From NCBI RefSeq assembly GCF_013340205.1, contig NZ_BJTG01000003.1, positions 1-64,000 of the forward strand: a stretch of DNA of 64,000 nucleotides, read 5' to 3'. Made by a program: the position numbers and the translations under genes. How positions within the stretch are numbered: the stretch's first letter is position 1; every line of letters starts with the position of its first letter. The notes beneath the pieces are model-generated. The model was not told where the DNA came from, made no database searches, and saw only the letters and a list, made by a program, of their open reading frames with translations. Source of the stretch: Anaeromyxobacter diazotrophicus. GTDB lineage: Bacteria > Myxococcota > Myxococcia > Myxococcales > Anaeromyxobacteraceae. Below, one piece after another: positions 1 through 64,000 of this stretch.

Positions 1-540
1 CGCCCCGGGCTGTAGGGCGGGGGCTCGTCCCCCGCCGCCGTCGACCTCGACGCAGCCCGCCTCGATCGGCTTCGCGAGCGCGGTCGCCGCCTGCTCCGGC
101 CTCGGCAGCCGCCGCAGCCCCTCCCGCGGCGCTGGCCGTGGCTGCAGCGACGCGACGAGCTGCTCCGTCTCCACCTTCGTCTTGTACGCGGCTCGACCGA
201 CGAGCTCCTCCCAGTTCCCTTCCGTGAGCACGGGAGAGAGCACAGCCGCGGTGGACAGGGAGAGGCGCCCGACGCGCAGCGGCTCCGCGAGCCCTGGGAA
301 TCGGCGCAGCACGCGCATGGCGGCGATGCGCCGACCGGCGGCGCCCTCGCTCAGGTGGAGGGCGCGGACGCACCACTCCCACAGGGAAGGATATCCGGCC
401 TCGACCCAGGCCCGGCGCTGGTCGAAGACGTCGAGGTGGAGCAGGAACTCGACCTGGGTGTGGCGCTCGTGGCCGGCCAGCTCGGCCAGGCGGTGGAGGA
501 GGGCGACGGTGTCGAGGGAAGCGGGCGCGGCATCGGGCAT
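1..540 (-). CDS. HNH endonuclease family protein, 5' part (runs off left edge)
   Basis: The N-terminal 180 codons of a gene that continues past the left edge. It starts at an ATG at 540 and reads MPDAAPASLDTVALLHRLAE. The helical N-terminal domain (about residues 1-125) is the one that precedes a C-terminal HNH nuclease domain in an Anaeromyxobacter family resembling DUF222/HNH proteins; a proline-rich hinge begins near residue 130. The HNH domain itself lies outside the window, so nuclease activity is inferred from the second copy at 7392-8392. Over the first 124 residues the two copies differ at only about six positions. The frame is open to the edge, so this copy may be the intact one. The family's biological role is unknown. 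Confidence 0.8.
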   Translation of the reverse strand, partial: MPDAAPASLDTVALLHRLAELAGHERHTQVEFLLHLDVFDQRRAWVEAGYPSLWEWCVRALHLSEGAAGRRIAAMRVLRRFPGLAEPLRVGRLSLSTAAVLSPVLTEGNWEELVGRAAYKTKVETEQLVASLQPRPAPREGLRRLPRPEQAATALAKPIEAGCVEVDGGGGRAPALQPGA

Positions 541-695
541 GGAGACCTCCAGTGCGTGTTCGCTGACGGTAACACGCACTTTTCGAGCCTCCGGGAAGGC
601 CCTGGTCGCCCCTCCTGCCCGCAGTCCGCCGGCCCGCCAAGCCCACCGACGGCCGCTGAGGCGCATGCCCTTCGGAGATGTGACTGATGATGAGC
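541..695. repeat. Inverted repeat, left copy (HNH upstream region)
   Basis: This stretch is the non-coding part of an inverted duplication. Positions 541-610 match the reverse complement of 7320-7391, and 611-695 match the reverse complement of 6910-6999 with few mismatches. Together with the adjoining HNH genes it places long inverted repeats on both sides of the sixA-treY-malQ-gluQ block. About 320 bp present in the right copy (7000-7319) are absent here. No gene is seen between 541 and 749 besides these repeats. Confidence 0.7.
552..579. promoter_or_regulatory. Palindrome upstream of left HNH gene
   Basis: Perfect 9-bp inverted repeat, GTGCGTGTT at 552-560 and AACACGCAC at 571-579, with a 10-nt spacer. 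It ends 11 nt before the ATG at 540 on the minus strand. The same palindrome with the same spacer sits 13 nt before the other HNH copy (7351-7378). Its position suggests an operator or an RNA hairpin controlling translation of the nuclease; this is inference. Confidence 0.55.
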
Positions 696-749
696 CGCGG
701 AGCGGGGAGAGGGCCGGGGAGAGGGGCCTGTCTTCCCCGCACGGCGGCC

Positions 750-1190
750 TCAGCCCGGAGCCTCGAGCCACACCAGCCGGGCGCCGCGGGCTCCGAGCTC
801 CACCGCCGCGATGGTCCCGGGCTTCACCTTCTGCTCCTCGCCGGCGGCGAGCGCGACCGCCTGGGCGAGCTCGGGGTTGTGGCCCACGAGCGCCGTGCCG
901 GCGCCGGCGCGGCGGGCGAGCTCGAGCAGGGCGCGGCCGTCCGACGCGCCCGAGGCGAGCGCCGCCTCCTCGGCGACCGGCGCGCCGGTCACGCGCGCCA
1001 GGAGCTCCGCCGTCTGGCGGGCGCGCCGCAGCGGGCTCGTCGCCACCCGCGCCACGTTCATGCGGCCGGCGAGCGACGCCGCGAGCGCCTCGAACCGGGC
1101 GCGGCCCTCCGCGGTGAGGGCGCGGGCGGCGTCGCCGCCGCGGGCCGCGTGCTCCTCCGCCTTGCCGTGGCGCACCAGGTAGACGATCAC
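750..1190 (-). CDS. sixA: Phosphohistidine phosphatase SixA
   Basis: Histidine phosphatase superfamily protein of 146 residues, the usual length for SixA. Residues 3-9 read VYLVRHG, the RHG motif carrying the nucleophilic histidine. SPLRRARQTAE near residue 52 supplies the conserved arginine, and LVGHNPEL near residue 100 supplies the second catalytic histidine. It starts with a GTG that overlaps the treY stop codon by four bases, so translation is probably coupled. Family members remove phosphate from phosphohistidine in phosphorelay or PTS proteins. Why it sits at the end of a trehalose operon is not evident; the real substrate could be a small phosphate ester. Confidence 0.85.
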   Translation of the reverse strand: MIVYLVRHGKAEEHAARGGDAARALTAEGRARFEALAASLAGRMNVARVATSPLRRARQTAELLARVTGAPVAEEAALASGASDGRALLELARRAGAGTALVGHNPELAQAVALAAGEEQKVKPGTIAAVELGARGARLVWLEAPG

Positions 1191-4100
1191 CGGCGACCTC
1201 CCTCGACCCGGGCCAGGAGCGCCACCGGGAAGCCTGCGAACAGCTCGGAGAGCGCCAGGGTCTCCCCCGCGTGCCGGGCGCCGGTCACGATGTCCACGAG
1301 CGGCCCGGGGAAGCCGGCGGGCAGGACCAGCCGCCCGTCCCACCGGGGCGCGGCCGCGCCGGCGCCGTCGAGGAGCCCCAGCACCAGCCGGGGCGCCACG
1401 CACACGAGCGCCTCGCCGCGGCGCCGGCGCGCGAACGCCACCACCCGGTCCGCGTGCGGACCCTCCGCCGCGAGCGGCTGGTAGCTGCCCTCCAGGAAGA
1501 GCGCCGGGCGCTCGCGCCGCAGGAGGAGCCCCTCCCGCAGCAGCAGCAGCTTGGCGCGCCCGTCGCGCAGCGCCTCCGGCTGCGACACCTCGCGCGCCAG
1601 CGCCGCGCGCGCCGCCGGCCCCTCGCCGGCCCGGCGCGCCAGCTCCTCGACGAGCCGCGCGCGCAGGGTGAAGTCGATCGGGCGCCGGTTGTCCGGATCG
1701 ACGAGCGACAGGTCCCACAGCTCGCACCCCTGGTACACGTCGCAGGGGCCGGGCGAGCCGAGCTTCAGCGCCACCTGCGACAGCGACGAGAGCCGCCCCG
1801 CCGCCGCCACCCGCCGCGCGAAGGGGAGGAAGCTCTCCAGGAACTCGCCCGACGCCAGCACGCCCTCCACGAAGCGCGTCACCGCCTGCTCGTACCCGAC
1901 GTCCACGTGGGTCCAGCTGGTGCGGACCTTGGCCTCGCGCATCGCCTTCTGCATGTAGGCGGTCACGCGGGCGAGGTAGCACCGCGCCTCGCCGCACCCG
2001 GCGCGCGGCGGCGGGTCGGGGTAGCTCCCGAGGAGGGTCTGGTAGAGCAGGTACTCGTCGTTGCGGTCGGGGGCCGGCTCGCCCTCCACGTCCGTCTTGA
2101 ACTGCCGGTTCTGCCGGTGCCAGCGGGCCGTGAGCGCCCGCCACTCGCGGGGCACCTCGGAGAGCGCCGCCACCCGGACTCGCACGTCCTCGCTGCGCTT
2201 GGTGTCGTGGGTGGAGGTGGCGGCGAGCGAGCCCGGCCAGCGCTCGCGCCGGCTGGCGTTGAGCTCGTGGAAGGCCTGCGGCGGGGTGCCGAACTCGCGC
2301 GGCTCGCCGCCCACCTCGTTGAGCGAGACCAGCCGATCGTAGATGTAGAAGGCGGTGTCCTCGAGCGCCTTGGCGGTCACCGGCCCGGTGACCTGCTGCA
2401 GCTTCAGGGTGAACTCGAGCCACTCGGCCCGCTCGGCCGGGGAGAGGGCCTCGGGGTAGCGCAGGAGGAGCACGTCGCGCAGGAACTCGTAGATGGACGG
2501 ATCCGTCACCGGGCTGCGCCGGCGGGCCCGCTGCAGGGTGGCCTCGACGTACTGCCGGTCGCGCTCGTCCACCTCGCCCTCGGGCGTGACGTAGGTGCGG
2601 TAGATGGGGAAGTTCGACACGAACTCGACCAGCGCCCGCCGCAGCTCGTTGAGGGTGAAGTCGCGGGTCCGGCGGTTCGTCTCGCTGATCCGGTTGAGCC
2701 GCTGGGCGAGCATGTTGATCTCGCTCGCCATGGAGGAGGAGGTGATGAGGCGCTTCTTCCGGTAGGCGAGGTCGCCGAAGTCCTCGCGCAGCCCGATGAA
2801 GCGGGCGTAGCCCTCGGTCACGCTCTCCTCGGCCGCCCCATCCACGAAGAGCCCGCTCACCGCGGCCAGGAACTCGTAGCCGGTGGTGCCGTCGATGGCC
2901 CAGCTCTCCGGCATCCGCTCGCGGCCGGAGAGGATCTTCTCCGCGAGCACGAAGAGCGGGCGCGGCGGCAGCTCGCCCTCGGCCAGGCCCGCCTCGACGC
3001 GCGCCCGCAGCGCCGCCTCCTCGGCCGCCTCGAGCCGCGCCCCGCGCCGCTCGGCCAGCGCCCGCGCCTCCGCGAGCAGCGCCGAGGCCTGCAGGCGCCG
3101 GAAGTAGGCGGTCGGGTCGTACAGGCCGTCCGGGTGGTCGATGCGGAGTCCGTTCACCTGCCCGCGCCGGAACAGCTCGAGCACCAGCCGGTGCGCCTCG
3201 TCGAAGACGCGCGGATCCTCCATCCGGATGGCCGCCAGCCCGTTCACGTCGAAGAAGCGGCGGTAGTTGATCTCCTCGCCGGCCACCCGCCAGAAGGCGA
3301 GCCGGTAGGCCTGCGTGTCGAGCAGCCGGTCGAGCAGGTCGAAGCTGCGCGGATCGCCCACCCGCCCGTTGAAGAGGGCGACGTTGGCGTCGAGGTGCTC
3401 GCGGACCGCCGGGGAGGTCTCGCAGAGCGCGGCCAGCCGGCGCTTCGCCACCTCCTTCTCGCGCGCCCGCTCCGCCACCTTCTGCGGGTCGGTCTCCGAG
3501 CGCGGCGCGAGCTTCACGAGCGAGGTGCAGATGCTCTCCAGCTCCCACACGCTCGGCTCCTCCGAGCCGAGCTTCTCGCGCAGCTCCTCCAGCCGGTGCG
3601 CCAGCACCTGCGGGACCTGCCGGGGCGCCACCGGGAAGCGGTGGTCGAAGTAGGTGATGAAGAAGCTGCCGCCCTCCCGCACCAGGCGCAGCTCGCCCCG
3701 CTCGAGCACCACGCCGTACTGGTCGCCCAGGATGGGCACGAGGACCTTGTTCTCCAGCTCGGCCTTGAGGGGCCGCCAGTCCACGTCGAAGAAGTGCGCG
3801 TAGCGCGAGCTGGGGCCGTTCTCCAGCACCTCCATCCACCAGGCGTTCTGCGGGCCGACGCCCATGTGGTTGGGCACGAAGTCCACCAGCTGCCCGAGCC
3901 CGTGCCGCGCGAGCGCCTCGCACAGCCGCGCGTAGCCTGCGTCGCCGCCCAGCTCGCGCGAGATGCGGCCGTGGTCCACCACGTCGTAGCCATGGGTGGA
4001 GCCGGGGGCGGCCTCGAGGATGGGCGAGAGGTACACGTCCGTCACGCCGAGCGCGTGCAGGTACGGCGCCACCTCCGCCGCGCGGTCGAAGGTGAAGTCC

Positions 4101-4228
4101 TTCGTGAGCTGCAGGCGGTAGGTGGAGGCGGGCCGGCGCGAGGCGCAGCCTCCGTCCTTGGCCGCGGCCCGGAGCTCGCCGTAGAGGGCGTCGGAGGAGA
4201 GGGGGGGCTCGCCGGGGCTCGCGCTCAT
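1187..4228 (-). CDS. treY: Malto-oligosyltrehalose synthase TreY
   Basis: A 1013-residue GH13 enzyme that converts the reducing end of maltodextrins into a trehalosyl unit in the cytoplasm. Visible motifs are STYRLQL near residue 36, DFVPNHMG near 117, [10 protein letters not shown] near 359 (nucleophile region) and [10 protein letters not shown] near 673, the usual TreY order. Length is in the upper range for the family. It lies 3 bp downstream of malQ and overlaps sixA, so the three form one transcript. Its usual partner, the trehalohydrolase TreZ, and the debranching enzyme TreX are not in the window and must lie elsewhere if the pathway is complete. Confidence 0.95.
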
Positions 4229-4231
4229 CGC

Positions 4232-5788
4232 TCACCCGCCGAGGCGCCTCGACCGCGCCGCGAGCCGCCGCAGCCGCTCGGTCGCGGCGCGGTCGGCGGC
4301 GAGCGCGGTGACCTCGAGCGGCATGCGGTACGACCAGTTCGCGTCGGTGACGGTGCCCGGCACGTTGACCCGCTCGCGCGCGCCGAACGCGTCCTGGAAC
4401 GGGAGGAGGAGGAGGTCGCTGCCCGAGCCGTAGACGACGTCGAGCAGGAGGTCGCGCACCTGCGTGTCGAAGCGGTGCGGGCCCCGCGCCCGGAGCGGGC
4501 CCAGCGCGGGCAGGGCGAGCAGCGCGCGCCGCTCCGCCTCGCCCATGCCGTCGTACCAGTCGGCGAGCGCGTCGGTGTCGTGGGTGCCGGTGGTGCCCAC
4601 CGACAGCGCGGGCCAGGCGGCGGGATCCTTGAAGGGCTGGCCGGGCTGCTTCCACTCCCGCTCCCAGCGCAGGATCCGGTAGCCCGGGACCCCGCAGCGG
4701 GTGAGCGAGGCGCGCACGAAGTCGGGCACGGTGCCGAGGTCCTCGGCGATGACGCGGGCGCCCTCGGCGAAGATGGCGAGCATGCGCTCGCCGTTGGCGG
4801 TCTGCTCCGGCTCGGCGGCGGGGGTGAAGGCGGCGGGCCCGCCGTCGTTCGGCCGGTAGTAGGTGCGGTAGAGCCCGACCACGTGGTCGACGCGGTAGAG
4901 CCCGTACAGCTCGGCCGAGCGGCGCGCCCGCGCGGTCATCCAGGCGTGGCCGTGCTCCGCCATGGCCTCCCAGCGGTAGACCGGCAGCCCCCAGTCCTGG
5001 CCCGTGTCGCTGAAGGCGTCCGGCGGCACGCCCACCCGCGCGTCGAGGTCGAAGTCGAACGGGCGCGACCAGACGTCGGCGGAGTCGGTGGCGACCATGA
5101 AGGGCAGGTCGCCCATGAGCTCCACCCCGGCGGCGTTCGCCTCGCGCCGGGCGGCGTGCCACTGGAGGTCGAGCTGCCACTGCAGCCACCCGTGGTAGAG
5201 GACGCGCTCGGAGAGCTCGGCGCGCGCGGCCGAGAGCGCGCCCTCGGCGCGGTCGCGCAGCGGTGCGTCCCACGCCATCCACGGCCGCCCGCCGAAGCGG
5301 TCGTCGTGCAGCGCGACGAACAGCGCGTACGGCTCGAGCCAGCCGGCGTGCTCGCGCTGGAACGCCTCCAGCTCCGCCGCGCGCGGCGTGCGCCGGCGCC
5401 ACTCGACCTCGAGGAAGCTGCGGAAGGCGAGGTCGAGCGCCCGGGCCTTGAGCGCCCGCACCCGGGGCCAGGGCACGGCCGGCACGGCGCGCAGCGCGGC
5501 GAGCTCCTCCTGCTCGGCGGGCGTGAGCGCGTCGCGCCCGCCGGCGGCGGCGAAGTCCGGGAGGGCGTCCACGCCCGCGTAGACCGGGTCGAGCGCGAAG
5601 GCGGAGAGCGCCGCGTAGGGGCTCGACTGGCCGCGCGAGGCCTCGTGCGTCGGGAGCAGCTGCACCACCGAGAAGCCGGCGCGCGCGGCCCAGCGGGCGA
5701 ACGGCACGATGTCGGGGATCTCGCCCAGGCCCCAGCCGGATGCGCTGCGGATCGAGAACAGCGGGATGAGGCAGCCGGCCTGTCGCAT
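4232..5788 (-). CDS. malQ: 4-alpha-glucanotransferase (amylomaltase)
   Basis: GH77 enzyme of 518 residues that transfers alpha-1,4-glucan segments between maltodextrins. The N-terminus, LIPLFSIRSASGWGLGEIPD, is typical of bacterial amylomaltases. The catalytic triad regions are visible: YRVDHVVGLYRTYYRP near residue 298 (nucleophile Asp), VIAEDLGTVP near 347 (acid/base Glu) and GTHDTDALADWY near 404. It is the first gene of malQ-treY-sixA, which fits supply of maltodextrins of suitable length for TreY. Only 52 bp separate it from divergent gluQ. Confidence 0.95.
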   Translation of the reverse strand: MRQAGCLIPLFSIRSASGWGLGEIPDIVPFARWAARAGFSVVQLLPTHEASRGQSSPYAALSAFALDPVYAGVDALPDFAAAGGRDALTPAEQEELAALRAVPAVPWPRVRALKARALDLAFRSFLEVEWRRRTPRAAELEAFQREHAGWLEPYALFVALHDDRFGGRPWMAWDAPLRDRAEGALSAARAELSERVLYHGWLQWQLDLQWHAARREANAAGVELMGDLPFMVATDSADVWSRPFDFDLDARVGVPPDAFSDTGQDWGLPVYRWEAMAEHGHAWMTARARRSAELYGLYRVDHVVGLYRTYYRPNDGGPAAFTPAAEPEQTANGERMLAIFAEGARVIAEDLGTVPDFVRASLTRCGVPGYRILRWEREWKQPGQPFKDPAAWPALSVGTTGTHDTDALADWYDGMGEAERRALLALPALGPLRARGPHRFDTQVRDLLLDVVYGSGSDLLLLPFQDAFGARERVNVPGTVTDANWSYRMPLEVTALAADRAATERLRRLAARSRRLGG

Positions 5789-5828
5789 GTGCGGAGAGAC
5801 TGTGGCCCCCGACGCGCCGAGACAAGGC

Positions 5829-5840
5829 TATTTTGCAGAC
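5829..5840 (+). promoter_or_regulatory. Likely leaderless promoter of gluQ
   Basis: TATTTT at 5829-5834 is a good -10 box and is the only AT-rich run in the 52-bp malQ-gluQ gap. It ends 6 nt before the gluQ ATG at 5841, so transcription would begin at or within a base or two of the start codon. No Shine-Dalgarno sequence is present, which fits a leaderless mRNA. This is inference from spacing. Confidence 0.45.
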
Positions 5841-6827
5841 ATGAGGGACCCGCCGGCTCCGCCTGGCGCTCGCGGCCGCTTCGCGCCCAGCCCGACCGGG
5901 CCGCTCCACCTCGGGAACGCCCGGACGGCGCTCCTCGCCTGGCTGGCGGCGCGCTCGCGCGGCGCGGCGCTGGTGCTGAGGGTGGAGGACCTGGACGGCC
6001 CGCGCGTGCGGCCGGGGCTCGAGGCGCGCCTCCTCGAGGAGCTGCGGTGGCTCGGGCTCGACTGGGACGAGGGGCCCGACCGCGGGGGCCCGCGCGCGCC
6101 CTACCGCCAGTCGGAGCGGCTCGGCCGCTACCGCGACGCGCTCGACCAGCTCCGCGCCTCCGGCGCGCTGTACCCCTGCTTCTGCTCGCGCGCGGAGATC
6201 GCCGCCGCGTCGCAGGCGCCGCACGGTCCCTCCGACGAGGGGCCGCGCTACCCCGGCACCTGCCGGGCGCTCTCCCCGGCGGAGGTCGCGGCGCGGAGCG
6301 CGCGGCGCGCCCCCGCCTGGCGCCTGCGCGTCGCGCCCGGGGCGATCGCGTTCGACGACGGCGTCCACGGCCGGCGCGCCTTCGACGTGGCGGCCGAGAC
6401 GGGGGACTTCGTGGTGGCGCGCGCCGATGGGGTCCCCGCCTACCAGCTGGCGGTGGTGGTGGACGACGCGGCGATGGGCATCGAGGAGGTCGTCCGCGGC
6501 GACGATCTCCTGCCTTCGACCGCGCGCCAGCTCCTCGTCTACCGCGCCCTCGGCCTCGCGCCGCCCCGGTTCGCGCACGTGCCGCTCGTCCTGGGCGAGG
6601 ACGGCGCGCGGCTCGCCAAGCGCCACGGGGCGCTCTCGCTGGGCGAGCTGCGCGAGCGCGGCGCCGACCCGCGCGCGGTGGTGGGGCTGCTCGCCTCGCT
6701 GTCGGGCCTCGCCCCGGCCGGCGCCCAGGTCTCGCCCGCGGAGCTCGTCCCGGGCTTCGCGCTCGGGCGCCTCGGGACGGCGCCGGTGGTGCTGCGAGCG
6801 TCGGCGCTCGACGCGCTGGCGCCCTGA
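5841..6827 (+). CDS. gluQ: Glutamyl-Q tRNA(Asp) synthetase
   Basis: A 328-residue paralogue of glutamyl-tRNA synthetase lacking the anticodon-binding domain. It attaches glutamate to the queuosine base of tRNA(Asp). RFAPSPTGPLHLGNARTA (about residues 12-29) is the class I HIGH-like signature, and LAKRHGALSLGELRERGADP is the KMSKR-like loop region typical of GluQ. The zinc-site residues are visible as CFC in YPCFCSR and the YPGTC motif about 25 residues later. The ATG at 5841 is chosen because the family motif begins about 12 residues later; an upstream in-frame extension would run antisense into malQ. Confidence 0.93.
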   Translation: MRDPPAPPGARGRFAPSPTGPLHLGNARTALLAWLAARSRGAALVLRVEDLDGPRVRPGLEARLLEELRWLGLDWDEGPDRGGPRAPYRQSERLGRYRDALDQLRASGALYPCFCSRAEIAAASQAPHGPSDEGPRYPGTCRALSPAEVAARSARRAPAWRLRVAPGAIAFDDGVHGRRAFDVAAETGDFVVARADGVPAYQLAVVVDDAAMGIEEVVRGDDLLPSTARQLLVYRALGLAPPRFAHVPLVLGEDGARLAKRHGALSLGELRERGADPRAVVGLLASLSGLAPAGAQVSPAELVPGFALGRLGTAPVVLRASALDALAP

Positions 6828-6830
6828 CCC

Positions 6831-6904
6831 GAGGGGGCACCCCTCTCCAGCACGGCTCGAGACTCGCCGAGCGGATCGTCCCCTTCTCCCCGGCGGGGGA
6901 GAGG
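6831..6904. terminator. GC-rich hairpins downstream of gluQ
   Basis: GAGGGG-GCA-CCCCTC at 6831-6845 forms a short hairpin four bases after the gluQ stop. A second hairpin, CTCCCCGGCGGGGGAG, lies at about 6886-6901. Neither has a T tract, so a terminator role is only possible. The second element resembles the GC-rich GGGGAGAGGG repeats at 700-735. Confidence 0.3.
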
Positions 6905-6909
6905 GCCGG

Positions 6910-6999
6910 GGCTCATCATTCATCACGTCTCGACGAGGGCATGCGTCTCAGCGGCCGTCGGTGGGCTTGGCGGGCCGGCGGACTGCGGGCAGAGAGGGG
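6910..6999. repeat. Inverted repeat, right copy, outer part
   Basis: Reverse-complement match to 611-695 at the other end of the glucan/trehalose block. It is separated from the HNH-proximal part of the repeat (7320-7391) by about 320 bp of unique sequence. Confidence 0.65.
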
Positions 7000-7319
7000 C
7001 GCGGCAGGATGAGAGGACGGGCCCGCGCTGGCGGCCCGGCCTCGGACGGCAGGCGCTCCACGCGCGGCGGAGCCGCGCGTCCGAGACGGTTGCGCGTGCC
7101 CGGCTCACGACGGTGCTCTGAGGGTGAACCATGGTGCGGCCGGCAGCGCACGCCCCAACGGTGAAATGCTTTCGCGCTTGACCGAGTCACAGCTGAATCA
7201 CGCGCGCGGCCCGGCAACGCAACAGGATCGCCCTCCAGCGCGCCGCGTCCTGGGCCTGCGAGGTGCTCGGCGCCGTCGAGGGCGAAGTCGGCGGGCACCT
7301 CACGAAGACGCGCGGGCGC
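7000..7319. other. 320-bp segment present only in the right HNH repeat
   Basis: This segment interrupts the right repeat copy relative to the left one. It is bounded by the 9-bp direct repeat GGGCGCGGC at 6997-7005 and 7314-7322. It contains a perfect hairpin at 7060-7080 (9-bp arms, 3-nt loop) nested inside a 6-bp outer pairing (CTCGGA 7041-7046 with TCCGAG 7080-7085). I see no convincing gene. It could be a small insertion, or sequence lost from the left copy. Confidence 0.5.
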
Positions 7320-7391
7320 GGCGACCAGGGCCTTCCCGGAGGCTCGAAGAGTGCGTGTTACCGTCAGCGAACACGCACCGGAGGTCTCTCC
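7320..7391. repeat. Inverted repeat, right copy, HNH-proximal part
   Basis: Reverse-complement match to 541-610, differing mainly by two extra bases near the start codon. It contains the shared palindrome at 7351-7378. Confidence 0.65.
7351..7378. promoter_or_regulatory. Palindrome upstream of right HNH copy
   Basis: Arms GTGCGTGTT (7351-7359) and AACACGCAC (7370-7378) with a 10-nt spacer, followed 13 nt later by the ATG at 7392. It has the same arms and spacing as the left copy. Possible operator, or a hairpin near the ribosome-binding site. Confidence 0.55.
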
Positions 7392-8392
7392 ATGCCCGAC
7401 GCCGCGCCGGCTTCCCTCGACACCGTCGCCCTCCTCCACCGCCTGGCCGAGCTGGCCGGCCACGAGCGCCACACCCAGGTCGAGTTCCTGCTCCACCTCG
7501 ACGTCTTCGACCAGCGCCGCGCTTGGGCCGAGGCCGGCTACCCCTCGCTGTGGGAGTGGTGCGTCCGCGCCCTCCACCTCAGCGAGGGGGCGGCGGGCCG
7601 GCGCATCGGCGCCATGCGCGTGCTGCGGCGGTTCCCAGGGCTCGCAGAGCCCCTGCGCGACGGGCGCCTCTCCCTGTCCACCGCCGCGGCGCTCGCGCCG
7701 GTGCTCACGGAGGGGAACTGGGAGGAGCTCGTCGGGCGAGCGGCGTACAAGACGAAGGCGGAGACGGAGCGCGCCGGGCCACGCTCGAGCCGGTCGATGT
7801 CGACAGCTACTCGCTGCGGGTCACCGTCGATGCCGAGCTGAAGAAGGACCTCGACCAGCTGAAGTCGCTCCTGGCCCACAAGGTCCGGAACGGCGACCTC
7901 GGCGCGCTCCTCCGGGAGGCGGTGAAGTGCGCGCTCGAGAAGCACGGCAAGCGCCGCGGAGCGGTGGAGCCCTCGCGGGCGCGGAAGAGCCCCGCGCCGG
8001 CGGAGAAGGCAGCTGCCGCCTGCGGCCAGCGCGAGCCCATCCCGGCCGCGGTGCAGCGCGAGGTCTGGAAGCGGGACGGTGGGCGCTGCGCCTGGTGCTC
8101 GGCGGACGGCCGCCGCTGCGAGAGTACCTGGATGCTGGAGCTCGACCACATCCAGCCTGTGGCGCTCGGCGGGCGCAGCACCGCCGACAACCTGAGACTG
8201 GTGTGCCGCACTCACAATTCGCTGCACGCCCAGCAGGTCTTCGGCAGGGAGCACATGGACCAGTTTTGGAATGATGCGGACCGGAGCGCTCCACCCACCG
8301 CCGCTGGCGGAAGCACTTTAGGGGCGTGCGGCGAGGGCGCGCAGATCGCTGGCCAGACGCCGACGCCGGGCCGGCGAGGTACCGGATCGTGA
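7392..8392 (+). pseudogene. HNH endonuclease family protein, frameshifted and internally deleted
   Basis: Second copy of the HNH gene. The N-terminal domain reads MPDAAPASLDTVALLHRLAE from 7392 to about 7770, where the frame breaks after AYKTKAETE. The remaining domain continues in another frame from about 7775 as LEPVDVDSYSLRVTVDAE to the stop at 8392. The hinge seen in the left copy is missing at the junction, so a deletion as well as a frameshift is likely. The HNH module is intact: WKRDGGRCAW, ELDHIQPVALGG, and NLRLVCRTHN. As read, a full-length protein cannot be made. A separate C-terminal product is conceivable but has no clear start signal. Positions 8393-8583 downstream hold no gene that I can see. 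Confidence 0.75.
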
Positions 8393-8583
8393 GCCGATCT
8401 CGCGGGAGGCGCCGCGGCCGTGGGGTGACGCCTCGCCGGCGCCGCTCGCCGGACAGTGCCCTCGCTCGACGGCGCGGCGGCCGCAAGACGCACGCACCTC
8501 TCTGCCGGCTGGGAGGGGCCACGGGGAAGACTTGTGGCCAATCGTGAGCGGACCGGGCGAGGCGGCGGCGTTACGAGAGTCGG

Positions 8584-9153
8584 GTGTCGATCCTCCGCTC
8601 CCCCACCGACCCACGCTGGCCCGCCGTCGCCGCGGCCGACCTCGACCGCACCCTCGGCGACCACGCCCACTGCGAGAAGAAGGCGGCCGCCTCGGCGCTC
8701 AAGCTGGTGGCGGACCACGCCGATCGACCCGGGCTCGTGCGCCCGCTGGCGCGCCTCGCCCAGGAGGAGCAGCAGCACCTCATGGCGGTCCTGGTGGAGC
8801 TCTCCCGGCGCGGCGCGCCGCTCTTGCCCGACGAGGGCGACCCCTATGCGCAGGCGCTCCTGGCGCGGGTGCGCGGGGGCGGACCACGGCTCCTCGATCG
8901 GCTCCTGGTGTGCGCGCTCATCGAGGCGCGTTCCTGCGAGCGGCTGGCCCTCCTCGGCGAGGCGCTCCCCCCGGGGCGGCTCCGCGACCTGTACCGGCGG
9001 CTGGCGCAGTCCGAGGCGGGGCACGAGCGGCTCTTCGTGGAGCTCGCCGAGGCCGAGGCGGGTGCGACCGAAGCGCGCACCCGCCTGGCGGCGCTGGCGG
9101 AGGAGGAGGCGCACCTCGTCGCCGCCCTGCCGCTCCTCCCGCGGATCCACTGA
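8584..9153 (+). CDS. miaE: tRNA-(ms2io6A)-hydroxylase MiaE
   Basis: Ferritin-like di-iron hydroxylase of 189 residues that hydroxylates the isopentenyl group of ms2i6A at position 37 of tRNA. The iron-ligand pattern is visible: DHAHCEKKAA, LAQEEQQHL, EARSCERLALL and SEAGHERLF. The start is a GTG at 8584; no strong ribosome-binding site precedes it, and the next in-frame starts are too far inside the fold. It is a single-gene unit. Length and motifs match the family well. Confidence 0.88.
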   Translation: MSILRSPTDPRWPAVAAADLDRTLGDHAHCEKKAAASALKLVADHADRPGLVRPLARLAQEEQQHLMAVLVELSRRGAPLLPDEGDPYAQALLARVRGGGPRLLDRLLVCALIEARSCERLALLGEALPPGRLRDLYRRLAQSEAGHERLFVELAEAEAGATEARTRLAALAEEEAHLVAALPLLPRIH

Positions 9154-9348
9154 ACCAAGCCACTCCCGGGGGCGACGGATCGCCGCGCCCTGCGGCGGCT
9201 GTCGGGCGGGGCGGCGCGGGCGTCGGCACTTTCCGACAACGCATGGTGTAACTGCGCGTAAGATGGTGCCCGCCCTGTTGGCCGAGGACGTGCACTCTCC
9301 GGCATCGTCCGAGGCGCACGAAGCGCCCGGGAAACGAAGGAGGCCGCC

Positions 9349-9657
9349 ATGACCCGCAAGACCCCTACCCTCATCGGCGCCGGCGTCGGGCTGGCTCTCT
9401 TCCTCGCCGTCGGGCTGCTCCCCGCGCTGCTCTACGGCGGCTACGCCGGCGTCCTGCTGGCCGGCGGCATCGTCGGGACGCCGGTCAAGGCGACCCTGCT
9501 CGTCCGGGCCCTCATCGTCTTCGGGATGGTGCTCGGCGTCACCTCGCTCGCCTCGCTCTTCGCGGTGGCCGGCGCGGCCGCCGGCGCGGCGGTCTCGATC
9601 CTGGTCGGCGGCAAGGCGGCGAAGCCGGCCGAGGCGAAGCTCGCCGCGAAGTCGTAG
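9349..9657 (+). CDS. Small membrane protein, first of a tandem pair
   Basis: A 102-residue protein of unknown function with a good AAGGAGG ribosome-binding site just before the ATG. It has a hydrophobic segment at about residues 8-28, a Gly-rich segment at 29-45, a third at about 52-85 and a short Lys/Ala tail, suggesting two or three membrane spans. Residues 27-53 are identical to those of the paralogue at 9954-10262, while the tails differ. A strong terminator follows. I do not recognise a named family. The 195 bp upstream (9154-9348) hold no other gene. Confidence 0.75.
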   Translation: MTRKTPTLIGAGVGLALFLAVGLLPALLYGGYAGVLLAGGIVGTPVKATLLVRALIVFGMVLGVTSLASLFAVAGAAAGAAVSILVGGKAAKPAEAKLAAKS

Positions 9658-9682
9658 CGCGCCCCATCGCTGCGAGGCCCGA

Positions 9683-9714
9683 GCGGCCCCGGTTCACGCC
9701 GGGGCCGCTTTCGT
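9683..9714 (+). terminator. Intrinsic terminator after first 102-aa gene
   Basis: Perfect 10-bp stem, GCGGCCCCGG (9683-9692) and CCGGGGCCGC (9699-9708), with a 6-nt loop, followed by TTTCGTTT. It lies 26 bp after the stop codon. Confidence 0.75.
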
Positions 9715-9953
9715 TTCGGGCGCGCTCGGCAGGACCCCGAGCGCCGCGGTTGCCTTGACGTGAACCAAGCCCTTGTCGCCCGCCGCCGCCACCGCGTCGG
9801 AGCTTCCCGACAAGCGACCGCGCAACCCCGCGAAACCTCGTCGCAGCGCGCTGGCAAGCCACGTGCAATCTCCTGGCGACGGGTGGCCGACGCGACGAAG
9901 GCCACGGAACAGCAGGCCACCAGCACTTTCGAAGCTCAACCCCAGGAGAAGCC
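9715..9953. other. Spacer between the twin membrane-protein genes
   Basis: About 240 bp with no convincing gene. It should hold the separate promoter of the second twin, because a terminator precedes it. No clear -35/-10 pair stands out. Confidence 0.4.
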
Positions 9954-10262
9954 ATGAACCGCAAGTCCTACACGCTCATCGGTGCCGCCGTCGGTCTCGC
10001 CCTCTTCCTCGCCCTCGCGCTGCTGCCCTCGCTGCTGTACGGCGGCTACGCCGGCGTGCTCCTCGCGGGCGGCATCGTCGGGACGCCGGTCAAGGCGACC
10101 CTGCTCGTCCGCGGGCTCATCGTGTTCGGGATGGTGCTCGGCGTCGTCAGCGTGGCCGCCCTGTTCGCGGTCGGCGGCGCGGTGGCCGGGGCCGCGGTCT
10201 CGATCCTCGCCGGCGCGAAGCCGGAGCACGAGACGACGCCGGTGGCGGTGAAGGCGAACTGA
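9954..10262 (+). CDS. Small membrane protein, second of a tandem pair
   Basis: A 102-residue paralogue of the preceding gene with the same length and membrane topology and an identical core at residues 27-53. The upstream CCAGGAGAAGCC supplies the ribosome-binding site. The last 14 residues diverge (KPEHETTPVAVKAN), ending the protein in a short charged tail. Each twin has its own hairpin downstream, so they are probably transcribed separately despite the duplication. Function is unknown; possibilities include a small envelope or stress-related membrane protein. Confidence 0.75.
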   Translation: MNRKSYTLIGAAVGLALFLALALLPSLLYGGYAGVLLAGGIVGTPVKATLLVRGLIVFGMVLGVVSVAALFAVGGAVAGAAVSILAGAKPEHETTPVAVKAN

Positions 10263-10280
10263 TCGCGGTGGGAGTGAACG

Positions 10281-10310
10281 GCGGCCCGGGGCGACCTCGC
10301 CTCGGGCCGC
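10281..10310 (+). terminator. Hairpin after second 102-aa gene
   Basis: GCGGCCCG at 10281-10288 pairs perfectly with CGGGCCGC at 10303-10310, with possible extension into the loop. It lacks a T tract, so it is weaker than the terminator of the first twin. Confidence 0.45.
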
Positions 10311-10343
10311 TGCGCTTCTCCGCGTCCAGCTCGCGATCGCGGT

Positions 10344-10379
10344 GAGGTCGAGGTCGCGGTCGTGGTCGTGGTCGAGGTC
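10344..10379. repeat. Hexanucleotide repeat, six units
   Basis: Six consecutive 6-bp units of the form GNGGTC (GAGGTC, GAGGTC, GCGGTC, GTGGTC, GTGGTC, GAGGTC). The run ends two bases before the stop codon of the convergent arginase-family gene at 10382. Unit-number change here could alter the spacer but not that protein. Confidence 0.7.
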
Positions 10380-10381
10380 GA

Positions 10382-11494
10382 CTAGATCTCCCGCCCCAGC
10401 GCCGCGGCGGCGGTCTCGCGCAGGTAGCGCACCGCGAGGGCCAGGGTCCGCTCCGGCTCCCCCTCGCCGCGCGCGAGCGGCGGCGCGACCTCCATCACGT
10501 CGCCGCCGGCCAGGCGGAACTCGCGGCCGAGGCGCCGGACCAGCATCACCACCGCCTCGGCCGTGAGGCCGTCCGGCTCCGGGGTGCCGGTGGCGCCCGC
10601 CGCAGCCGCGTCGGTGCCGTCGATGTCGTTCGAGAAGTAGACGTCGGTCACGCCCGCCTGGCGGAGCAGGGCCACCACCCGCTCCACCGCGGCGGCCGGA
10701 TCGCGGCGCACCTCCTCCGCCCAGAGCTGGCGCACCCCGCAGCGCGCCTCCCAGTGGCCGCGGTCGCGCCGCGAGGCGCGCACGCCCACCTGCACCATCC
10801 GCCCCGAACCGCCCAGCAGCGCGTTGGCGTGGAAGGACCAGGTGCCGAAGCAGTACTTCACGCCCAGCCGCTCCTCCAGGAGGTCGGTGTGCGCGTCCAC
10901 CTGCACGATCCCGAGCCCCGGCCGGCGCCCCGCCAGCACCTTCGCCGCCGGCCAGGCGCAGGAGTGGTCGCCGCCGAGGAGGAGCACCCGCGCGTCGCGG
11001 GCGAGGTCGAGCAGGAGCTCGAGCGCGCGCTCCGCCATCGAGAGCGGCGAGACCGGGAGCCGGGCCCGCTCCGCCGGCGGCACCCCCGGGAAGAGCGCGG
11101 CGCGGCTGGCCGCCTTCTGGCCCTCCGACAGCATCTCGTCGTGGAGGAGCTGCGGGACCGTGAAGACGTCGCCCACGTCCACGAGCCCCGCGGCGCGGGC
11201 GCGCTCGAAGAAGCCGGGGTCCTCCTCGACCAGGCGCGAGCGGATGGCCTGCGGCCCGAGGTTCGCGCCGCGCAGGAAGCCCGCCCCGACGTCGGAGGGG
11301 ATCCCGAGGAGGAGGGCGCGCGCGCCGCGCACGCCGGAGAGCGCCGCCCGCCAGCGGGCCGCCACGTCGTTCTCGCTCGCGCCGCCGTAGATGCGGCGCT
11401 GCACCGCGAGCTGCTCCTCCTTCCCCGTCGAGACGACGTAGAGGCCGCCCGCGGCGGGGCGGAGGAGGAGCTCGAGCTCGGCCTGCGGGTCCAC
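10382..11494 (-). CDS. Arginase/agmatinase/formiminoglutamase family hydrolase
   Basis: A 370-residue ureohydrolase. The binuclear manganese ligands are all visible: GGDHS at 174-178, DAHTD at 200-204 and SNDIDGTD at 288-295. The family hydrolyses a guanidino or formimino group from arginine, agmatine, guanidinobutyrate or formiminoglutamate; the substrate cannot be fixed from sequence. The N-terminal extension of about 55 residues and the overall length exceed typical arginases. The start is a GTG at 11494, 9 bp after the pepA stop, so the two are probably co-transcribed. That would fit peptide and amino-acid breakdown. Confidence 0.85.
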   Translation of the reverse strand: MDPQAELELLLRPAAGGLYVVSTGKEEQLAVQRRIYGGASENDVAARWRAALSGVRGARALLLGIPSDVGAGFLRGANLGPQAIRSRLVEEDPGFFERARAAGLVDVGDVFTVPQLLHDEMLSEGQKAASRAALFPGVPPAERARLPVSPLSMAERALELLLDLARDARVLLLGGDHSCAWPAAKVLAGRRPGLGIVQVDAHTDLLEERLGVKYCFGTWSFHANALLGGSGRMVQVGVRASRRDRGHWEARCGVRQLWAEEVRRDPAAAVERVVALLRQAGVTDVYFSNDIDGTDAAAAGATGTPEPDGLTAEAVVMLVRRLGREFRLAGGDVMEVAPPLARGEGEPERTLALAVRYLRETAAAALGREI

Positions 11495-11503
11495 CCGCGT
11501 GGC

Positions 11504-13096
11504 CTAACCGCGCGCCCGCGCCGGCGCCTCGGCCCGGCGGCGGCTGGCCGGCTTGGCCGGCTTGCCCGCGCGCGCCGGCGGCTCCCAGGCGCGGACCAGC
11601 TCGACCAGCGTCCGCACGCCCATGCCGGTCCCCCCCTTGCCGATGTAGCCGCGCTCCTTCGAGGCGTGCGCCGGCCCCGCGATGTCGAGGTGCGCCCAGG
11701 GCGTCTCGCCCACGAAGGCGCGCAGGAAGTGGGCGGCCGCGATGGCCCCGCCCCAGCGCTCGCCCGTGTTCTTCATGTCCGCCACGTCGGACTTGAGGCT
11801 CTCCTTGAGCGCCGGGACGAGCGGCATCCGCCAGACGTCCTCGCCCGCGCGCCCCGCCGCCGCCAGGACCGCGTCGATGACCGGGCCGTCCGGGCCGAAC
11901 GCGCCGGCGGTGTGGTGGCCGAGCGCCACCATGCAGGCGCCGGTCAGGGTGGCGAGGTCCACCACCGCGGCCGGGGCGAGCGTGCCGACCGCCCAGGCGA
12001 GCACGTCGCCCAGCACCAGCCGCCCCTCGGCGTCGGTGTTGGTGATCTCGACCGTCTGGCCGTCGTAGGCGGTGAGCACGTCCGAGGGCTTGTAGGCGCG
12101 GCCGCCCGGCATGTTCTCGCAGGCGCCGAGGAGCGCGTGGACCGGGAACGGCGGGGCGAGCTCGGCCACCACCCGCATGGCGGCGAGCACCGCCGCGCTG
12201 CCGGCCATGTCGCCGTTCATGGTGACCATGCTGTCGGTCGGCTTGAGCGAGAGCCCGCCGGAGTCGAAGGTGATGGCCTTGCCGACCAGCACCAGCGGCG
12301 GCGCGCCGGCGCCCGGCCCGCGCGGCACGTAGGAGAGCTTCACGAGCCGCGGCTCCTCGGCCGAGCCGCGCGTCACCCCGAGGAACATGCCCATGCGCAG
12401 GGCGGCGATCTCCTTCGGGCCCCGCACCTCGCAGCGCAGGCGCCCGGCCTTCGCCACCTCGCGCGCGGCGCGCGCCAGCCGCTCCGGCGTGCAGTCGGCG
12501 GGCGACTCGTTCACGAGGTCGCGCGCCCAGCCCACCGCCGCCGCCACCTGCTCGCCGAGCCGCACCGCCTCCGCCAGCTCCTCGCCGGCCGCGGCCTCCG
12601 CCGCGAGCGCCAGCGTGAGCTTCTTCAGCGCCGCGCGGGGCGCGTCGTCCTTCTTGCGGTAGCGGTCGAAGCGGTAGGCGCCGAGGAGCGCCCCCTCCAC
12701 CGCCGCCCGCGCCGCCCCGGGCGCCGCGAGCGGCCCCGGGAGCGCCACCGCCAGCCGCGACGCGCCCGCCTTCTGCCCGGCGCGCGCCACCTGGCCGAGC
12801 GCCAGGCGCAGCCCCTCGAACCCGGACCGCTCCGCCTCGGCGCGGCGCCCCAGGCCGGCCAGCGCCAGCCGCGGCGCGCCGAGCCGGCCGAGCGTGTGGA
12901 GCAGCAGCAGCTGGTCGGCCTTGCCGCGGAAGCGCTCCGCCTCGGCGGCGCGGGCGAGGTGCCCGTCGAGCAGGCTGTCGAGCTCGGCCAGCAGCCCCTG
13001 CGGCCGCCGCGCCAGGTCCTCCTCGAACACCGGCACCGCCAGCACGTCCGCCTCGAGCTCGACCGGCGACGCCTCGGAGATCTCGACCGCTGCCAT
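11504..13096 (-). CDS. pepA: Leucyl aminopeptidase, M17 family
   Basis: A 530-residue cytosolic aminopeptidase with two metals per active site. The C-terminal catalytic domain carries VGKAITFDSGG (K273, D278), LKP (K285), NGDM (D296) and NTDAEGRL (D355, E357, R359), so every key residue is present. The N-terminal macro-like domain covers about residues 1-190. A basic Ala/Pro/Arg tail follows the last helix. It lies upstream of the arginase-family gene on the same strand, separated by 9 bp. The start ATG at 13096 has a GGGAGGA ribosome-binding site upstream. Confidence 0.93.
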   Translation of the reverse strand: MAAVEISEASPVELEADVLAVPVFEEDLARRPQGLLAELDSLLDGHLARAAEAERFRGKADQLLLLHTLGRLGAPRLALAGLGRRAEAERSGFEGLRLALGQVARAGQKAGASRLAVALPGPLAAPGAARAAVEGALLGAYRFDRYRKKDDAPRAALKKLTLALAAEAAAGEELAEAVRLGEQVAAAVGWARDLVNESPADCTPERLARAAREVAKAGRLRCEVRGPKEIAALRMGMFLGVTRGSAEEPRLVKLSYVPRGPGAGAPPLVLVGKAITFDSGGLSLKPTDSMVTMNGDMAGSAAVLAAMRVVAELAPPFPVHALLGACENMPGGRAYKPSDVLTAYDGQTVEITNTDAEGRLVLGDVLAWAVGTLAPAAVVDLATLTGACMVALGHHTAGAFGPDGPVIDAVLAAAGRAGEDVWRMPLVPALKESLKSDVADMKNTGERWGGAIAAAHFLRAFVGETPWAHLDIAGPAHASKERGYIGKGGTGMGVRTLVELVRAWEPPARAGKPAKPASRRRAEAPARARG

Positions 13097-13171
13097 CGCG
13101 TCCTCCCAGCGAAAAGAGTGTGGGGGGCACGGTGTAGCACGCGGCCTGGCGCGCCGCCACGGCGGCTGGCG

Positions 13172-14518
13172 TCAGCCGCCGCGGGCGGGCGCGGCCTCGT
13201 CCGGCCCGGGCGGCGCCCCGGCGGCGCCGAGCGGCGCGCCCACCAGCTCGAGGATGCGGTAGAGCCCGAACTTGGGGAGCCGGGTGTAGCCGGCCCAGGC
13301 GGCGGCGGCGAGCGCCCCGTCGTCCAGCATGTCGGCCAGCCACTCGCCGGCGAAGCGCGGGTCGCGCTGCTTCACGCCTGCGCCGCTCTCGCGCACCCAC
13401 CGGCGGTTCACGCGCTCGTGGACGCCGACCGGCGCGCCGAGCACGAGCGGCAGCCCGAGCGCTGCGTAGAAGCTCAGCTCCGACGGCTTCGTCCACAGCA
13501 CGTCGGTCCCGGCGAGGAGCGCGTCCATCTGCGCGAGGTAGGCGTCCATCCCGGGCGTGAAGAGGAGCTCCACCCCGCGCCCGAGCGCCCCCGCCAGCCC
13601 GGCGCGGCGCAGCGCGTCCTCGAACACCTCCCGCACCGCGGGCCGCGTCCCGGCGACGAGGGCCAGCCGCAGCCGGCCGCCCTCGACGAGCGGGCGCAGC
13701 GAGGGCAGGAAGGCGCGCGCCAGCCCCGCCTGCGCGCCGGCGCCGCCCACCGCGTAGGTGAGGAGCGGCGGCCGCCCCTCCTCCCAGGCCGGGAGCGGCC
13801 CCAGGAAGTGCGCCAGCTCCTCGGGGTGCTCGCGCCGGAAGGCGCGCGACGGGTCGAGCCGGACCAGCCGGGCGGCGAGGTTGCGGCGCAGGGCGCTCAT
13901 GCCCGGGCCGCCCACCAGCCCGTGCGGGAGCGGGAAGCCGGTGCAGGTCACGCGCTCCGCCGGGACACCGTACTGCTGGAGGCGCCGCGCCGCCCGCGGG
14001 GCGGGGACGAGGTAGCGGATGCGGGTGCGCTCCGCGTGGAGGGGGGCCCAGATGCGGTTCACGTCGGTGTCGGTGACGACGCACCAGACCTCGCCCGGTC
14101 CGGCGCGGTCGGCCACGATCGCCGGCGAGTAGAAGGTGGTGAGGAGCGGGCGGCCGGTCCGGCGCAGCTCCTCCAGGAGGCCGCGCCCGAGGTCTCGCCG
14201 CAGGAGCCGCTGGAGCCCGTGCACGGCGCGGGTGGGCGCCGAGAGATCGCGGAACGGGTGCAGGTGCGGGATGGCGGTGGCCTCGTCGAGCGCCCAGCGC
14301 AGCGGCGCCCCCAGGACCGGGAGCTGGGACAGGCGCGAGGTGGTCTCGTAGACCGCGCGGGCGCGCCGCCACAGCCGCTGCTCGCCCTCGCCGGCCAGGG
14401 GAGGGCGGTCGGCGTACAGCACCGGCTCGCCGAGCGCGTCGGCGAGCGAGCGCGCCGCGCGCAGGTGGCCGTAGCCCATCTCGACGGCGGCGACGATCGG
14501 ACGGAGGGGGGTCTCCAC
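13172..14518 (-). CDS. MGDG synthase/MurG-like glycosyltransferase
   Basis: A 448-residue protein with the two-Rossmann GT-B layout of the GT28 group. The N-terminal EMGYGHLRAARSLADAL corresponds to the GGGH-type acceptor loop of MurG and monogalactosyldiacylglycerol synthases. WCVVTDTDVNRIWAPL and TCTGFPLPHGL are typical of the diacylglycerol-glycosylating branch. The C-terminal half has LWTKPSELSFYAALGLPLV, a donor-binding region. The acceptor is therefore likely a membrane lipid, but sugar and lipid are not determined. It is divergent from the metallophosphoesterase gene, 155 bp apart; that gap holds no other gene. Confidence 0.7.
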   Translation of the reverse strand: METPLRPIVAAVEMGYGHLRAARSLADALGEPVLYADRPPLAGEGEQRLWRRARAVYETTSRLSQLPVLGAPLRWALDEATAIPHLHPFRDLSAPTRAVHGLQRLLRRDLGRGLLEELRRTGRPLLTTFYSPAIVADRAGPGEVWCVVTDTDVNRIWAPLHAERTRIRYLVPAPRAARRLQQYGVPAERVTCTGFPLPHGLVGGPGMSALRRNLAARLVRLDPSRAFRREHPEELAHFLGPLPAWEEGRPPLLTYAVGGAGAQAGLARAFLPSLRPLVEGGRLRLALVAGTRPAVREVFEDALRRAGLAGALGRGVELLFTPGMDAYLAQMDALLAGTDVLWTKPSELSFYAALGLPLVLGAPVGVHERVNRRWVRESGAGVKQRDPRFAGEWLADMLDDGALAAAAWAGYTRLPKFGLYRILELVGAPLGAAGAPPGPDEAAPARGG

Positions 14519-14673
14519 GGCGCGCGAGCGTGCCCGGCGGCGGTGACGGGGGCGCGGCGGTCCGGTGACGTCGCGGCGAAGGCGCGCCCCGGGGCTTTCA
14601 CCGAAAGGTCGGGCGGGCGCCTCCGCCCCGTCACGGGCGGCGGGTCTGATGCGGACCGCGGTGGGAGGGCGGC

Positions 14674-15462
14674 GTGAGCGAGACCCTGGCGCACATCTCG
14701 GACCTGCACCTCGGGCGCGACGCCGCGGCCGACGCCGCCGCCGAGGCGCTCCGCGACGCGCTCCTGGCGGCGGACGTCGAGGCCGTGCTCCTCACCGGCG
14801 ACGTCACCCACCGCGGCCGCCGGGCCGAGCTCGCCACCTTCGAGCGGCTCTTCGCGCCGCTGGCGGCGCGCCTGGTGGTGGTCCCCGGAAACCACGACCG
14901 CCTGGGCGACGACGCGGGCGCGGCGCTCATGGCGGGCCCGCGCGTGCAGGCCTCGCGGCGCGGCGGGCTGTGGGTGGTGCGCGTCGACTCCACCAGCCAC
15001 CACAACCGGTCGCTCCTCGCGAGCCACGGCACCCTCGACGCGGACGACCTGGCGGCCCTCGACGCCGCGCTGGCGGCGGCCCCGCCGCGGACGCTGGCGG
15101 TGGTGATGCTGCACCACCACCTGCTGCCGCTGCCGGAGGAGAGCCTGGGGGAGCACCTGGCCTCGCTCCTGGGCTGGCCGCACGCGGACGCGGTGGCGGG
15201 GGGCGGCGAGGTGGTGGACGCGCTGCGCGGGCGCTGCGACCTCGTGCTGCACGGTCACCGGCACCGCGCCGCGGAGGTGGCGATCTCGGCGCGCGCTGGC
15301 CGGGCGCTGCGCGTCCTCAACGCCGGCGCGACCTCCGAGCTGGGCCGGGCCCGGCTCGTCACGCACGAGGCGGGGCGGGTGGTGGCGGAGCGCTGGCTCA
15401 CCTTCGCCGCCGGGCGCCGGGCGGCGCCGGCCGCCCCCGCCCGGGCGCGCGCCGCCGCCTGA
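14674..15462 (+). CDS. Calcineurin-like metallophosphoesterase
   Basis: A 262-residue phosphoesterase with the complete di-metal motif set: HISDLHLG near residue 6, LTGDVTHRG near 39, VPGNHD near 71, HHH near 148 and LHGHRHR near 192. The GTG at 14674 begins 5 residues before the first motif and follows GGGAGGGCGGC. Relatives hydrolyse UDP-diacylglucosamine, cyclic nucleotides or other phosphodiesters; the substrate is unknown. It lies 114 bp upstream of a lipid-type glycosyltransferase on the same strand, which makes a lipid phosphodiester substrate plausible. The C-terminal Ala/Arg/Pro tail looks disordered. Confidence 0.8.
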   Translation: MSETLAHISDLHLGRDAAADAAAEALRDALLAADVEAVLLTGDVTHRGRRAELATFERLFAPLAARLVVVPGNHDRLGDDAGAALMAGPRVQASRRGGLWVVRVDSTSHHNRSLLASHGTLDADDLAALDAALAAAPPRTLAVVMLHHHLLPLPEESLGEHLASLLGWPHADAVAGGGEVVDALRGRCDLVLHGHRHRAAEVAISARAGRALRVLNAGATSELGRARLVTHEAGRVVAERWLTFAAGRRAAPAAPARARAAA

Positions 15463-15576
15463 CGCGAACCCGCTCCCGCCGCGTCGCAGGGTCGTCACCC
15501 CGGGTCCATCGCCGAGCCACGCCGCGCCTGCACGCTCGGAGGCGGGGCGCCGTCCCGGCGTCCGCCGGAGGAGCGC

Positions 15577-16779
15577 ATGGCCCACCACCTCGCCGTCTTC
15601 CTCTTCGCGCTGGCCGCCGCCGGGCTGGCCCTCGTCGCCGCGCAGGGCGTGTCCCTGCGGCGCCACCGGGCGCGGCCGGTCCCGCCGCCGGTCCGGGCGC
15701 CGCCCATCTCGATCCTGAAGCCGCTCTGCGGCGTGGACGACGGCCTGTGGGCGAACCTCGCGCGCTTCGCCGCGCTCGACTACCCGGAGTACGAGGTGGT
15801 GCTGGGGGTGAAGAGCGCCCGCGATCCGGTCTGGGAGCTCGCCTGCGCCGCCGCGCGCCGCTGGCCGGAGCGCTTCCGGGTGGTCCGGCAGCGCGGCGAG
15901 CCGGGCCTCAACCCCAAGGTGAACCAGCTCCTCGGGCTGGCGCGCGCGGCGCGGCACGACCTGCTGGTGGTCTCCGACTCGAACGTGCGGGTGGCGCCCG
16001 GCTACCTGGCCGAGATCGCCGCGCTCCTCGAGGACGAGCGGGTGGGCCTCGTCACGCACCCGGTGGTGGGCGAGGGGGCGGCGCGGCTCGGGTCGCTCCT
16101 CGACCACCTCCACCTGGCGGGCGCGGTGGCGCCGGGGGTGGTGGCGGCGAAGCGGCTCTGCGGCCGGGACGTGGTGGTGGGCAAGTCGATGGCGCTGCGC
16201 CGCCGCGACCTCGAGGCGATGGGCGGCTTCGAGGCGGTGAAGGACGTGCTGGCCGAGGACTACGTGATGGGCCTGCTCGTGCCCGCGCGGCTCGGCAAGC
16301 GCGTCGCGCTCGCCCCGAGCGCGGTGGTGAACGTGAGCGAGCGCCAGACCGTGGCCGCCTTCTCGGCGCGCTACCGCCGCTGGGCGGTGCTGCAGCGCCA
16401 GCTGGTGGGCCCCGGCCTCTACGCCGCCCAGGCGCTCCTCAACCCCGTGCTGCTGGCGGCGGCGGCGCTCGCCTGCGAGCGGAGCGCGCTGGCCGCGGCC
16501 GGCTTCGCCGGCACCTGCGCCGCCAAGAGCGCCCTCGACGGCGCCGCGGCGCGCGCGCTCCGGCCGGGGGGCTTCCCGGCCTGGCAGCTCGCGCTCGTTC
16601 CGCTGAAGGACCTCCTCTTCGGCGGCGCCTGGGCCTACGGCCTCGTGCACCGCGAGGTGGACTGGCGCGGCACGAAGCTCCGGGTGGGGCCCGGCTCGCG
16701 CGTGCTGGCGCCGGCCGCCGACGCGTCCCTCGCCGTTCAGGGTGAGGCGGCGGCGCCCACGCCCTCCCTCACCGTCTGA
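15577..16779 (+). CDS. Ceramide glucosyltransferase-like GT21 (HpnI-like)
   Basis: A 400-residue membrane-bound GT-A glycosyltransferase. An N-terminal membrane span (about 5-25) is followed by ISILKPLCGVDDGL, VVSDSNVRV, LAEDYVMG and RYRRW. These are the D1, D2, D3 and (Q/R)xxRW signature of the ceramide glucosyltransferase family. Two or three C-terminal hydrophobic stretches lie beyond residue 285. Family members glycosylate ceramide or hopanoid-linked acceptors. Myxobacteria make sphingolipids, so a glycosyl-ceramide product is possible but unproven. It ends 31 bp before the convergent kinase gene. Confidence 0.8.
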   Translation: MAHHLAVFLFALAAAGLALVAAQGVSLRRHRARPVPPPVRAPPISILKPLCGVDDGLWANLARFAALDYPEYEVVLGVKSARDPVWELACAAARRWPERFRVVRQRGEPGLNPKVNQLLGLARAARHDLLVVSDSNVRVAPGYLAEIAALLEDERVGLVTHPVVGEGAARLGSLLDHLHLAGAVAPGVVAAKRLCGRDVVVGKSMALRRRDLEAMGGFEAVKDVLAEDYVMGLLVPARLGKRVALAPSAVVNVSERQTVAAFSARYRRWAVLQRQLVGPGLYAAQALLNPVLLAAAALACERSALAAAGFAGTCAAKSALDGAAARALRPGGFPAWQLALVPLKDLLFGGAWAYGLVHREVDWRGTKLRVGPGSRVLAPAADASLAVQGEAAAPTPSLTV

Positions 16780-16810
16780 CCCGGTCCCCGCGAGCCGCGA
16801 GGCGGGGCCT

Positions 16811-18583
<1,773 letters not shown>

Positions 18584-18751
18584 GGTCGCGTCGAACCAGA
18601 AAAGGAATTGTACCTCTCCCACCCCGGTGGTCGAGCAGCCAGCCGAGCGCGTCGGTCTGCCGCCGGACGGCTGGATCCGCAAGGGCGGCCGCGGCTCACG
18701 GACGGGCCCTGCGGGGATGTCCCCCGCGAGCCTACTTTGTGCACGAGCGAG

Positions 18752-19972
18752 ATGCCCCTGCGAATCCTGTACATCAACTATGGTTCCCAGTCGGGCGTGA
18801 CCGCGGCCGTGCTGGAGCGGCTCAGGCGGGCTGGGCACGAGGTCCAGGTCTTCGACCCCGTGGACGGTTTTCTCTACAAGCGGCGGCTCGGCCCGGTCCA
18901 GATCCCGAACCTCCGGCCCGGGCCGGTGCTCGCCACCGCCGCGGCCATGGCGCGGTTCCGGCGGCACTGGAAGCCCTGGTACGTCCACACCACGGTGGCC
19001 TTCGACCTCCTCACCGCCCGCTGCGAGCGGGCGGTGGCAGCCGCCGCCCCGGACGTCGTGCTCCAGGCGGGCGTGCTGTTCGCGCCGGTGAGGGACCCGC
19101 TGCGCCGTCCCCACCCGCCCTACTACCTGTACTGCGACCACACCCGCGCCCTGAACGAGCGGTATGACCCGGTGCCGGGGCTCGACCCGCCCATCCCGTT
19201 CGAGGGCGGCTGGCGCCGGCGGGAGACGGAGGTCTACCGCGGGGCCGCCGCCCTCTTCGTGATGAGCGAGCACGTGCGCCGCTCGCTCGCGGCGGACTAC
19301 GGGGTCTCGCCAGACCGGGTGCACGTCATCGGCGCGGGCGCGAACGTCGCCCCGGCGGGGCCGCCGCCGGCCGGGCCGCGCGAGCAGGCCCTTCTGTTCG
19401 TGGGGCGCCACTTCGCCGCCAAGGGCGGGCCGGAGACGCTGGCCGCCTTCGAGGCGGTGCGCGCGCGCCACCCGCGCGCCGAGCTGTGGATGGTGGGCGG
19501 GCGGCAGCCGGAGCGATCGCCAGCGGGCGTGCGCCTGCTCGGGCCGCGGCCGCCGGCCGAGGTGGGGGCGCTCTACGCCCGCGCGTCGGCCTTCGTGCTG
19601 CCGACCCTGCGCGAGGCGTTCGGCCTCTCGTTCCTGGAGGCGATGAGCTACGGCCTGCCGTGCGTGGGGACGCGCATCGAGGCCATCCCCGAGATCGTGG
19701 CCGACGGGGCGACCGGGCTGCTCGTGCCGCCGCGCGACCCGGCCGCGCTCGCCGCCGCCATGCTGCGGCTGCTCGACGACCCGGCGCGCGCGCGGGCCAT
19801 GGGCGAGGCGGGGCGGTGGCGCGCGGCCGAGCGCTTCGGCTGGGACCGCGCCGTGCGGCTCCTCCTGCAGGTGATCGAGCGGGGCGTCGCCGGGCGCGCT
19901 CCTCTCGCCGGCAGCGCGCCGGACGCCGCGGCCGCGGCGGCGCCGATTGATGGGCGTCAGGGCCTCGGGTAG
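18752..19972 (+). CDS. GT4 family glycosyltransferase
   Basis: A 406-residue GT-B enzyme. It starts MPLRILYINYGSQSGV at an ATG chosen because it opens the first Rossmann strand. The C-terminal donor domain has LLFVGRHFAAKGG, SAFVLPTLREAFGLSFLEAMSYGLPCVGT and GATGLLVPPRDPAALAAAM, the EX7E-type signature of GT4. The N-terminal acceptor region reads YLYCDHTRALNERYD. It probably adds a sugar to an envelope polysaccharide or glycolipid. It is divergent from the kinase, with 168 bp between them. The 155 bp downstream (19973-20127) hold no further gene. Confidence 0.85.
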   Translation: MPLRILYINYGSQSGVTAAVLERLRRAGHEVQVFDPVDGFLYKRRLGPVQIPNLRPGPVLATAAAMARFRRHWKPWYVHTTVAFDLLTARCERAVAAAAPDVVLQAGVLFAPVRDPLRRPHPPYYLYCDHTRALNERYDPVPGLDPPIPFEGGWRRRETEVYRGAAALFVMSEHVRRSLAADYGVSPDRVHVIGAGANVAPAGPPPAGPREQALLFVGRHFAAKGGPETLAAFEAVRARHPRAELWMVGGRQPERSPAGVRLLGPRPPAEVGALYARASAFVLPTLREAFGLSFLEAMSYGLPCVGTRIEAIPEIVADGATGLLVPPRDPAALAAAMLRLLDDPARARAMGEAGRWRAAERFGWDRAVRLLLQVIERGVAGRAPLAGSAPDAAAAAAPIDGRQGLG

Positions 19973-20127
19973 CCAGCGGGGCGCGACCGAGGGTCGAGGG
20001 CGCGGCCACTGGGGTGCTTTGCTGCCGGTGCGCCCCGGAGAGGGAATTGGAGCGGTGCGTCAGACGGTGCACACTCGAATTCTCCTGTTTCCAACGCAAG
20101 CACCGCGAGCCTTCGCGAGGTCCAGCC

Positions 20128-20535
20128 ATGTCGCCGTCCCACAGCGCCGCTTCGCAGCCCACCCCGATCTCCACGCCCGCCGCCGAGCCCGGCGCCTCCC
20201 GCGTCGAGGTGACCGACCGCGCGCGGCAGCGCGTGGCGCACCTCCTCGCCTCCGGCAGCGCCGGCCTGCGGTCGTTCGATCGTCGCCTGGCGGCCCTGGC
20301 GGCGCGGGACTGGAGCGTCTCGGCGCTGGCCAAGGAGCTCGAGGGGGCCGCCCACGAGGCGACCACCCAGCTGGAGAAGCGCGCCCGCAAGCGGCTGCGC
20401 CAGCTCGACCACCTGCCGGTCGACGCCGCGGCGGCGACGCTCGGACGCTCGCGCTCGGCGGTCCACGCCATCACGACCGCGCTGCAGCGCGCCGCGAAGA
20501 AGGTCGGCGGCCACGAAGGCGCGACCGCGCCGTAG
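20128..20535 (+). CDS. Hypothetical helical protein
   Basis: A 135-residue protein of unknown function. A low-complexity Ser/Pro/Ala head (about residues 1-28) precedes a long, probably all-helical region rich in Leu, Ala, Arg and Glu (RVAHLLASGSAGLRSFDRRL to ALQRAAKKVGG). No membrane segment or cysteine is present. The overall look is phasin-like or coiled-coil-like but no diagnostic motif is seen. It ends 5 bp before the convergent modC stop codon. Confidence 0.6.
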   Translation: MSPSHSAASQPTPISTPAAEPGASRVEVTDRARQRVAHLLASGSAGLRSFDRRLAALAARDWSVSALAKELEGAAHEATTQLEKRARKRLRQLDHLPVDAAAATLGRSRSAVHAITTALQRAAKKVGGHEGATAP

Positions 20536-20540
20536 CATCG

Positions 20541-21632
20541 TCAGCGAGGGCGCAGGACGAGCCGGATCGCCTGCGCCTTCACCAGCGCCGCCAGCTGGCG
20601 GCCCGGGGCGGCGCCCAGCCGCTCGGCGCTGTCGCGCGTGACGAGCGCCACCAGCCGGAAGCCACAGTCGAGCGTGACGCGCACGAGCGGCCCCTCGGCC
20701 GACGTCGCCACGACGACGCCCGCGAGCTCGTTGCGCGCGCTCGTCGCCGCGGCGGGCGAGCTCTCCAGCACCACGTCCTCGGCGCGCAGGCACGCGTACG
20801 CCTCCGCCTCCTCCAGTCGCCCGGGGTCGAGCGCCCACACGAGCGCGCGGCCCACCGCCACGCGGGCCAGGCCGTCGCGCCGCTCGACGACCCGCGCCGG
20901 CAGGACGTTCTCGGTCCCCACCACCCGCGCCACCTCCAGGTCGGCGGGCGCGCTGAACACCTCGTGGACGGGGCCCACCTGCCGGACGCCGCCGCCGGCC
21001 AGCACCGCCAGGCGATCGCCCAGCGCCATGGCCTCGGCCCGGTCGTGGGTGACCACGATCGACGGCAGCCCGGCGCGCTCCAGCGTCGCCCGCAGCTCGC
21101 CGCGCAGTGCCTCGCGCGCCGGCGCGTCGAGGGCCGAGAGCGGCTCGTCGAGGAGCAGGAGGCGCGGCCGGGCCGCCAGGGCCCGGGCGAGGGCGACCCG
21201 CTGGCGCTCGCCGCCCGAGAGCTGGCCGGGGCGGCGCGCGAGGAGCGCCTCGACCCCGAGCCGCGCCGCCACCTCGGCCACCCGCCGCGCGCGCTCGGCG
21301 CGGTCGACCCCGCGCACGCCGTAGCCGACGTTCGCGGCCACCGTGAGGTGCGGGAAGAGCGCGTGGTCCTGGAAGAGCAGCCCCACCCCGCGCCGCGCCG
21401 GCGGGAGGTCCACCCCGGCCGCGGCGTCGAACCAGGTCTCGCCGCGGAAGCGGATCGCGCCGGCGTCCGGCCGCTCGAGGCCCGCCAGGCAGCGCAGCAC
21501 GGTGGTCTTCCCGGCGCCCGAGGGGCCGAAGAGCACGGTCACCGGCCCCTCGCCGCCCGGCAGGTCGAGGCGCGCCGCCACGGTGGGGCCGCCCCGGTAC
21601 CGCCGCACGACCTCGAGCTCGAGCTCGTTCAC
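20541..21632 (-). CDS. modC: Molybdate ABC transporter, ATP-binding protein
   Basis: A 363-residue ABC ATPase. Motifs are FGPSGAGKTT (Walker A, about 35-44), LSGGERQRVALARALAARP (signature), LLLLDEPLSALD (Walker B) and VVTHDRAEA (switch histidine). A C-terminal regulatory domain of about 120 residues resembles the MOP/TOBE domain of ModC. The start is a GTG at 21632 that overlaps the modB stop codon. It energises molybdate uptake with ModB and ModA. Confidence 0.93.
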   Translation of the reverse strand: MNELELEVVRRYRGGPTVAARLDLPGGEGPVTVLFGPSGAGKTTVLRCLAGLERPDAGAIRFRGETWFDAAAGVDLPPARRGVGLLFQDHALFPHLTVAANVGYGVRGVDRAERARRVAEVAARLGVEALLARRPGQLSGGERQRVALARALAARPRLLLLDEPLSALDAPAREALRGELRATLERAGLPSIVVTHDRAEAMALGDRLAVLAGGGVRQVGPVHEVFSAPADLEVARVVGTENVLPARVVERRDGLARVAVGRALVWALDPGRLEEAEAYACLRAEDVVLESSPAAATSARNELAGVVVATSAEGPLVRVTLDCGFRLVALVTRDSAERLGAAPGRQLAALVKAQAIRLVLRPR

Positions 21633-22303
21633 GGGCGCGCCGAGGGGGGCCGCCGCTGGAGCGCGTGGGTCGCGACCAGGGCGGCGAAGGAGAGCGCGAG
21701 CAGGACGAGCGAGGTGCGGTGCGCGGCGGCCCAGTCGAGCTGCTCGACGGCGTCGAAGAGCGCGATGGAGAGGGTGCGGGTCTGCCCCGGCACGTTGCCG
21801 CCCACCATGAGCACCACCCCGAACTCGCCCACCGTGTGGGCGAAGGCGAGCACGGCGCCGGCGACGACGCCGGGGCGCGCCAGCGGGAGCGAGACCCGCA
21901 GGAAGGTCTCGACCCGCCCGGCGCCGAGCGCGTACGAGGCCTCGACGAGCCGGACGTCGACGCGCGCCAGCGCCGCCGCGAAGGGCTGCACGGCGAAGGG
22001 CAGGCTGTAGAGGATGGAGGCGAGGAGCAGCCCCTCGAAGCTGAAGGCGAGCGGGTGGCCGAGCAGCGCGGCGAAGCCGCGGCCGAGCGGCGCGCGCGGG
22101 GCGAAGGCGACGAGCAGGTAGAAGCCGAGCACCGTCGGCGGCAGCACGAGCGGCAGCGCCACCACCGCCTCCACCACCGGGCGGGCGCGGCTGCGCGAGG
22201 TGGCGAGCCACTGCGCCAGCGGCAGCCCGAGCGCGAGCAGCGCCGCGGTGGTGAGCGTGGCGAGGGCGAGGCTGAGGCGCAGGGCGGCCGGATCCAACGT
22301 CAC
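21629..22303 (-). CDS. modB: Molybdate ABC transporter, permease protein
   Basis: A 224-residue inner-membrane permease with about five to six hydrophobic spans. It has the EAA-type loop EASYALGAGRVETFLRVSLPLARPG that contacts the ATPase, and the ModB signature VVALPLVLPPTVLGFYLL. The GTG at 22303 overlaps the modA stop as GTGA, so the genes are translationally coupled. The gene order modA-modB-modC is standard. Confidence 0.93.
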   Translation of the reverse strand: MTLDPAALRLSLALATLTTAALLALGLPLAQWLATSRSRARPVVEAVVALPLVLPPTVLGFYLLVAFAPRAPLGRGFAALLGHPLAFSFEGLLLASILYSLPFAVQPFAAALARVDVRLVEASYALGAGRVETFLRVSLPLARPGVVAGAVLAFAHTVGEFGVVLMVGGNVPGQTRTLSIALFDAVEQLDWAAAHRTSLVLLALSFAALVATHALQRRPPSARP

Positions 22304-23061
22304 CTCGGCGGCGCGCGGTAGCCGTGACGCGCCAGGACGGCCCGCCCCTCGTCCGAGAGGAGGAAGGCCGCGAAGGCGCGCGCTTGGGCGGGGTCGCGGG
22401 CGGCCTTCAGCACCGCGCCCGCCTGGAGGATGGGGGCGTGGCTGGAGGCCGGCACCGGCCAGCTCCGCCCAGCCTGGGCGAGGGGCGGGGCGCCGGCGAG
22501 CGAGCGCGGCAGGAACGCCGCCTGCGCGTTGCCGCTCGCGGCGAAGCTGGCCGCCTGCGCCACGCTCTGGCCGAGCACGAGCCGCGGGCGCAGGCCGTCC
22601 CACAGCCCCGCCGCCGCGAGCGCCTCGCGCGCCGCGCGGCCGTAGGGCGCGGTCTCCGGGTTCGGCAGGGCGATGCGCTCGACGCGCGGGTCGGAGAGGG
22701 CCGCGAGCCCGCGCCGCTCGAGCTCGATGGGCGCGCCCGCCGGGACCCACACCACCAGCTCGCCCACCGCGTAGGTGAAGGGGGCGTCGGCGAGCCCGCG
22801 GGCGGCGAGCTCGGCCGGGTAGGCGGCGTCGGCCGAGAGGAACAGGTCGAAGGGCGCGCCGCTCGCGATCTGGGTGACGAGCAGGCCGGAGCCGCCGTAG
22901 GTGGCGCGCACCGCGCCGCCCGGGTGGCGCGCCTGGAAGGCGGCGGCGAGCTCCTCGAGGGCGGGGCGGAGGTTGGCGGCGGCGGCGACCGCGAGCGCCG
23001 GCGCGCCGCCGGCGGGCGCGGCGGCGAGGAGGGCGAGCAGGGCGGCGGCCGGGGCGAGCAC
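22300..23061 (-). CDS. modA: Molybdate-binding periplasmic protein
   Basis: A 253-residue solute-binding protein with a secretion signal in its first 20 or so residues (LLALLAAAPAGGAPALAVAA). Family motifs include AAAANLRPALEELAAAF, GSGLLVTQIASGAPFDLFLSAD and ALPNPETAPYGRAAREAL. It captures molybdate or tungstate for ModBC. First gene of the transporter operon. The putative start at 23061 lies 16 bp downstream of the lrgB stop, so read-through from lrgAB is possible. Confidence 0.92.
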   Translation of the reverse strand: MLAPAAALLALLAAAPAGGAPALAVAAAANLRPALEELAAAFQARHPGGAVRATYGGSGLLVTQIASGAPFDLFLSADAAYPAELAARGLADAPFTYAVGELVVWVPAGAPIELERRGLAALSDPRVERIALPNPETAPYGRAAREALAAAGLWDGLRPRLVLGQSVAQAASFAASGNAQAAFLPRSLAGAPPLAQAGRSWPVPASSHAPILQAGAVLKAARDPAQARAFAAFLLSDEGRAVLARHGYRAPPR

Positions 23062-23077
23062 GGCCCGAGAGATTAGG

Positions 23078-23767
23078 CTACCAGGGCGCGAAGTGCAGCA
23101 ACCAGCGCAGGCCCGGCGCGGCGAGGAGGAGCAGGAGCCCGGCGCAGATCATGGTGAGCGCCGCGGCGGTACCCTCCACCGCCCCGAGCTCCATGGCGCG
23201 GGCGGCCCCGGCGCCGTGCGCACCCATGCCGAGCAGCGCGCCCCTGGAGGTGGCGCTGCGCAGCGGGAGCCAGGCGGCCAGCGCCGGGCCCACGACCAGC
23301 CCCACCAGCGCGGTCAGGATGACGCACACGGCCGCCAGCGCCGGCGCGCCGCCCAGCTCGCGCGCCACCAGCATCGCGAAGGGCGTGGTGATGGAGCGCG
23401 GCGCCAGGCTGCGCGCGACCTCGGGGTCGAGCCCGAGCGCGCGCGCCAGGACGAGCGAGCTCGCCACCGCCACCACCGAGCCGGTCAGGACGGCCGCGCC
23501 GAGCTCCGCGGCCTGCTCGCGGAGGAGGGCGCGGTGGCGGTGGAGCGGCAGCGCGAACGCGACGGTGGTGGGCCCGAGCAGCGCGAGCAGCCAGCGCCCC
23601 CCGCGCAGGTAGGCGTCGTAGCCGGCGTGCCCGGCCGCGAGCGCGGCCACCAGCGCCGCCGGCGCGACGAGGAGCGGGGAGGCGAGCGGCGTCCGCAGCC
23701 GCGCGTGCGCGCGCCGCGCCGCCAGGTAGAGCGCGACGGTCGCGAGGAGCCAGCCCGCCCCGCTCAT
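23078..23767 (-). CDS. lrgB: LrgB/CidB family membrane protein
   Basis: A 229-residue protein with about six to seven hydrophobic segments. The family hallmark is ARSLAPRSITTPFAMLVARELGG near residue 120. LLGMGAHGAGAARAMELG near 190 matches the conserved C-terminal motif. LrgB acts with LrgA; roles proposed for the pair are control of murein hydrolase release and transport of pyruvate or glycolate-type acids. It overlaps the lrgA stop by four bases. Confidence 0.9.
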   Translation of the reverse strand: MSGAGWLLATVALYLAARRAHARLRTPLASPLLVAPAALVAALAAGHAGYDAYLRGGRWLLALLGPTTVAFALPLHRHRALLREQAAELGAAVLTGSVVAVASSLVLARALGLDPEVARSLAPRSITTPFAMLVARELGGAPALAAVCVILTALVGLVVGPALAAWLPLRSATSRGALLGMGAHGAGAARAMELGAVEGTAAALTMICAGLLLLLAAPGLRWLLHFAPW

Positions 23768-24138
23768 CGGCGCGCGCTCCGGCGGCGCGCGACGGCCTCG
23801 GCGGCCGCGCCGGTCGCGACCATGACCGCCACCGTGCTCACCGCCACCACCGCCAGGATGCGCAGCCCCTCGCCCCCGAGGAGCGCCGGGTAGGCGACCA
23901 CCCCGACCGCCGCCGGCACGAAGAAGAGCAGCATGTGGCGGATGAGCCAGCTCGCGCCCTCCTCGAACCAGGCGGGCCGCACCAGCCCGAGCTGGAGCGC
24001 GGCGAGCAGCAGGCCGAGCCCGAGCACCGGGCCGGGGACGGGCAGGTGGAGGGCCGCCGCCAGCGCGGCGCCCGCCGCCCAGAACGGGAGCAGCGCCGCG
24101 ATCTGCAGGAGCGGCCGCAGCCGCGGGGCGAGCGTCAT
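23764..24138 (-). CDS. lrgA: LrgA/CidA family membrane protein
   Basis: A 124-residue holin-like protein with about four membrane spans. LHLPVPGPVLGLGLLLAALQ and HMLLFFVPAAVGVVAY are the conserved family segments. The ATG at 24138 (MTLAPRLRPLL) is preferred over an upstream in-frame ATG, because the upstream stretch would run through the palindromic control region. It is cotranscribed with lrgB and divergent from a LysR gene that probably controls it. Confidence 0.88.
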   Translation of the reverse strand: MTLAPRLRPLLQIAALLPFWAAGAALAAALHLPVPGPVLGLGLLLAALQLGLVRPAWFEEGASWLIRHMLLFFVPAAVGVVAYPALLGGEGLRILAVVAVSTVAVMVATGAAAEAVARRRSARR

Positions 24139-24195
24139 GGCGCGAACGTAACCGCTCGCGAGCCATGGCAAAAATGAATAGATTTCATGCTGATC

Positions 24196-24210
24196 ATGCC
24201 GGAATGGCAT
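24196..24210. promoter_or_regulatory. Probable LysR-type operator
   Basis: ATGCC-GGAAT-GGCAT is a perfect palindrome containing the T-N11-A pattern bound by LysR-type regulators. It lies in the 83-bp, unusually AT-rich gap between divergent lrgA and the LysR gene, 11 bp before the LysR start. The nearby run AAAAATGAATAGATTTCAT at about 24171-24188 probably contains promoter elements. Confidence 0.6.
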
Positions 24211-24221
24211 GGAGGAAAACC

Positions 24222-25142
24222 ATGGACGTCCGATCGCTGAGGGCCTTCGCGGCGGTGGTGCGGCAGGGCGGGTTCACCCGCGCCGGCGCCGCGCTGCACC
24301 TCACCCAGCCGGCGGTGAGCAAGCTCGTGAAGGGCCTGGAGGAGGAGCTCGGGGTGCCGCTCCTGCTCCGCGCGGGCCGCCGGGTGGAGCTCACCGACGC
24401 CGGGCGCGCGGTGGCGGAGCGCGCGCAGGCGGTCCTCGACGCGCTGCGCTCGGTGGAGGAGGCGGTGGGCGACGTGGCGGCGGTCCGGCGCGGCCGGCTG
24501 CGCGTCGGGCTGCCGCCCATGGTGGGCGCCTCGCTCTTCCCCGGGGTGATCGCCGGCTACCGGCGCGCGCACCCGGGGGTCGAGCTGGCGGTGCGCGAGG
24601 AGGGCGCGCGCCGGGTCGAGGAGCTGGTACTGGCCGGCGACCTCGACCTCGGCGTGACGCTGCTCCCGACCTCGGCCGCGCTCGAGGTCCTGCCGCTCCA
24701 CCGCGACGTGCTGCGCGCGGTGCTCCACCCGCGGCACCCGCTGGCGCGCCGCCGTCGGCTCGCCCTGCGCGACCTCGCCGCGACCCCGCTCGTCCTCTAC
24801 CGCCCCGACTTCGTCCTCCACGGGCGCATCCTCGAGGCGTGCCGCGCCGCCGGGTTCACGCCCCAGGTGGCCGCCGAGAGCGCGCAGTGGGACTTCATCG
24901 CGGGGCTCGCCGCGGCGGGCGTGGGCGCGGCGCTCCTCCCCGGCACGCTCTGCCGCGCCCTGCCGGCGTCGCGGCTCGCCGCCGTCCCGCTGGCGGACCC
25001 GGTCATCGCCTGGGACCTGGCGCTCGCCTGGCGCCGCGGCGCCTGGCTGCCCGCCGCGGCGCGCGCCTGGGTGGAGCTGACGAGCCGCAGCCTGGCGCGG
25101 CCGCTCCCGCCGCCGCTCGTGCGGCTGGGCGGCCGTGGCTAG
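24222..25142 (+). CDS. LysR family transcriptional regulator (CidR-like context)
   Basis: A 306-residue regulator. The N-terminal winged helix-turn-helix reads MDVRSLRAFAAVVRQGGFTR and LTQPAVSKLVKGLEEELGVPLL. The effector-binding periplasmic-fold domain starts near residue 90 (RLRVGLPPMVGASLFPGVIAGY). The ATG at 24222 has a GGAGGAAAA ribosome-binding site. Divergent arrangement with lrgAB parallels cidR-cidAB of Gram-positive bacteria, so it probably activates lrgAB in response to a carboxylate; this is inference. It is followed 9 bp later by an MFS gene on the same strand. Confidence 0.9.
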   Translation: MDVRSLRAFAAVVRQGGFTRAGAALHLTQPAVSKLVKGLEEELGVPLLLRAGRRVELTDAGRAVAERAQAVLDALRSVEEAVGDVAAVRRGRLRVGLPPMVGASLFPGVIAGYRRAHPGVELAVREEGARRVEELVLAGDLDLGVTLLPTSAALEVLPLHRDVLRAVLHPRHPLARRRRLALRDLAATPLVLYRPDFVLHGRILEACRAAGFTPQVAAESAQWDFIAGLAAAGVGAALLPGTLCRALPASRLAAVPLADPVIAWDLALAWRRGAWLPAAARAWVELTSRSLARPLPPPLVRLGGRG

Positions 25143-25151
25143 CGTGAGGGG

Positions 25152-26627
25152 ATGGCCGCCGGGGCGCGCGCACGGGGGAGCTGGCTCCACTCCGACGTCC
25201 CGGGGCGGCTCGACCGGTTGCCGTGGTCGCGCTGGCACCTGCGGCTCGTGGTGGCGCTCGGCATCACCTGGGTGCTCGACGGGCTCGAGGTCACCCTGGT
25301 GGGCGCGGTGGCGGGCGTCCTGGCCGAGCCGGCCACGCTCCACCTGTCCGAGCGCCAGCTCGGGCTCGCCGCGAGCGGCTACCTGCTCGGCGCCATCCTG
25401 GGCGCGCTCCTGTTCGGCCGCCTGACCGACGCCCTGGGCCGCAAGCGGCTCTTCCTCGTCACGCTGGGCGTCTACACCGCCGCGACCCTGCTCACCGCGC
25501 TCGCCTGGGGCTTCGGGTCGTTCGTGCTCTTCCGCGCCCTCACCGGCGCCGGCATCGGCGGCGAGTACGCGGCCATCAACTCCGCCATCGACGAGCTCAT
25601 GCCGGCCCGGCTGCGCGGCCGGGCCGACCTCGCCATCAACAGCACCTACTGGCTCGGGACCGCGCTCGGCTCCGCCGCGACGCTCCTCCTGCTCGACCCG
25701 CACGTCCTCCCGCCGGCGCTCGGCTGGCGCGCCTGCTTCGCCATCGGCGGCGCGCTGGGGCTCGCGGTGCTGGGCGTGCGCCGCCACGTCCCGGAGAGCC
25801 CGCGCTGGCTGCTCCTCCACGGCCGGGAGCACGACGCCGAGCGCGTCATCGCCGCCATCGAGTCGGAGGTGACGCGCTCGATCCAGCGCCCGCTCGCCGC
25901 GCCCGCCCCGCCGCGGCCGTTCCAGGTGAAGGGGGCGGTGGGCTTCGGGGTCATCGCCCGGGTGCTGCTCCGGCAGCACCTGCGCCGGACCGTGCTCGGC
26001 CTCGCGCTCATGGTGGCGCAGGCGTTCGCCTACAACGCCATCTTCTTCACCTACGCCCTCATCCTGGGGCGCTTCTACGGCGTCCCGAGCGACCGCGTCG
26101 GCCTCTACCTGCTGCCCTTCGCGGCCGGCAACCTGCTCGGCCCGCTGGCGCTCGGGAAGCTCTTCGACACCGTCGGCCGCCGGGCGATGATCGCGCTCAC
26201 CTACGGCCTCTCCGGCGTGCTCCTCGCGGGCACCGGCTGGGCGTTCGCGCAGGGCTGGCTCACCGCGGCGACGCAGACGGCGCTCTGGTGCGCCGTCTTC
26301 TTCGTGGCGTCGGCGGCGGCCAGCTCCGCCTACCTCACCGTGAGCGAGCTCTTCCCGGTCGAGCTGCGCGGCCTCGCCATCGCGCTCTTCTTCGCGGTCG
26401 GGACCGCCGCCGGCGGCCTCGTCGCCCCCGCGCTCTTCGGCGCGCTCATCCAGAGCGGGAGCCGGACCCAGGTCATGCACGGCTACCTCGCCGGCGCGGC
26501 GCTCATGCTCGCCGCCGCCGCCGTGGCGGCCGTGCTGGGCGTGGCGGCGGAGGGGAGGTCGCTCGAGGCGCTGGCCGAGGCGGGCGCGCCGGGGGCGGCG
26601 GTCCGGCCACCGGAGGCGGCGCCGTAG
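25152..26627 (+). CDS. MFS transporter, sugar/aromatic-acid porter type
   Basis: A 491-residue permease with 12 predicted spans. GRLTDALGRKR after span 2 is the MFS motif A. FRALTGAGIGGEYAAINSAIDELMP is the span 4-5 signature, and PESPRWLLLHGREHDAERV leads into the central cytoplasmic loop. This pattern is found in sugar porters and aromatic-acid:proton symporters. The substrate is not evident. It lies 9 bp after the LysR gene, so the regulator may also control it. Confidence 0.85.
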   Translation: MAAGARARGSWLHSDVPGRLDRLPWSRWHLRLVVALGITWVLDGLEVTLVGAVAGVLAEPATLHLSERQLGLAASGYLLGAILGALLFGRLTDALGRKRLFLVTLGVYTAATLLTALAWGFGSFVLFRALTGAGIGGEYAAINSAIDELMPARLRGRADLAINSTYWLGTALGSAATLLLLDPHVLPPALGWRACFAIGGALGLAVLGVRRHVPESPRWLLLHGREHDAERVIAAIESEVTRSIQRPLAAPAPPRPFQVKGAVGFGVIARVLLRQHLRRTVLGLALMVAQAFAYNAIFFTYALILGRFYGVPSDRVGLYLLPFAAGNLLGPLALGKLFDTVGRRAMIALTYGLSGVLLAGTGWAFAQGWLTAATQTALWCAVFFVASAAASSAYLTVSELFPVELRGLAIALFFAVGTAAGGLVAPALFGALIQSGSRTQVMHGYLAGAALMLAAAAVAAVLGVAAEGRSLEALAEAGAPGAAVRPPEAAP

Positions 26628-26667
26628 CGGCGGATGTCACCTCCGTGCACGGGGGGGTCCCCGCCTC

Positions 26668-27132
26668 TCACGGGCCGGCCGCGGCCGTGAGCTCGACGGT
26701 GAGCACCCCGGTGGCGGGATCGTAGCTCGCCGGGAAGGTGGGGAGCGGCAGGAGCGCGGGCGGGTTCGTCACGTGGCCGGCCTGGTCGAAGCGCGAGGCG
26801 TGGCAGGGACAGACGATCTCGAACCCCTCCGTGCCGAGCGGGCAGGCCTTGTGCGTGCAGACGCTCGACAGCGCTGCGAAGCCGCCGGCGGGCGTGCGGA
26901 CGAGGAGGATGGGCGGCTCGATGCCCGGCCCGTGCGCCCGCACCGCGCCGTCGGGGCGGTCGAGCTGCGGGTAGCTCGCGACCGCGAGCGTGAGCCGGCC
27001 CCCCGCGGCGGCCGGAACCTCCACCAGCGGCGCGGGGTCGATCCCGGGGGCGCAGCCGCCGAGCGCCGCCGCGGCGGCCGCCACCCCGCCGCCCGCCGCG
27101 CAGCGCAGGAACGCCCTCCGCGTGCAGCTCAC
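26668..27132 (-). CDS. Rieske 2Fe-2S lipoprotein
   Basis: A 154-residue Rieske protein. The N-terminus has a twin-arginine motif (TRRAFLR) and a lipobox LGGC at residues 24-27, implying Tat export and lipid anchoring. Cluster ligands are C92, H94, C108 and H111 in VCTHKACPLG and CPCHASRFD; C97 and C110 can form the stabilising disulfide of high-potential Rieske proteins. No cytochrome b partner is adjacent, so it is not a standard bc1 subunit. It overlaps yceI by four bases and shares its transcript. Confidence 0.88.
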   Translation of the reverse strand: MSCTRRAFLRCAAGGGVAAAAAALGGCAPGIDPAPLVEVPAAAGGRLTLAVASYPQLDRPDGAVRAHGPGIEPPILLVRTPAGGFAALSSVCTHKACPLGTEGFEIVCPCHASRFDQAGHVTNPPALLPLPTFPASYDPATGVLTVELTAAAGP

Positions 27133-27674
27133 GGCTCGGCCCCGAGCAGGAGCGCGGCGTCGATCTCGACCCGATCGTCCACCTTCACGAACATGAGCGA
27201 GGGGCGCTCCACCTGGTGCTCCTCCAGGCTCACCGGGAACGTGCTCTTCACCGAGGCGCGCTCGGCCGACTCGAAGCGGACCCGCGCCGGGAGCTCCACC
27301 GGGCGCGCGGTCTTGAGCGTGAGCTCGCCCCGCAGCGCCACCGCCTCCTCGGCGGGGTAGCGCTCCGGCGGCGGCGCCCGGCCCACCGCCTTGAGCGCGA
27401 CGTACGGGTTCGTGCCCGCCGCCGTCGCCTCGCGCATGTGGGCGTCGCGGTTCGAGTTGCCCGAGTCGAACGAGTCGAGCGGCGCCCGCACCATCACCTG
27501 CACGGTGCCGTCCGGCATGAGGCGCGCCTTGCCCTCCACCGCCCGCGAGACGCCGGTCACGGTGTGGAACTTGTGCACGAGCCGGTAGGTGATGGTGCTG
27601 CCCGGCAGCACGTCGAACGTGCGCGGCGCGGCGGCCGGCGCGGCGAGGAGGAGGGCGGCGAGGAGGGCCGGCAT
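27129..27674 (-). CDS. YceI family periplasmic lipocalin-like protein
   Basis: A 181-residue secreted protein with a signal peptide in its first 17 residues. The YceI pattern is visible in FHTVTGVSRAVEGKARLM, PLDSFDSGNSNRDAHMREA and the closing strand VDDRVEIDAALLL. YceI proteins bind isoprenoid-type lipids, and many sit next to cytochrome b561 genes. Here the next gene upstream is a small haem-b-like membrane protein. The stop overlaps the Rieske gene start. Confidence 0.85.
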   Translation of the reverse strand: MPALLAALLLAAPAAAPRTFDVLPGSTITYRLVHKFHTVTGVSRAVEGKARLMPDGTVQVMVRAPLDSFDSGNSNRDAHMREATAAGTNPYVALKAVGRAPPPERYPAEEAVALRGELTLKTARPVELPARVRFESAERASVKSTFPVSLEEHQVERPSLMFVKVDDRVEIDAALLLGAEP

Positions 27675-27682
27675 CGAGGACC

Positions 27683-28351
27683 TCAGAAGAGGAGCACCAC
27701 CACGCCGACGGTCATGGCCCCGAGGGTGCCGTAGCCGACGATCTGGTGGGCGGTGGCGAGGTGGCGCTCGGAGACGCTGCCCGCCTGGCCGCGCGCGGCC
27801 ATCCCGAGCACGATCTGCGCCACCATCCCCGCCGCGGCGGTCCCCATGGCGATCTTGTGGAGGAGCGCCGTGTCGAGGCGGAGCGGGGTGGGGTAGGGCT
27901 TGGGCGCGAGCAGGGCCAGCAGGCCCGTGCCGAGGAAGAGGGCGCTCGTGCCGTAGGCGAGCCCGGTGTGCCAGGCGTGGTACTTGCCGGTGTCGCCTCC
28001 CCCGCGGAACCGGTCGTTGAAGTCGAGCTGCCCGACCACCACCGTGGCGGCGAGGGCCGCCCAGGTGGCGAGCCCCGCGCCCTGGTGCAGCTCGAGCAGG
28101 TGGCGCCGCGCCTTCACCTGCCGCTCCAGGTCGGGGTTGCCCTGCTCCTTGGGCGGCGGGAGGAGGTCGAAGTCGAGCGCCGGCGGGCGCGGCTCGCGCG
28201 GCGCGAGCGAGGGCTGCTCCTTCGACGGAGGCTGGGGCGGCGGCTCCTCCTTGGCCGGGGCGGGCGCGCCGGGCGCCTCGTCGCCGGACGCGGCGGGGAC
28301 GGCGGCGGGCGCCAGCGCGACGGCGAGGGTGAGGGCGAGAGCGAGCGGCAT
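27683..28351 (-). CDS. Membrane protein, cytochrome b561-like
   Basis: A 222-residue protein. The start at 28351 has a GGAGG ribosome-binding site 7 bp upstream. A signal peptide is followed by a Pro/Glu/Lys-rich periplasmic stretch (about residues 25-80) and four hydrophobic helices. Histidines at the helix ends (LELHQGAGL, KYHAWHTGLAYG, LLHKIAMGTAAAGM, TAHQIVGYG) are placed as possible haem ligands. The b561-like call is inferred from this histidine pattern and from the neighbouring yceI and Rieske genes. It is the first gene of that unit. Confidence 0.6.
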   Translation of the reverse strand: MPLALALTLAVALAPAAVPAASGDEAPGAPAPAKEEPPPQPPSKEQPSLAPREPRPPALDFDLLPPPKEQGNPDLERQVKARRHLLELHQGAGLATWAALAATVVVGQLDFNDRFRGGGDTGKYHAWHTGLAYGTSALFLGTGLLALLAPKPYPTPLRLDTALLHKIAMGTAAAGMVAQIVLGMAARGQAGSVSERHLATAHQIVGYGTLGAMTVGVVVLLF

Positions 28352-28450
28352 GCGGGTCCTCCGGGCCGTCAGCACGTTCACCCCGGCCGCGCGCTCCGCG
28401 GGACCCGTCCAGTTGGGGAGGCCCCGCGCGACCGGAGCGCGCGGCGGGCG

Positions 28451-29143
28451 TCAGCCCGGCGGCAGCTCGGCCATGACCCGGGACACCACCCGGTCGCAGC
28501 GGGGCGCGAAGAAGGGGAACGCCAGCGCGGCGCCCCGCGCCACGTCGGCGGCGATGCCGCGGCGCAGCGCCAGCCGCGCGCGGTGCAGCCGGACGCGCAC
28601 CGTCTCCTCGGTCACGTCCAGCGCCTCGGCGGCCTCGGCGGTGGTGAGCTGATCCACGTCGCGCAGCATCACGACCGCGCGGTAGAGGGGGGGCAGGCGG
28701 TCGAGGCAGCGCTCGAGGTACCGCGCCGCCTCCCGCGAGGCGGCGTGCTCTTCGGGCGACTCGGGGGGCGGTGTCACGGTGTCCTCCGGCAGGTCCAGGT
28801 CCCCGATCGGCACGAGGTGCGTGGGGCGGCGCACGCGCCCGAGCGCCTCGTGCAGCGCGATGCGCGTGAGCCAGGTGGTGAACGAGGACGCCCCGGCGAA
28901 GTCCGCCAGGTGGGCGTAGGCGAGGAGGTACGTCTGCTGCATCGCGTCCTCCACCTCGGCCTCGTCGCGCAGGATGCCGCGGATGGCGTGGTAGACGCGC
29001 GGGTTGTGCCGCCGCATGAGCACCTCGAAGAGCGCGCGGTCGCCCGCCACCACCCTCCTCACCAGCTCGTCGTCCGCGAGCGCGCCCGCCCCCGCGGCTC
29101 GCCCCGCCTCGGCTCGGCCCACCCCGTGCGTCGCACCGTCCAT
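28451..29143 (-). CDS. ECF-type RNA polymerase sigma factor
   Basis: A 230-residue sigma-70 family protein. Region 2 covers ALFEVLMRRHNPRVYHAIRGIL and AEVEDAMQQTYLLAYAHL; region 4 covers LDRLPPLYRAVVMLRDVDQL and VTEETVRVRLHRARLALR. A C-terminal extension contains APRCDRVVSRVM, seen in some ECF groups. The ATG at 29143 has GGGGAGGAGG upstream. No anti-sigma gene is adjacent. It lies 99 bp upstream of the b561-like gene on the same strand and is divergent from a DoxX-like gene, so it may control either unit. Confidence 0.9.
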   Translation of the reverse strand: MDGATHGVGRAEAGRAAGAGALADDELVRRVVAGDRALFEVLMRRHNPRVYHAIRGILRDEAEVEDAMQQTYLLAYAHLADFAGASSFTTWLTRIALHEALGRVRRPTHLVPIGDLDLPEDTVTPPPESPEEHAASREAARYLERCLDRLPPLYRAVVMLRDVDQLTTAEAAEALDVTEETVRVRLHRARLALRRGIAADVARGAALAFPFFAPRCDRVVSRVMAELPPG

Positions 29144-29240
29144 GTGGCCTCCTCCCCCTTGGATGCGGCGGCGCCCGCCCCGTTTCACCCGTCACGCGGG
29201 GCGGGGCCCCGCCATCCGACGGGGCGGAAGGGAGAACTCG

Positions 29241-29684
29241 ATGCAAGAGGAGAACGTCATGGAAGAGCGACACACCGCTTCGGCGTACTGGGCGCTGCGC
29301 GTCGCGCTCGGGGTCGTGCCCATCGTGGCCGGGCTCGACAAGTTCACCAACCTGCTCACCGACTGGGCGCAGTACCTGAGCCCGCTCGCGCAGCGGCTCC
29401 TGCCCATCAGCCCGGGCGCCTTCATGCGCGCCGCGGGCGTCGTCGAGATCGTCGTCGGCGCCGCCATCCTGGCGGGCAAGGCCAGGTACTTCGGCTTCGT
29501 CGCGGCGGCGTGGCTCGCCGCCATCACCATCGACCTGCTCACCACCGGACACTTCCTCGACATCGCCGCGCGCGACGCCGTCCTGGCGGTGGCCGCCTTC
29601 GCGCTGGGCCGGCTGGCCCAGGTGCACGAGCGGGCGCACGCGGCCGCGCCGCTCTCCGCCCACCGGCCCGCCACGGTGCCGTGA
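29241..29684 (+). CDS. DoxX-like membrane protein
   Basis: A 147-residue inner-membrane protein with four spans. YWALRVALGVVPIVAGLDKF and AGVVEIVVGAAILAG are typical of the DoxX/MauE-like group. The ATG at 29241 follows GGAAGGGAGAACTCG. Relatives take part in quinone-linked or thiol redox reactions in the membrane. Divergent from the ECF sigma factor with 97 bp between them. The 205 bp downstream (29685-29889) appear non-coding. Confidence 0.7.
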   Translation: MQEENVMEERHTASAYWALRVALGVVPIVAGLDKFTNLLTDWAQYLSPLAQRLLPISPGAFMRAAGVVEIVVGAAILAGKARYFGFVAAAWLAAITIDLLTTGHFLDIAARDAVLAVAAFALGRLAQVHERAHAAAPLSAHRPATVP

Positions 29685-29889
29685 GGTGGCGGTGCCTGGG
29701 CGGGGCGGGCACCCGCAGCCCGTCCCGCCCGGCGGGCGCGCGCCGCCCGGCCCGGGGCTGTCCCATCGCCCGAGGCCGGGGTGTGGAAGCGGTGTGGAGG
29801 CCGTGGGACGACCCGCCTGGACGCGCGCCCGCCCGGCGCGGACCGTAAGTAGATCCGCAGGACCCACGGGAGAGGTCGCCGGACCGGGG

Positions 29890-30393
29890 ATGCCAGGCGC
29901 GCGCGCGTCCAGCCACGAGGAGCGGGTGGTGCTCCTGTACCGGGAGTACGGGCCGGCCGTGTACCGCCGCTGCCTGCGGCTCTTGCGCGATCGCGAGGCC
30001 GCTCGCGACGCGACGCAGGAGGTCTTCGTGAAGCTCTTGCGCGACATGGGGAAGCTGGCCGCCCGCGACACGGCGCTGCCCTGGATCTACCGCGTCGCGA
30101 CGAACCACTGCCTGAACCTGCGGCGCGACGTGCGGCGCCGCGGCGAGCAGGGGGAGGATGCGCTCGACCTGGCGCCGGCCGCGGCGGCGCCGTACCCCGC
30201 GGGGCGGCTGGCGCGCGAGGTGCTGGCGCGGTTCGACGCCCAGACGCAGGCGGTGGCGGTGGGCGTGCTCGTGGACGGCCTGGAGCACGAGGAGCTGGCG
30301 AGCGCGCTCGGCATCTCGCGCCGGACCGTCCACCGCAAGCTGGCGCGCTTCCTCGAGGGCGCGCGGCAGCTCCTCGCGGGAGGCGAGCCGTGA
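29890..30393 (+). CDS. ECF-type RNA polymerase sigma factor (caspase cluster)
   Basis: A 167-residue sigma factor. Region 2 reads VVLLYREYGPAVYRRCLRLL and DATQEVFVKLLRDM; ALPWIYRVATNHCLNLRR follows. Region 4 contains HEELASALGISRRTVHRKLARFLEGA. The ATG at 29890 has GGACCGGGG before it. Its stop overlaps the GTG start of the following zinc-finger protein, so the two are almost certainly a sigma/anti-sigma pair. The presumed target is its own operon. Confidence 0.88.
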   Translation: MPGARASSHEERVVLLYREYGPAVYRRCLRLLRDREAARDATQEVFVKLLRDMGKLAARDTALPWIYRVATNHCLNLRRDVRRRGEQGEDALDLAPAAAAPYPAGRLAREVLARFDAQTQAVAVGVLVDGLEHEELASALGISRRTVHRKLARFLEGARQLLAGGEP

Positions 30394-31121
30394 GCCGCTG
30401 CCCGTCGGAGCTCGAGCTGGAGCAGCACCTCCTCGGCCCGGACGCCGAGGTCGAGGCGCACCTCGCGGGCTGCCCGCGCTGCCGGGCACGGCTCGCGGAG
30501 CTGGAGCAGGAGGGCGAGACCTTCCGGCGGGAGGTGTTCCCCGCCACCGTCGCGGCGGTGGTCGAGCGCTCCCGGCCGCGGGCCGTGGCCCGCCCCGGGC
30601 GCTGGCGGCTGCTGGTCGCGCCCCTCGCGGCGGCGGCGGCGGCGGCGGTCTTCCTGTGGGCGCGGCCGCCGCGCGACTACGTGGGCGCGAAGGGCGGCGC
30701 GCTCGAGCTCGCCGTATGGGTGCAGACGCCGGGGGGCGCGCGGGCGGCCCAGGACGGGGCGGCGGTGCCGGCGGCCGCCGACGTGCGCTTCCAGGTTCGC
30801 CCGCCGCGGGCCTGCCGGCTCTGGCTCGTCTCGGTGGACGCCGCGGGCCAGGTGTCGTGCCTCTTCCCGGCGGGCGGCGGCGCGGCGGCCGAGCTCCGCG
30901 CGCCGGCCACGCTCCCCGGCGGCGCCCACCTCGATGGGCGGGGCGGCCCGGAGCGCCTCTACGCGGTCTGCTCGCCCCGGCCGCTCCCCTACGGCGAGGT
31001 CGAGCGCGCGGTCCTCGCCGCCGCCGGCGGCGGGGAGGCGGCGGTGCGCGCGGCGGGCGCGCTCCCCGGGTTGCCCGAGGAGACGGCGCAGGCGACGCTG
31101 CTGCTCGAGAAGCGCCCGTGA
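30390..31121 (+). CDS. Zinc-finger anti-sigma-like membrane protein with DUF4384-type domain
   Basis: A 243-residue protein. Residues H24, C28 and C31 (HLAGCPRC) form the HxxxCxxC zinc motif of anti-sigma factors. One membrane span lies at about 72-90. The extracytoplasmic part (about 95-243) resembles DUF4384: GALELAVWVQTPGG, VRFQVRPPRACRLWLVSVDAAGQVSCLFPAG, and ERLYAVCSPRPL. It should hold the preceding sigma factor at the membrane and sense a periplasmic signal. Both ends overlap the neighbouring genes by four bases, indicating tight coupling in a three-gene set. Confidence 0.78.
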   Translation: MSRCPSELELEQHLLGPDAEVEAHLAGCPRCRARLAELEQEGETFRREVFPATVAAVVERSRPRAVARPGRWRLLVAPLAAAAAAAVFLWARPPRDYVGAKGGALELAVWVQTPGGARAAQDGAAVPAAADVRFQVRPPRACRLWLVSVDAAGQVSCLFPAGGGAAAELRAPATLPGGAHLDGRGGPERLYAVCSPRPLPYGEVERAVLAAAGGGEAAVRAAGALPGLPEETAQATLLLEKRP

Positions 31122-32635
31122 ACCGGCTCGCCGCCGCCGCCGCGCTCGCGCTGGCGCTCCTCGCGCCGGCCGCCGCGCGCGGCGCGCCGGCGCGGTACGC
31201 GGTGCTGGTGGGCTCGAACGCCGGCACCGCCGGCCGGCCGCGGCTCTGGTTCGCGGAGAAGGACGCGGAGCACTTCCGCGAGGCGCTCGTCGAGCTGGGC
31301 GACTTCCCCGCCGACCAGGTCGTGTTCCTGCGCGGCCCCCGCGCCGGCGAGCTGCGGGCGGCGCTGCGCGCGACGGAGGCGCGCCTCGCCGAGGCGCGGC
31401 GCACCGGGCAGCACACGCTGCTCGTCTTCTACTACTCCGGCCACGCGGGCGCGGGTGGGCTGGAGCTGGGGGACGAGCGCGTTTCCTTCGACGAGCTGCG
31501 CGCGCTCGTCGGCGGCGCCTCCGCCGACGCGAAGGTCGCCATCGTCGACGCCTGCGAGGCGGGCCTCCTGACCCAGGTGAAGGGCGCCACCGCCGCGCCC
31601 GCCCTCGACTTCCCGCTCCCGTCGGGCGAGAGCGTGCGCGGCACCGCCTTCGTGGCCTCGACCGCGGTCGGGGAGGCGGCGCAGGAGTCGGCCGCCATCG
31701 GGGGCAGCTTCTTCACCCACCACCTCGAGGTGGCGCTGCGCGGCGCCGGGGACGCCGACGGTGACGGGCTCGTCACGCTGGCGGAGGCGTTCCGCTACAC
31801 GGCCGCCCAGACGCTGGCCGGCACGCTCACCACGGCCGGCGGCGCCCAGCACGCCACCTACGAGATGAAGATGTCGGGGCGGGGCGACGTGGTGCTCTCC
31901 GACCTGCGCCGCGCCGACGCGCGGCTCACCCTCCCGCGCGACCCGGGCGCCGGCTACGTGGTGCGCGGGCCCATGTCGATCCTGGCCGAGGTGGCGGGCG
32001 GCGAGCGCCCGGTCACGCTCGCCCTGCCGGCCGGGAGCTACCGCGTCGAGCGCCGCGCGCCCGAGGGCCGGGCCGGCGCCGATCTCGTCCTCGAGCGCGG
32101 CGCGACGCTGCGCTTGCCGCCCCTGTCGCCCACGCGCTACGAGCTGGCCCGCGCGAAGGGCGGCCCGAAGCCCGGCCTGCTCTTCGCGGGCGCCGGCGTG
32201 AAGACGCTCGCGCTCTCCGGCTTCGGGCTCGCGCCGTCGTTCGAGGTGGGCGCCCGGAAGGAGCTCGGGCCCTTCGGCCTGCGCGTCCGCCTCGACTACC
32301 TCGGCAAGAGCGCGGACGACGCCGGGCTGCGCTACGACGCGTGGTACGTCGGGGCCGCGGTGGCGGGGCTCTACCCGCTCAACACCGGGCGCGTGTTGGT
32401 GGAGGCGGGGCCGGAGCTGGGGTTCGGCTACGCCTGGCAGCGGCTGGCGGTGAGCCGGAAGAGCTTCGACTCGGGCGTGCTCTCCCTCGGGGCGGCGGGC
32501 CTCATCACCGCGCCGCTCGGCCCCCTCCGCGTCGGCCTCGATCTCGGCCTCGGCGCCCAGGCGCTGCGGGTGAACGAGCGCCTCACGGCGCGCCCGGCCG
32601 CGTCGGTGGCGCTCCTCGCGCTGTGGGGCTTCTAG
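31118..32635 (+). CDS. Secreted caspase-family protein with C-terminal barrel-like domain
   Basis: A 505-residue protein starting at a GTG that overlaps the previous stop. A signal peptide covers residues 1-22. The caspase (C14) domain spans about 26-235, with catalytic His109 in FYYSGHAG and Cys146 in VDACEAG. A possible calcium loop, DADGDGLVT, is at 212-220. Residues 260-335 look like a beta-sandwich. From about 345 onward, alternating strands (FGLRVRLDYLG, WYVGAAVAGLYPL, VEAGPELGFGYAW) and a final aromatic (ALWGF) suggest an outer-membrane beta-barrel. Both catalytic residues are present, so an active periplasmic peptidase is plausible. No substrate is known. Confidence 0.82.
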   Translation: MNRLAAAAALALALLAPAAARGAPARYAVLVGSNAGTAGRPRLWFAEKDAEHFREALVELGDFPADQVVFLRGPRAGELRAALRATEARLAEARRTGQHTLLVFYYSGHAGAGGLELGDERVSFDELRALVGGASADAKVAIVDACEAGLLTQVKGATAAPALDFPLPSGESVRGTAFVASTAVGEAAQESAAIGGSFFTHHLEVALRGAGDADGDGLVTLAEAFRYTAAQTLAGTLTTAGGAQHATYEMKMSGRGDVVLSDLRRADARLTLPRDPGAGYVVRGPMSILAEVAGGERPVTLALPAGSYRVERRAPEGRAGADLVLERGATLRLPPLSPTRYELARAKGGPKPGLLFAGAGVKTLALSGFGLAPSFEVGARKELGPFGLRVRLDYLGKSADDAGLRYDAWYVGAAVAGLYPLNTGRVLVEAGPELGFGYAWQRLAVSRKSFDSGVLSLGAAGLITAPLGPLRVGLDLGLGAQALRVNERLTARPAASVALLALWGF

Positions 32636-32644
32636 GAGCCGGTC

Positions 32645-34036
32645 ATGACCTTCGCCCGCCGCGCCGCCCTCCTCGCCCTCGCCGCCGCCGCAGCCGCGTG
32701 GGCGCCGGCGTGCAGCGACACGCTCGTCGAGCACGGCGCCTCCCCCTCGCTCATCGCCTCGGCCTGCGGCGCCGGGCAGGTGAGCTGCGGCGGCGCCTGC
32801 GCCCCGGAGGACGCCGCGCACTGCGGGGGCGCCTGCGCGAGCTGCCCCGCCGCCGCGGACCCGCACGCGATCCCCGCCTGCCTCGCCCACGCCTGCGCGG
32901 TCGCCTGCGCCCCCGGCTGGCTGCGGAGCGGCGAGGCGTGCCGGCGCGCCACCGCCGTCGCCGCCGGGTTCGCGCACACCTGCGCGCTCCTCGAGGACGG
33001 CGCGGTCCGGTGCTGGGGCGCGAACGAGCACGGTCAGCTCGGCGACGGGACGGCCCAGGGCAGCGCCGTGCCGGTGGCGGTCGCGCTGCCCGGCCCGGCC
33101 TCCGCCCTGGCGGCCGGCTTCGTCCACGGCTGCGCGGTGCTGGCCCAGGACGGCGCGGTCTACTGCTGGGGCGACAACACCACCGGCGCGCTCGGCGACG
33201 GCACCCGCGTGCAGCGGCCGGCGCCGGTGCGGGTGCAGGGCCTGCCCGGGCCCGCGTCGCTGGTCGCGGCCGGAGGCGGCGAGACCGCGGCCCCCCCCTC
33301 GGCCACGTACTACGGCCACACCTGCGCCGCGGCGGGCGGGGGCGTGTGGTGCTGGGGGAGCGACGACTCCGGCCAGCTCGGGGACGGCGCCCAGGCCGAC
33401 CGCGCCGTCCCCGCGCCGGCCTCCGGGCTGGCGGCCGCCCCGTCGGCGCTCGCGGCCGGCGACCGGCACACCTGCGCGCTGGTGGGGGGCGGCGTCCTCT
33501 GCTGGGGCGCCGGAGGTTCCTTTCAGCTCGGCGACGGCGGGTCCTCCGACCAGCCGCGCCCGGTCGGGGTGGCGGGGCTGCCGCAAGGCACCACCGCGCT
33601 GGCGGCCGGGGCGGCCCACACCTGCGCGGTGGCGGCCGGCGCGCTCTACTGCTGGGGGGCGAACGCGTCCGGGCAGGTGAGCGGCGGCGACAGCGCGCTC
33701 GTGAGCGTCCCGCGTCCCGCCCCGGTCGCCTTGCCCGGGGTCGCGCCGGCGGCGGTCGCGGCGGGCGACCGGCACACCTGCGCGGTGGGCGCGGCCGGCG
33801 AGGTGGTGTGCTTCGGGGCCAACGACCAGTCGCAGCTCGCGGCGGCGCCCACGCCGCGCGGGCTCGTCACCGCGCCGGTGGCGCCGGCCCGCGCCGTGGC
33901 GGCGGGCTTCGATCACACCTGCGCGCTGCTCCAGGACGGCGGCGTCGCGTGCTGGGGCGCCGGGGACCGGGGCCAGCTCGGGGCGGGCGCGGCCGGCGGG
34001 GCGGTCGCCGCGCCGGCGCTCGTCTCCGGCGATTGA
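32645..34036 (+). CDS. RCC1-repeat lipoprotein, seven-bladed propeller
   Basis: A 463-residue lipoprotein with a signal peptide ending in the lipobox APAC (Cys23). A cysteine-rich segment (about 36-98) precedes seven RCC1 repeats of about 50 residues. Each repeat has the core AAG-x-HTCA...CWGAN..GQLGDG; the third repeat has an insertion and the sixth reads CFG. Seven repeats make a complete propeller. Paired cysteines in each blade could form disulfides, fitting an exported protein. It starts 9 bp after the caspase gene and probably belongs to the same transcript. Confidence 0.85.
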   Translation: MTFARRAALLALAAAAAAWAPACSDTLVEHGASPSLIASACGAGQVSCGGACAPEDAAHCGGACASCPAAADPHAIPACLAHACAVACAPGWLRSGEACRRATAVAAGFAHTCALLEDGAVRCWGANEHGQLGDGTAQGSAVPVAVALPGPASALAAGFVHGCAVLAQDGAVYCWGDNTTGALGDGTRVQRPAPVRVQGLPGPASLVAAGGGETAAPPSATYYGHTCAAAGGGVWCWGSDDSGQLGDGAQADRAVPAPASGLAAAPSALAAGDRHTCALVGGGVLCWGAGGSFQLGDGGSSDQPRPVGVAGLPQGTTALAAGAAHTCAVAAGALYCWGANASGQVSGGDSALVSVPRPAPVALPGVAPAAVAAGDRHTCAVGAAGEVVCFGANDQSQLAAAPTPRGLVTAPVAPARAVAAGFDHTCALLQDGGVACWGAGDRGQLGAGAAGGAVAAPALVSGD

Positions 34037-34084
34037 TCGCGCGCAGTTGCCGCGCTGCGTCCGAGCGAAAGCACGCCAAGGGCC

Positions 34085-34114
34085 TTGCCCATCCGCCCCG
34101 TCATTTGTCAGTAT
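34085..34114 (+). promoter_or_regulatory. Possible promoter of acyl-CoA carboxylase genes
   Basis: TTGCCC at 34085-34090 and CAGTAT at 34109-34114 are separated by 18 bp. They lie in the only AT-richer part of the 189-bp gap before the carboxyltransferase gene. The match is modest. Nothing else is seen in that gap. Confidence 0.3.
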
Positions 34115-34225
34115 TTCACGATCCGTTTTCGCCCGACCCCTCGAACGGCCCGCCCCCCCGCGGACCGGGGCGATTCGCTCGCTCTGCACCAGGGACCGCC
34201 ACCGTCCCTCCGGAGGAACGCGTCG

Positions 34226-35950
34226 ATGTCCACCAAAGTGCTGAAGCCCATCCTGACGAACCCCCTCGATCCGCCGGAGAAGGTGGAGTTCAACATCCCG
34301 GGCGAGATCGCGCGCGCCACCGGCGCGTACGAGGAGGTGATGAAGGAGGGGCACGACCTCATCCACCGGCCGGTGCGCTCGGTCAGCATCGAGCAGATCG
34401 AGAAGCAGCACGCCAAGAAGCGGATGACGGTCTGGGAGCGCATCCGGGTGCTGACGGACGAGGAGCCGAACGTCCTCTACCAGAACTGGGGCAAGAACCT
34501 CGACGGCGCCTCGCTCGTCACCGCCATCCTCCGGATCCGCGGGCGCGACGTCGCCTGCTACGGCCACGACTTCACCGTCCGCGCCGGCTCCATGGACGCC
34601 ACCAACGGCAACAAGCTGGCGCGGCTGTTCCGGCTGGCGGGCGAGAAGGGCATCCCGCTCATCGGCATGAACGACTCGGCCGGCGCCTTCGTGCCGGCGG
34701 GCGTGGGCGGGCTCGACGGCTACGCCGAGGCCTTCACCGCGCTGCGCAAGATCAGCGGCGTGGTCCCCTCGATCATGTGCATGTTCGGCTTCAACGCCGG
34801 CGGCGGCTCGTACCTGCCGCGGCAGGGCAGCTTCGTGATCCAGCCCGCCGACACCTTCTTCGGGCTGACCGGCCCGGGCGTGGTGAAGTCGGTGCTGGGC
34901 GAGGACATCACCCCCGAGGAGCTGGGCGGCCCCAAGGTCCACGGCGCGACCGGCGTGGCCGACCTCACCGTGGCGGACGAGCTGGCAGCGCTGCGCCAGG
35001 CGGTGCGCGTGCTCGGCTACATCCCCGACAACAACTCCGTCGCGCCCCCCTTCCAGCCCACGACCGATCCCATCGACCGCAAGACCTGGGAGATCAACAC
35101 CCTGCTCAAGAAGGCGTTCAACTCGTCGACCGGCTTCAACACGCCGTTCGACGTGTCGATCATCATCCAGCAGGTGTGCGACTACGGCGACTTCTTCGAG
35201 ATGCAGCCGGAGCGCGCCAAGGAGGTGGTGACCGCCTTCGGCCGGCTGGGCGGGCACGTGGTCGGCTTCGTCGCCAACAACAGCGCCGTCGCCTCCGGCC
35301 AGATCGACTGCGACTCGGCCACGAAGATCGCGAGGTTCGTCCGCTTCTGCAACCTCTACAACACCCCCATCATCTTCATGGAGGACACCACCGGCTTCCT
35401 GCCCGGCCGCGAGCAGGAGAGCCGCGGGATCGTGCAGGCGGGCCGCTCGATGCTCGACGCCATCGTCGACGTGCGCACGCCGCGCATCCTGCTCATCCTG
35501 CGCAACGCGTTCGGCGGCGCCTACGCCTCCTACAACAACTACCCCACCGGCGCCGACCTGGTGCTGGCGCTCCCCACCACCCGCCTCGCCGTGATGGGAC
35601 CGGCCGGCAAGGAGTTCGTCTACAAGGACGAGCTCCGCAAGCTGCGCAGCGCGATGGCCGAGCGGGTGAAGAAGGGCACCGAGCAGCGCGTGGCGGCCGG
35701 CGTCGAGCCGCCCGAGGCGAAGCGCGGGGCGGAGAAGGACGCCGCCGAGTGGCTGAAGCAGGAGGAGGCCGCGCTCTCCCGCCGCTACGAGCGCGAGCTC
35801 ATGAACCCGAAGGAGGGCCTCTCCCTCGGCTCCATCTCCTCGCTCGTCATGCCCACCGACCTGCGCAAGGAGCTCGGCACGAACCTCGCCTTCCTGCTCC
35901 GGCACTACAAGCCCTCGCCGATGAGCGGCCCGCAGCGCGAGTTCCACTAG
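34226..35950 (+). CDS. Acyl-CoA carboxylase, carboxyltransferase subunit
   Basis: A 574-residue crotonase-fold carboxyltransferase of the propionyl/acetyl/methylcrotonyl-CoA carboxylase beta type. The N-terminal half contains [20 protein letters not shown] and [14 protein letters not shown], forming the acyl-CoA oxyanion site. The C-terminal half contains [20 protein letters not shown] and [20 protein letters not shown], forming the biotin site. The ATG at 34226 has a GGAGG ribosome-binding site. It is paired with a biotin carboxylase/carrier fusion 52 bp downstream. The acyl substrate is not determined. Confidence 0.85.
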
Positions 35951-36002
35951 CGGCCGCCAGGCGCGACCCCCCTCGAACGTCATGACCGGAGAACCGATCC
36001 CG

Positions 36003-38978
36003 ATGCCCACCCCGATCGACTGGTACAACGGCAACCCGCTCACCCACCGCGACCGCCGGCTGGCGCGGAGCCCCTCCGCCTGGGCGCGCTCCTTCGCCTG
36101 CGAGGACCTGAAGCCGCTCATCGTCTGCCGCGGCCCGATCCGCAAGGAGGCGATGGACGTGTTCGAGGAGATGGGGATCACCCACTACGGGATCCTGCTC
36201 TCCGAGAAGGACTCGATCGTCTACGCCAACGCGCTCGCGCCCGAGCTGCGCCAGCTCTCGGACACCCGCCGCGTCCACCGCGTGCCCGACTACACCGGCG
36301 CGAGCAAGGAGGAGCGCGTCGAGCGGATGCACCAGATCGTGCAGATCGCGAAGGACAACGGCTACGACTCGGTCTTCGCGGGCTATGGCTTCATGGCCGA
36401 AGACGGCGAGTTCGTGGCCACCGTCGAGCAGGCCGGCCTCACCTTCATCGGCCCCAACTCGAGCGTCCAGGACCGCGCCGGCAAGAAGGACGAGGCGAAG
36501 CGCACCGCGCTCGAGGTGGGCGTCTCGGTGACGCCGGGCGTGAACAACGTCGCGGCGCGGGCGCTGCTCAAGAAGTTCGACACCCGCAAGAAGCTCCAGC
36601 TCGTGGACGAGGCGCGCGAGTTCCACATCGACCCGAAGATCCTGGAGGAGGCGCCGCTCGAGGAGCTGGCCGAGCACGTGCTGGCGGGCTCGTACGCGAA
36701 GGGGATGGACCTCTTCTCCATCGACGAGCTCGGGGCCGAGGTGCAGCACGAGGTGACGGAGATGTTCCGGAAGTACCCGGGCAGCCGGATCCGCCTCAAG
36801 GCCATCGGCGGCGGCGGCGGCAAGGGCCAGCGCATCCTGGGGGCGAAGCTGCTCGGCGCCCGCAGCCCCGACGATCAGCTGATCGAGGAGGCGGCGAGCG
36901 AGGCCCCGGCGCTGGTGCGCGAGGTGCTCTCCGAGGTCAAGGCCACCGGCGTCGGGGACAACAAGAACGTCCTCATCGAGCTCAACATCGAGCAGACGCG
37001 CCACAACGAGATCCAGCTCCTCGGCAACGGCCGCTGGTGCGTGTCGCTGGGCGGCCGCGACTGCTCGCTGCAGATGCACGAGCAGAAGCTGCTCGAGGTC
37101 TCGGTGACGCAGGAGGGCCTCGCCGCCTCCATCGCCGCCGCCGAGGAGGCGGGCCGCGCCGAGGAGGCGCGGGCGCTCCGCACCGACCTCGACATCCTGA
37201 AGCGGATGGAGGAGGACGCCGCGCGCTTCGGCGAGGCGGTCGGCCTCGACTCCGCCTCGACCTTCGAGTGCATCGTCGACCGCGACCGGTACTACTTCAT
37301 GGAGGTCAACACCCGCATCCAGGTCGAGCACCGGGTCACCGAGCTCTGCTACGGGCTGGAGTTCGAGAACCCGGACGATCCGTCCGACCGGTTCGTGGTG
37401 GAGTCGCTGGTGGAGGCGATGGCGCTCCTCGCCCGCCACGGCGAGCGGCTGCCGAAGCCGCGGCGCCTGCCGCGCTTCCGCGCCTCGGTGGAGGCGCGCC
37501 TCAACGCCACCGACGCCTCGCTCTCGCCGCACGCCGGCGGGCTCATCCGCCACTGGTCGCCGCCGATCGAGGGCGAGATCCGCGACGACCAGGGCATCAG
37601 CCTGCCCAACCCCGACACCGGCCTGTTCATGCGCTACAAGGTGGCGGGCGCCTACGACTCCAACCTGGCGCTGCTCCTCACCACCGGCGACGACCGGCTG
37701 GCGAGCTACCGGCACCTCTCGCACGTGATGGGTCGGATGAAGGTACGCGGGGTGAACCTCGCGACCAACCTCGAGTTCCACTACGGGCTCGTCAACTGGT
37801 TCATCGGCCAGAACGTGCTGGCGAAGCCCACCACCCGCTTCGTCGTCCCGTACCTCACGCTGGCCGGCCGGCTGAAGGAGGAGGGGAACAAGGTCGACCT
37901 CGGGTTCGCCTTCGCCGAGCTGAAGAAGCACTACGCGAAGGAGGTCGCCGCGGCCGCCGGCGGCGACGCCGCCGTCGCCCGGGCCATGGCCGAGGTGCTG
38001 GACCGCAAGGCCACCCTGCTCCTGCGGCCCATGGAGCGGCTGCTCGACGATCCGCACCTGCTCTCGGGGTGGCTCTCGCTCAACCGGAAGCTCTACCAGC
38101 TGCAGGACGGCCGGATCCTCTGGCTCCGCAACCCGCTCGGCGTGCTGCACGACACCTACCAGTACCTCAACATGGCGTACGACCCGGAGAAGCCGGCCTC
38201 CGAGGTCATCTGGCACCACGACCACGAGCTGCTCCAGAAGTCGCTCCGCTTCTACGCGGCGCTGCGGGGGACGTTCGGGCTCGAGCGGACGGAGTTCTAC
38301 AAGCTCAACGACATCCTGAAGAGCGAGACGCCGCAGGGCGGCTACGACGCCGACACCTGGCAGCAGATCCGCGCCGCGCACCTCGGCTACGAGGCCGGGA
38401 ACGAGCTGCTCGGGATGCTCTTCATGATCGCGGAGAAGGTGCGCTTCTACGAGTTCCGCGTCGAGGAGGACCTCGAGGTCACCATCCCCTCGCACCTCAG
38501 CGACCCGGAGCTGCAGGCGCGCATGAAGAAGGTGCTGGTGCCGCCGCCCGCCACCAAGGCCGACGAGATCGTGGCCGCCTGCGGCGGCATGTACTACGGG
38601 CAGGAGGCGCCCGGGAAGCCGCCCTTCGTCCACGAGGGGATGCACTTCCAGAAGGGCCAGCCGCTCTACATCGTCGAGGTCATGAAGATGTTCAACACGA
38701 TGCGGGCGCCCTTCTCCGGCCGCGTCGACAAGGTCCTCATGCAGGGCGCCGACGGCACGGTGGTGCAGAAGGGCCAGCCGCTCTTCAAGATCACGCCCGA
38801 CGAGAAGTTCGTGCACCGCGATCCGAAGGAGATCGAGCGCGAGCGGCGCACCACCACCACCGAGCACCTGCGCGGCGTCCTCATGACGCTGGACGAGAAG
38901 TTCTCCGAGGTCGATCCGATGGAGGTGGAGCACGCCCGCCGCGGGCGGAGCGGCCGCCTCAAGGCGGTGCCGCGGTAG
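36003..38978 (+). CDS. Biotin carboxylase-biotin carrier fusion of acyl-CoA carboxylase
   Basis: A 991-residue protein. The biotin carboxylase N-domain (YDSVFAGYGFMAEDGEFV, about 105-122), ATP-grasp region (GGGGGKGQR near 265) and MEVNTRIQVEHRVTEL near 430 are visible. The carrier domain near the C-terminus has the biotinyl-lysine motif EVMKMFN near 895, and about 65 residues follow it. Two features are odd. About 70 extra residues sit just before the glycine loop, and the canonical ERDCSxQRRHQK segment reads GRDCSLQMHEQK. About 350 residues between catalytic core and carrier are of unknown fold. The ATG at 36003 is preferred over 35982 because CGGAGA precedes it by 9 bp. Confidence 0.78.
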   Translation: MPTPIDWYNGNPLTHRDRRLARSPSAWARSFACEDLKPLIVCRGPIRKEAMDVFEEMGITHYGILLSEKDSIVYANALAPELRQLSDTRRVHRVPDYTGASKEERVERMHQIVQIAKDNGYDSVFAGYGFMAEDGEFVATVEQAGLTFIGPNSSVQDRAGKKDEAKRTALEVGVSVTPGVNNVAARALLKKFDTRKKLQLVDEAREFHIDPKILEEAPLEELAEHVLAGSYAKGMDLFSIDELGAEVQHEVTEMFRKYPGSRIRLKAIGGGGGKGQRILGAKLLGARSPDDQLIEEAASEAPALVREVLSEVKATGVGDNKNVLIELNIEQTRHNEIQLLGNGRWCVSLGGRDCSLQMHEQKLLEVSVTQEGLAASIAAAEEAGRAEEARALRTDLDILKRMEEDAARFGEAVGLDSASTFECIVDRDRYYFMEVNTRIQVEHRVTELCYGLEFENPDDPSDRFVVESLVEAMALLARHGERLPKPRRLPRFRASVEARLNATDASLSPHAGGLIRHWSPPIEGEIRDDQGISLPNPDTGLFMRYKVAGAYDSNLALLLTTGDDRLASYRHLSHVMGRMKVRGVNLATNLEFHYGLVNWFIGQNVLAKPTTRFVVPYLTLAGRLKEEGNKVDLGFAFAELKKHYAKEVAAAAGGDAAVARAMAEVLDRKATLLLRPMERLLDDPHLLSGWLSLNRKLYQLQDGRILWLRNPLGVLHDTYQYLNMAYDPEKPASEVIWHHDHELLQKSLRFYAALRGTFGLERTEFYKLNDILKSETPQGGYDADTWQQIRAAHLGYEAGNELLGMLFMIAEKVRFYEFRVEEDLEVTIPSHLSDPELQARMKKVLVPPPATKADEIVAACGGMYYGQEAPGKPPFVHEGMHFQKGQPLYIVEVMKMFNTMRAPFSGRVDKVLMQGADGTVVQKGQPLFKITPDEKFVHRDPKEIERERRTTTTEHLRGVLMTLDEKFSEVDPMEVEHARRGRSGRLKAVPR

Positions 38979-39010
38979 CGGTTCCCAGCGCTGCCGGCCT
39001 GACCGTGATC

Positions 39011-39043
39011 ACGCCGCCTCCGCCGTTCGGGGGCGGCGTTTTC
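39011..39043 (+). terminator. Intrinsic terminator after carboxylase genes
   Basis: ACGCCGCC (39011-39018) pairs with GGCGGCGT (39032-39039) across a 13-nt loop, followed by TTTTC. It lies 32 bp after the biotin carboxylase stop codon. Confidence 0.7.
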
Positions 39044-39085
39044 ACGCATGGCCTTCTTTGTCGCATGTGACAGGTTGTCGCTGAC

Positions 39086-39739
39086 TTGCCTGAGCTCAGC
39101 GACATTCACGCCCGCGTCCTGCGCTGGGTCCTGGAGCGGCTGCCCGCCTCCGCGAAGGGGGATGTGTGCTGGTGCCGCACCGCCTCCGGCGAGCGGCCCG
39201 TGGTGGTCTGCCCGCTCGAGCCGGCCGGCACCGGGCACGCGCTCTTCACGCTGGGCGAAGGCCGCCGGGTCCTCGTCACCCTGACCGACGCGGACCCCAC
39301 CGCGGTGGCGCTGCTCCTGGCGCGGCTCGAGGCGGAGGACTTCGGCGGGGAGGCGCTCGAGGCGGCGGGCCCGCTCGAGGACCCCACGCTCCGCGCCGCC
39401 GGCCGGGCCGGGGTGGCGCTGCTCCCGCCCAGCGCCACCCGCTTCCTCAAGGGCCTGCGCGACCGGGTGCGCGTCGACGCGCTCGCCTTCCCGGTGTCGG
39501 TGGTCCATTTCCTCGATCCGGCCGAGCTGGCGGTGGCGCAGGCGCACGGCGTCGCGGCGCTGCGCGACCAGTTCGCCGGCTGCGGGCGGAACCTGCTCCG
39601 CTTCGCCAGCGCGCACCGGCCTGCAGGCGCCGAGCCCGCCCCGGCCCCCGCGCCGGGCCCGCGCCGCGCCCGCGGAGCTTTCCCCTCACGCGCTCCCCCG
39701 CCCCACCGGGCGGACGCGCTCACCCCCCGGAGAATGTCC
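39086..39739 (+). CDS. Uncharacterised domain in frame with downstream MFS transporter
   Basis: Open frame from a TTG at 39086 with coding-like codon use for about 180 residues (LPELSDIHARVLRWVLERLP through DQFAGCGRNLLRFASAHRP). It contains alternating strands such as HALFTLGEGRRVLVTL and VDALAFPVSVVHFLD. No family is recognised. There is no stop codon before the MFS start, so the frame runs through an Ala/Pro/Arg linker into the transporter. A base slip in the linker would instead end this gene at a TGA at 39741-39743, overlapping the transporter ATG. The start is uncertain and no ribosome-binding site is evident. Confidence 0.45.
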
Positions 39740-41017
39740 ATGAAGAGTCGCGGATGGCTCGTGACGCTGGCCGGCACCGGCCTCAACCTCGCGCTCGGGA
39801 TCCTGTACGCGTGGAGCGTCTTCTCGAAGCAGCTCGTCGAGCCGGTGTCGCGCGGCGGCTTCGGCTGGACCAAGACGCAGGCGACGCTCCCGTACACCGT
39901 CGCCATCGCCTTCTTCGCGCTCATGATGATCCCGGCCGGGCGCCTCCAGGACCGCCTCGGCCCGCGCGTCATCGCCTCGGCGGGCGGCGTCCTGACCGGC
40001 CTCGGCCTCATCGTCGCCAGCTTCGCCGGACCGGGGTCGGTGCTGCCGGCACTCCTCGGCTTCGGCGTGCTGGGCGGCACCGGCTTCGGCCTCGGCTACG
40101 CGGCCGCCACCCCGGCCGCCGTGAAGTGGTTCCCGCCCGAGAAGAAGGGCCTCATCACCGGGCTGGTCGTGGCGGGCTTCGGGCTGGCGCCGGTCTACAT
40201 CGCCCCGCTGTCGAAGTACCTGCTCGCCGGGAACGGGGTGGGCGGCTCGTTCCGCATCCTCGGGATCGCGTTCCTGGTCACCGCCACCCTGTGCGCGCAG
40301 TTCATCACCAACCCGGCCGCGCCGCAGGTCGCGAAGAAGAGCGCCGTCACCTCCGCGCTGGCGGCCGCCCGGCCCGACCGCACCTGGCGCGAGATGATCC
40401 GCACCGGCACCTTCTGGTCGCTCTGGCTGCAGTACGCCTGCGCCGCCACCGCCGGCCTCATGATCATCGGCCACATGGCGCGCATCGTGGCGGTGCAGTC
40501 CGGCAACACCGTCACCATCGGCTTCGTCTTCGTGGCGCTGCTCGCCTGCTTCAACGCCGGCGGCCGCATCGTGGCGGGCGTGGTCTCGGACTACGTGGGG
40601 CGGGTGGTGACCATCGGCCTCGTCTGCGTGCTGCAGGCGCTCGCCATGTTCCTCTTCTCGAGCTTCACCACCGTGGCCGGGTTCGTGGTGGGCGCGGCGG
40701 TGGTCGGCTTCAGCTACGGCGCCTGCCTCTCGCTCTTCCCCTCCACCGCGGCGGACAAGTGGGGCACGAAGAACCTGGGGATGAACTACGGCATCCTCTT
40801 CACCGCCTGGGGGGTCGGGGGCGTGGTGGGCCCGATGCTGGCGGGCAAGATCGCCGACGCGACCGGGTCGTACGCCGCGGCCTACAACGTGGCGGGCGCG
40901 CTGGTGGCCTTCGCCTTCCTGCTCGCCGCCTTCAGCTACGTGGAGGTGTCGGTCAGGATCCCGGAGCGCGAGATCACGATCCGGGTCGGGAAGAAGGCCG
41001 ACACCGAGGCCGCCTGA
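39740..41017 (+). CDS. OFA family MFS transporter (oxalate/formate antiporter-like)
   Basis: A 425-residue permease with 12 spans. LNLALGILYAWSVFSKQLVEP in span 1 is the hallmark of the oxalate/formate antiporter group, and IPAGRLQDRLGPRVIASAGG is MFS motif A. Characteristic downstream motifs are GFGLGYAAATPAAVKWFPPEKKG and YGACLSLFPSTAADKWGTKN. GGAG lies 7 bp before the ATG at 39740; an ATG at 39734 is too close to it. Substrates of the family are small carboxylates. The reading frame continues upstream without a stop (see 39086-39739). Confidence 0.88.
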   Translation: MKSRGWLVTLAGTGLNLALGILYAWSVFSKQLVEPVSRGGFGWTKTQATLPYTVAIAFFALMMIPAGRLQDRLGPRVIASAGGVLTGLGLIVASFAGPGSVLPALLGFGVLGGTGFGLGYAAATPAAVKWFPPEKKGLITGLVVAGFGLAPVYIAPLSKYLLAGNGVGGSFRILGIAFLVTATLCAQFITNPAAPQVAKKSAVTSALAAARPDRTWREMIRTGTFWSLWLQYACAATAGLMIIGHMARIVAVQSGNTVTIGFVFVALLACFNAGGRIVAGVVSDYVGRVVTIGLVCVLQALAMFLFSSFTTVAGFVVGAAVVGFSYGACLSLFPSTAADKWGTKNLGMNYGILFTAWGVGGVVGPMLAGKIADATGSYAAAYNVAGALVAFAFLLAAFSYVEVSVRIPEREITIRVGKKADTEAA

Positions 41018-41033
41018 GGCCGCGCCGCGCGCC

Positions 41034-41414
41034 TCAGCGCGTCCCGGTGGCGCCGGGGTGCCCGCGCAGCTCGGGCACGAAGCGGCGCAGCACGGCGAGG
41101 AGGTCGTCGAGCGAGAACGGCTTCTGGAGCGTCGCCTCGACCGCCAGGCGGGGGTCGGGCTGGCCCGACATCACCACCACCGGGATGGAGGCGAGCTGGG
41201 GCGACGCGCGCTGCCGCCGGTGGAGCTCGGGCCCGTTCATGCCGGCCAGCGTCAGGTCGAGGAGCACCACCGCCGGCCGCCACGCCGCCATCATCTCGAG
41301 CGCCTTCTGGCCCTCGTCGGTGGCGAGCACGCGCACGCCCTCGGCGCGCAGGAGCTCGCTGACCGCGTCGCGGATGTCGGCGTCGTCCTCGACGATCAAG
41401 ACGGTGGAGGGCAT
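41034..41414 (-). CDS. Single-domain response regulator
   Basis: A 126-residue CheY-like receiver with no output domain. The acidic pair is in LIVEDDADIRDAVSELL, the phospho-acceptor Asp in PAVVLLDLTLAGMNG (about residue 53) and the Thr/Ser switch in IPVVVMSGQPD. LQKPFSLDDLL carries the conserved Lys. The ATG at 41414 follows a weak GGCCCGG sequence. No cognate kinase is adjacent. It converges with the OFA transporter gene and is divergent from a thioesterase gene; the 177-bp divergent gap holds no gene. Confidence 0.88.
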   Translation of the reverse strand: MPSTVLIVEDDADIRDAVSELLRAEGVRVLATDEGQKALEMMAAWRPAVVLLDLTLAGMNGPELHRRQRASPQLASIPVVVMSGQPDPRLAVEATLQKPFSLDDLLAVLRRFVPELRGHPGATGTR

Positions 41415-41591
41415 GCCGGGCCTCGGGGCGCGCCGCGCTCGTCCAGCGCGGACGCGGCGTCGAACGCAAGCGGGGTGGGGGAGGCAGGATTGTAAGGCTA
41501 GGGGAGCGCGACGCAACCCTGCTTCGCGCCGTGGAAGACCGCCTGGAACCGTGCTCTATTCCCGCTCCGGCACCGGCCGGAAGGGGTCCTC

Positions 41592-42023
41592 ATGGCACGC
41601 GTCGAGATCGAGCTCCCCGAGCGCTTCGCCTTCCGGACCGTGCTCCCGGTCCGGGTCACGGACCTGAACTTCGCGGCGCACGTCGGCCACGACCGGCTGC
41701 TCTCGCTGGCGCACGAGGCCCGGGCGCAGCTCTTCGCCGCCCACGGCTGGAGCGAGCTCGACGTGGCGGGCGTCGGCATCGTCATCGCCGACGTGGCGGC
41801 GGTGTACCTCGCGGAGGCCAGGTACGGCATGACGCTGGTGGTCGAGGTGGCGGTGACGAACCTCCGCACCCGCGCCTGCGACCTCTACTACCGCCTGACG
41901 CGCCAGGACACCGGGGCCGAGATCGCCCGCGCCAAGACCGGCATCGTCTTCCTCGACTACCGCACCGGGAAGGTGGCGCACCTGCCCCAGGTCTTCCGCG
42001 AGGCCTTCGCCGCGGCCGGGTGA
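41592..42023 (+). CDS. Hotdog-fold acyl-CoA thioesterase
   Basis: A 143-residue single hotdog domain of the 4-hydroxybenzoyl-CoA thioesterase-like group. VRVTDLNFAAHVGHDRLLSLAHEARAQLF fits the conserved Asp/Asn-containing loop and long central helix. YLAEARYGMTLVVEVAV and IARAKTGIVFLDY form the sheet. It hydrolyses an acyl-CoA thioester; chain specificity is unknown. The ATG at 41592 follows GGAAGGGG. It precedes the livK operon by 115 bp on the same strand. Confidence 0.82.
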   Translation: MARVEIELPERFAFRTVLPVRVTDLNFAAHVGHDRLLSLAHEARAQLFAAHGWSELDVAGVGIVIADVAAVYLAEARYGMTLVVEVAVTNLRTRACDLYYRLTRQDTGAEIARAKTGIVFLDYRTGKVAHLPQVFREAFAAAG

Positions 42024-42138
42024 GCCGCGCCCTCGCGGCCCTTGCCCGGAGCAGGTCCGCGTGCCACCCTGCGTCCCGCCCGGGGCGCCGAGGTCCGCCG
42101 GACCGTCAGCCGCGGGCGTTTCTTTCCAGGAGAACCTC

Positions 42139-43290
42139 ATGAAGAGATCCGCTGCCGTACTCCCGGTCCTCGTGGCGCTCGCGCTGGTCGGCTGCCGCGG
42201 GGGCACGAAGCAGCCCACCACCGTCAAGCTGGGCGTGTTCGAGCCGATGACCGGCGCCAACGCCGCCGGCGGCGCGATGGAGGTGGAGGGCGTCAAGCTC
42301 GCGAACGAGCTCTATCCGTCGGTGAAGGTGGGCGACAAGGAGTACAAGATCGACCTGGTCGTGGTGGACAACAAGTCCGACAAGGTCGAGGCGGCCAACG
42401 CGGCGCAGCGGCTCGTCGACCAGGACAAGGTGAACGTGGTCCTCGGCTCCTGGGGCTCCTCGCTCTCGATGGCGGCCGGACCGATCGTGAAGGACAAGAA
42501 GATCCCCGCGGTGGCCATGTCGGCCACGAACCCCCTCGTCACCAAGGGCAATGACTTCTACTTCCGCGTCTGCTTCATCGACCCGTTCCAGGGCACGGTG
42601 ATGGCGAACTACGCGGCGAAGGACCTCAAGGCGAAGAAGGCGGTCATCATCCGCGAGGTCTCGAACGACTACTCGGTCGGCCTGGCGCGCTTCTTCGCCG
42701 ACAGCTTCAAGAAGCTCACCGCCGACCCGGCCGCCATCCTGGCCGAGCTCAACTACAACACCAACGACCAGGACTTCACCGCCCAGCTCACCACCGTGAA
42801 GTCGATGAAGCCGGACGTCATCTTCGCGCCGGGCAACTACACGGAGAGCGCGCTCATCATCAAGCAGGCGCGCGAGCTCGGCATCACCGCCCCCTTCCTC
42901 GGCGGCGACACCTGGGAGGCCCCCGAGTTCATCGACGTCGGCCGGCAGGCGGTGGAGGGCGCGGTGCTCTCGACCTTCTTCGCCACCGAGGTGCCGATCA
43001 CGCCCACCAGCAAGGAGTTCCTCGACGCGTACCGCAAGAAGTACCAGAAGGAGCCGGCGGCGGTGACCGCGCTCGGCTTCGACGGCTACCTCGTCGCGCG
43101 GGCCGCCATCGAGCGGGCGGGCAGCCTCGACGGCACCAAGATCCGCGACGCGCTGCTCGCCACCCAGAGCTTCCCGGGCGCGGCCGGCCTCATCACCTTC
43201 GACCAGGACCGCAACGCGACGAAGAGCGCGGTCATCAAGGTGGTCAAGGACGGCAAGTTCACCTATCTGACGACCGTCCAGCCGCAGTAA
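42139..43290 (+). CDS. livK: Branched-chain amino acid ABC transporter, substrate-binding lipoprotein
   Basis: A 383-residue binding protein of the Leu/Ile/Val type I fold. The signal peptide ends in the lipobox LVGC (Cys19), so it is lipid-anchored. Core segments are KLGVFEPMTGANAAGGAMEVEG, LVVVDNKSDKVEAANAAQRL and LNYNTNDQDFTAQLTTVKS. The ATG at 42139 has CCAGGAGAACC upstream. It opens the livKHMGF cluster. A strong hairpin terminator lies between it and livH. Confidence 0.92.
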   Translation: MKRSAAVLPVLVALALVGCRGGTKQPTTVKLGVFEPMTGANAAGGAMEVEGVKLANELYPSVKVGDKEYKIDLVVVDNKSDKVEAANAAQRLVDQDKVNVVLGSWGSSLSMAAGPIVKDKKIPAVAMSATNPLVTKGNDFYFRVCFIDPFQGTVMANYAAKDLKAKKAVIIREVSNDYSVGLARFFADSFKKLTADPAAILAELNYNTNDQDFTAQLTTVKSMKPDVIFAPGNYTESALIIKQARELGITAPFLGGDTWEAPEFIDVGRQAVEGAVLSTFFATEVPITPTSKEFLDAYRKKYQKEPAAVTALGFDGYLVARAAIERAGSLDGTKIRDALLATQSFPGAAGLITFDQDRNATKSAVIKVVKDGKFTYLTTVQPQ

Positions 43291-43315
43291 GCGACCGGGC
43301 GCCAGGCCGTCCGTC

Positions 43316-43349
43316 GGAGCGGGGGGCGACTGCCCCCCGCTCCCATTTT
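43316..43349 (+). terminator. Strong hairpin between livK and livH
   Basis: Perfect 12-bp stem, GGAGCGGGGGGC (43316-43327) and GCCCCCCGCTCC (43332-43343), with a 4-nt loop, followed by CATTTTG. It probably ends most livK transcripts, with partial read-through into livHMGF. Confidence 0.75.
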
Positions 43350-43370
43350 GAGCTAGGCTCCGGACCCTTC

Positions 43371-44264
43371 ATGACGCCCGCGCTCTTCCTCCAGCACCTG
43401 GCGAACGCCCTCGCCCTGGGCAGCCTCTACGCGCTGATCGCCATCGGCTACACGATGGTGTACGGCATCCTCCGGCTCATCAACTTCGCGCACGGCGACG
43501 TCTTCATGCTGGGGGCGTACGTCGCCTTCTACGGCGCCGCCCTGTTCCTCCTGCCGTGGTGGGCGAGCTTCGCCATCGCCATCGCGGTGACGGCGCTCCT
43601 GGGCGTGCTGCTCGAGCGCGTCGCCTACCGGCCGCTGCGCGACTCGCCCCGCATCTCCGTCATGATCAGCGCCATCGGCGCGTCGTTCCTGATCGAGAAC
43701 GTCGCGGTGGTGCTGTTCGGCGGGCGGCCGAAGGGCGTCACCGTCCCGGACGTCATGAACGTCCGGCTCCAGCTCGGGCCGGTGGCGGTCATGTCGGTGA
43801 GCGTGGTCATCCCGATCTTCACCTTCGCCATCCTCGCGCTGCTGCTGTGGGTGGTCGGGAAGACCAAGACCGGGATGGCGATGCGCGCCGTCTCGACCGA
43901 CCTCGACGCGGCCCGGCTGCAGGCCATCGACGTGAACCGGATCATCTCCTTCACCTTCGGGTCCGGCTCGCTGCTGGCCGCCTTCGGCGGGATCCTCTGG
44001 TCCTACAAGTACCCGCAGCTGAACCCGCTCATGGGCGTCATGCCGGGCCTGAAGTGCTTCATCGCGGCGGTGGTGGGCGGCATCGGCAACATCCAGGGGG
44101 CGGTGCTGGGCGGGTTCATGCTGGGCATCATCGAGCTCATGGCCATCGCCTTCTTGCCCACCCTCACCGGCTACCGCGACGCGTTCGCCTTCGTGCTGCT
44201 CATCGTGGTCCTCCTCGTGAAGCCGTCGGGGCTGCTCGGCACCGGCCACGCCGAGAAGGTGTGA
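43371..44264 (+). CDS. livH: Branched-chain amino acid ABC transporter permease LivH
   Basis: A 297-residue inner-membrane permease with about eight spans. ALGSLYALIAIGYTMVYGILRLINFAHGDVFMLGAY is the LivH hallmark near residues 15-50. FIAAVVGGIGNIQGAVLGGFMLG is the conserved cytoplasmic loop that contacts the ATPases. It follows livK by 80 bp, across the terminator-like hairpin, and precedes livM by 7 bp. Confidence 0.93.
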   Translation: MTPALFLQHLANALALGSLYALIAIGYTMVYGILRLINFAHGDVFMLGAYVAFYGAALFLLPWWASFAIAIAVTALLGVLLERVAYRPLRDSPRISVMISAIGASFLIENVAVVLFGGRPKGVTVPDVMNVRLQLGPVAVMSVSVVIPIFTFAILALLLWVVGKTKTGMAMRAVSTDLDAARLQAIDVNRIISFTFGSGSLLAAFGGILWSYKYPQLNPLMGVMPGLKCFIAAVVGGIGNIQGAVLGGFMLGIIELMAIAFLPTLTGYRDAFAFVLLIVVLLVKPSGLLGTGHAEKV

Positions 44265-44271
44265 GGCGCCC

Positions 44272-45336
44272 ATGATCGTGCACCGCAGGCACCTCCTCTA
44301 CTCGCTCGCGGCCGGCGCCGTCCTCGCCGCCTTCCTGTTCGTGGCGGACACCTGGTTCGACGCCTTCACGCTGCGCGTCCTCAACCTGTGCGCCATCTAC
44401 GTGGTGCTGGCGCTCTCGCTCAACCTCGTGAACGGGTTCACCGGCCTCTTCTCGCTCGGCCACGCCGGCTTCATGGCGGTGGGCGCTTACACCAGCGCCC
44501 TCCTCACCATGACCCCCGAGCAGAAGGAGGTGAACTTCTTCCTCGAGCCCATCGCGCCCTGGCTGGCGCACCTCCACCTGCCGTTCCTGCCCGCGCTGGT
44601 GGCGGCAGGGCTGGTGGCGGCGCTGCTCGGGTTCCTCCTCGGCGCCCCGGTGCTGCGGCTCAAGGACGACTACCTCGCCATCGCCACCCTCGGCTTCGCC
44701 GAGATCATCCGGGTGGTCCTCACCAACACCCAGAACATCACCAACGGCGCGCTCGGGCTGAAGGGCCTGCCGGCGTTCGCCTCGACCTGGGTGGTGTGGG
44801 GGTGCGCCGCGCTCTCCGCCGCATTCATGGCCTTCCTGGTCCGCTCCAGCTACGGGCGGGCCCTGAAGGCGGTGCGCGACGACGAGATCGCGGCCGGCGC
44901 GATGGGCATCGACGTGTTCCGGGTGAAGGTGGTGAGCTTCACCGCCTCGAGCTTCATGGCCGGGGTGGGCGGCGCGCTGCTCGGGCACGTCCTCACCACC
45001 ATCGACCCCAAGATGTTCACCTTCATGCTCACCTTCAGCATCCTGCTGATCGTGGTGCTGGGCGGGATCGGCTCCATCACCGGGTCGATCGCCGGCGCCA
45101 TCGGCGTCACCATCCTCATGGAGCTGCTCCGCTTCCTCGACGGCCCCATCGACCTCGGCGTGGTGCAGCTCGAGGCGCGGCCGGGGCTGCGGATGGTGGT
45201 GTTCTCCATCCTGCTCATGGCGGTGGTGCTCTTCCGCCAGCGCGGGCTCATGGGCAACCGCGAGTTCTCGTGGAGCCTCTTCTCGCGAGCCGGGCTCTGG
45301 CCGCGCTCGGGCCGGGGGAAGCATGGCCTTGCTTGA
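44272..45336 (+). CDS. livM: Branched-chain amino acid ABC transporter permease LivM
   Basis: A 354-residue permease with about nine spans. VLALSLNLVNGFTGLFSLGHAGFMAVGAY near residues 45-70 is the LivM signature. LKAVRDDEIAAGAMGIDVFRVKVVSF and LGGIGSITGSIAGA are the conserved cytoplasmic regions. Its last 14 bases overlap the livG start. Partner of LivH. Confidence 0.93.
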   Translation: MIVHRRHLLYSLAAGAVLAAFLFVADTWFDAFTLRVLNLCAIYVVLALSLNLVNGFTGLFSLGHAGFMAVGAYTSALLTMTPEQKEVNFFLEPIAPWLAHLHLPFLPALVAAGLVAALLGFLLGAPVLRLKDDYLAIATLGFAEIIRVVLTNTQNITNGALGLKGLPAFASTWVVWGCAALSAAFMAFLVRSSYGRALKAVRDDEIAAGAMGIDVFRVKVVSFTASSFMAGVGGALLGHVLTTIDPKMFTFMLTFSILLIVVLGGIGSITGSIAGAIGVTILMELLRFLDGPIDLGVVQLEARPGLRMVVFSILLMAVVLFRQRGLMGNREFSWSLFSRAGLWPRSGRGKHGLA

Positions 45337-46084
45337 GACCCAGCGCGTCACGATGAAGTTCGGCGGCCTGACCGCCGTCTCAGACCTCAACCTCGCCATC
45401 CAGAAGAACGAGATCGTCGGGCTCATCGGCCCGAACGGCGCCGGGAAGACCACCGTCTTCAACGTGATCACCGGCATGAACGCGCCCACCTCGGGGCGCG
45501 TCCTCTACGGCGGCGAGGACATCACCGGCCTGCAGCGCCACGAGGTGACGCGGCGCGGGCTGGCGCGGACCTTCCAGAACATCCGCCTCTTCAAGGAGCT
45601 GACGGTCCTCGAGAACGTGCTCGTCGGCTGCCACCTGCACATGCAGGCCGGCCTGTTCTCCGCGACGCTGCACCTGCCGGGCTACCGGCGCCGCGACCGC
45701 GAGCAGCGCGAGCACGCGCAGCGGCTCCTCGCCGAGGTGGGCCTCGAGGCGGACGCGGGCGCGCCGGCGACGAGCCTCCCCTACGGCAAGCAGCGCCGGC
45801 TCGAGATCGCGCGCGCGCTCGCCACCCGGCCCTCGCTGCTGCTCCTCGACGAGCCGGCCGCCGGGATGAACCCGCAGGAGTCGGTCGAGCTCATGCACTT
45901 CATCCGGAGGATCCGGGACGAGTTCGACCTCACCATCCTGCTCATCGAGCACCACATGCAGCTCGTCATGGGCATCTGCCAGCGCATGTACGTGCTCGAC
46001 TACGGGGTCACCATCGCCCAGGGCGATCCGGCGGCGATCCAGAACGACCCGAAGGTCATCGAGGCGTACCTGGGGGTGGGCTGA
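45323..46084 (+). CDS. livG: Branched-chain amino acid ABC transporter ATPase LivG
   Basis: A 253-residue ATPase. Motifs are GLIGPNGAGKTTVFNVITG (Walker A), SLPYGKQRRLEIARALATRP (signature region of LivG type) and LLLLDEPAAGMNPQES (Walker B), with LIEHHMQLVMG as the switch. The ARTFQNIRLFKELTV Q-loop is conserved. The ATG at 45323 lies inside the end of livM, and its stop shares a base with the livF start. Confidence 0.94.
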   Translation: MALLETQRVTMKFGGLTAVSDLNLAIQKNEIVGLIGPNGAGKTTVFNVITGMNAPTSGRVLYGGEDITGLQRHEVTRRGLARTFQNIRLFKELTVLENVLVGCHLHMQAGLFSATLHLPGYRRRDREQREHAQRLLAEVGLEADAGAPATSLPYGKQRRLEIARALATRPSLLLLDEPAAGMNPQESVELMHFIRRIRDEFDLTILLIEHHMQLVMGICQRMYVLDYGVTIAQGDPAAIQNDPKVIEAYLGVG

Positions 46085-46803
46085 TGCTGAAGGTGGAAGA
46101 CCTCTCGGTGCACTACGGCGGCATCCACGCGCTGCAGGGCATCGGCCTCGAGGTGAAGGACGGCAGCATCGTGAGCCTCATCGGCGCCAACGGCGCCGGG
46201 AAGAGCACCACGCTGCGCGCCATCGTGGGCCTGGTGAAGCCGTCCGGCGGGCGGGTGAGCTGGAACGGCGAGCCGCTCGGCGGCCTCCCCACCAAGGACA
46301 TCGTCTCGCGGGGCGTCTGCCTCGTCCCCGAGGGGCGGCACGTCTTCCCGAACCTCACCGTGGACGAGAACCTGACGCTCGGCGCCTACGCCCGCTCCGA
46401 CAAGCCCGGCATCGCGGCCGACCGGAAGAAGGTGTTCGGCTTCTTCCCGCGGCTCGAGCAGCGCGCCACCCAGAAGGCGGGGACGCTCTCCGGCGGCGAG
46501 CAGCAGATGCTGGCGGTGGGGCGGGCGCTCATGACGCGCCCGAAGCTCCTCATGATGGACGAGCCGTCGCTCGGCCTCGCTCCGCTGATCGTCAAGATGA
46601 TCTTCGACATCGTGCGGCAGATCAACCGCGAGGGCGTGACGGTCCTGCTCATCGAGCAGAACGCCAAGGCCGCGCTGGAAATCGCCGACGACGCCTACGT
46701 GCTCGAGACCGGCCGCATCACGCTCCACGGGCCCGGGCGGGCGCTCCTGCAGGACGACGCGGTGCGCAGGGCGTACCTGGGCGAGGGCGCGGCCGGCCCT
46801 TGA
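46084..46803 (+). CDS. livF: Branched-chain amino acid ABC transporter ATPase LivF
   Basis: A 239-residue ATPase. Motifs are SLIGANGAGKSTTLRAIVG (Walker A), LSGGEQQMLAVGRALMTRP (signature) and LLMMDEPSLGLAP (Walker B), with LLIEQNAKAAL as the switch. CLVPEGRHVFPNLTVDENL is the LivF-type Q-loop. It starts within the livG stop codon (TGATG). It ends 16 bp before a convergent binding-protein gene; no clear terminator lies in that gap. Confidence 0.94.
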   Translation: MLKVEDLSVHYGGIHALQGIGLEVKDGSIVSLIGANGAGKSTTLRAIVGLVKPSGGRVSWNGEPLGGLPTKDIVSRGVCLVPEGRHVFPNLTVDENLTLGAYARSDKPGIAADRKKVFGFFPRLEQRATQKAGTLSGGEQQMLAVGRALMTRPKLLMMDEPSLGLAPLIVKMIFDIVRQINREGVTVLLIEQNAKAALEIADDAYVLETGRITLHGPGRALLQDDAVRRAYLGEGAAGP

Positions 46804-46819
46804 GGCGGGTCCGCGGCGG

Positions 46820-47962
46820 CTAGCGGCTCGGCGCCGGCGCGACCTTGCCGTCGTGGAGGACGCCCCACACCACCGCCGCCGGCGTCACCGCCTCGTGGTC
46901 GTCGGCGCTCCAGGGCTGGAAGTACTCGGCGGTTGCGCCGTCGTAGGTGTCCTTCAGGTTTTCGAGGGCGGCCTTGACCTTGTCGGGCGCGGTCGTCCCC
47001 GCCTGCTTCAGGGCGCGCGCGAGCAGGTGCACCGCGTCGTAGCTCTGCGCCGCGCCCGGCGCCGGCTCGACGGCCGCCGTCGCGTAGGTCTTGCGGTAGC
47101 TCTCGAAGAACTTCACCTGCACCGGCTGGGTCGCGCCCGCCTCGATGACGGTCTGGGGCAGCGAGGTGCCCTCGCCGAACGGGCCGGCGGCCTTGGTGAA
47201 GTCGGAGCTCGACAGGCTGGAGGTGCCGATGACCTCGGCCTTCCAGCCGAGCTTCTCGAGCCCGCGGGTCACCGCCGCGCCCTCGCGCGCGAGCGCGAAG
47301 AGCAGGATCACGTCGGCGCCGGCCGCCCGCGCCGCCTGCACCTGCGCCGTCGCCTCCTGCTCCCCGGCCTTGACGCCGCCCTGGTAGACCGGGGCGAGCT
47401 GCCGCTCCTTCAGCAGCGCCTCGAGCTTGGCCCGGCCCCCGTTCCCGTGCGCCGTCTCGTCGTGGAGGATGGCGGGCTTGCGGCGGCCGCGCGCGGCGCA
47501 CGCCTCGGTCACCATCATCTGCGCCTGCAGCGCCTCGCTGGCCGCCAGCCGGAAGACGTAGTTCGGCGGCGCCTCCTGGAACAGCTCGTTCACCTTGTTG
47601 CCGACGGCGTTCGACACGACGATCGGCACGCGCCGGTCGTTGGCCGCCTTGGCGACGGCGGCGGCGACGCCGGTGTTGGCGGGCCCGATCAGCGCGACGG
47701 CGCCCTCCTTGTCGAGCAGGTCCTTCACCGCCTGCGCCCCCTGCTCCGGCTTCGAGGCGTCGTCGGCGTCGACCACCACCAGCTTCTTCCCGAGCACGCC
47801 CCCGGCGGCGTTGATCTCGTCCGCCGCGAGGTGCGCGCCGTTGCGCATGGCGACGCCGGTGGCGGCGTAGCTGCCGGTGAGCGGGTAGATGCCCCCCAGC
47901 TTGACGGCGGCGGGGTCGGCGGCGCTCGCGAGGAGCGCCAGGCAGGCGTGGAGGGCGATCAT
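46820..47962 (-). CDS. Second branched-chain amino acid-type substrate-binding protein
   Basis: A 380-residue type I periplasmic binding protein (LivK/urea/amide type) with a short signal peptide (MIALHACLALLASAAD). Core motifs are KLGGIYPLTGSYAATGVAMRNGAHLAADEINAAGG, PANTGVAAAVAKAANDRRVPIV and SYDAVHLLARAL. It is clearly diverged from LivK at 42139, and its order of strands is more like amide or aromatic-compound binders. It converges on livF, so it may supply an alternative ligand to the same LivHMGF membrane complex. The ATG at 47962 is chosen because it opens the signal peptide. Confidence 0.85.
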   Translation of the reverse strand: MIALHACLALLASAADPAAVKLGGIYPLTGSYAATGVAMRNGAHLAADEINAAGGVLGKKLVVVDADDASKPEQGAQAVKDLLDKEGAVALIGPANTGVAAAVAKAANDRRVPIVVSNAVGNKVNELFQEAPPNYVFRLAASEALQAQMMVTEACAARGRRKPAILHDETAHGNGGRAKLEALLKERQLAPVYQGGVKAGEQEATAQVQAARAAGADVILLFALAREGAAVTRGLEKLGWKAEVIGTSSLSSSDFTKAAGPFGEGTSLPQTVIEAGATQPVQVKFFESYRKTYATAAVEPAPGAAQSYDAVHLLARALKQAGTTAPDKVKAALENLKDTYDGATAEYFQPWSADDHEAVTPAAVVWGVLHDGKVAPAPSR

Positions 47963-48127
47963 GGTGTGGACCTCGGTCGGGGGCCCCACGGGGGGCGCCG
48001 CAGTGTCCCGGGTCCCGGGAGGCGCCGCAAGTAGCGCGAGGTAGGCGCGCGTGGGGCCGCAGGCGCCGTGCGCGCACACGCACGGCCGGAGCCGCGCGGA
48101 CCGAGCGCGCGCGCTCCTGGGCCAGAA

Positions 48128-48161
48128 ACGCAGAAGCCCGGCCTCGAGGAGAGGCCGGGCT
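48128..48161 (-). terminator. Terminator of the cold-shock gene
   Basis: Perfect 11-bp stem, AGCCCGGCCTC (48135-48145) and GAGGCCGGGCT (48151-48161), with a 5-nt loop. Read on the minus strand it is followed by TTCTGCGTTTC. It lies 24 bp after the csp stop codon. Confidence 0.75.
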
Positions 48162-48184
48162 CCGGACGCTTCAGGTGAAGCGGA

Positions 48185-48388
48185 TCAGACCGGACGGACG
48201 TTCGCCGCCTGGAGGCCCTTCGGCCCCTTGGTCACGTCGAACTCCACCTTCTGGCCCTCGGCCAGCGTGCGGAAGCCCTCGGCCTGGATGGCGGTGTGGT
48301 GGCAGAAGACGTCCTCGCCGCCGTTGTCCTGGGTGATGAAGCCGAAGCCCTTCGCGTCGTTGAACCACTTCACGGTACCGGTAGCCAT
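48185..48388 (-). CDS. Cold-shock domain protein
   Basis: A 67-residue OB-fold RNA chaperone starting [21 protein letters not shown]1 (KGFGFI) and RNP2 (DVFCHHTAI, with Cys where Val is more usual) are present. The start at 48388 is preferred over in-frame upstream sequence, because the family always begins at this motif. A 7-bp hairpin (48420-48426 with 48434-48440) lies in the probable 5' leader, as is common for csp mRNAs. Confidence 0.95.
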
Positions 48389-48718
48389 GTAGCTCTGAAC
48401 TCGTTTCTTCTCGTGTTCGCGAGCGGAGGAACGCCGCTCGGTCCCGTCCCGGAGTGGGATGGGGAGGGGCATGACTACCCTGCCTTCCACCAGAAGTCGA
48501 GTCCGCTCCCCGAATGAGCAGCCGGCCGGGCGCTCGGGGCACCTCCTATCAAAGGCGCGCCGCAGGGCGTACAAGGGTGGGCGTCCTGGTCCGCTTTCTG
48601 CGGATGCGCTGCCCGGGCGCTATGCTTCAGCCGTACCGCCGGCAACGTTCTCTTCACCCACCATCGCTTCCGTTCGCGTCGCTCGGGCGGTCGCTTCAGC
48701 CAGGAGAGGCGCGTCCCC
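48389..48718. other. Divergent intergenic region, csp leader
   Basis: A 330-bp gap between the csp gene and the Tudor-like gene. It holds the likely long csp leader, with a hairpin at 48420-48440, and the promoters of both genes. I see no convincing additional gene and no clear -10/-35 pair. Confidence 0.45.
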
Positions 48719-49717
48719 ATGCACGAGCTCGCGAAGGGAAAGCTGGTCCAGCACGCCTCGCTGGGGATCGGCAAGATCGTCGCGCTGGAGGCGAACGCGG
48801 TCCACGTCTTCTTCCCCGACAGCGACAAGCGATTCGCGGCCAAGCTCCGGCTGCCGGCGGCGCAGGCGCTGCTCCGGACGGACGGCCTCGAGCAGAACAG
48901 CTGGCTCGAGGGGCTCTCCGCCTTCGCGCTCGACCCCAAGACCGGGCGTTACGGGCTCGCCGCCAGCTGGCTCAGCCACGACGAGGCCCTCGCGCAGTTC
49001 CTGAGCGCGTTCCCGGAGGGGTTCACCGCGGCCGCCGCGCCGGCGCGCGGGGGGCCCGGCGAGAGCGCCACCCGCTGGCGCGCCGCGCAAGCCGCCTTCG
49101 CCAAGGGGCTCGGCGACGGGAAGGGCGAGCGCCTCGCCGCCGGCGACGACGTGGAGGGGCTCGTCGAGCGCGCGCTGGCGATCGACAAGCTCCTGGCGCC
49201 GCTCCATTCGCCCGCCGACGTGGGGGCGGTGAAGAAGGCGTTCGCCGAGGAGGGGCCCACGGCCGCCTACTTCGGGGCGCTGTTCGAGCTGCTCTCCGGT
49301 CCGGCGCAGGGCCGGGCGCCCTGGGAGAAGCTGTTCGCGGCGGCCGGGAACCTCCCGGTCGCGCCCGCCCAGCAGTGGCTCGTCGCCACCCTGTTCCCGT
49401 TCCTCGCCTCGCCGCGGGAGCACGTGCTCCTCCGGCCGCGCGTCACCTGCGAGGCGGCCGAGCGGCTGGGCAGCGACCTGCGCTTCCAGACCACGCCGAA
49501 CTGGGTCACCTACCGCGCCGCGCGCTCCCTCGCGACGCGCTTGCTCCAGGAGCTGCAGGCCAGCGGCGCGCAGGACTTCGTCGACGTGGAGATCTTCCTG
49601 CAGGTCACGGCGTCGGCCAAGCGGACGCTCGAGCGGGCCGGCCGCGCCGCCGCCACCCCCAAACGCTCGGGCGCCCGCGAGGCGCGCCCGCGCGCTGCGA
49701 AACGGAGCACGCCATGA
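48719..49717 (+). CDS. Hypothetical protein with N-terminal Tudor/CarD-like domain
   Basis: A 332-residue protein of unknown function. Residues 1-45 (MHELAKGKLVQHASLGIGKI and VHVFFPDSDKRFAAKLRL) look like the small barrel found in DUF3553, CarD and helicase Tudor-like domains, which bind RNA polymerase or nucleic acid. The remainder (about 60-310) is mostly helical with no recognised motif, and the last 25 residues are basic and Arg/Ala-rich. The ATG at 48719 follows CAGGAGAGGC. It overlaps the next small gene by four bases. Confidence 0.65.
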   Translation: MHELAKGKLVQHASLGIGKIVALEANAVHVFFPDSDKRFAAKLRLPAAQALLRTDGLEQNSWLEGLSAFALDPKTGRYGLAASWLSHDEALAQFLSAFPEGFTAAAAPARGGPGESATRWRAAQAAFAKGLGDGKGERLAAGDDVEGLVERALAIDKLLAPLHSPADVGAVKKAFAEEGPTAAYFGALFELLSGPAQGRAPWEKLFAAAGNLPVAPAQQWLVATLFPFLASPREHVLLRPRVTCEAAERLGSDLRFQTTPNWVTYRAARSLATRLLQELQASGAQDFVDVEIFLQVTASAKRTLERAGRAAATPKRSGAREARPRAAKRSTP

Positions 49718-49932
49718 ACGACAACTTCCGGGAGCTCAAGGAGCGCGTCCGCAAGCTCGACGCGCTGCTCCAGTCGAGCGGCAGCACCTCGAACCTCCCC
49801 TTCGCGCAGGCGCTGAGCCGCGTGCGCCGGGCGGTCAAGCACGGCGATCGGACGCGCGATCCTTCGCCCGAGCTGCGCGGGCTGCTCGAGACCGCCGAGA
49901 GCCTCGGTCGCAACGTCGGCGAGGGCGGGTAG
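49714..49932 (+). CDS. Small helical hypothetical protein
   Basis: A 72-residue charged protein beginning MNDNFRELKERVRKLDALLQ, with a probable N-terminal coiled coil. Its ATG overlaps the previous stop as ATGA, so it is translated with the Tudor-like protein and may be its partner. The family is unknown. Confidence 0.55.
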   Translation: MNDNFRELKERVRKLDALLQSSGSTSNLPFAQALSRVRRAVKHGDRTRDPSPELRGLLETAESLGRNVGEGG

Positions 49933-49972
49933 CGCGCGCCTGGCGGGGGGTGCGCGAGGCGATGACGCCGCG

Positions 49973-51118
49973 GTGACGCACCCGGCGCACCCTTCGACGG
50001 TGAGCCCGACTCCTCCCCGCGTCCGCTTCCAGCCCGATCCCGGCTTCCACGCCGACCTGAAGCGCCGGGTGGAGGCGCACTTCGCCGCCTGCGGCCGCGC
50101 GCCGACCGGGGGCCCGGCGATGGTCTTCAAGACGGCCGTCATCCTCGCCTGGTTCGGCGGCTCGTACGCCGCGCTCCTGGCGTGGGGCGGCGCCTCGCCG
50201 GGGCTCGCCGCCGCCCTGACCCTCTCCGTCGCGCTGGCGACGGCAGGGATCGGCTTCTCCGTCATGCACGACGGGAACCACGGCGCCTACGCCCGCTCAT
50301 CCCGGGTGAGCCGGGCGTTCGGCTTCGCGCTCGATCTCGTCGGCGCGAGCTCGTACCTGTGGCGCTTCAAGCACAACGTCCAGCACCACACCTACGCCAA
50401 CGTCGACGGGATGGACGCCGACGTCGACGCCAGCCCCTTCCTGCGACTGGCGCCGTCGCAGCCGCTGCGGCGGCACCACCGCGCCCAGCACCTCTACGCC
50501 TGGCCCATGTACGGCGTGCTGGCGGTGAAGTGGTGGTTCGTGGACGACCTGGCCGACCTCCTCCGCGGCCGGATCGGGCGCCTGCCCTTCCCGCGGCCGC
50601 GCGGCGGGGAGCTCCTGGCGCTGGTGGCCGGGAAGGCGGTGTTCCTGGGCTGGGCGGTGGTCGTCCCGGCGCTCGTCTTCCGCAGCGCCTGGGTCGCCGC
50701 GTTCTTCCTGCTCGGCGCGAGCGCGCTCGGCGCGGTGCTCGCGACGGTGTTCCAGCTCGCCCACGCCGTCCCGGAGGCCGCCTTCCACGCGGTGACGGCC
50801 GGCGAGCGGCGCCTGCCGACCGGCTGGGCCGAGCACCAGGTGCGCGCCACCGTCGACTTCGCGCGCGGGAACCGGGTCCTCGGCTGGTACGTGGGCGGGC
50901 TCAACTTCCAGGTCGAGCACCACCTCTTCCCGCAGGTGTGCCACCTCCACTACCCGGCGCTCGCGCCCATCGTCGAGGCCGCCTGCGCCGACCACGGGGT
51001 GCCCTACCGCGCGCACGCGACCCTGCGCGCGGCGCTCGCGGCGCACCACCGCTTCCTCCGCGCGCTGGGCCGCGCCGCGCCCGCGGCGGCCATGAAGGGC
51101 GTGTGCGCAGCCGGGTGA
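49973..51118 (+). CDS. Membrane fatty acid desaturase
   Basis: A 381-residue di-iron desaturase of the acyl-CoA/acyl-lipid front-end type. The three histidine boxes are HDGNH at 99-103, HNVQHH at 134-139 and QVEHH near 313. About four membrane spans lie between them. The Gln in the third box is typical of front-end (delta-5/6-like) and linoleoyl-CoA-type desaturases, which use cytochrome b5-like or ferredoxin donors; none is fused here. The start is a GTG at 49973. It probably adjusts membrane fluidity. Confidence 0.85.
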   Translation: MTHPAHPSTVSPTPPRVRFQPDPGFHADLKRRVEAHFAACGRAPTGGPAMVFKTAVILAWFGGSYAALLAWGGASPGLAAALTLSVALATAGIGFSVMHDGNHGAYARSSRVSRAFGFALDLVGASSYLWRFKHNVQHHTYANVDGMDADVDASPFLRLAPSQPLRRHHRAQHLYAWPMYGVLAVKWWFVDDLADLLRGRIGRLPFPRPRGGELLALVAGKAVFLGWAVVVPALVFRSAWVAAFFLLGASALGAVLATVFQLAHAVPEAAFHAVTAGERRLPTGWAEHQVRATVDFARGNRVLGWYVGGLNFQVEHHLFPQVCHLHYPALAPIVEAACADHGVPYRAHATLRAALAAHHRFLRALGRAAPAAAMKGVCAAG

Positions 51119-51199
51119 ATGAGCACATTGCCGGGGCGGGGCCTCGCCCAGAGCGCGACCGCTCACCCGCCAGGCGCACGCTCGGAAGAGGATACCCAA

Positions 51200-51394
51200 A
51201 TGGAAGACCGGATCTCGCCGCCGTCGATCATCCACAGCTACGATCCCGAGCGCCGGCGCGTGCTCTGCGGCGTCCCGGAGCAGACGCACTCGACGAAGCA
51301 CGCCGCGGCCGTCACCTGCGAGCGCTGCCGCCAGCTGCTCCACGCGGCGCGCGACGCGGCGGCCGAGCTCGCGAGCGCGGCGCGCGGCCCCTGA
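51200..51394 (+). CDS. Small cysteine-containing protein
   Basis: A 64-residue protein of unknown function. VLCGVPEQTHST and AVTCERCRQLL place three cysteines that could bind zinc. The ATG at 51200 has GGAAGAGG 9-16 bp upstream. Its last 83 bases are antisense to the 3' end of the GIY-YIG frame, so one of the two ends may be misjudged. Confidence 0.5.
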   Translation: MEDRISPPSIIHSYDPERRRVLCGVPEQTHSTKHAAAVTCERCRQLLHAARDAAAELASAARGP

Positions 51395-51686
51395 GGCGCG
51401 CTCCGTCCGGAGTCTTCGCCCCGGAGGGACCGCCCCGCGCCACCAGCGCCAGCTTCTCGGCCCGGGTGAGCCGCTTCAGCGCCGCCTCGGCGCTGAGCGC
51501 CGCGCCGCGGCCCCGGGCAGGCCGGCTCCACACGAGCGCCACCGGCAGGCGCGAGCGCGTGTAGCGCGCGCCCCGGCCCGCGGCGTGCCGCGCGAGGCGG
51601 GCCGCCAGGTCGTTGGTGGCGCCGGCGTAGAGGGTGCCATCGGCGCAGCGCAGGAGGTAGACGTGCCACCGGGCCCCGCGCGCGCC
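51312..51686 (-). CDS. GIY-YIG nuclease (YhbQ/UPF0213-like), start codon not found
   Basis: About 120 residues match the single-domain GIY-YIG family: HVYLLRCADGTLYAGATNDL, ARYTRSRLPVALVW and EAALKRLTRAEKLALV, including the catalytic Glu in the second helix. The frame is clear from W-H-V-Y at 51668 onward. No ATG, GTG or TTG occurs in frame upstream of the first motif; the first is a GTG at 51542, which would delete the GIY-YIG core. Either a non-standard codon is used or the 5' end is damaged, so the left and right limits are approximate. It lies just downstream of the OsmC gene on the same strand. Confidence 0.55.
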   Translation of the reverse strand, partial: GARGARWHVYLLRCADGTLYAGATNDLAARLARHAAGRGARYTRSRLPVALVWSRPARGRGAALSAEAALKRLTRAEKLALVARGGPSGAKTPDGARLRGRAPRSRARPPRRAPRGAAGGSARR

Positions 51687-51696
51687 CGGCGCGCGG

Positions 51697-52107
51697 TCAG
51701 CGGCCGTAGCGGAACTCGATGGGCACCTGCACGGCGGGGTGGAGGCTGCGCATCACCGGGCAGGTGCGCGCCACCTCCTCCAGGCGGGCGCGGTCGGTGG
51801 GGCGGACCTCGCGCGGCATGTCGACGACGAGGACGAGCTCGCCGATCCGGCGCGGCGGCGGCGTCATGCGCTTCTCCACCGAGGCGCGGGCGTCGCCGAA
51901 GGCGATCCCCTCGCGCTGCGCCACCAGCGCCATGGTGGTGAGCGCGCAGGAGGCGAGCGCCGCGCCGACGAGGTCGGTGGGGGAGAAGCAGGCGCCGGTG
52001 CCGCCGTTGTCGAGGGGCGGCTGCGTCTCGATGCGGGCGCCGCTGGGCCCGTGGGTGAGGGTGCCGCCGAGCCCGCGCAGCTCGATCGTCATCGGGACGC
52101 CTGCCAT
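51697..52107 (-). CDS. OsmC family peroxiredoxin-like protein
   Basis: A 136-residue OsmC/Ohr fold protein. One catalytic cysteine lies in ALASCALTTMALVAQREG and the other in EEVARTCPVMRSLHP, the usual two-Cys arrangement. It reduces organic peroxides. The ATG at 52107 has CCGGAGGTGG upstream. It is divergent from the HD-domain gene with about 54 bp between them. Confidence 0.88.
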   Translation of the reverse strand: MAGVPMTIELRGLGGTLTHGPSGARIETQPPLDNGGTGACFSPTDLVGAALASCALTTMALVAQREGIAFGDARASVEKRMTPPPRRIGELVLVVDMPREVRPTDRARLEEVARTCPVMRSLHPAVQVPIEFRYGR

Positions 52108-52161
52108 GTGCCACCTCCGGAAAGCCGAGCTTACGACATGGCGCGGATTTATGGTGCGCGC

Positions 52162-52794
52162 ATGCCCGACCCGACCCGCGCCCCTGCCTGGGCGCTCCTG
52201 TGCGAGTTCACGAAGACGCAGCCCCTCCGGCGCCACGCGCTCTCGGTCGAGGCCTCCATGCGCGCGCTCGCCCGGCGCGCCGGGGTGGCCGATCCCGCCG
52301 AGGTCGAGGCCTGGGGCGTGGTGGGCATGATCCACGACTTCGACTACGAGCGCTTCCCGACCGCGCAGGACCACGTGTTCCGCGGGATGGAGATCCTGCG
52401 CGAGCGCGGCTGGCCGGAGCGCATCGTCCGCGCCGTCGGGGCGCACGCGAACTACTCCGGGATCGCGCCCGAGTCGCCGCTCGAGCGCGCCATCGTGGCC
52501 GCGGACGAGCTCTCCGGCTTCGTCGGCGCGTGCGCGCTGGTGCGGCCGTCGAAGAGCGTGCGCGACCTGCCCGCGGAGTCGGTGGTGAAGAAGATGAAGG
52601 ACAAGACGTTCGCGCGCTCCGTCGATCGGGGCGAGATCCGGCGCGGCGCCGAGCTGGTCGGGCTGCAGCTCGCGGAGCTGATCGCGCTCGTCATCGCGGC
52701 GCAGCTGCCGCTGGCCGACGCGCTGGGGGTGGGCGGCGCGGCCGCGCCCGACCTGCCCGACGCGCCGGTGCCGCCCGAGCCGCCGGCGGCGTGA
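52162..52794 (+). CDS. HD-domain hydrolase
   Basis: A 210-residue HD phosphohydrolase-like protein. RRHALSVEASM supplies the first His, GMIHDFDYERFP the HD pair and AVGAHANYSG a further metal-ligand His. The first ATG in frame is 52138; 52162 is preferred because the ATTTATGGT just upstream resembles a -10 box close to the start. The substrate is unknown; related predicted hydrolases act on nucleotides. It converges on the DJ-1/PfpI gene 16 bp away. The tail is Pro/Ala-rich. Confidence 0.8.
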   Translation: MPDPTRAPAWALLCEFTKTQPLRRHALSVEASMRALARRAGVADPAEVEAWGVVGMIHDFDYERFPTAQDHVFRGMEILRERGWPERIVRAVGAHANYSGIAPESPLERAIVAADELSGFVGACALVRPSKSVRDLPAESVVKKMKDKTFARSVDRGEIRRGAELVGLQLAELIALVIAAQLPLADALGVGGAAAPDLPDAPVPPEPPAA

Positions 52795-52810
52795 GCAGGC
52801 CCGTGCCGCC

Positions 52811-53470
52811 TCAGCGCGCCTCGACGCGATCGTCCCGGTACAGCGCGTAGGCGCCCGAGTACTCCATCACGCGCGCGACCTCCGCCACGAACGCCTCGTC
52901 GTGCCCGGCGCGGCGCAGGAGGTGAAAGCCCATCTCCATCCCCGAGGTGATCCCGCCCGCGGTGAGGATGCGGCCCGCGTCGACGACGCGCGCGCGGCTC
53001 GGCTTGCACGCCGGCGCGAGCTGCGCGAGCCGGTCGAGCGGGACCATGCCCGGGGGCTTCGCCTCGGTGCGGTCCGGCTCCTTGCGGTTCGTGGCGGCGA
53101 GCCCGTCGAGCAGGCCCATGACGGCGTAGATCCACGATCCGGTGCAGACCGAGACGAGCAGCGTCTCCTGGGGCAGCGATCGCACGAACGCGTGCAGCCG
53201 CCCGTTGTGCATCTCCTGCCGGGTCCCGTAGCCGCCCGGGATGAGGAAGGCGTCCATGGCGGGCGCGTCGGTGAAGGCGTAGTTCGGCAGCACCGTGAAG
53301 CCGGCTTGCGTCTGGACCGGGCGCATGGCGTCCGCGACGAGGAAGGCGTCGAGCTCGGGGTCGAAGCGGCGGGCCACCGAGAAGACGCCGTGCGGGGCGG
53401 CGAAGTCCACGATCTCGGCGTCCTTGAAGACGTAGATGCCGAGCCTGAAGCCGGGGTGGGCGATGGGCAT
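52811..53470 (-). CDS. DJ-1/PfpI family protein
   Basis: A 219-residue class I glutamine amidotransferase-like protein. The nucleophile elbow VSVCTGSWIY carries Cys109, and AGGITSGMEMGFHLLRRAG is a later conserved motif. DFAAPHGVFSVARRFDPEL matches the isonitrile hydratase/AraC-associated branch. Possible activities are isonitrile hydration or glyoxalase/deglycase. The ATG at 53470 follows AGGAGGCCC. Divergent from the DUF815 ATPase. Confidence 0.82.
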   Translation of the reverse strand: MPIAHPGFRLGIYVFKDAEIVDFAAPHGVFSVARRFDPELDAFLVADAMRPVQTQAGFTVLPNYAFTDAPAMDAFLIPGGYGTRQEMHNGRLHAFVRSLPQETLLVSVCTGSWIYAVMGLLDGLAATNRKEPDRTEAKPPGMVPLDRLAQLAPACKPSRARVVDAGRILTAGGITSGMEMGFHLLRRAGHDEAFVAEVARVMEYSGAYALYRDDRVEAR

Positions 53471-53505
53471 GTCGGGCCTCCTTCGTTCGTCCTCTCGTGT
53501 GATGC

Positions 53506-53544
53506 GCGAGCGTGGTCCGCCGTGACCTTCGGGGTCACGCTCGC
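53506..53544. promoter_or_regulatory. Overlapping alternative hairpins in a divergent gap
   Basis: GCGAGCGTG (53506-53514) pairs perfectly with CACGCTCGC (53536-53544). Inside, CGTGACC (53521-53527) pairs with GGTCACG (53533-53539) around a UUCGG loop. The two stems share bases 53536-53539, so only one can form. They lie between the DJ-1 gene and the DUF815 ATPase gene. Confidence 0.5.
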
Positions 53545-53577
53545 CGTGAGGACGGCGCCGGTGCTACCGTTCCGCGC

Positions 53578-54465
53578 ATGTCGCTCGATCAGGACCTGCA
53601 GGACCGCCTTCGCCGGGTGCTCACCTCGCTCGAGATGCTGCTGCCGAAGCCGGTCGAGCGGATGGACTGGGCGCGCTGCCACGCCGCGAACTGGCGGCGC
53701 CACTCCTTCGGCGGCCACCTCGAGCCGGTCTCGACGGTGGAGGGCATCCAGCTCTCGGACCTGCTCGGGATCGAGGAGCAGAAGCGGGTGGTGGAGCAGA
53801 ACACCCGCCAGTTCCTCGCCGGGTACCCGGCCAACAACGTCCTGCTGTGGGGCACCCGCGGCACCGGGAAGTCCTCGCTGGTGCGCGCGCTGCTCCGCGC
53901 CCACGCGGACGAGGGGCTGCGCATCATCCAGGTGGACAAGGACGACCTCGTCAGCCTCCCGGCCATCGTGGACGAGCTCCGCGGCGAGCGGTACCGGTTC
54001 ATCCTCTTCTCGGACGACGTCTCGTTCGAGGTGGGGGAGTCGAGCTACAAGATGCTGAAGAGCGCGCTCGACGGCTCTGTCTACGCGCCGCCAGAGAACG
54101 TCGTCATCTACGTGACCTCGAACCGGCGCCACCTCGTCCCGGAGTTCGAGACCGACAACCTCGGCGTGATGCGCGTGAACAACGAGATCCACCAGGGGGA
54201 GGCGCTCGAGGAGAAGATCTCGCTCTCGGGCCGGTTCGGCCTCTGGGTCGGCTTCCACGCCTTCTCCCAGGACGAGTATGTCGCGGTGGCCCGCCAGTGG
54301 GTCGCCCGCCTGACCGAGAAGGCCGGGGCGACCCCGGAGTGGACGCGCGAGGCGGAGGACGCCGCCGTCGCCTGGTCGCACAAGAAGGGCGATCGCAGCG
54401 GCCGCATCGCCTATCAGTTCGCGACGCACTGGGTCGGCGAGCGCCTGCTTCGCTCCCGGGGCTGA
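53578..54465 (+). CDS. DUF815 family AAA-type ATPase
   Basis: A 295-residue ATPase. Walker A is WGTRGTGKSS (91-100), Walker B-like FILFSDDVSFE (141-151) and a sensor NVVIYVTSNRRHL near 177. The DUF815 core LLGIEEQKRVVEQNTRQFLAG is at 62-82. The cellular role is unknown; the fold suggests remodelling of a protein or nucleic acid partner. No partner gene is adjacent. The ATG at 53578 is supported by the length of the family. Confidence 0.85.
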   Translation: MSLDQDLQDRLRRVLTSLEMLLPKPVERMDWARCHAANWRRHSFGGHLEPVSTVEGIQLSDLLGIEEQKRVVEQNTRQFLAGYPANNVLLWGTRGTGKSSLVRALLRAHADEGLRIIQVDKDDLVSLPAIVDELRGERYRFILFSDDVSFEVGESSYKMLKSALDGSVYAPPENVVIYVTSNRRHLVPEFETDNLGVMRVNNEIHQGEALEEKISLSGRFGLWVGFHAFSQDEYVAVARQWVARLTEKAGATPEWTREAEDAAVAWSHKKGDRSGRIAYQFATHWVGERLLRSRG

Positions 54466-54585
54466 GACCCGGCCCCGTTCGATGGCGCGCGGGCGCCGCG
54501 CGTGACGGCGTGCCCGCCGGCGAAACGCGCCCCGCGCCCCCGACTCTGATCTCCCGACCGCGCGGAGCGCGGCAGGGAGGCGACC

Positions 54586-55914
54586 ATGGTGAATCAGGCA
54601 CTCGGTGGACTTCTGGCGGTGCTGGCGGCGGGCGCCAGCGTGGCGGTGGGGAGCGCGGCGGGCGGGCGGCCCGTGGAGGCGCATCAGGAGGCGCATCAGG
54701 AGACGCATCCGGAGCGCCGCGGCGGCGCCGAGCAGGAGCGGACGATCGCGGAGGGGCGGCGCACCTTCCGGTTCGACACCTTCGGCGACGAGGCGTACTG
54801 GAGCGGGGTCCTGCGCCTGCACGAGCCGCTCGCGACCGTCTCGCCGCGCGCCGCGCTCGGCGTGGGGCTCAAGGTGGACCTCGACGCGCTCGCGCCGGAG
54901 ACCGTGCAGGCGCTCGCGGCCGGGCAGGTGAACCTCGACGACCCCGCCGTCACCGCGCAGCTGCTGGCGCGCGACGCGGTGGTCGGCGTGAAGGGCAGGG
55001 TGGAGGGCGGCGCGCTCAGGTCGGTCGGGATCACCTGCGCGCTCTGCCACTCGACCGTGGACGACGCGCTGGCGCCCGGCGTCGGCCACCGGCTCGACGG
55101 GTGGCCCAACCGCGACCTGAACGTGGGCGCGATCGTCAGCCTCTCCCCGAACCTCGAGCCGGTGGCGCAGCTGCTCGGCGTGGACGTGCCGGCCCTGAAG
55201 GCGGTCCTCGCCGCCTGGGGGCCGGGCAAGTTCGACGCCGAGGTGTTCATGGACGGCAAGGCGACCCGCCCCGACGGCACGACCGCGGCGACGCTCATCC
55301 CTCCGGCCTTCGGTCTGGCCGGCGTGAACCTCCACACCTTCACCGGCTGGGGGCAGGTCACCTACTGGAACGCCTTCGTGGCGAACCTCGAGATGCACGG
55401 CCAGGGCACCTTCTTCGACCCGCGGCTCGACGACGCGAGCAAGTTCCCCATCGCCGCGAAGAACGGCTTCGGGCACGTGCGCCCGCCCGAGGGGCAGCCG
55501 GACCTCATCACGGCGAAGCTCCCGGCGCTGCACGATTACCAGCTATCGCTCGCGGCGCCCCGGCCTCCGGCGGGCAGCTTCGACCCCGCGTCGGCGGCGC
55601 GCGGGAAGGACCTGTTCGCCGGCGCGGCGAAGTGCGCCACCTGCCACGTCCCGCCGGTCTTCAGCGAGCCGGGCTGGAACCTGCACACGGCCCAGGAGCT
55701 CGGGATCGACGACTTCCAGGCCCAGCGCAGCCCGGACGGCCGCTACCGGACGACGCCGCTCGGGGGCCTCTTCGCCCACGCCAAGGGCGGCTACTACCAC
55801 GACGGACGCTTCGCCACGCTCGGCGACGTGGTCGAGCACTACGATCAGCACCTCGGGCTCGGGCTCTCGGCCTCGCAGAAGTCAGATCTCGTCGAGTACC
55901 TCAAGTCGCTCTGA
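54586..55914 (+). CDS. Di-haem c-type cytochrome
   Basis: A 442-residue periplasmic protein. The signal peptide (about 1-24) is followed by a short repeat AHQEAHQETH. Two haem motifs are present: CALCH at residues 151-155 and CATCH at 350-354. The C-terminal HDGRFATLGDVVEHYDQHLGLGLSASQKSDLVEYLKSL is typical of the second domain of cytochrome c peroxidase/MauG-like proteins. No thiol or copper site is visible. It probably works in periplasmic electron transfer; enzyme activity is undetermined. The ATG at 54586 follows GGGAGGCGACC. It is upstream of a cupin gene. Confidence 0.85.
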   Translation: MVNQALGGLLAVLAAGASVAVGSAAGGRPVEAHQEAHQETHPERRGGAEQERTIAEGRRTFRFDTFGDEAYWSGVLRLHEPLATVSPRAALGVGLKVDLDALAPETVQALAAGQVNLDDPAVTAQLLARDAVVGVKGRVEGGALRSVGITCALCHSTVDDALAPGVGHRLDGWPNRDLNVGAIVSLSPNLEPVAQLLGVDVPALKAVLAAWGPGKFDAEVFMDGKATRPDGTTAATLIPPAFGLAGVNLHTFTGWGQVTYWNAFVANLEMHGQGTFFDPRLDDASKFPIAAKNGFGHVRPPEGQPDLITAKLPALHDYQLSLAAPRPPAGSFDPASAARGKDLFAGAAKCATCHVPPVFSEPGWNLHTAQELGIDDFQAQRSPDGRYRTTPLGGLFAHAKGGYYHDGRFATLGDVVEHYDQHLGLGLSASQKSDLVEYLKSL

Positions 55915-55981
55915 CGGAGGCGGCGCGGCGTGCTAGACGGAGGAGCGGGGCGGCGCGCGGCGCGCCCGGCGAGGAGACCGC

Positions 55982-56356
55982 ATGGCGAGGCTCATCCCCA
56001 CCCCCACCGTCATCGCGGCCGTGGGCACGAAGCCGAAGGTGATCGAGGAGCTGGTCGGACGCGTCAACACGGGCACGGCGGAGCTGAGCATCGCCCGGAT
56101 GCGCAGCCCGCCGGGTTGGGCGGAACCCGGCCAGACCCCGGAGTTCGACGAGTACACGGTGGTGTTGCGGGGTGTGCTGCGGGTCGAGACGCGTGAGGGC
56201 GTGCTCGAAGTGCCCGCCGGGCAGGCGGTGCACGCCCCGCGCGGCGCGTGGGTCCGCTACAGCACGCCCGGCCCGGATGGCGCGGAGTACGTCGCGGTCT
56301 GCCTGCCCGCCTTTGCGCCCGGCACGGTCCACCGGGACGGCAGCGGGGCGCCTTAG
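55982..56356 (+). CDS. Small cupin-domain protein
   Basis: A 124-residue single-domain cupin. FDEYTVVLRGVLRVETREGVLEVPAGQAVHAPRGAWVRYSTP covers both cupin motifs; the metal-ligand set is partly degenerate, with few histidines. It may bind a small ligand rather than catalyse. The ATG at 55982 follows GGCGAGGAGACCGC. It lies 67 bp after the di-haem cytochrome on the same strand. Confidence 0.75.
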   Translation: MARLIPTPTVIAAVGTKPKVIEELVGRVNTGTAELSIARMRSPPGWAEPGQTPEFDEYTVVLRGVLRVETREGVLEVPAGQAVHAPRGAWVRYSTPGPDGAEYVAVCLPAFAPGTVHRDGSGAP

Positions 56357-56503
56357 CCCCTCGAGCCCCCGCCGCGGCAGGCGTGGCCCGCGCCGTCCCC
56401 CCAGGCGCCGGACGCGCAAGCAGCGCAAGCATGCAGGCCCGCCCACGGGTTTTCGGTTTCGGGTAGTCTCGCGGCCCTTTTCCCGCTATCCGAACGGACC
56501 GCC

Positions 56504-58168
<1,665 letters not shown>

Positions 58169-58170
58169 GC

Positions 58171-58196
58171 GGGGCGGCGCCGCGCTGCGCCGCCCC
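58171..58196. terminator. Hairpin between convergent ettA and malate synthase
   Basis: GGGGCGGCG (58171-58179) pairs perfectly with CGCCGCCCC (58188-58196). It is followed by a run of C rather than T. It sits in the 42-bp gap between two convergent genes and could serve both. Confidence 0.45.
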
Positions 58197-58210
58197 CCCC
58201 CCACCGGGCC

Positions 58211-60511
58211 TCACGCCCCCGCGAACACGTCGTTCACGTAGTCGTGCGCCGCCAGCGCGCCTGCGGGGAGCTGGCCGGCCTTCACCCGCTTCGCCACCTC
58301 CGCCCGGTCCAGGTCGAAGACCGCCTCGAGGAGGCCCTTCCGGTCCTGCGGCTTCGCCTCCGCCACCACGAACAGGATGCGCGCGCTGTGCTGGATGTAG
58401 CGCGGCGAGAGCAGCTGCTTCCGGAGCAGCTCCATGATCACGTCCGCCTTCGCGCGATCGAAGCGCGCCGGCTCGCCGCGCCGATCCTGCTCGGCGAAGA
58501 AGGCCTTGGTCCAGCCGTCGTGGTAGGCCCAGACCTTCTCGAACAGCTCGCGGGTGAAGCGCGCCCCCGCCTTCACCGGCTCGGCGTCGGCGCCGATCAC
58601 CATGCCGTCCTCGGTGAGCACGTGCTTCTGGAGGTGGCCGTCCTTGGTGATGGCCGCCTGGTGGTGGCAGAGCGCCCACAGCCACGAGACGTTGATGCGG
58701 TAGGTGGCGAGGTCGTTCATGAACCGCAGCTTCAGCTCGTAGTCGTCGATGGCCGCCGCGAAGTTGCCGTTGAGGATCTGGAAGCCGTAGTTCGCCGCCA
58801 TGTAGAACGCGTGCTGCACGTGCTCGATGGTGACGTCGCCCTTCGGCACGGCGTAGATCGCCTCCCACCGCTCGCCGGAGAGGAGCTTCTCCGGGGTGTC
58901 GAGCGTCCCGCGCTCGAGCACGAGCGGCGTGATCCGGCCCTGGCCGTCGAGCAGCCCGCGCGACTGCAGCAGGGTCCGCTCGGCGTCGGAGAGGCCGCTC
59001 GCCACCGTCGGCACCGGCTTGCCCTTCACGTCCACCGTGGCGCGCGGCGCGTCGAGGATCCCCTGCAGCGCGCCCACGTCCGCCTGCAGCGGCGCGTTGC
59101 CGGCCGCGACGTAGTCCGGCTCCGGGCTCGCCACCCAGCTCTGCCGGTAGGCGTCGTAGAGCCGCCCCTTCACCTTCCCGGCGAGGACGTCCGCCAGCGT
59201 GGGCGCGGCGCCGCCGAGCGGCGCGTCCGGCACGAACATGAGCCCGAGCAGCCGCTCGCGCAGCTTGTCGATCACCATCGCCCGCAGGGCGAGCGGGTTG
59301 TAGCGCGACCGACCGTACGGGTCGCCCGCCTGGTAGATCATCACCGCCGCCATGCCGCCGATGGGCGCGGCGTGGCTGAAGTCGCCATCCTTCAGGCCCG
59401 CCATGAGCATGAGCAGCGCGTTGTAGCGCTGGTACGCGATCATGTTGGGGGTGGCCATCCCGATCGACTGCGGGTCGGGGAAGACGCCCCGCGGGTCGTC
59501 CCGCCACATCTCGATCAGGCTGCCGAGGTAATCCCAGCGGCCGACGTTCGTCCCTAGCAGCCGGCGCCGCAACGTCCAGACGATGGCCGGGAGCTGCCGG
59601 CCGGCGTTCCCCTCCTCGTACAGCATCTTCACCTTGATCGTGCCCGCCGGCACGCCGATGAGCCCCTCCAGCCGCGAGAGCAGCCGCTCGACGAGGAGCG
59701 CCTCCTGCGGCGTCTGGAGCTTCGGGATGTAGAAGTAGACGCCGCTGCCGGCGCGGCGGAGCGCGTCGAAGTTGTCGAGCGCCCACAGCGTCGTGACCAC
59801 CACCAGGCCCGGCGCCGGCGCGCCGTCCACCGTCACGTGCTCGTACTGGATGTGCAGGCTGGGCGGTCGCGCCAGTCGCGTCGGCCACTTCGCCTGCGGC
59901 GGGGCGATCCGGTAGGCGCGCTTCTTCCCCTTCTTCGTCACCTCGTACGGGCGGTCGTTCCAGCGCCCCTCGTGGATCTCCTTCGCGTTCTGCAGGGCGG
60001 CGAAGATGCCGACCGGCTCGGTGGCGGGCGTGCCGTCGGGCCTGAAGTGCGGCGGCGCCGCGTCCTCGAAGTCCGGCATGTTCATCGGCGCGGGGGAGTT
60101 GAGCGCGTTGAACGCCATGTCGAGCGGCGACCACGGCCCGGTGAGCTCGAGCCCGGGGTTGCGGGACGGGTGGACGTGGGCCGGGATGGGCACCTCGTCG
60201 TTGAGCCGCCAGCGCAGCGGGGTGTCCTTTCCGAGGAAGTTGTCGACGAGGCCCTGCACGATCTGCCGGAACGTGAAGGGCTTCCCGCTCACCGGGTCCT
60301 CGAACGAGGCCTCCCAGGGCCAGGCGTACTTCTCGCGGACCGGCGCCGGCGAGGCGAGCAGCTCGCGGCGGGCGGTGAGCGCGGCCGCGATGGCGGGCCT
60401 GAGCTCGCGCGTGAGCGCCGCGATCGTCTCCTCGACGTCCAGCGCGCGGCCGTTCACCTGCTTCTCGCCGAACAGATCGGGGAACTTCTGGAGAATGTCC
60501 TGACGGACCAT
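58211..60511 (-). CDS. Malate synthase family protein, divergent, long form
   Basis: A 766-residue protein. The malate synthase core is visible: MNMPDFEDAAPPHF, SGVYFYIPKLQTPQEALLVERL, TNVGRWDYLGSL and APIGGMAAVMI. The C-terminal part includes LWALCHHQAAITKDGHLQKHV. It would condense glyoxylate with acetyl-CoA to malate. It is longer than the A form (about 530) and somewhat longer than the G form (about 725), and several core motifs are altered. No isocitrate lyase is in the window. The ATG at 60511 has CAGGAGGGATCC upstream. Confidence 0.8.
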   Translation of the reverse strand: MVRQDILQKFPDLFGEKQVNGRALDVEETIAALTRELRPAIAAALTARRELLASPAPVREKYAWPWEASFEDPVSGKPFTFRQIVQGLVDNFLGKDTPLRWRLNDEVPIPAHVHPSRNPGLELTGPWSPLDMAFNALNSPAPMNMPDFEDAAPPHFRPDGTPATEPVGIFAALQNAKEIHEGRWNDRPYEVTKKGKKRAYRIAPPQAKWPTRLARPPSLHIQYEHVTVDGAPAPGLVVVTTLWALDNFDALRRAGSGVYFYIPKLQTPQEALLVERLLSRLEGLIGVPAGTIKVKMLYEEGNAGRQLPAIVWTLRRRLLGTNVGRWDYLGSLIEMWRDDPRGVFPDPQSIGMATPNMIAYQRYNALLMLMAGLKDGDFSHAAPIGGMAAVMIYQAGDPYGRSRYNPLALRAMVIDKLRERLLGLMFVPDAPLGGAAPTLADVLAGKVKGRLYDAYRQSWVASPEPDYVAAGNAPLQADVGALQGILDAPRATVDVKGKPVPTVASGLSDAERTLLQSRGLLDGQGRITPLVLERGTLDTPEKLLSGERWEAIYAVPKGDVTIEHVQHAFYMAANYGFQILNGNFAAAIDDYELKLRFMNDLATYRINVSWLWALCHHQAAITKDGHLQKHVLTEDGMVIGADAEPVKAGARFTRELFEKVWAYHDGWTKAFFAEQDRRGEPARFDRAKADVIMELLRKQLLSPRYIQHSARILFVVAEAKPQDRKGLLEAVFDLDRAEVAKRVKAGQLPAGALAAHDYVNDVFAGA

Positions 60512-60590
60512 GGCGGGGATCCCTCCTGGGGTAAACGTTCTTATCGCTCGCTCTCCGTCACACCGAAGGACCTCTTGGGGGGCGCCGCGG

Positions 60591-61394
60591 TCAGTGGCCC
60601 TCGTGGCCGTCCTCCGGCGCGGGGGCCTCGCCGCCGGGGCCGAACGTGAGCTGGTACGCGAGGTAAGCTTGCGCGGCCTGCTTGTCGAGGGCGCGCCCGG
60701 CCGAGACGAGCACGTGGTGCAGCTCCCCGAAGTCGAGGACGACGCCGACGTTGAAGCGCGTCTCCCCCGAGCCTCCGTCCTGCCGGGCCGTCCCGTGGAA
60801 GAGCTCGGCCCCGAGCGCGACCCCTTCACCCAGCCGGCGCTGCGCCTGCCAGCCGAAGTACCACCAGTTGCGGTTTCCCGGCCCCGGGTTGATCCAGTAG
60901 CCGCCGCCCCCGTAGCTGGTCCAGGGCCCGAAGCTCTTCTGCAGCCAAAGCGGCAGGAAGAGCTGCGTCTGGCCCGCGCCGAGCCCGCGGGAGGCGTCGC
61001 CGGTCGGGAGCTCGAGGAGCGGGAAGACGCCGATCTGGGGGACGCGCTCGCCCTCGTGGACGAAGCGCACCTTCGCGCCGAGCTCGGTGTCGCCGTATCC
61101 GAGCGACGTGCCGCCTCCGGGCGCGTGCGCCCAGGCGAGCGGCGCGATCGCGTGGAGCTGCACGTCGGGCAGCGCGCCGTAGTTCACCTCGAGGTGCGGG
61201 GCGGTGCCGCTCCAGCCGGCCTCGCGCGACCACTGGTCGACGGTGGCGAGGTAGACCTCCCAGTGGTGGAGCTCGACCGGCTCCGGGTCGTCGGTGGTGT
61301 AGGGCGGGCCAGCCCAGGCGAGGGCCGGGGCCAGCAGCGCCGCGAGCGCGAGCCACGCCCTCCGCCCCCGCCCTCCACCCATATCGAGTTTCAT
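60591..61394 (-). CDS. Outer-membrane beta-barrel/transporter-like protein
   Basis: A 267-residue exported protein with a signal peptide at about residues 12-32 (WLALAALLAPALAWAGP). The mature part begins PPYTTDDPEPVELHHWEVYL and consists of alternating strands (LGYGDTELGAKVRFVHEG, LFLPLWLQKSFGPWTSYGGG, HHVLVSAGRALD), as in the phenol-degradation MetA-like outer-membrane family. It ends in a His-rich EDGHEGH, which could bind metal. Function is unknown. It lies upstream of malate synthase on the same strand, 79 bp away. Confidence 0.65.
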   Translation of the reverse strand: MKLDMGGGRGRRAWLALAALLAPALAWAGPPYTTDDPEPVELHHWEVYLATVDQWSREAGWSGTAPHLEVNYGALPDVQLHAIAPLAWAHAPGGGTSLGYGDTELGAKVRFVHEGERVPQIGVFPLLELPTGDASRGLGAGQTQLFLPLWLQKSFGPWTSYGGGGYWINPGPGNRNWWYFGWQAQRRLGEGVALGAELFHGTARQDGGSGETRFNVGVVLDFGELHHVLVSAGRALDKQAAQAYLAYQLTFGPGGEAPAPEDGHEGH

Positions 61395-61780
61395 CTCGAG
61401 CTCCCGGCGGCGCGCGCCGCCCGCGCCGCGGCCGCGGACTCCACGTAGCGGCGAGGCGCGCCGCGGGCAAGGCGTCGCGCGGGCCGTGGCGCGGGTGAGC
61501 GCTCCGGGCCCCGCGCCGCCCGATCGGGCGACTTCACCATTCGTCCTGCGCGATCCGGCACAGGTTCCATCGTTCACCCAGGGTCGGGCGGCGGGCCCGG
61601 CGCGGCGCCCAGGCGCGCCGCGCCGCTCGGGGGTCCGTCCGAGGCGAACGCACCGTCCGCGAGCAGGCGCGCGCCCGGGGAGCGCCTCGCGCCGGGGGCG
61701 CCGCGCGCGCGGCACGGCGGCTGCACCGGGGACGCCGCGGCGGGTGAAGCGCGAACGCAGGCGGAGCGCCGGAGGTGGTG
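61395..61780. other. Divergent intergenic region before the multihaem cytochrome
   Basis: A 386-bp gap between the outer-membrane protein gene and the divergent OmcA/MtrC gene. It is very GC-rich with many short inverted repeats. I see no convincing gene and no clear promoter; GGAGG at 61771-61775 is the ribosome-binding site of the cytochrome gene. Confidence 0.45.
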
Positions 61781-64000
61781 ATGGGTCGCACATCCTCGAT
61801 CGCCGCCGGACTGTGGGTCGCGGTCGCCGCGGCCGCCTGCAGCCAGCCGCGCGTCGGCGCGACCGCCTCGGCCGCGCCGCGCATCGAGATCACCGGGGCC
61901 AGCGTCGACGGCGCCCGGCACGTGGTCGTGAGCTTCTCGGTCACGCGGGGCGGCGAGGGCGTGCCCGGCCCCGCCGCCCGCGCCATGGCGCCCTCGTGGA
62001 CCCTGGCCGGCCTCGCCACCGAGCCGGTGAGCCAGCTGCCCGCGTGGCGGAGCTACCTGCTGGTCGGGGACGAGCTCCTGCAGCAGCTCCCCGTCGCTGG
62101 CCCGGGCACGCCGCCCGAGCTGGTCGCGAAGCAGTCGCGGCAGCCCTGGTTCGAGGACGGTGGCACGGTCCAGGAGCTCTCCGTGGGGACGTTCCGCTAC
62201 ACCTTCGCGACCGCGCTGCCGGAGGGCTTCGACCCGGCGGAGACGCTTCGCGTCGGCGTGTGGCTGCGCGAGGTGGTCCCCGGGACACCCGACACCAGCT
62301 CGACCTTCGACTTCGTGCCCGCCGGCGGCGCGCCGCGGTCGCGCGAGCTCGTCCTCGACCAGAACTGCAACCACTGCCACGGGCTGCGCCAGGGGCACAA
62401 CCGCTCGCGCACCGGCTGGAAGCTCTGCGTCACCTGCCACACCTACCAGCACGCCGACGCCGAGACGGTGGACCCGGCGGCGATGGCAGGCGCGACGCCC
62501 GCCACGAACCCGAACCCGCTCGAGTTCGGCCGCCTCATCCACCGCGTCCACCGCGGGCGCCAGCTGCCGACGCTCTATCTGTCGAGCAGCACCGCGCCGG
62601 CGCCGGCGCTCCCCCCGCCCGCGCCGGCGGTGGCGCTCCCGCTCCCCTTCGCGGCCAACCGCAACAAGTCGCTCCTCGGCCAGAAGTTCTCGGTGGTCGA
62701 CGATCAGAACGGCGCCGGGGAGATGATCTTCGGCCAGGTCATCTCGCGGACCGACAACAACCAGCCGGCGCGGAACCAGCCCACCGGCCTCGTCTACCTG
62801 CCCGCGGGGCAGGACTACCGCAACTGCGACGTCTGCCATGCCGGCGCGGCCCAGCAGGGCGAGGTGGTGACCACCATCGCCCGCCGGACCTGCCAGGGCT
62901 GCCACCCCGACCTCTGGTATGGCGACGGCCCGACGGACCCGGTCCACCTCGCCCACCCCGGTGGGCCGCAGGCGGACGACACGCGGTGCGCCGGCTGCCA
63001 CGTCGACCCCGGCGCGATCGTGCCGCACTCCGAGGCGCACCAGGCCCCCTTCAAGAGCCCATACTACAACACACTCTCCGTCAAGCTGGTGGCGGTGAGC
63101 GGCATGGTGGCGGGCGGCTTCCCTACTGTGACCTTCTCGGCCAGAGACCTGAACGGCCCGCTCACGCCGTCGCTGACGGCGCCCGTCCCGTTGGCCGACG
63201 CGGGACGGAGCGGCCGGGCGAGCCCGGTTCCGCGCGCGCTCGCCAGCGTCAGCTTCACGCTCATCGGCCCGTCCACCGAGTACCTGAGGACCAGCCCGAC
63301 CGTCAGCGACTCGACCAGCGCGACTTCGTCTCCTCCCCGCCTGGCCGTGGAGGACCCCGTCGTCAAGGGCCAGTACTCCTACACCTTCACGAAGGCCCTG
63401 CCAGCGACCGCCTCCGGCACGTGGACCGTCGTGATCACGGCCAGCCGGAGCGTCAAGACCGCCGTCTACGACAACACCGGCAAGTTCACGTGGCCGTACA
63501 CGGGCGAGACCCTCGCCGAGACGACCGACAACGACGTCCAGTACGTCGACCTCGCCGCGGGGGTCTGGCCGGGCGGCACGCCCGTGCCGCGGCGGCGGGT
63601 GGTGGACACCGCGAAGTGCAACGTGTGCCACCTGCGGCTCCAGATGCACGGGAGCCGCAACCAGGTGCAGTACTGCGTGACCTGCCACACCGCCGACTTC
63701 ACCGACTTCGGCTCGAGGCCGAAGCGGGCCGACAAGTCAGGCATGGTCAACCTCTCGACGGTCACGACCTCGGCCACCACCGGGCTCCCGGTGGCCGCCA
63801 CCTACGACGGCATCGAGGAGCGCTCGGTGCACCTCAAGGTGATGCAGCACCGGATCCACACCGGGTACCGGACCGGCAGCGCCTCGCTCGGCCTCGCCAA
63901 GCCGTTCGTCATCGTCTTCGGCAGCCCGTACTTCTTCGACGACGTGACCATGCCGAACATGATCCGGAACTGCACGCTGTGTCACGTCGGGAACGCGTTC
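61781..64000 (+). CDS. OmcA/MtrC family decahaem c-type cytochrome, 5' part (runs off right edge)
   Basis: The first 740 codons of a lipoprotein (lipobox AAAC at residues 17-20). Eight CxxCH haem motifs are in frame: CNHCH 62366, CVTCH 62426, CDVCH 62825, CQGCH 62891, CAGCH 62987, CNVCH 63617, CVTCH 63674 and CTLCH 63971. HRIHTGYRTGS near 63850 is a family motif, and VHRGRQ near 62555 supplies further histidines. The grouping, two blocks split by a beta-rich domain, matches outer-surface decahaem cytochromes of metal-reducing bacteria. The remaining haems and the C-terminus lie beyond the window. The ATG at 61781 follows GGAGG. Likely role: extracellular electron transfer. Confidence 0.88.
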   Translation, partial: MGRTSSIAAGLWVAVAAAACSQPRVGATASAAPRIEITGASVDGARHVVVSFSVTRGGEGVPGPAARAMAPSWTLAGLATEPVSQLPAWRSYLLVGDELLQQLPVAGPGTPPELVAKQSRQPWFEDGGTVQELSVGTFRYTFATALPEGFDPAETLRVGVWLREVVPGTPDTSSTFDFVPAGGAPRSRELVLDQNCNHCHGLRQGHNRSRTGWKLCVTCHTYQHADAETVDPAAMAGATPATNPNPLEFGRLIHRVHRGRQLPTLYLSSSTAPAPALPPPAPAVALPLPFAANRNKSLLGQKFSVVDDQNGAGEMIFGQVISRTDNNQPARNQPTGLVYLPAGQDYRNCDVCHAGAAQQGEVVTTIARRTCQGCHPDLWYGDGPTDPVHLAHPGGPQADDTRCAGCHVDPGAIVPHSEAHQAPFKSPYYNTLSVKLVAVSGMVAGGFPTVTFSARDLNGPLTPSLTAPVPLADAGRSGRASPVPRALASVSFTLIGPSTEYLRTSPTVSDSTSATSSPPRLAVEDPVVKGQYSYTFTKALPATASGTWTVVITASRSVKTAVYDNTGKFTWPYTGETLAETTDNDVQYVDLAAGVWPGGTPVPRRRVVDTAKCNVCHLRLQMHGSRNQVQYCVTCHTADFTDFGSRPKRADKSGMVNLSTVTTSATTGLPVAATYDGIEERSVHLKVMQHRIHTGYRTGSASLGLAKPFVIVFGSPYFFDDVTMPNMIRNCTLCHVGNAF

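Follow-up and report, generated by a model that had tools for sequence, protein, structure and literature searches.

Why should an identical palindrome stand directly before two HNH-family genes, one of which is already broken? We addressed this question in a 64,000-nt stretch of Anaeromyxobacter diazotrophicus DNA, referred to here as the window. A pattern search found two matches without mismatch to GTGCGTGTT-N10-AACACGCAC, at 552-579 and 7351-7378. Read in the gene sense, both copies are GTGCGTGTTACCGTCAGCGAACACGCAC, the 10-nt spacer being identical too. The left copy is followed by the 11 nt TGGAGGTCTCC and an ATG at 540 on the minus strand, and the right copy by the 13 nt CGGAGGTCTCTCC and an ATG at 7392, which confirms the preliminary description of a common 28-bp palindrome 11-13 nt before both HNH starts. 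Its statement that the right copy is already broken also holds, since in-frame stops and frame changes are present. A GTG inside the palindrome was rejected as a start codon because it is in frame for the left gene alone, being out of frame in the right gene (13 nt) and replaced by CTG in the paralogue L014. The features of the two sites are as follows.

1..540, minus strand: first 180 codons of the left DUF222-HNH gene, cut off by the contig end (DUF222 25.3 bits, cut-off 24.4)
546..550, minus strand: GGAGG, Shine-Dalgarno-like (sequence)
552..579, minus strand: 28-bp palindrome, left copy (pattern match)
559..559, minus strand: predicted transcription start (about +1) within the right arm (from hexamer-to-ATG spacing)
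563..602, minus strand: 40-nt promoter-like family motif, left copy (model match 565-602, E 1.4e-5)
566..571, minus strand: predicted −10 hexamer TACCGT, preceded by TGT (from the motif alignment and from paralogues whose hexamer lies 6 nt before the ATG)
7328..7367, plus strand: 40-nt promoter-like family motif, right copy (model match 7328-7365, E 7.3e-5)
7351..7378, plus strand: 28-bp palindrome, right copy (pattern match)
7359..7364, plus strand: predicted −10 hexamer TACCGT, preceded by TGT (from motif alignment and spacing)
7371..7371, plus strand: predicted transcription start (about +1) within the right arm (from hexamer-to-ATG spacing)
7380..7384, plus strand: GGAGG, Shine-Dalgarno-like (sequence)
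7392..8359, plus strand: right DUF222-HNH gene, broken by frame changes and in-frame stops (reading frames)

The two copies in the window are paralogues that share 92% identity over 462 nt and a run of about 100 identical bases nearby, so that the identity of the 28-mer is not independent evidence of selection. Inverted repeats as such are common in the window, which contains 270 pairs (arms of at least 9 nt within 20 nt, imperfect ones included). Both observations would suit a reading in which the left arm belongs to a promoter, the right arm is an accident of the lineage, and a functionless dyad is kept constant by recent duplication and perhaps by gene conversion. What is unusual is the position of the palindrome just 5′ of a start codon: the observed stem was reached in none of 400 shuffles of the 50 nt upstream of each window copy (L012 and L016). 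The mean number of palindrome-like patterns expected in shuffles was 0.01 with 3 mismatches allowed, for a pattern picked after it had been seen.

A separate repeat of about 97 nt starts some 30-50 nt upstream of the left palindrome (607-700). Its other copy, 90% identical and in the opposite orientation (6906-7001), precedes the right HNH copy, and a stretch similar to it precedes the truncated HNH copy L018. By its sequence it looks like a REP/MITE-type element that replaces the usual upstream region of the left HNH copy.

The genes belong to a multi-copy family. We found 32 family matches in the genome of the window (4.83 Mb in 17 contigs, family f1) and up to 45 in another (G006), counts that include fragments, some of them gene halves at contig ends. 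At least one match occurs in 22 of the 24 genomes of the family, and among named protein relatives the nearest that we found come from Anaeromyxobacter. The Pfam cut-off for DUF222 (24.4 bits) was exceeded by L014 (25.2 bits) as well as by the left window gene, and no match above it was reported for L013, L025, L031, L069 or L076. The HNH domain exceeded its cut-off of 21.4 bits in L013 (27.4 bits) and L014 (26.3 bits); the window fragment stops before this domain. Contigs of the assembly (G000) often break in or at HNH copies (C3:1, C3:580040, C4:5, C5:29, C6:3, C10:141054, C12:5 and C14:1), which makes the copy number uncertain. Two subfamilies were compared, whose identity is about 43% across the 136 aligned residues that come first (59/136 for L013 and L025). 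The C-termini of L025, L028, L029 and L030, tail included, are 68-80% identical to that of L013; for L026, L027 and L031 the figure is 40-64%, with at most 25% in the tail where present. The much greater likeness of the C-terminus than of the N-terminus in the first four suggests gene conversion between some subfamily-1 and subfamily-2 genes, a process that would also favour an accidental dyad held constant.

The preliminary description had suggested checking whether the palindrome occurs only upstream of HNH paralogues, and in a search of the whole genome it does. Six exact copies and two with one mismatch were found, and all eight sites precede starts of a single HNH subfamily (subfamily 1), including C5:29, which has just 16 coding bases before the contig end. 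No palindrome was found before subfamily-2 genes, intact ones included, or, at up to one mismatch, in the other 23 genomes of the family. Among 116 other genomes of the order, four had a single one-mismatch match, two of the four matches being the same sequence. That the site lies only beside the family's genes in this genome, together with the HNH domain and a putative DNA-binding domain in paralogues, would fit a palindrome that is recognised or cleaved by the HNH enzyme for spreading or converting copies. However, the upstream homology of the left copy ends about 50 nt away, at the separate repeat, and a nuclease with a target in its own gene copies would be expected to cut the chromosome. 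We therefore regard an enzyme target as very improbable.

We aligned nine subfamily-1 starts to compare the palindromes of intact and broken genes. The exact sequence precedes six of them, of which L016 and L019 are interrupted and L012, L020, L021 and C5:29 run off a contig end. Three subfamily-1 genes are full length (405, 412 and 415 residues), and each of them, L013, L014 and L015, has an altered palindrome. L013 carries one substitution in the right arm and L015 one outer substitution in the left arm; L014 shares the latter, has lost 3 nt of the spacer and carries an inner substitution in the right arm. The uninterrupted Watson-Crick stems left are 6 bp in L013, 8 bp in L015 and 7 bp in L014, and no arm change is matched by a compensating one, as would be expected of an accident. 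Loss of the palindrome in other intact paralogues, which had been named beforehand as evidence against a functional site, is thus largely what we observe, given the changes in all three and the lack of the palindrome in subfamily 2. The perfect dyad expected of an autoregulatory operator in intact paralogues is retained in none of L013, L014 and L015, and the deletion in L014 would rotate the half-sites, which counts against a dimer-binding site. Relatives whose proteins are 54-59% identical have no right arm, which again favours an accident. By sequence comparison, the dyad is a feature of the lineage, found only in subfamily 1 of this species.

The left arm appears to have a separate explanation. 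Upstream regions of HNH genes in family f1 have in common an ungapped 40-nt motif with the consensus GnGCGTnTCnGGAGGnCCnGAAAnCGCGTGnGACnnTnnG, and the gene-sense left arm of the left palindrome is part of its 3′ end. The motif was aligned over 75 upstreams, picked from the strongest HNH matches and not at random; three of them (L145, L159 and L169) were anchored wrongly. A sequence-only model (R1) built from 39 of the 75 sites gave 82 sites at E<0.02 in five genomes (G006 28, G003 22, G000 19, G001 7 and G011 6). All 82 precede HNH genes or remnants, as established by comparison of coordinates with individual reading of doubtful cases; several precede HNH matches without an N-terminus, and G006:508461, G011:303490 and G000:C5:42 were judged by a short remnant or a start alone. 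Since the 82 include 25 training sites and further sites that resemble these, the informative part of this result is the absence of other genes. The first matches without an HNH gene had E values of 0.033 (L218), 0.048 (L219), 0.049 (L226), 0.147 (L227) and 0.164 (L228). A wider regulon was considered and rejected, no non-HNH gene standing clearly above chance with R1 in the five genomes.

In 15 further genomes, R1 matches at E<0.02 occurred, by genome, in family f1 only. The f1 genomes G017 and G019, which have no HNH match, gave no R1 match either, and eight genomes of other families gave no clear match (best E 0.064, G069). Outside the R1 scans, the upstream of L257 from family f7 (G059) is similar by eye, with GGAG...GAAACGCGTGTTAAT, so that confinement of the motif to f1 is not strict. 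The 40-nt module is, on this evidence, apparently common to most examined family members in Anaeromyxobacteraceae, and a promoter-like element of the family would explain the left arm.

The 3′ end of the motif, TGN-[GT]ANNN[T], resembles the extended −10 consensus. The match is a loose one, because many subfamily-1 relatives (the subfamily-1 genes of G005, G006 and G009) have the hexamer TACGAA, in which the final T is missing. We tallied the distance from hexamer to ATG in 87 upstreams (L169/L296, L185 and C5:29 were left out), of which 85 could be classified, L300 and L302 being without the motif. Precisely 6 nt separate hexamer and ATG in 36 of the 85; three have 7 nt and 43 have 18-27 nt. 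The remaining three, which the tally includes, were mis-set by the script (L130 and L163 at 8 nt, L146 at 2 nt). Among the 36 at 6 nt, 29 carry the GGAG/GAAA motif and seven TGTCRG. With this fixed spacing the ATG would coincide with +1, the arrangement of leaderless genes. The window copies are not of the leaderless kind, having 25 and 27 nt between the predicted hexamer and the ATG, with a GGAGG. If the same spacing sets their start, +1 would be the right arm's second A, the left arm would lie at about −20 to −12 and the right arm at roughly −1 to +8 of the predicted RNA, which would begin ACACGCAC. The left arm would then be the extended −10 region (GCGTGTT-ACNNT) of the promoter-like module, and we consider it quite probable that it is part of the promoter of the HNH family.

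A hairpin that masks the ribosome-binding site in the normal mRNA, as had been suggested for the palindrome, is disfavoured by this placement. RNA folding predicts a 10-bp stem if both arms are transcribed; however, with the start predicted within the right arm, the left arm would be missing from the gene's own mRNA, so that a hairpin there is unlikely. Moreover, the stem of the window copy stops just short of GGAGG, leaving it unpaired in the centroid structure. We hold such a hairpin to be highly unlikely.

It is also conceivable that the dyad acts on read-through. RNA initiated outside would contain both arms and fold by the ribosome-binding site, whereas the gene's own RNA, starting in the right arm, would be free; fold-back inhibition of read-through RNA operates in some insertion sequences (IS10). 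In line with such a mechanism, the inverted repeat straddles the predicted start, and the inner arm substitutions of L013 and L014 keep G-U pairing on the sense strand, L014 still folding. Furthermore, in related leadered subfamily-1 clades, which lack the right arm, different inverted repeats lie around the ribosome-binding site, of 6-7 bp in G006 and mostly needing G-U pairs in G009 and G005. Against it, the stem does not sequester the ribosome-binding site in the window copy, as it ends before the unpaired GGAGG, and the fold of the palindrome region is not better than that of shuffles (z −0.28). In addition, the arms carry indels in G005, L014 and L015 no longer form the outer pair, and no significant repeat is present in the leadered genes L153, L155, L180 and L297. 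The chance that the dyad serves fold-back seems to us slim.

The rate of change bears on whether the right arm is an accident. On a tree of eight subfamily-1 copies (without C5:29), Fitch counts gave two changes at nine sites in the left arm and the same in the right, nine at ten in the spacer (including three gap columns from the one deletion in L014) and five at 11 in the leader TGGAGGTCTCC. The 27 nt before the palindrome had ten changes, the 65 sites further upstream 73, and the 29 four-fold codon sites 34. Per site, this amounts to 0.22 in the arms, 0.45 in the leader, 1.12 upstream and 1.17 at four-fold sites. The rate in both arms is thus about one fifth of that at four-fold sites, and both are constrained in this genome. 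As the adjoining leader is slow too, part of the slowness of the arms may stem from constraint on the promoter and the ribosome site and not from symmetry. The spacer is uneven: its first five bases, ACCGT, which are part of the predicted hexamer, differ in L013 only, and the five beside the right arm vary. We also shuffled the 50 nt before the ATG in seven copies (without L020 and C5:29). The Watson-Crick stem was reached in at most 0.5% of shuffles for L012, L015, L016, L019 and L021, 1.5% for L014 and 10.5% for L013; among 20 other upstreams (18 short leaders together with L180 and L297) one fell below 5% (L171, 3.7%), and L181 gave 7%. Both the slow right arm, compared with four-fold sites, and the rarity of such stems in five of the seven copies argue against a functionless dyad, which on balance we find unlikely.

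If the dyad is bound by a protein, the product of the gene itself is a candidate. We examined an AlphaFold2 model of L069, a relative from A. terrae (mean pLDDT 67, pTM 0.39), in which the N-terminus, with residues 31-130, is at a pLDDT of about 90. This N-terminal domain is helical, and among solved structures it is best matched by the DNA-binding domains of Spo0J/ParB and Noc, KorB scoring below these. Foldseek gave probabilities of up to 0.99 with weak E values (0.16-0.4 in the best rows, none below 0.001). With VIA, residues ~9-136 gave Z 10.3 for 4umk_C (rmsd 3.6, 114 aligned), 10.1 for 6y93_B (rmsd 2.6, 114/116) and 7.4 for KorB. Raf1 structures reached up to Z 9.1, and helical bundles readily give middling Z, so that the likeness of the predicted fold to the ParB/Noc/KorB DNA-binding domain is only a lead. 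The likeness extends over residues ~9-136 of the relative; the HNH proteins differ in their C-terminal nuclease and have 6-16% sequence identity to the matched chains. Since palindromes are bound by proteins of this fold, an operator through which the gene regulates itself is plausible. Unlike the sites of ParB and Noc, which are compact palindromes, the half-sites here are 19 bp apart. Residues 213-260 of the model, before the HNH domain, gave a weak match to the ribbon-helix-helix protein NikR (VIA Z 4.7 over 44 residues), and this stretch is a possible second DNA-binding module.

Taken together, the palindrome may represent a core-promoter and start-site segment of the multi-copy DUF222-HNH family to which a species-specific mirror half has been added, a reading that we put at an even chance. 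The completed dyad would be an operator over −10/+1 that keeps many copies quiet, and its best candidate ligand would be the gene's own product, acting through the predicted ParB/Noc/KorB-like N-terminus. The idea of an operator for a self-regulating nuclease, raised in the preliminary description, therefore survives in part: sites confined to the family, slow arms and the predicted N-terminus speak for it, and the altered palindromes of intact paralogues and the promoter element in the left arm against it. We lean slightly against the complete dyad being a protein-binding operator, which stays putative, and consider its recognition by the gene's own protein a tentative candidate with the chances clearly against it. 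A more far-reaching proposal would make the DUF222-HNH proteins self-recognising, damage-linked elements. The ParB/KorB-like domain would bind a site in the family's own promoters, one protein would control dozens of dispersed copies, and the HNH domain would nick or cut at the copies and so drive gene conversion, the palindrome being a recently perfected site. This we offer as a long shot.

A link to DNA damage is suggested by the relatives. Some HNH-family genes in family f7 and in the f1 genera g4 and g6 are preceded by TGTCRG-N10-[GT]ANNNT-N6-ATG, often over the same GCGTG core. This pattern had 54 matches in 16 chosen genomes, with none for the reversed control. Of 30 loci inspected, ten, including L323 with no Pfam match, led to an HNH relative (blastp 1e-4), two to recN-like genes (L309 by its RecF/RecN/SMC domain, L311 by eye), three to Y1/RAYT-like transposases (L306 by Pfam, L324 and L334 by eye) and 15 to other or unclear frames. 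A possible leaderless PafBC-type promoter, TGTCRG-N10-TANNNT-N6-ATG, precedes recN-like and transposase genes in another myxobacterial family (G059, G051, G045 and G053). Some g6 upstreams of HNH genes (L298 and L301) have GGAAA or CGAAAA directly 5′ of a TGTCAGACC box, as if one promoter type had been turned into the other through a short insertion.

The PafBC or RecA-NDp motif is given in a passage of PMC8151990 as TGTCGG or TGTCAG-N10-TA-N3-T. The box of the relatives has the same spacing and sits at the same place; the window copies differ in having GGAG...GAAA in place of TGTCRG, and the TGTCRG-N10-TANNNT box is absent upstream of them. The genome of the window has two adjacent WCX-domain matches, both with a WYL domain and one with a PafC HTH (96.6 bits), which by their domains form a PafB/PafC-like pair. 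According to part of PMC9705874, Myxococcus xanthus has pafBC, and PafBC sequences occur in promoters of LexA-affected genes. Literature searches on RecA-NDp in Myxococcota, on HNH endonucleases in Anaeromyxobacter and on the 13E12 repeat with mitomycin found nothing related, HNH is not mentioned in PMC12288472, and no paper on DUF222 function was found by title and abstract start. From the boxes, a DNA-damage link is likely for the relatives that carry TGTCRG and possible for the window genes, which themselves lack it: since relatives have a PafBC-type box over the same core, the window promoter may be of the DNA-damage type.

Multi-copy DUF222-HNH genes are a puzzle, and the promoter module described here is restricted to this family in the scanned genomes. 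Together with its replacement in relatives by a PafBC-type box and with the predicted ParB/KorB-like N-terminus, it leads to a testable proposal, a damage-induced family whose protein would read its own promoters. The closest parallel is found in mycobacteria, where DUF222-HNH proteins go by the name 13E12. REP13E12, HNH and DUF222 are grouped together in a passage of PMC10589994, and part of PMC13061034 describes REP13E12 as a conversion hotspot with 14 annotated genes and the REP13E12 regions of M. tuberculosis as having no defined biological function. In the same species five putative HNH endonucleases are mitomycin-induced in a RecA-dependent manner, their 13E12 identity being unstated in the part of PMC8151990 concerned. 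Like 13E12/REP13E12, the window family combines DUF222 and HNH domains, has many copies per genome and bears signs of gene conversion; unlike it, the family is myxobacterial, its DUF222 matches fall just over or under the cut-off, and it has a 40-nt upstream module of its own.

Follow-up and report, generated by a model that had tools for sequence, protein, structure and literature searches.

An outer-membrane-tethered caspase as a candidate site-1 protease in an envelope-spanning ECF sigma factor module of Myxococcota

Why should a secreted caspase be encoded directly behind an ECF sigma factor and a membrane-bound anti-sigma factor? This question is raised by a locus in the window, the stretch of 64,000 nucleotides from Anaeromyxobacter diazotrophicus that we analysed. 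A preliminary description of the same DNA had proposed that an external cue frees the sigma factor and leads to induction of the caspase, a periplasmic protease, and that an RCC1 propeller lipoprotein belongs to the same unit. The sequence and its Pfam matches show that the four genes are real and lie where that description had placed them (Table 1). The four-base overlaps between the first three genes are both GTGA, at 30390-30393 (sigma/anti-sigma) and 31118-31121 (anti-sigma/caspase), and a gap of 9 bp separates the caspase stop codon (TAG, 32633-32635) from the RCC1 start codon (ATG, 32645). The first product is indeed a sigma factor of the ECF type, with a Sigma70_r2 match of 1.4e-13, small size, regions 2 and 4 only and an anti-sigma gene beside it, and its orthologues start at about the same position as the window copy. 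A second ECF-like sigma factor is encoded on the opposite strand (28451-29188, minus), with about 700 bp between it and the start of the module; its neighbours encode YceI-like and Rieske-like proteins, and it apparently has no relation to the caspase module.

Table 1. Features of the caspase module, with positions in the window
Feature	Position	Strand	Evidence or conservation
ECF-type sigma factor, 167 aa, regions 2 and 4	29890..30393	+	Sigma70_r2 1.4e-13; TIGR02937 2.4e-17
Membrane anti-sigma factor, 243 aa: HxxxCxxC zinc domain, one TM helix, periplasmic DUF4384-like domain	30390..31121	+	
Anti-sigma zinc ligands H24, C28, C31	30459..30482	+	Invariant in HxxxCxxC-selected set, n=59
Anti-sigma K101-G102, first periplasmic linker past TM helix, proposed caspase cleavage site	30690..30695	+	
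Secreted caspase of p20 type (orthocaspase) ending in an outer-membrane beta-barrel, 505 aa	31118..32635	+	Peptidase_C14 1e-7
Caspase signal peptide (approximate)	31118..31186	+	Hydrophobic N-terminus
Caspase D49, predicted S1-pocket aspartate	31262..31264	+	D 157/160, E 3/160
Caspase catalytic H109	31442..31444	+	160/160
Caspase D144 (predicted S1 pocket) and catalytic C146 (DAC)	31547..31555	+	D 158/160, C 160/160
Caspase K155-G156, post-cysteine loop, possible self-processing site	31580..31585	+	K 143 or R 9 of 160; G156 158/160
Caspase EF-hand-like loop DADGDGLVTLAE	31751..31786	+	D212 155/160, D216 149/160, E223 153/160
Caspase eight-stranded beta-barrel, terminal Phe	32174..32632	+	Strands 353-504; matches NspA, OmpX, OmpW, OmpA
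RCC1 propeller, seven repeats, probable lipoprotein, variable fourth gene	32645..34036	+	RCC1_2 3.4e-45

The caspase family is large, with a match in 131 of the 145 genomes of the order and up to 12 Peptidase_C14 genes per complete genome among those examined. For an order-level set we used the 75 loci with enough upstream sequence, which were picked from the match list and are not a random sample. In this set, a sigma factor gene lies upstream of the caspase gene in 68 loci and an HxxxCxxC membrane protein is encoded between the two in 59; we inspected most of the remaining loci, which have relatives of this protein without the zinc motif in that place. The same sigma-anti-sigma-caspase order was found through the phylum Myxococcota, where it is a recurrent three-gene core. 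A tblastn search against plasmids gave no match. The only other Peptidase_C14 gene of the genome (L092, G000:C2:622000-636000) is likewise preceded by a sigma-like gene and by one for an anti-sigma homologue.

The RCC1 protein is the seven-bladed propeller that had been described, with RCC1_2 matching in seven stretches (3.4e-45) and matching this one protein only in the genome. In the window's clade its gene comes next after the caspase gene in all 13 loci. Co-occurrence elsewhere, which had been set as a test of the proposed unit, is seen; with the sigma factor upstream in 68 of 75 loci and a single RCC1_2 protein in the genome, the arrangement exceeds chance. Ten of these loci have all four genes, two (L070 and L073) are cut by contig ends and one (L062) consists of the caspase and RCC1 genes only. 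The lipobox is weak in the window copy (WAPAC) and clear in several orthologues. Elsewhere, outside this clade, the fourth gene encodes a beta-helix protein (L071), an Ig-like protein (L096) or a protein of an unknown family (L082, L089, L094, L098), and these products are often lipoprotein-like as well. Since different lipoprotein-like genes stand in this place in different clades, we take the core to be three genes and the fourth position to be a variable slot. Thus the proposed sigma-DUF4384-caspase-RCC1 set holds generally for its first three members, but RCC1 lies outside the general module. The folds that follow the caspase change (L071, L096, L082, L089, L094) as if the sensor part were exchangeable.

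The third protein has a caspase fold, with a Peptidase_C14 match (1e-7) over the cut-off and an N-terminal domain that resembles MALT1 and caspase-7 in an AlphaFold2 model (VIA-align Z about 16-17, and 16.7 to MALT1); a PDB sequence search with the caspase gave no match. The model was built from four sequences (mean pLDDT 64.6) and its catalytic part is partly weak, with residues 147-266, which cover the active-site loop and the EF-like loop, modelled poorly. As for a p10 domain, Pfam gives C14 only, and a short all-beta domain and the barrel follow. The His/Cys dyad that had been read as intact (H109, C146) is invariant in all 160 linked homologues, and conservation of the catalytic residues, which had also been named as a test, is therefore borne out. 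D49 and D144 are predicted to correspond to the S1 aspartates of the family. Outside metazoans, caspase homologues use an acidic S1 pocket and cleave behind Arg or Lys (PMC5756287; PMC13304501; PMC7475262), and from the kept D49 and D144 we predict this specificity for the caspases of the module. The EF-hand-like loop (D212-x-D-x-D-G...E223) is a mixed case: its first Asp and its Glu are kept in 155 and 153 of the 160 homologues, respectively, but the Pfam EF-hand model does not score (E 0.27). This loop may be a structural Ca2+ site; MaOC1, one characterised orthocaspase, is Ca2+-independent (PMC7475262).

What had been called a barrel-like C-terminus is a confident eight-stranded outer-membrane barrel in the model. 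Residues 353-504 form eight long strands, with pLDDT block means mostly of 73-93, and resemble NspA (Z 16.1), OmpW and OmpA (VIA-align Z about 15-16), with OmpX matched too. Among 128 linked homologues with a complete C-terminus, a hydrophobic leader is found in 126, in agreement with the signal peptide noted earlier, a later TM helix is absent in 125, and the last residue is F, L, W, Y or I in 92. Most likely, the caspase resides in the periplasm on an outer-membrane tether, and the modelled barrel has its two ends on the periplasmic side.

The protein encoded between the sigma factor and the caspase has the HxxxCxxC motif followed by a TM helix, as class I zinc anti-sigma factors do. Its zf-HC2 match (3.3e-4) falls just under the curated cut-off but recurs in diverged homologues. 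The DUF4384 assignment likewise recurs in homologues, but it scores 6e-5 and 23.5 bits against a cut-off of 27, and ten diverse homologues are also below the cut-off (up to 26.6); we therefore call the domain DUF4384-like only. In the AlphaFold2 model (mean pLDDT 79.6), helices at residues 7-61 and a TM helix at 77-87 are followed by a linker (78-102) with pLDDT <50, a prediction of disorder; the folded domain comes after it, with its first strand at 106.

The end of this linker carries K101-G102, the strongest conserved site of the post-TM linker in an alignment of 59 linked anti-sigma factors selected for HxxxCxxC (58 Lys and 1 Arg, followed by Gly in 59/59). These residues are also among the seven invariant columns of a separate alignment of 33 sequences. 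Phylum-wide, Lys or Arg followed by Gly (K/R-G) stands at this column in 155 of 160 caspase-linked anti-sigma factors, where it is among the sites of highest information in proteins with a median pairwise identity of 24%. The zinc motif is missing in 30 of 159 caspase-linked homologues, and 29 of these 30 keep K/R-G. The five linked exceptions comprise M-G in L283, L292 and L300, a KG four residues off in L190, and L204, in which the anti-sigma gene has a large internal truncation and is probably degenerate. A lysine at position 101, on the periplasmic side, is contrary to the positive-inside rule. The second caspase locus of the same genome, 30% identical, has GEKG after its anti-sigma TM helix. 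In three further loci (L175, L197 and L198) the order is changed, with the caspase gene upstream of the anti-sigma gene, and the KG is still there. The peptide DYVGAKGGALEL is a candidate substrate for the caspase.

Activation of animal caspases involves a cut in the loop that follows the catalytic cysteine, and in the module's caspase K155-G156 of this loop may be an activating self-cleavage site. When we read the P1 residue of this loop by alignment for a contingency count, the pairs of caspase loop and anti-sigma factor were K/K in 133 cases, R/R in 13, K/R in 3 and R/K in 1, or 4 mismatched; an R in the loop is thus usually matched by an R in the anti-sigma factor. In L292, the caspase loop reads RPLG and the anti-sigma site WMG, so that the basic residue is gone from both while the dyad is kept, a possible joint change of specificity. 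The presence of the same K/R-G in both proteins also speaks for the main rival to cleavage, namely that the anti-sigma linker is a pseudosubstrate that sits in the active site and restrains or docks the protease; its invariance suits binding as well as cutting. However, site-1 cuts typically fall in flexible linkers near the membrane, and the anti-sigma gene accompanies a sigma factor in the loci examined, where a sigma switch without release would be purposeless. We consider such reverse control unlikely.

As a control, we compared 19 anti-sigma homologues that have no caspase match next to them: 8 lack an intact K/R-G and 11 have it, with some of these calls resting on short flanks. The eight losses are three Anaeromyxobacter proteins from which the DYVGxKGG segment is deleted (L170-L172), two short relatives and three with R-S. 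The 11 keepers could be served by a paralogous caspase elsewhere. In L176-L178, which keep K/R-G, the product of the next gene looks like a signal peptide and barrel without a caspase domain, and these loci are possible remnants of caspase loss. The 11 keepers also suit a structural reading, in which K/R-G is needed where the DUF4384 fold begins or the chain leaves the membrane, independently of any caspase. This is improbable: K/R-G is predicted, at low confidence, to lie outside the folded domain, the DUF4384 domain survives deletion of the segment in L170-L172, and L181 and L196 do without K/R-G too. Phylogenetically independent pairs changed in the same way for caspase presence and KG in 1-2 of 6 cases and in opposite ways in 0-1, and for the P1 switch 2 of 3 pairs were concordant and 0 opposite; neither comparison is significant because there are too few events. 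As a further control, 7 of 16 generic zinc-finger anti-sigma factors from the same genomes have some K/R-G within <=30 residues of the TM helix, scattered and never in the same context. Given this base rate, we dropped any K/R-G near the membrane as evidence, and only aligned invariance is informative.

On this evidence, we give a probability of about 0.5 to a transenvelope sigma switch in which the anti-sigma factor is cut at site 1 by its partner caspase. The cytoplasmic zinc domain of the anti-sigma factor would hold the sigma factor at the inner membrane and present the short disordered linker and the DUF4384-like domain to the periplasm, into which the caspase would be exported while its barrel tethers it to the outer membrane. 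An envelope or surface cue, possibly sensed by the barrel and the adjacent lipoprotein (here the RCC1 propeller), would activate the caspase, possibly through a cut by the caspase itself at the K/R-G of its post-cysteine loop. The activated caspase would cleave behind K101 of the anti-sigma factor, close to the membrane on its periplasmic side. Degradation would then be completed by a site-2 metalloprotease (RseP, for instance) together with cytoplasmic proteases, and the sigma factor would be freed. The genome encodes a Peptidase_M50 (RseP-like) protein with a strong match, a candidate suited to site 2. We infer the cleavage, its direction, the cue and the targets of the sigma factor. We favour this reading because the near-invariant K/R-G lies in a linker with predicted disorder, the caspase family cuts after K or R and the predicted S1 aspartates are kept; because K/R-G is partly lost where no caspase is adjacent, while L170-L172 keep DUF4384; and because the order of the module is conserved and the P1 residues of the two proteins mostly pair (K/K and R/R). 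Against it stand the 11 of 19 non-adjacent homologues that keep K/R-G and the three linked M-G copies. The outer-membrane tether also counts against it, since the caspase must reach the inner membrane or else act after release or before insertion.

The alternative put forward in the preliminary description is that another protease or a ligand frees the sigma factor, which induces the caspase as a periplasmic effector of envelope stress, killing or self-lysis, with K/R-G serving another protease or folding. Co-transcription with the sigma factor suggests such induction, and PMC3501461 speculatively ties metacaspases to myxobacterial cell death, for or against which our results give no evidence. 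However, this model leaves unexplained the near-invariant K/R-G beside the caspase and its loss in several caspase-less lineages, and 120 non-redundant regions upstream of the sigma factor gene yielded no clear promoter motif in common. A possible TCCC/TGGCAC...GGTGT pattern spotted by eye in that position was not above shuffles, and we therefore do not claim autoregulation of the sigma factor. There is good support for an ECF module that signals across the envelope and includes a secreted caspase, but a caspase that is only an induced effector, which we consider unlikely, fits worse than upstream action on the anti-sigma factor.

The proposed site-1 cleavage has counterparts in known systems. 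Like DegS in the E. coli DegS-RseA-sigmaE pathway, the caspase would make a periplasmic site-1 cut in a membrane anti-sigma factor, with a site-2 protease next; DegS, in contrast, is a serine protease on the inner membrane, while the protease proposed here is a caspase tethered to the outer membrane. The order of sigma factor, membrane anti-sigma factor and outer-membrane barrel with a periplasmic N-terminal domain recalls FecI-FecR-FecA. FecA is a 22-strand TonB-dependent transporter that signals by contact, whereas the barrel of the module has 8 strands and carries a protease. In Craspase (Csx29-Csx30-CASP-sigma), a caspase-family protease also cuts the inhibitor of an ECF-like sigma factor, with the CHAT protease Csx29 cleaving Csx30 (PMC10028731), but that protease is cytoplasmic and RNA-activated through Cas7-11, there is no outer-membrane part, and the inhibitor is unrelated to zinc-finger membrane anti-sigma factors. 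No CRISPR gene was noticed near the caspase module. Caspase genes also lie near ECF sigma factor genes in the EACC1/EACC2 conflict systems, sometimes in the case of EACC2 (PMC8195603); these systems differ in their EACC domains, variable C-termini and TPR proteins. The model for EACC1-associated caspases (NCBIfam NF047832) was rejected for the module's caspase, with a score of 55.6 against a cut-off of 140 bits.

The statement that no described system with exactly this set was known needs revision, as the sigma-metacaspase pairing was published in 2012 for operons in Myxococcus, Anaeromyxobacter, Haliangium, Sorangium, Ralstonia and Fibrobacter (PMC3501461), but the envelope-spanning version appears to be undescribed. 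Those operons share taxa and the sigma-caspase pairing with the loci studied here and are very probably the same module; the accessible part of that paper names the sigma factors only, without an anti-sigma factor, a barrel, the K/R-G site, a lipoprotein slot or a mechanism. The literature that we searched describes neither the outer-membrane barrel nor the anti-sigma partner nor the K/R-G site; this search is incomplete and the novelty is provisional.

Little is known of the physiological substrates of bacterial caspases, and by 2017 one orthocaspase had been biochemically characterised (PMC5756287). The K/R-G site is a residue-level prediction for a large set of these proteins. At a little under even odds, we tentatively extend the site-1 reading to the outer-membrane-anchored caspases of Myxococcota as a large, multi-copy class of dedicated site-1 proteases, which would free ECF sigma factors via K/R-G and regulate transcription rather than kill. 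The site-1 model would suggest a role in signalling rather than in death for bacterial caspases, and it makes the long-standing question of caspase substrates directly testable with two purified proteins.
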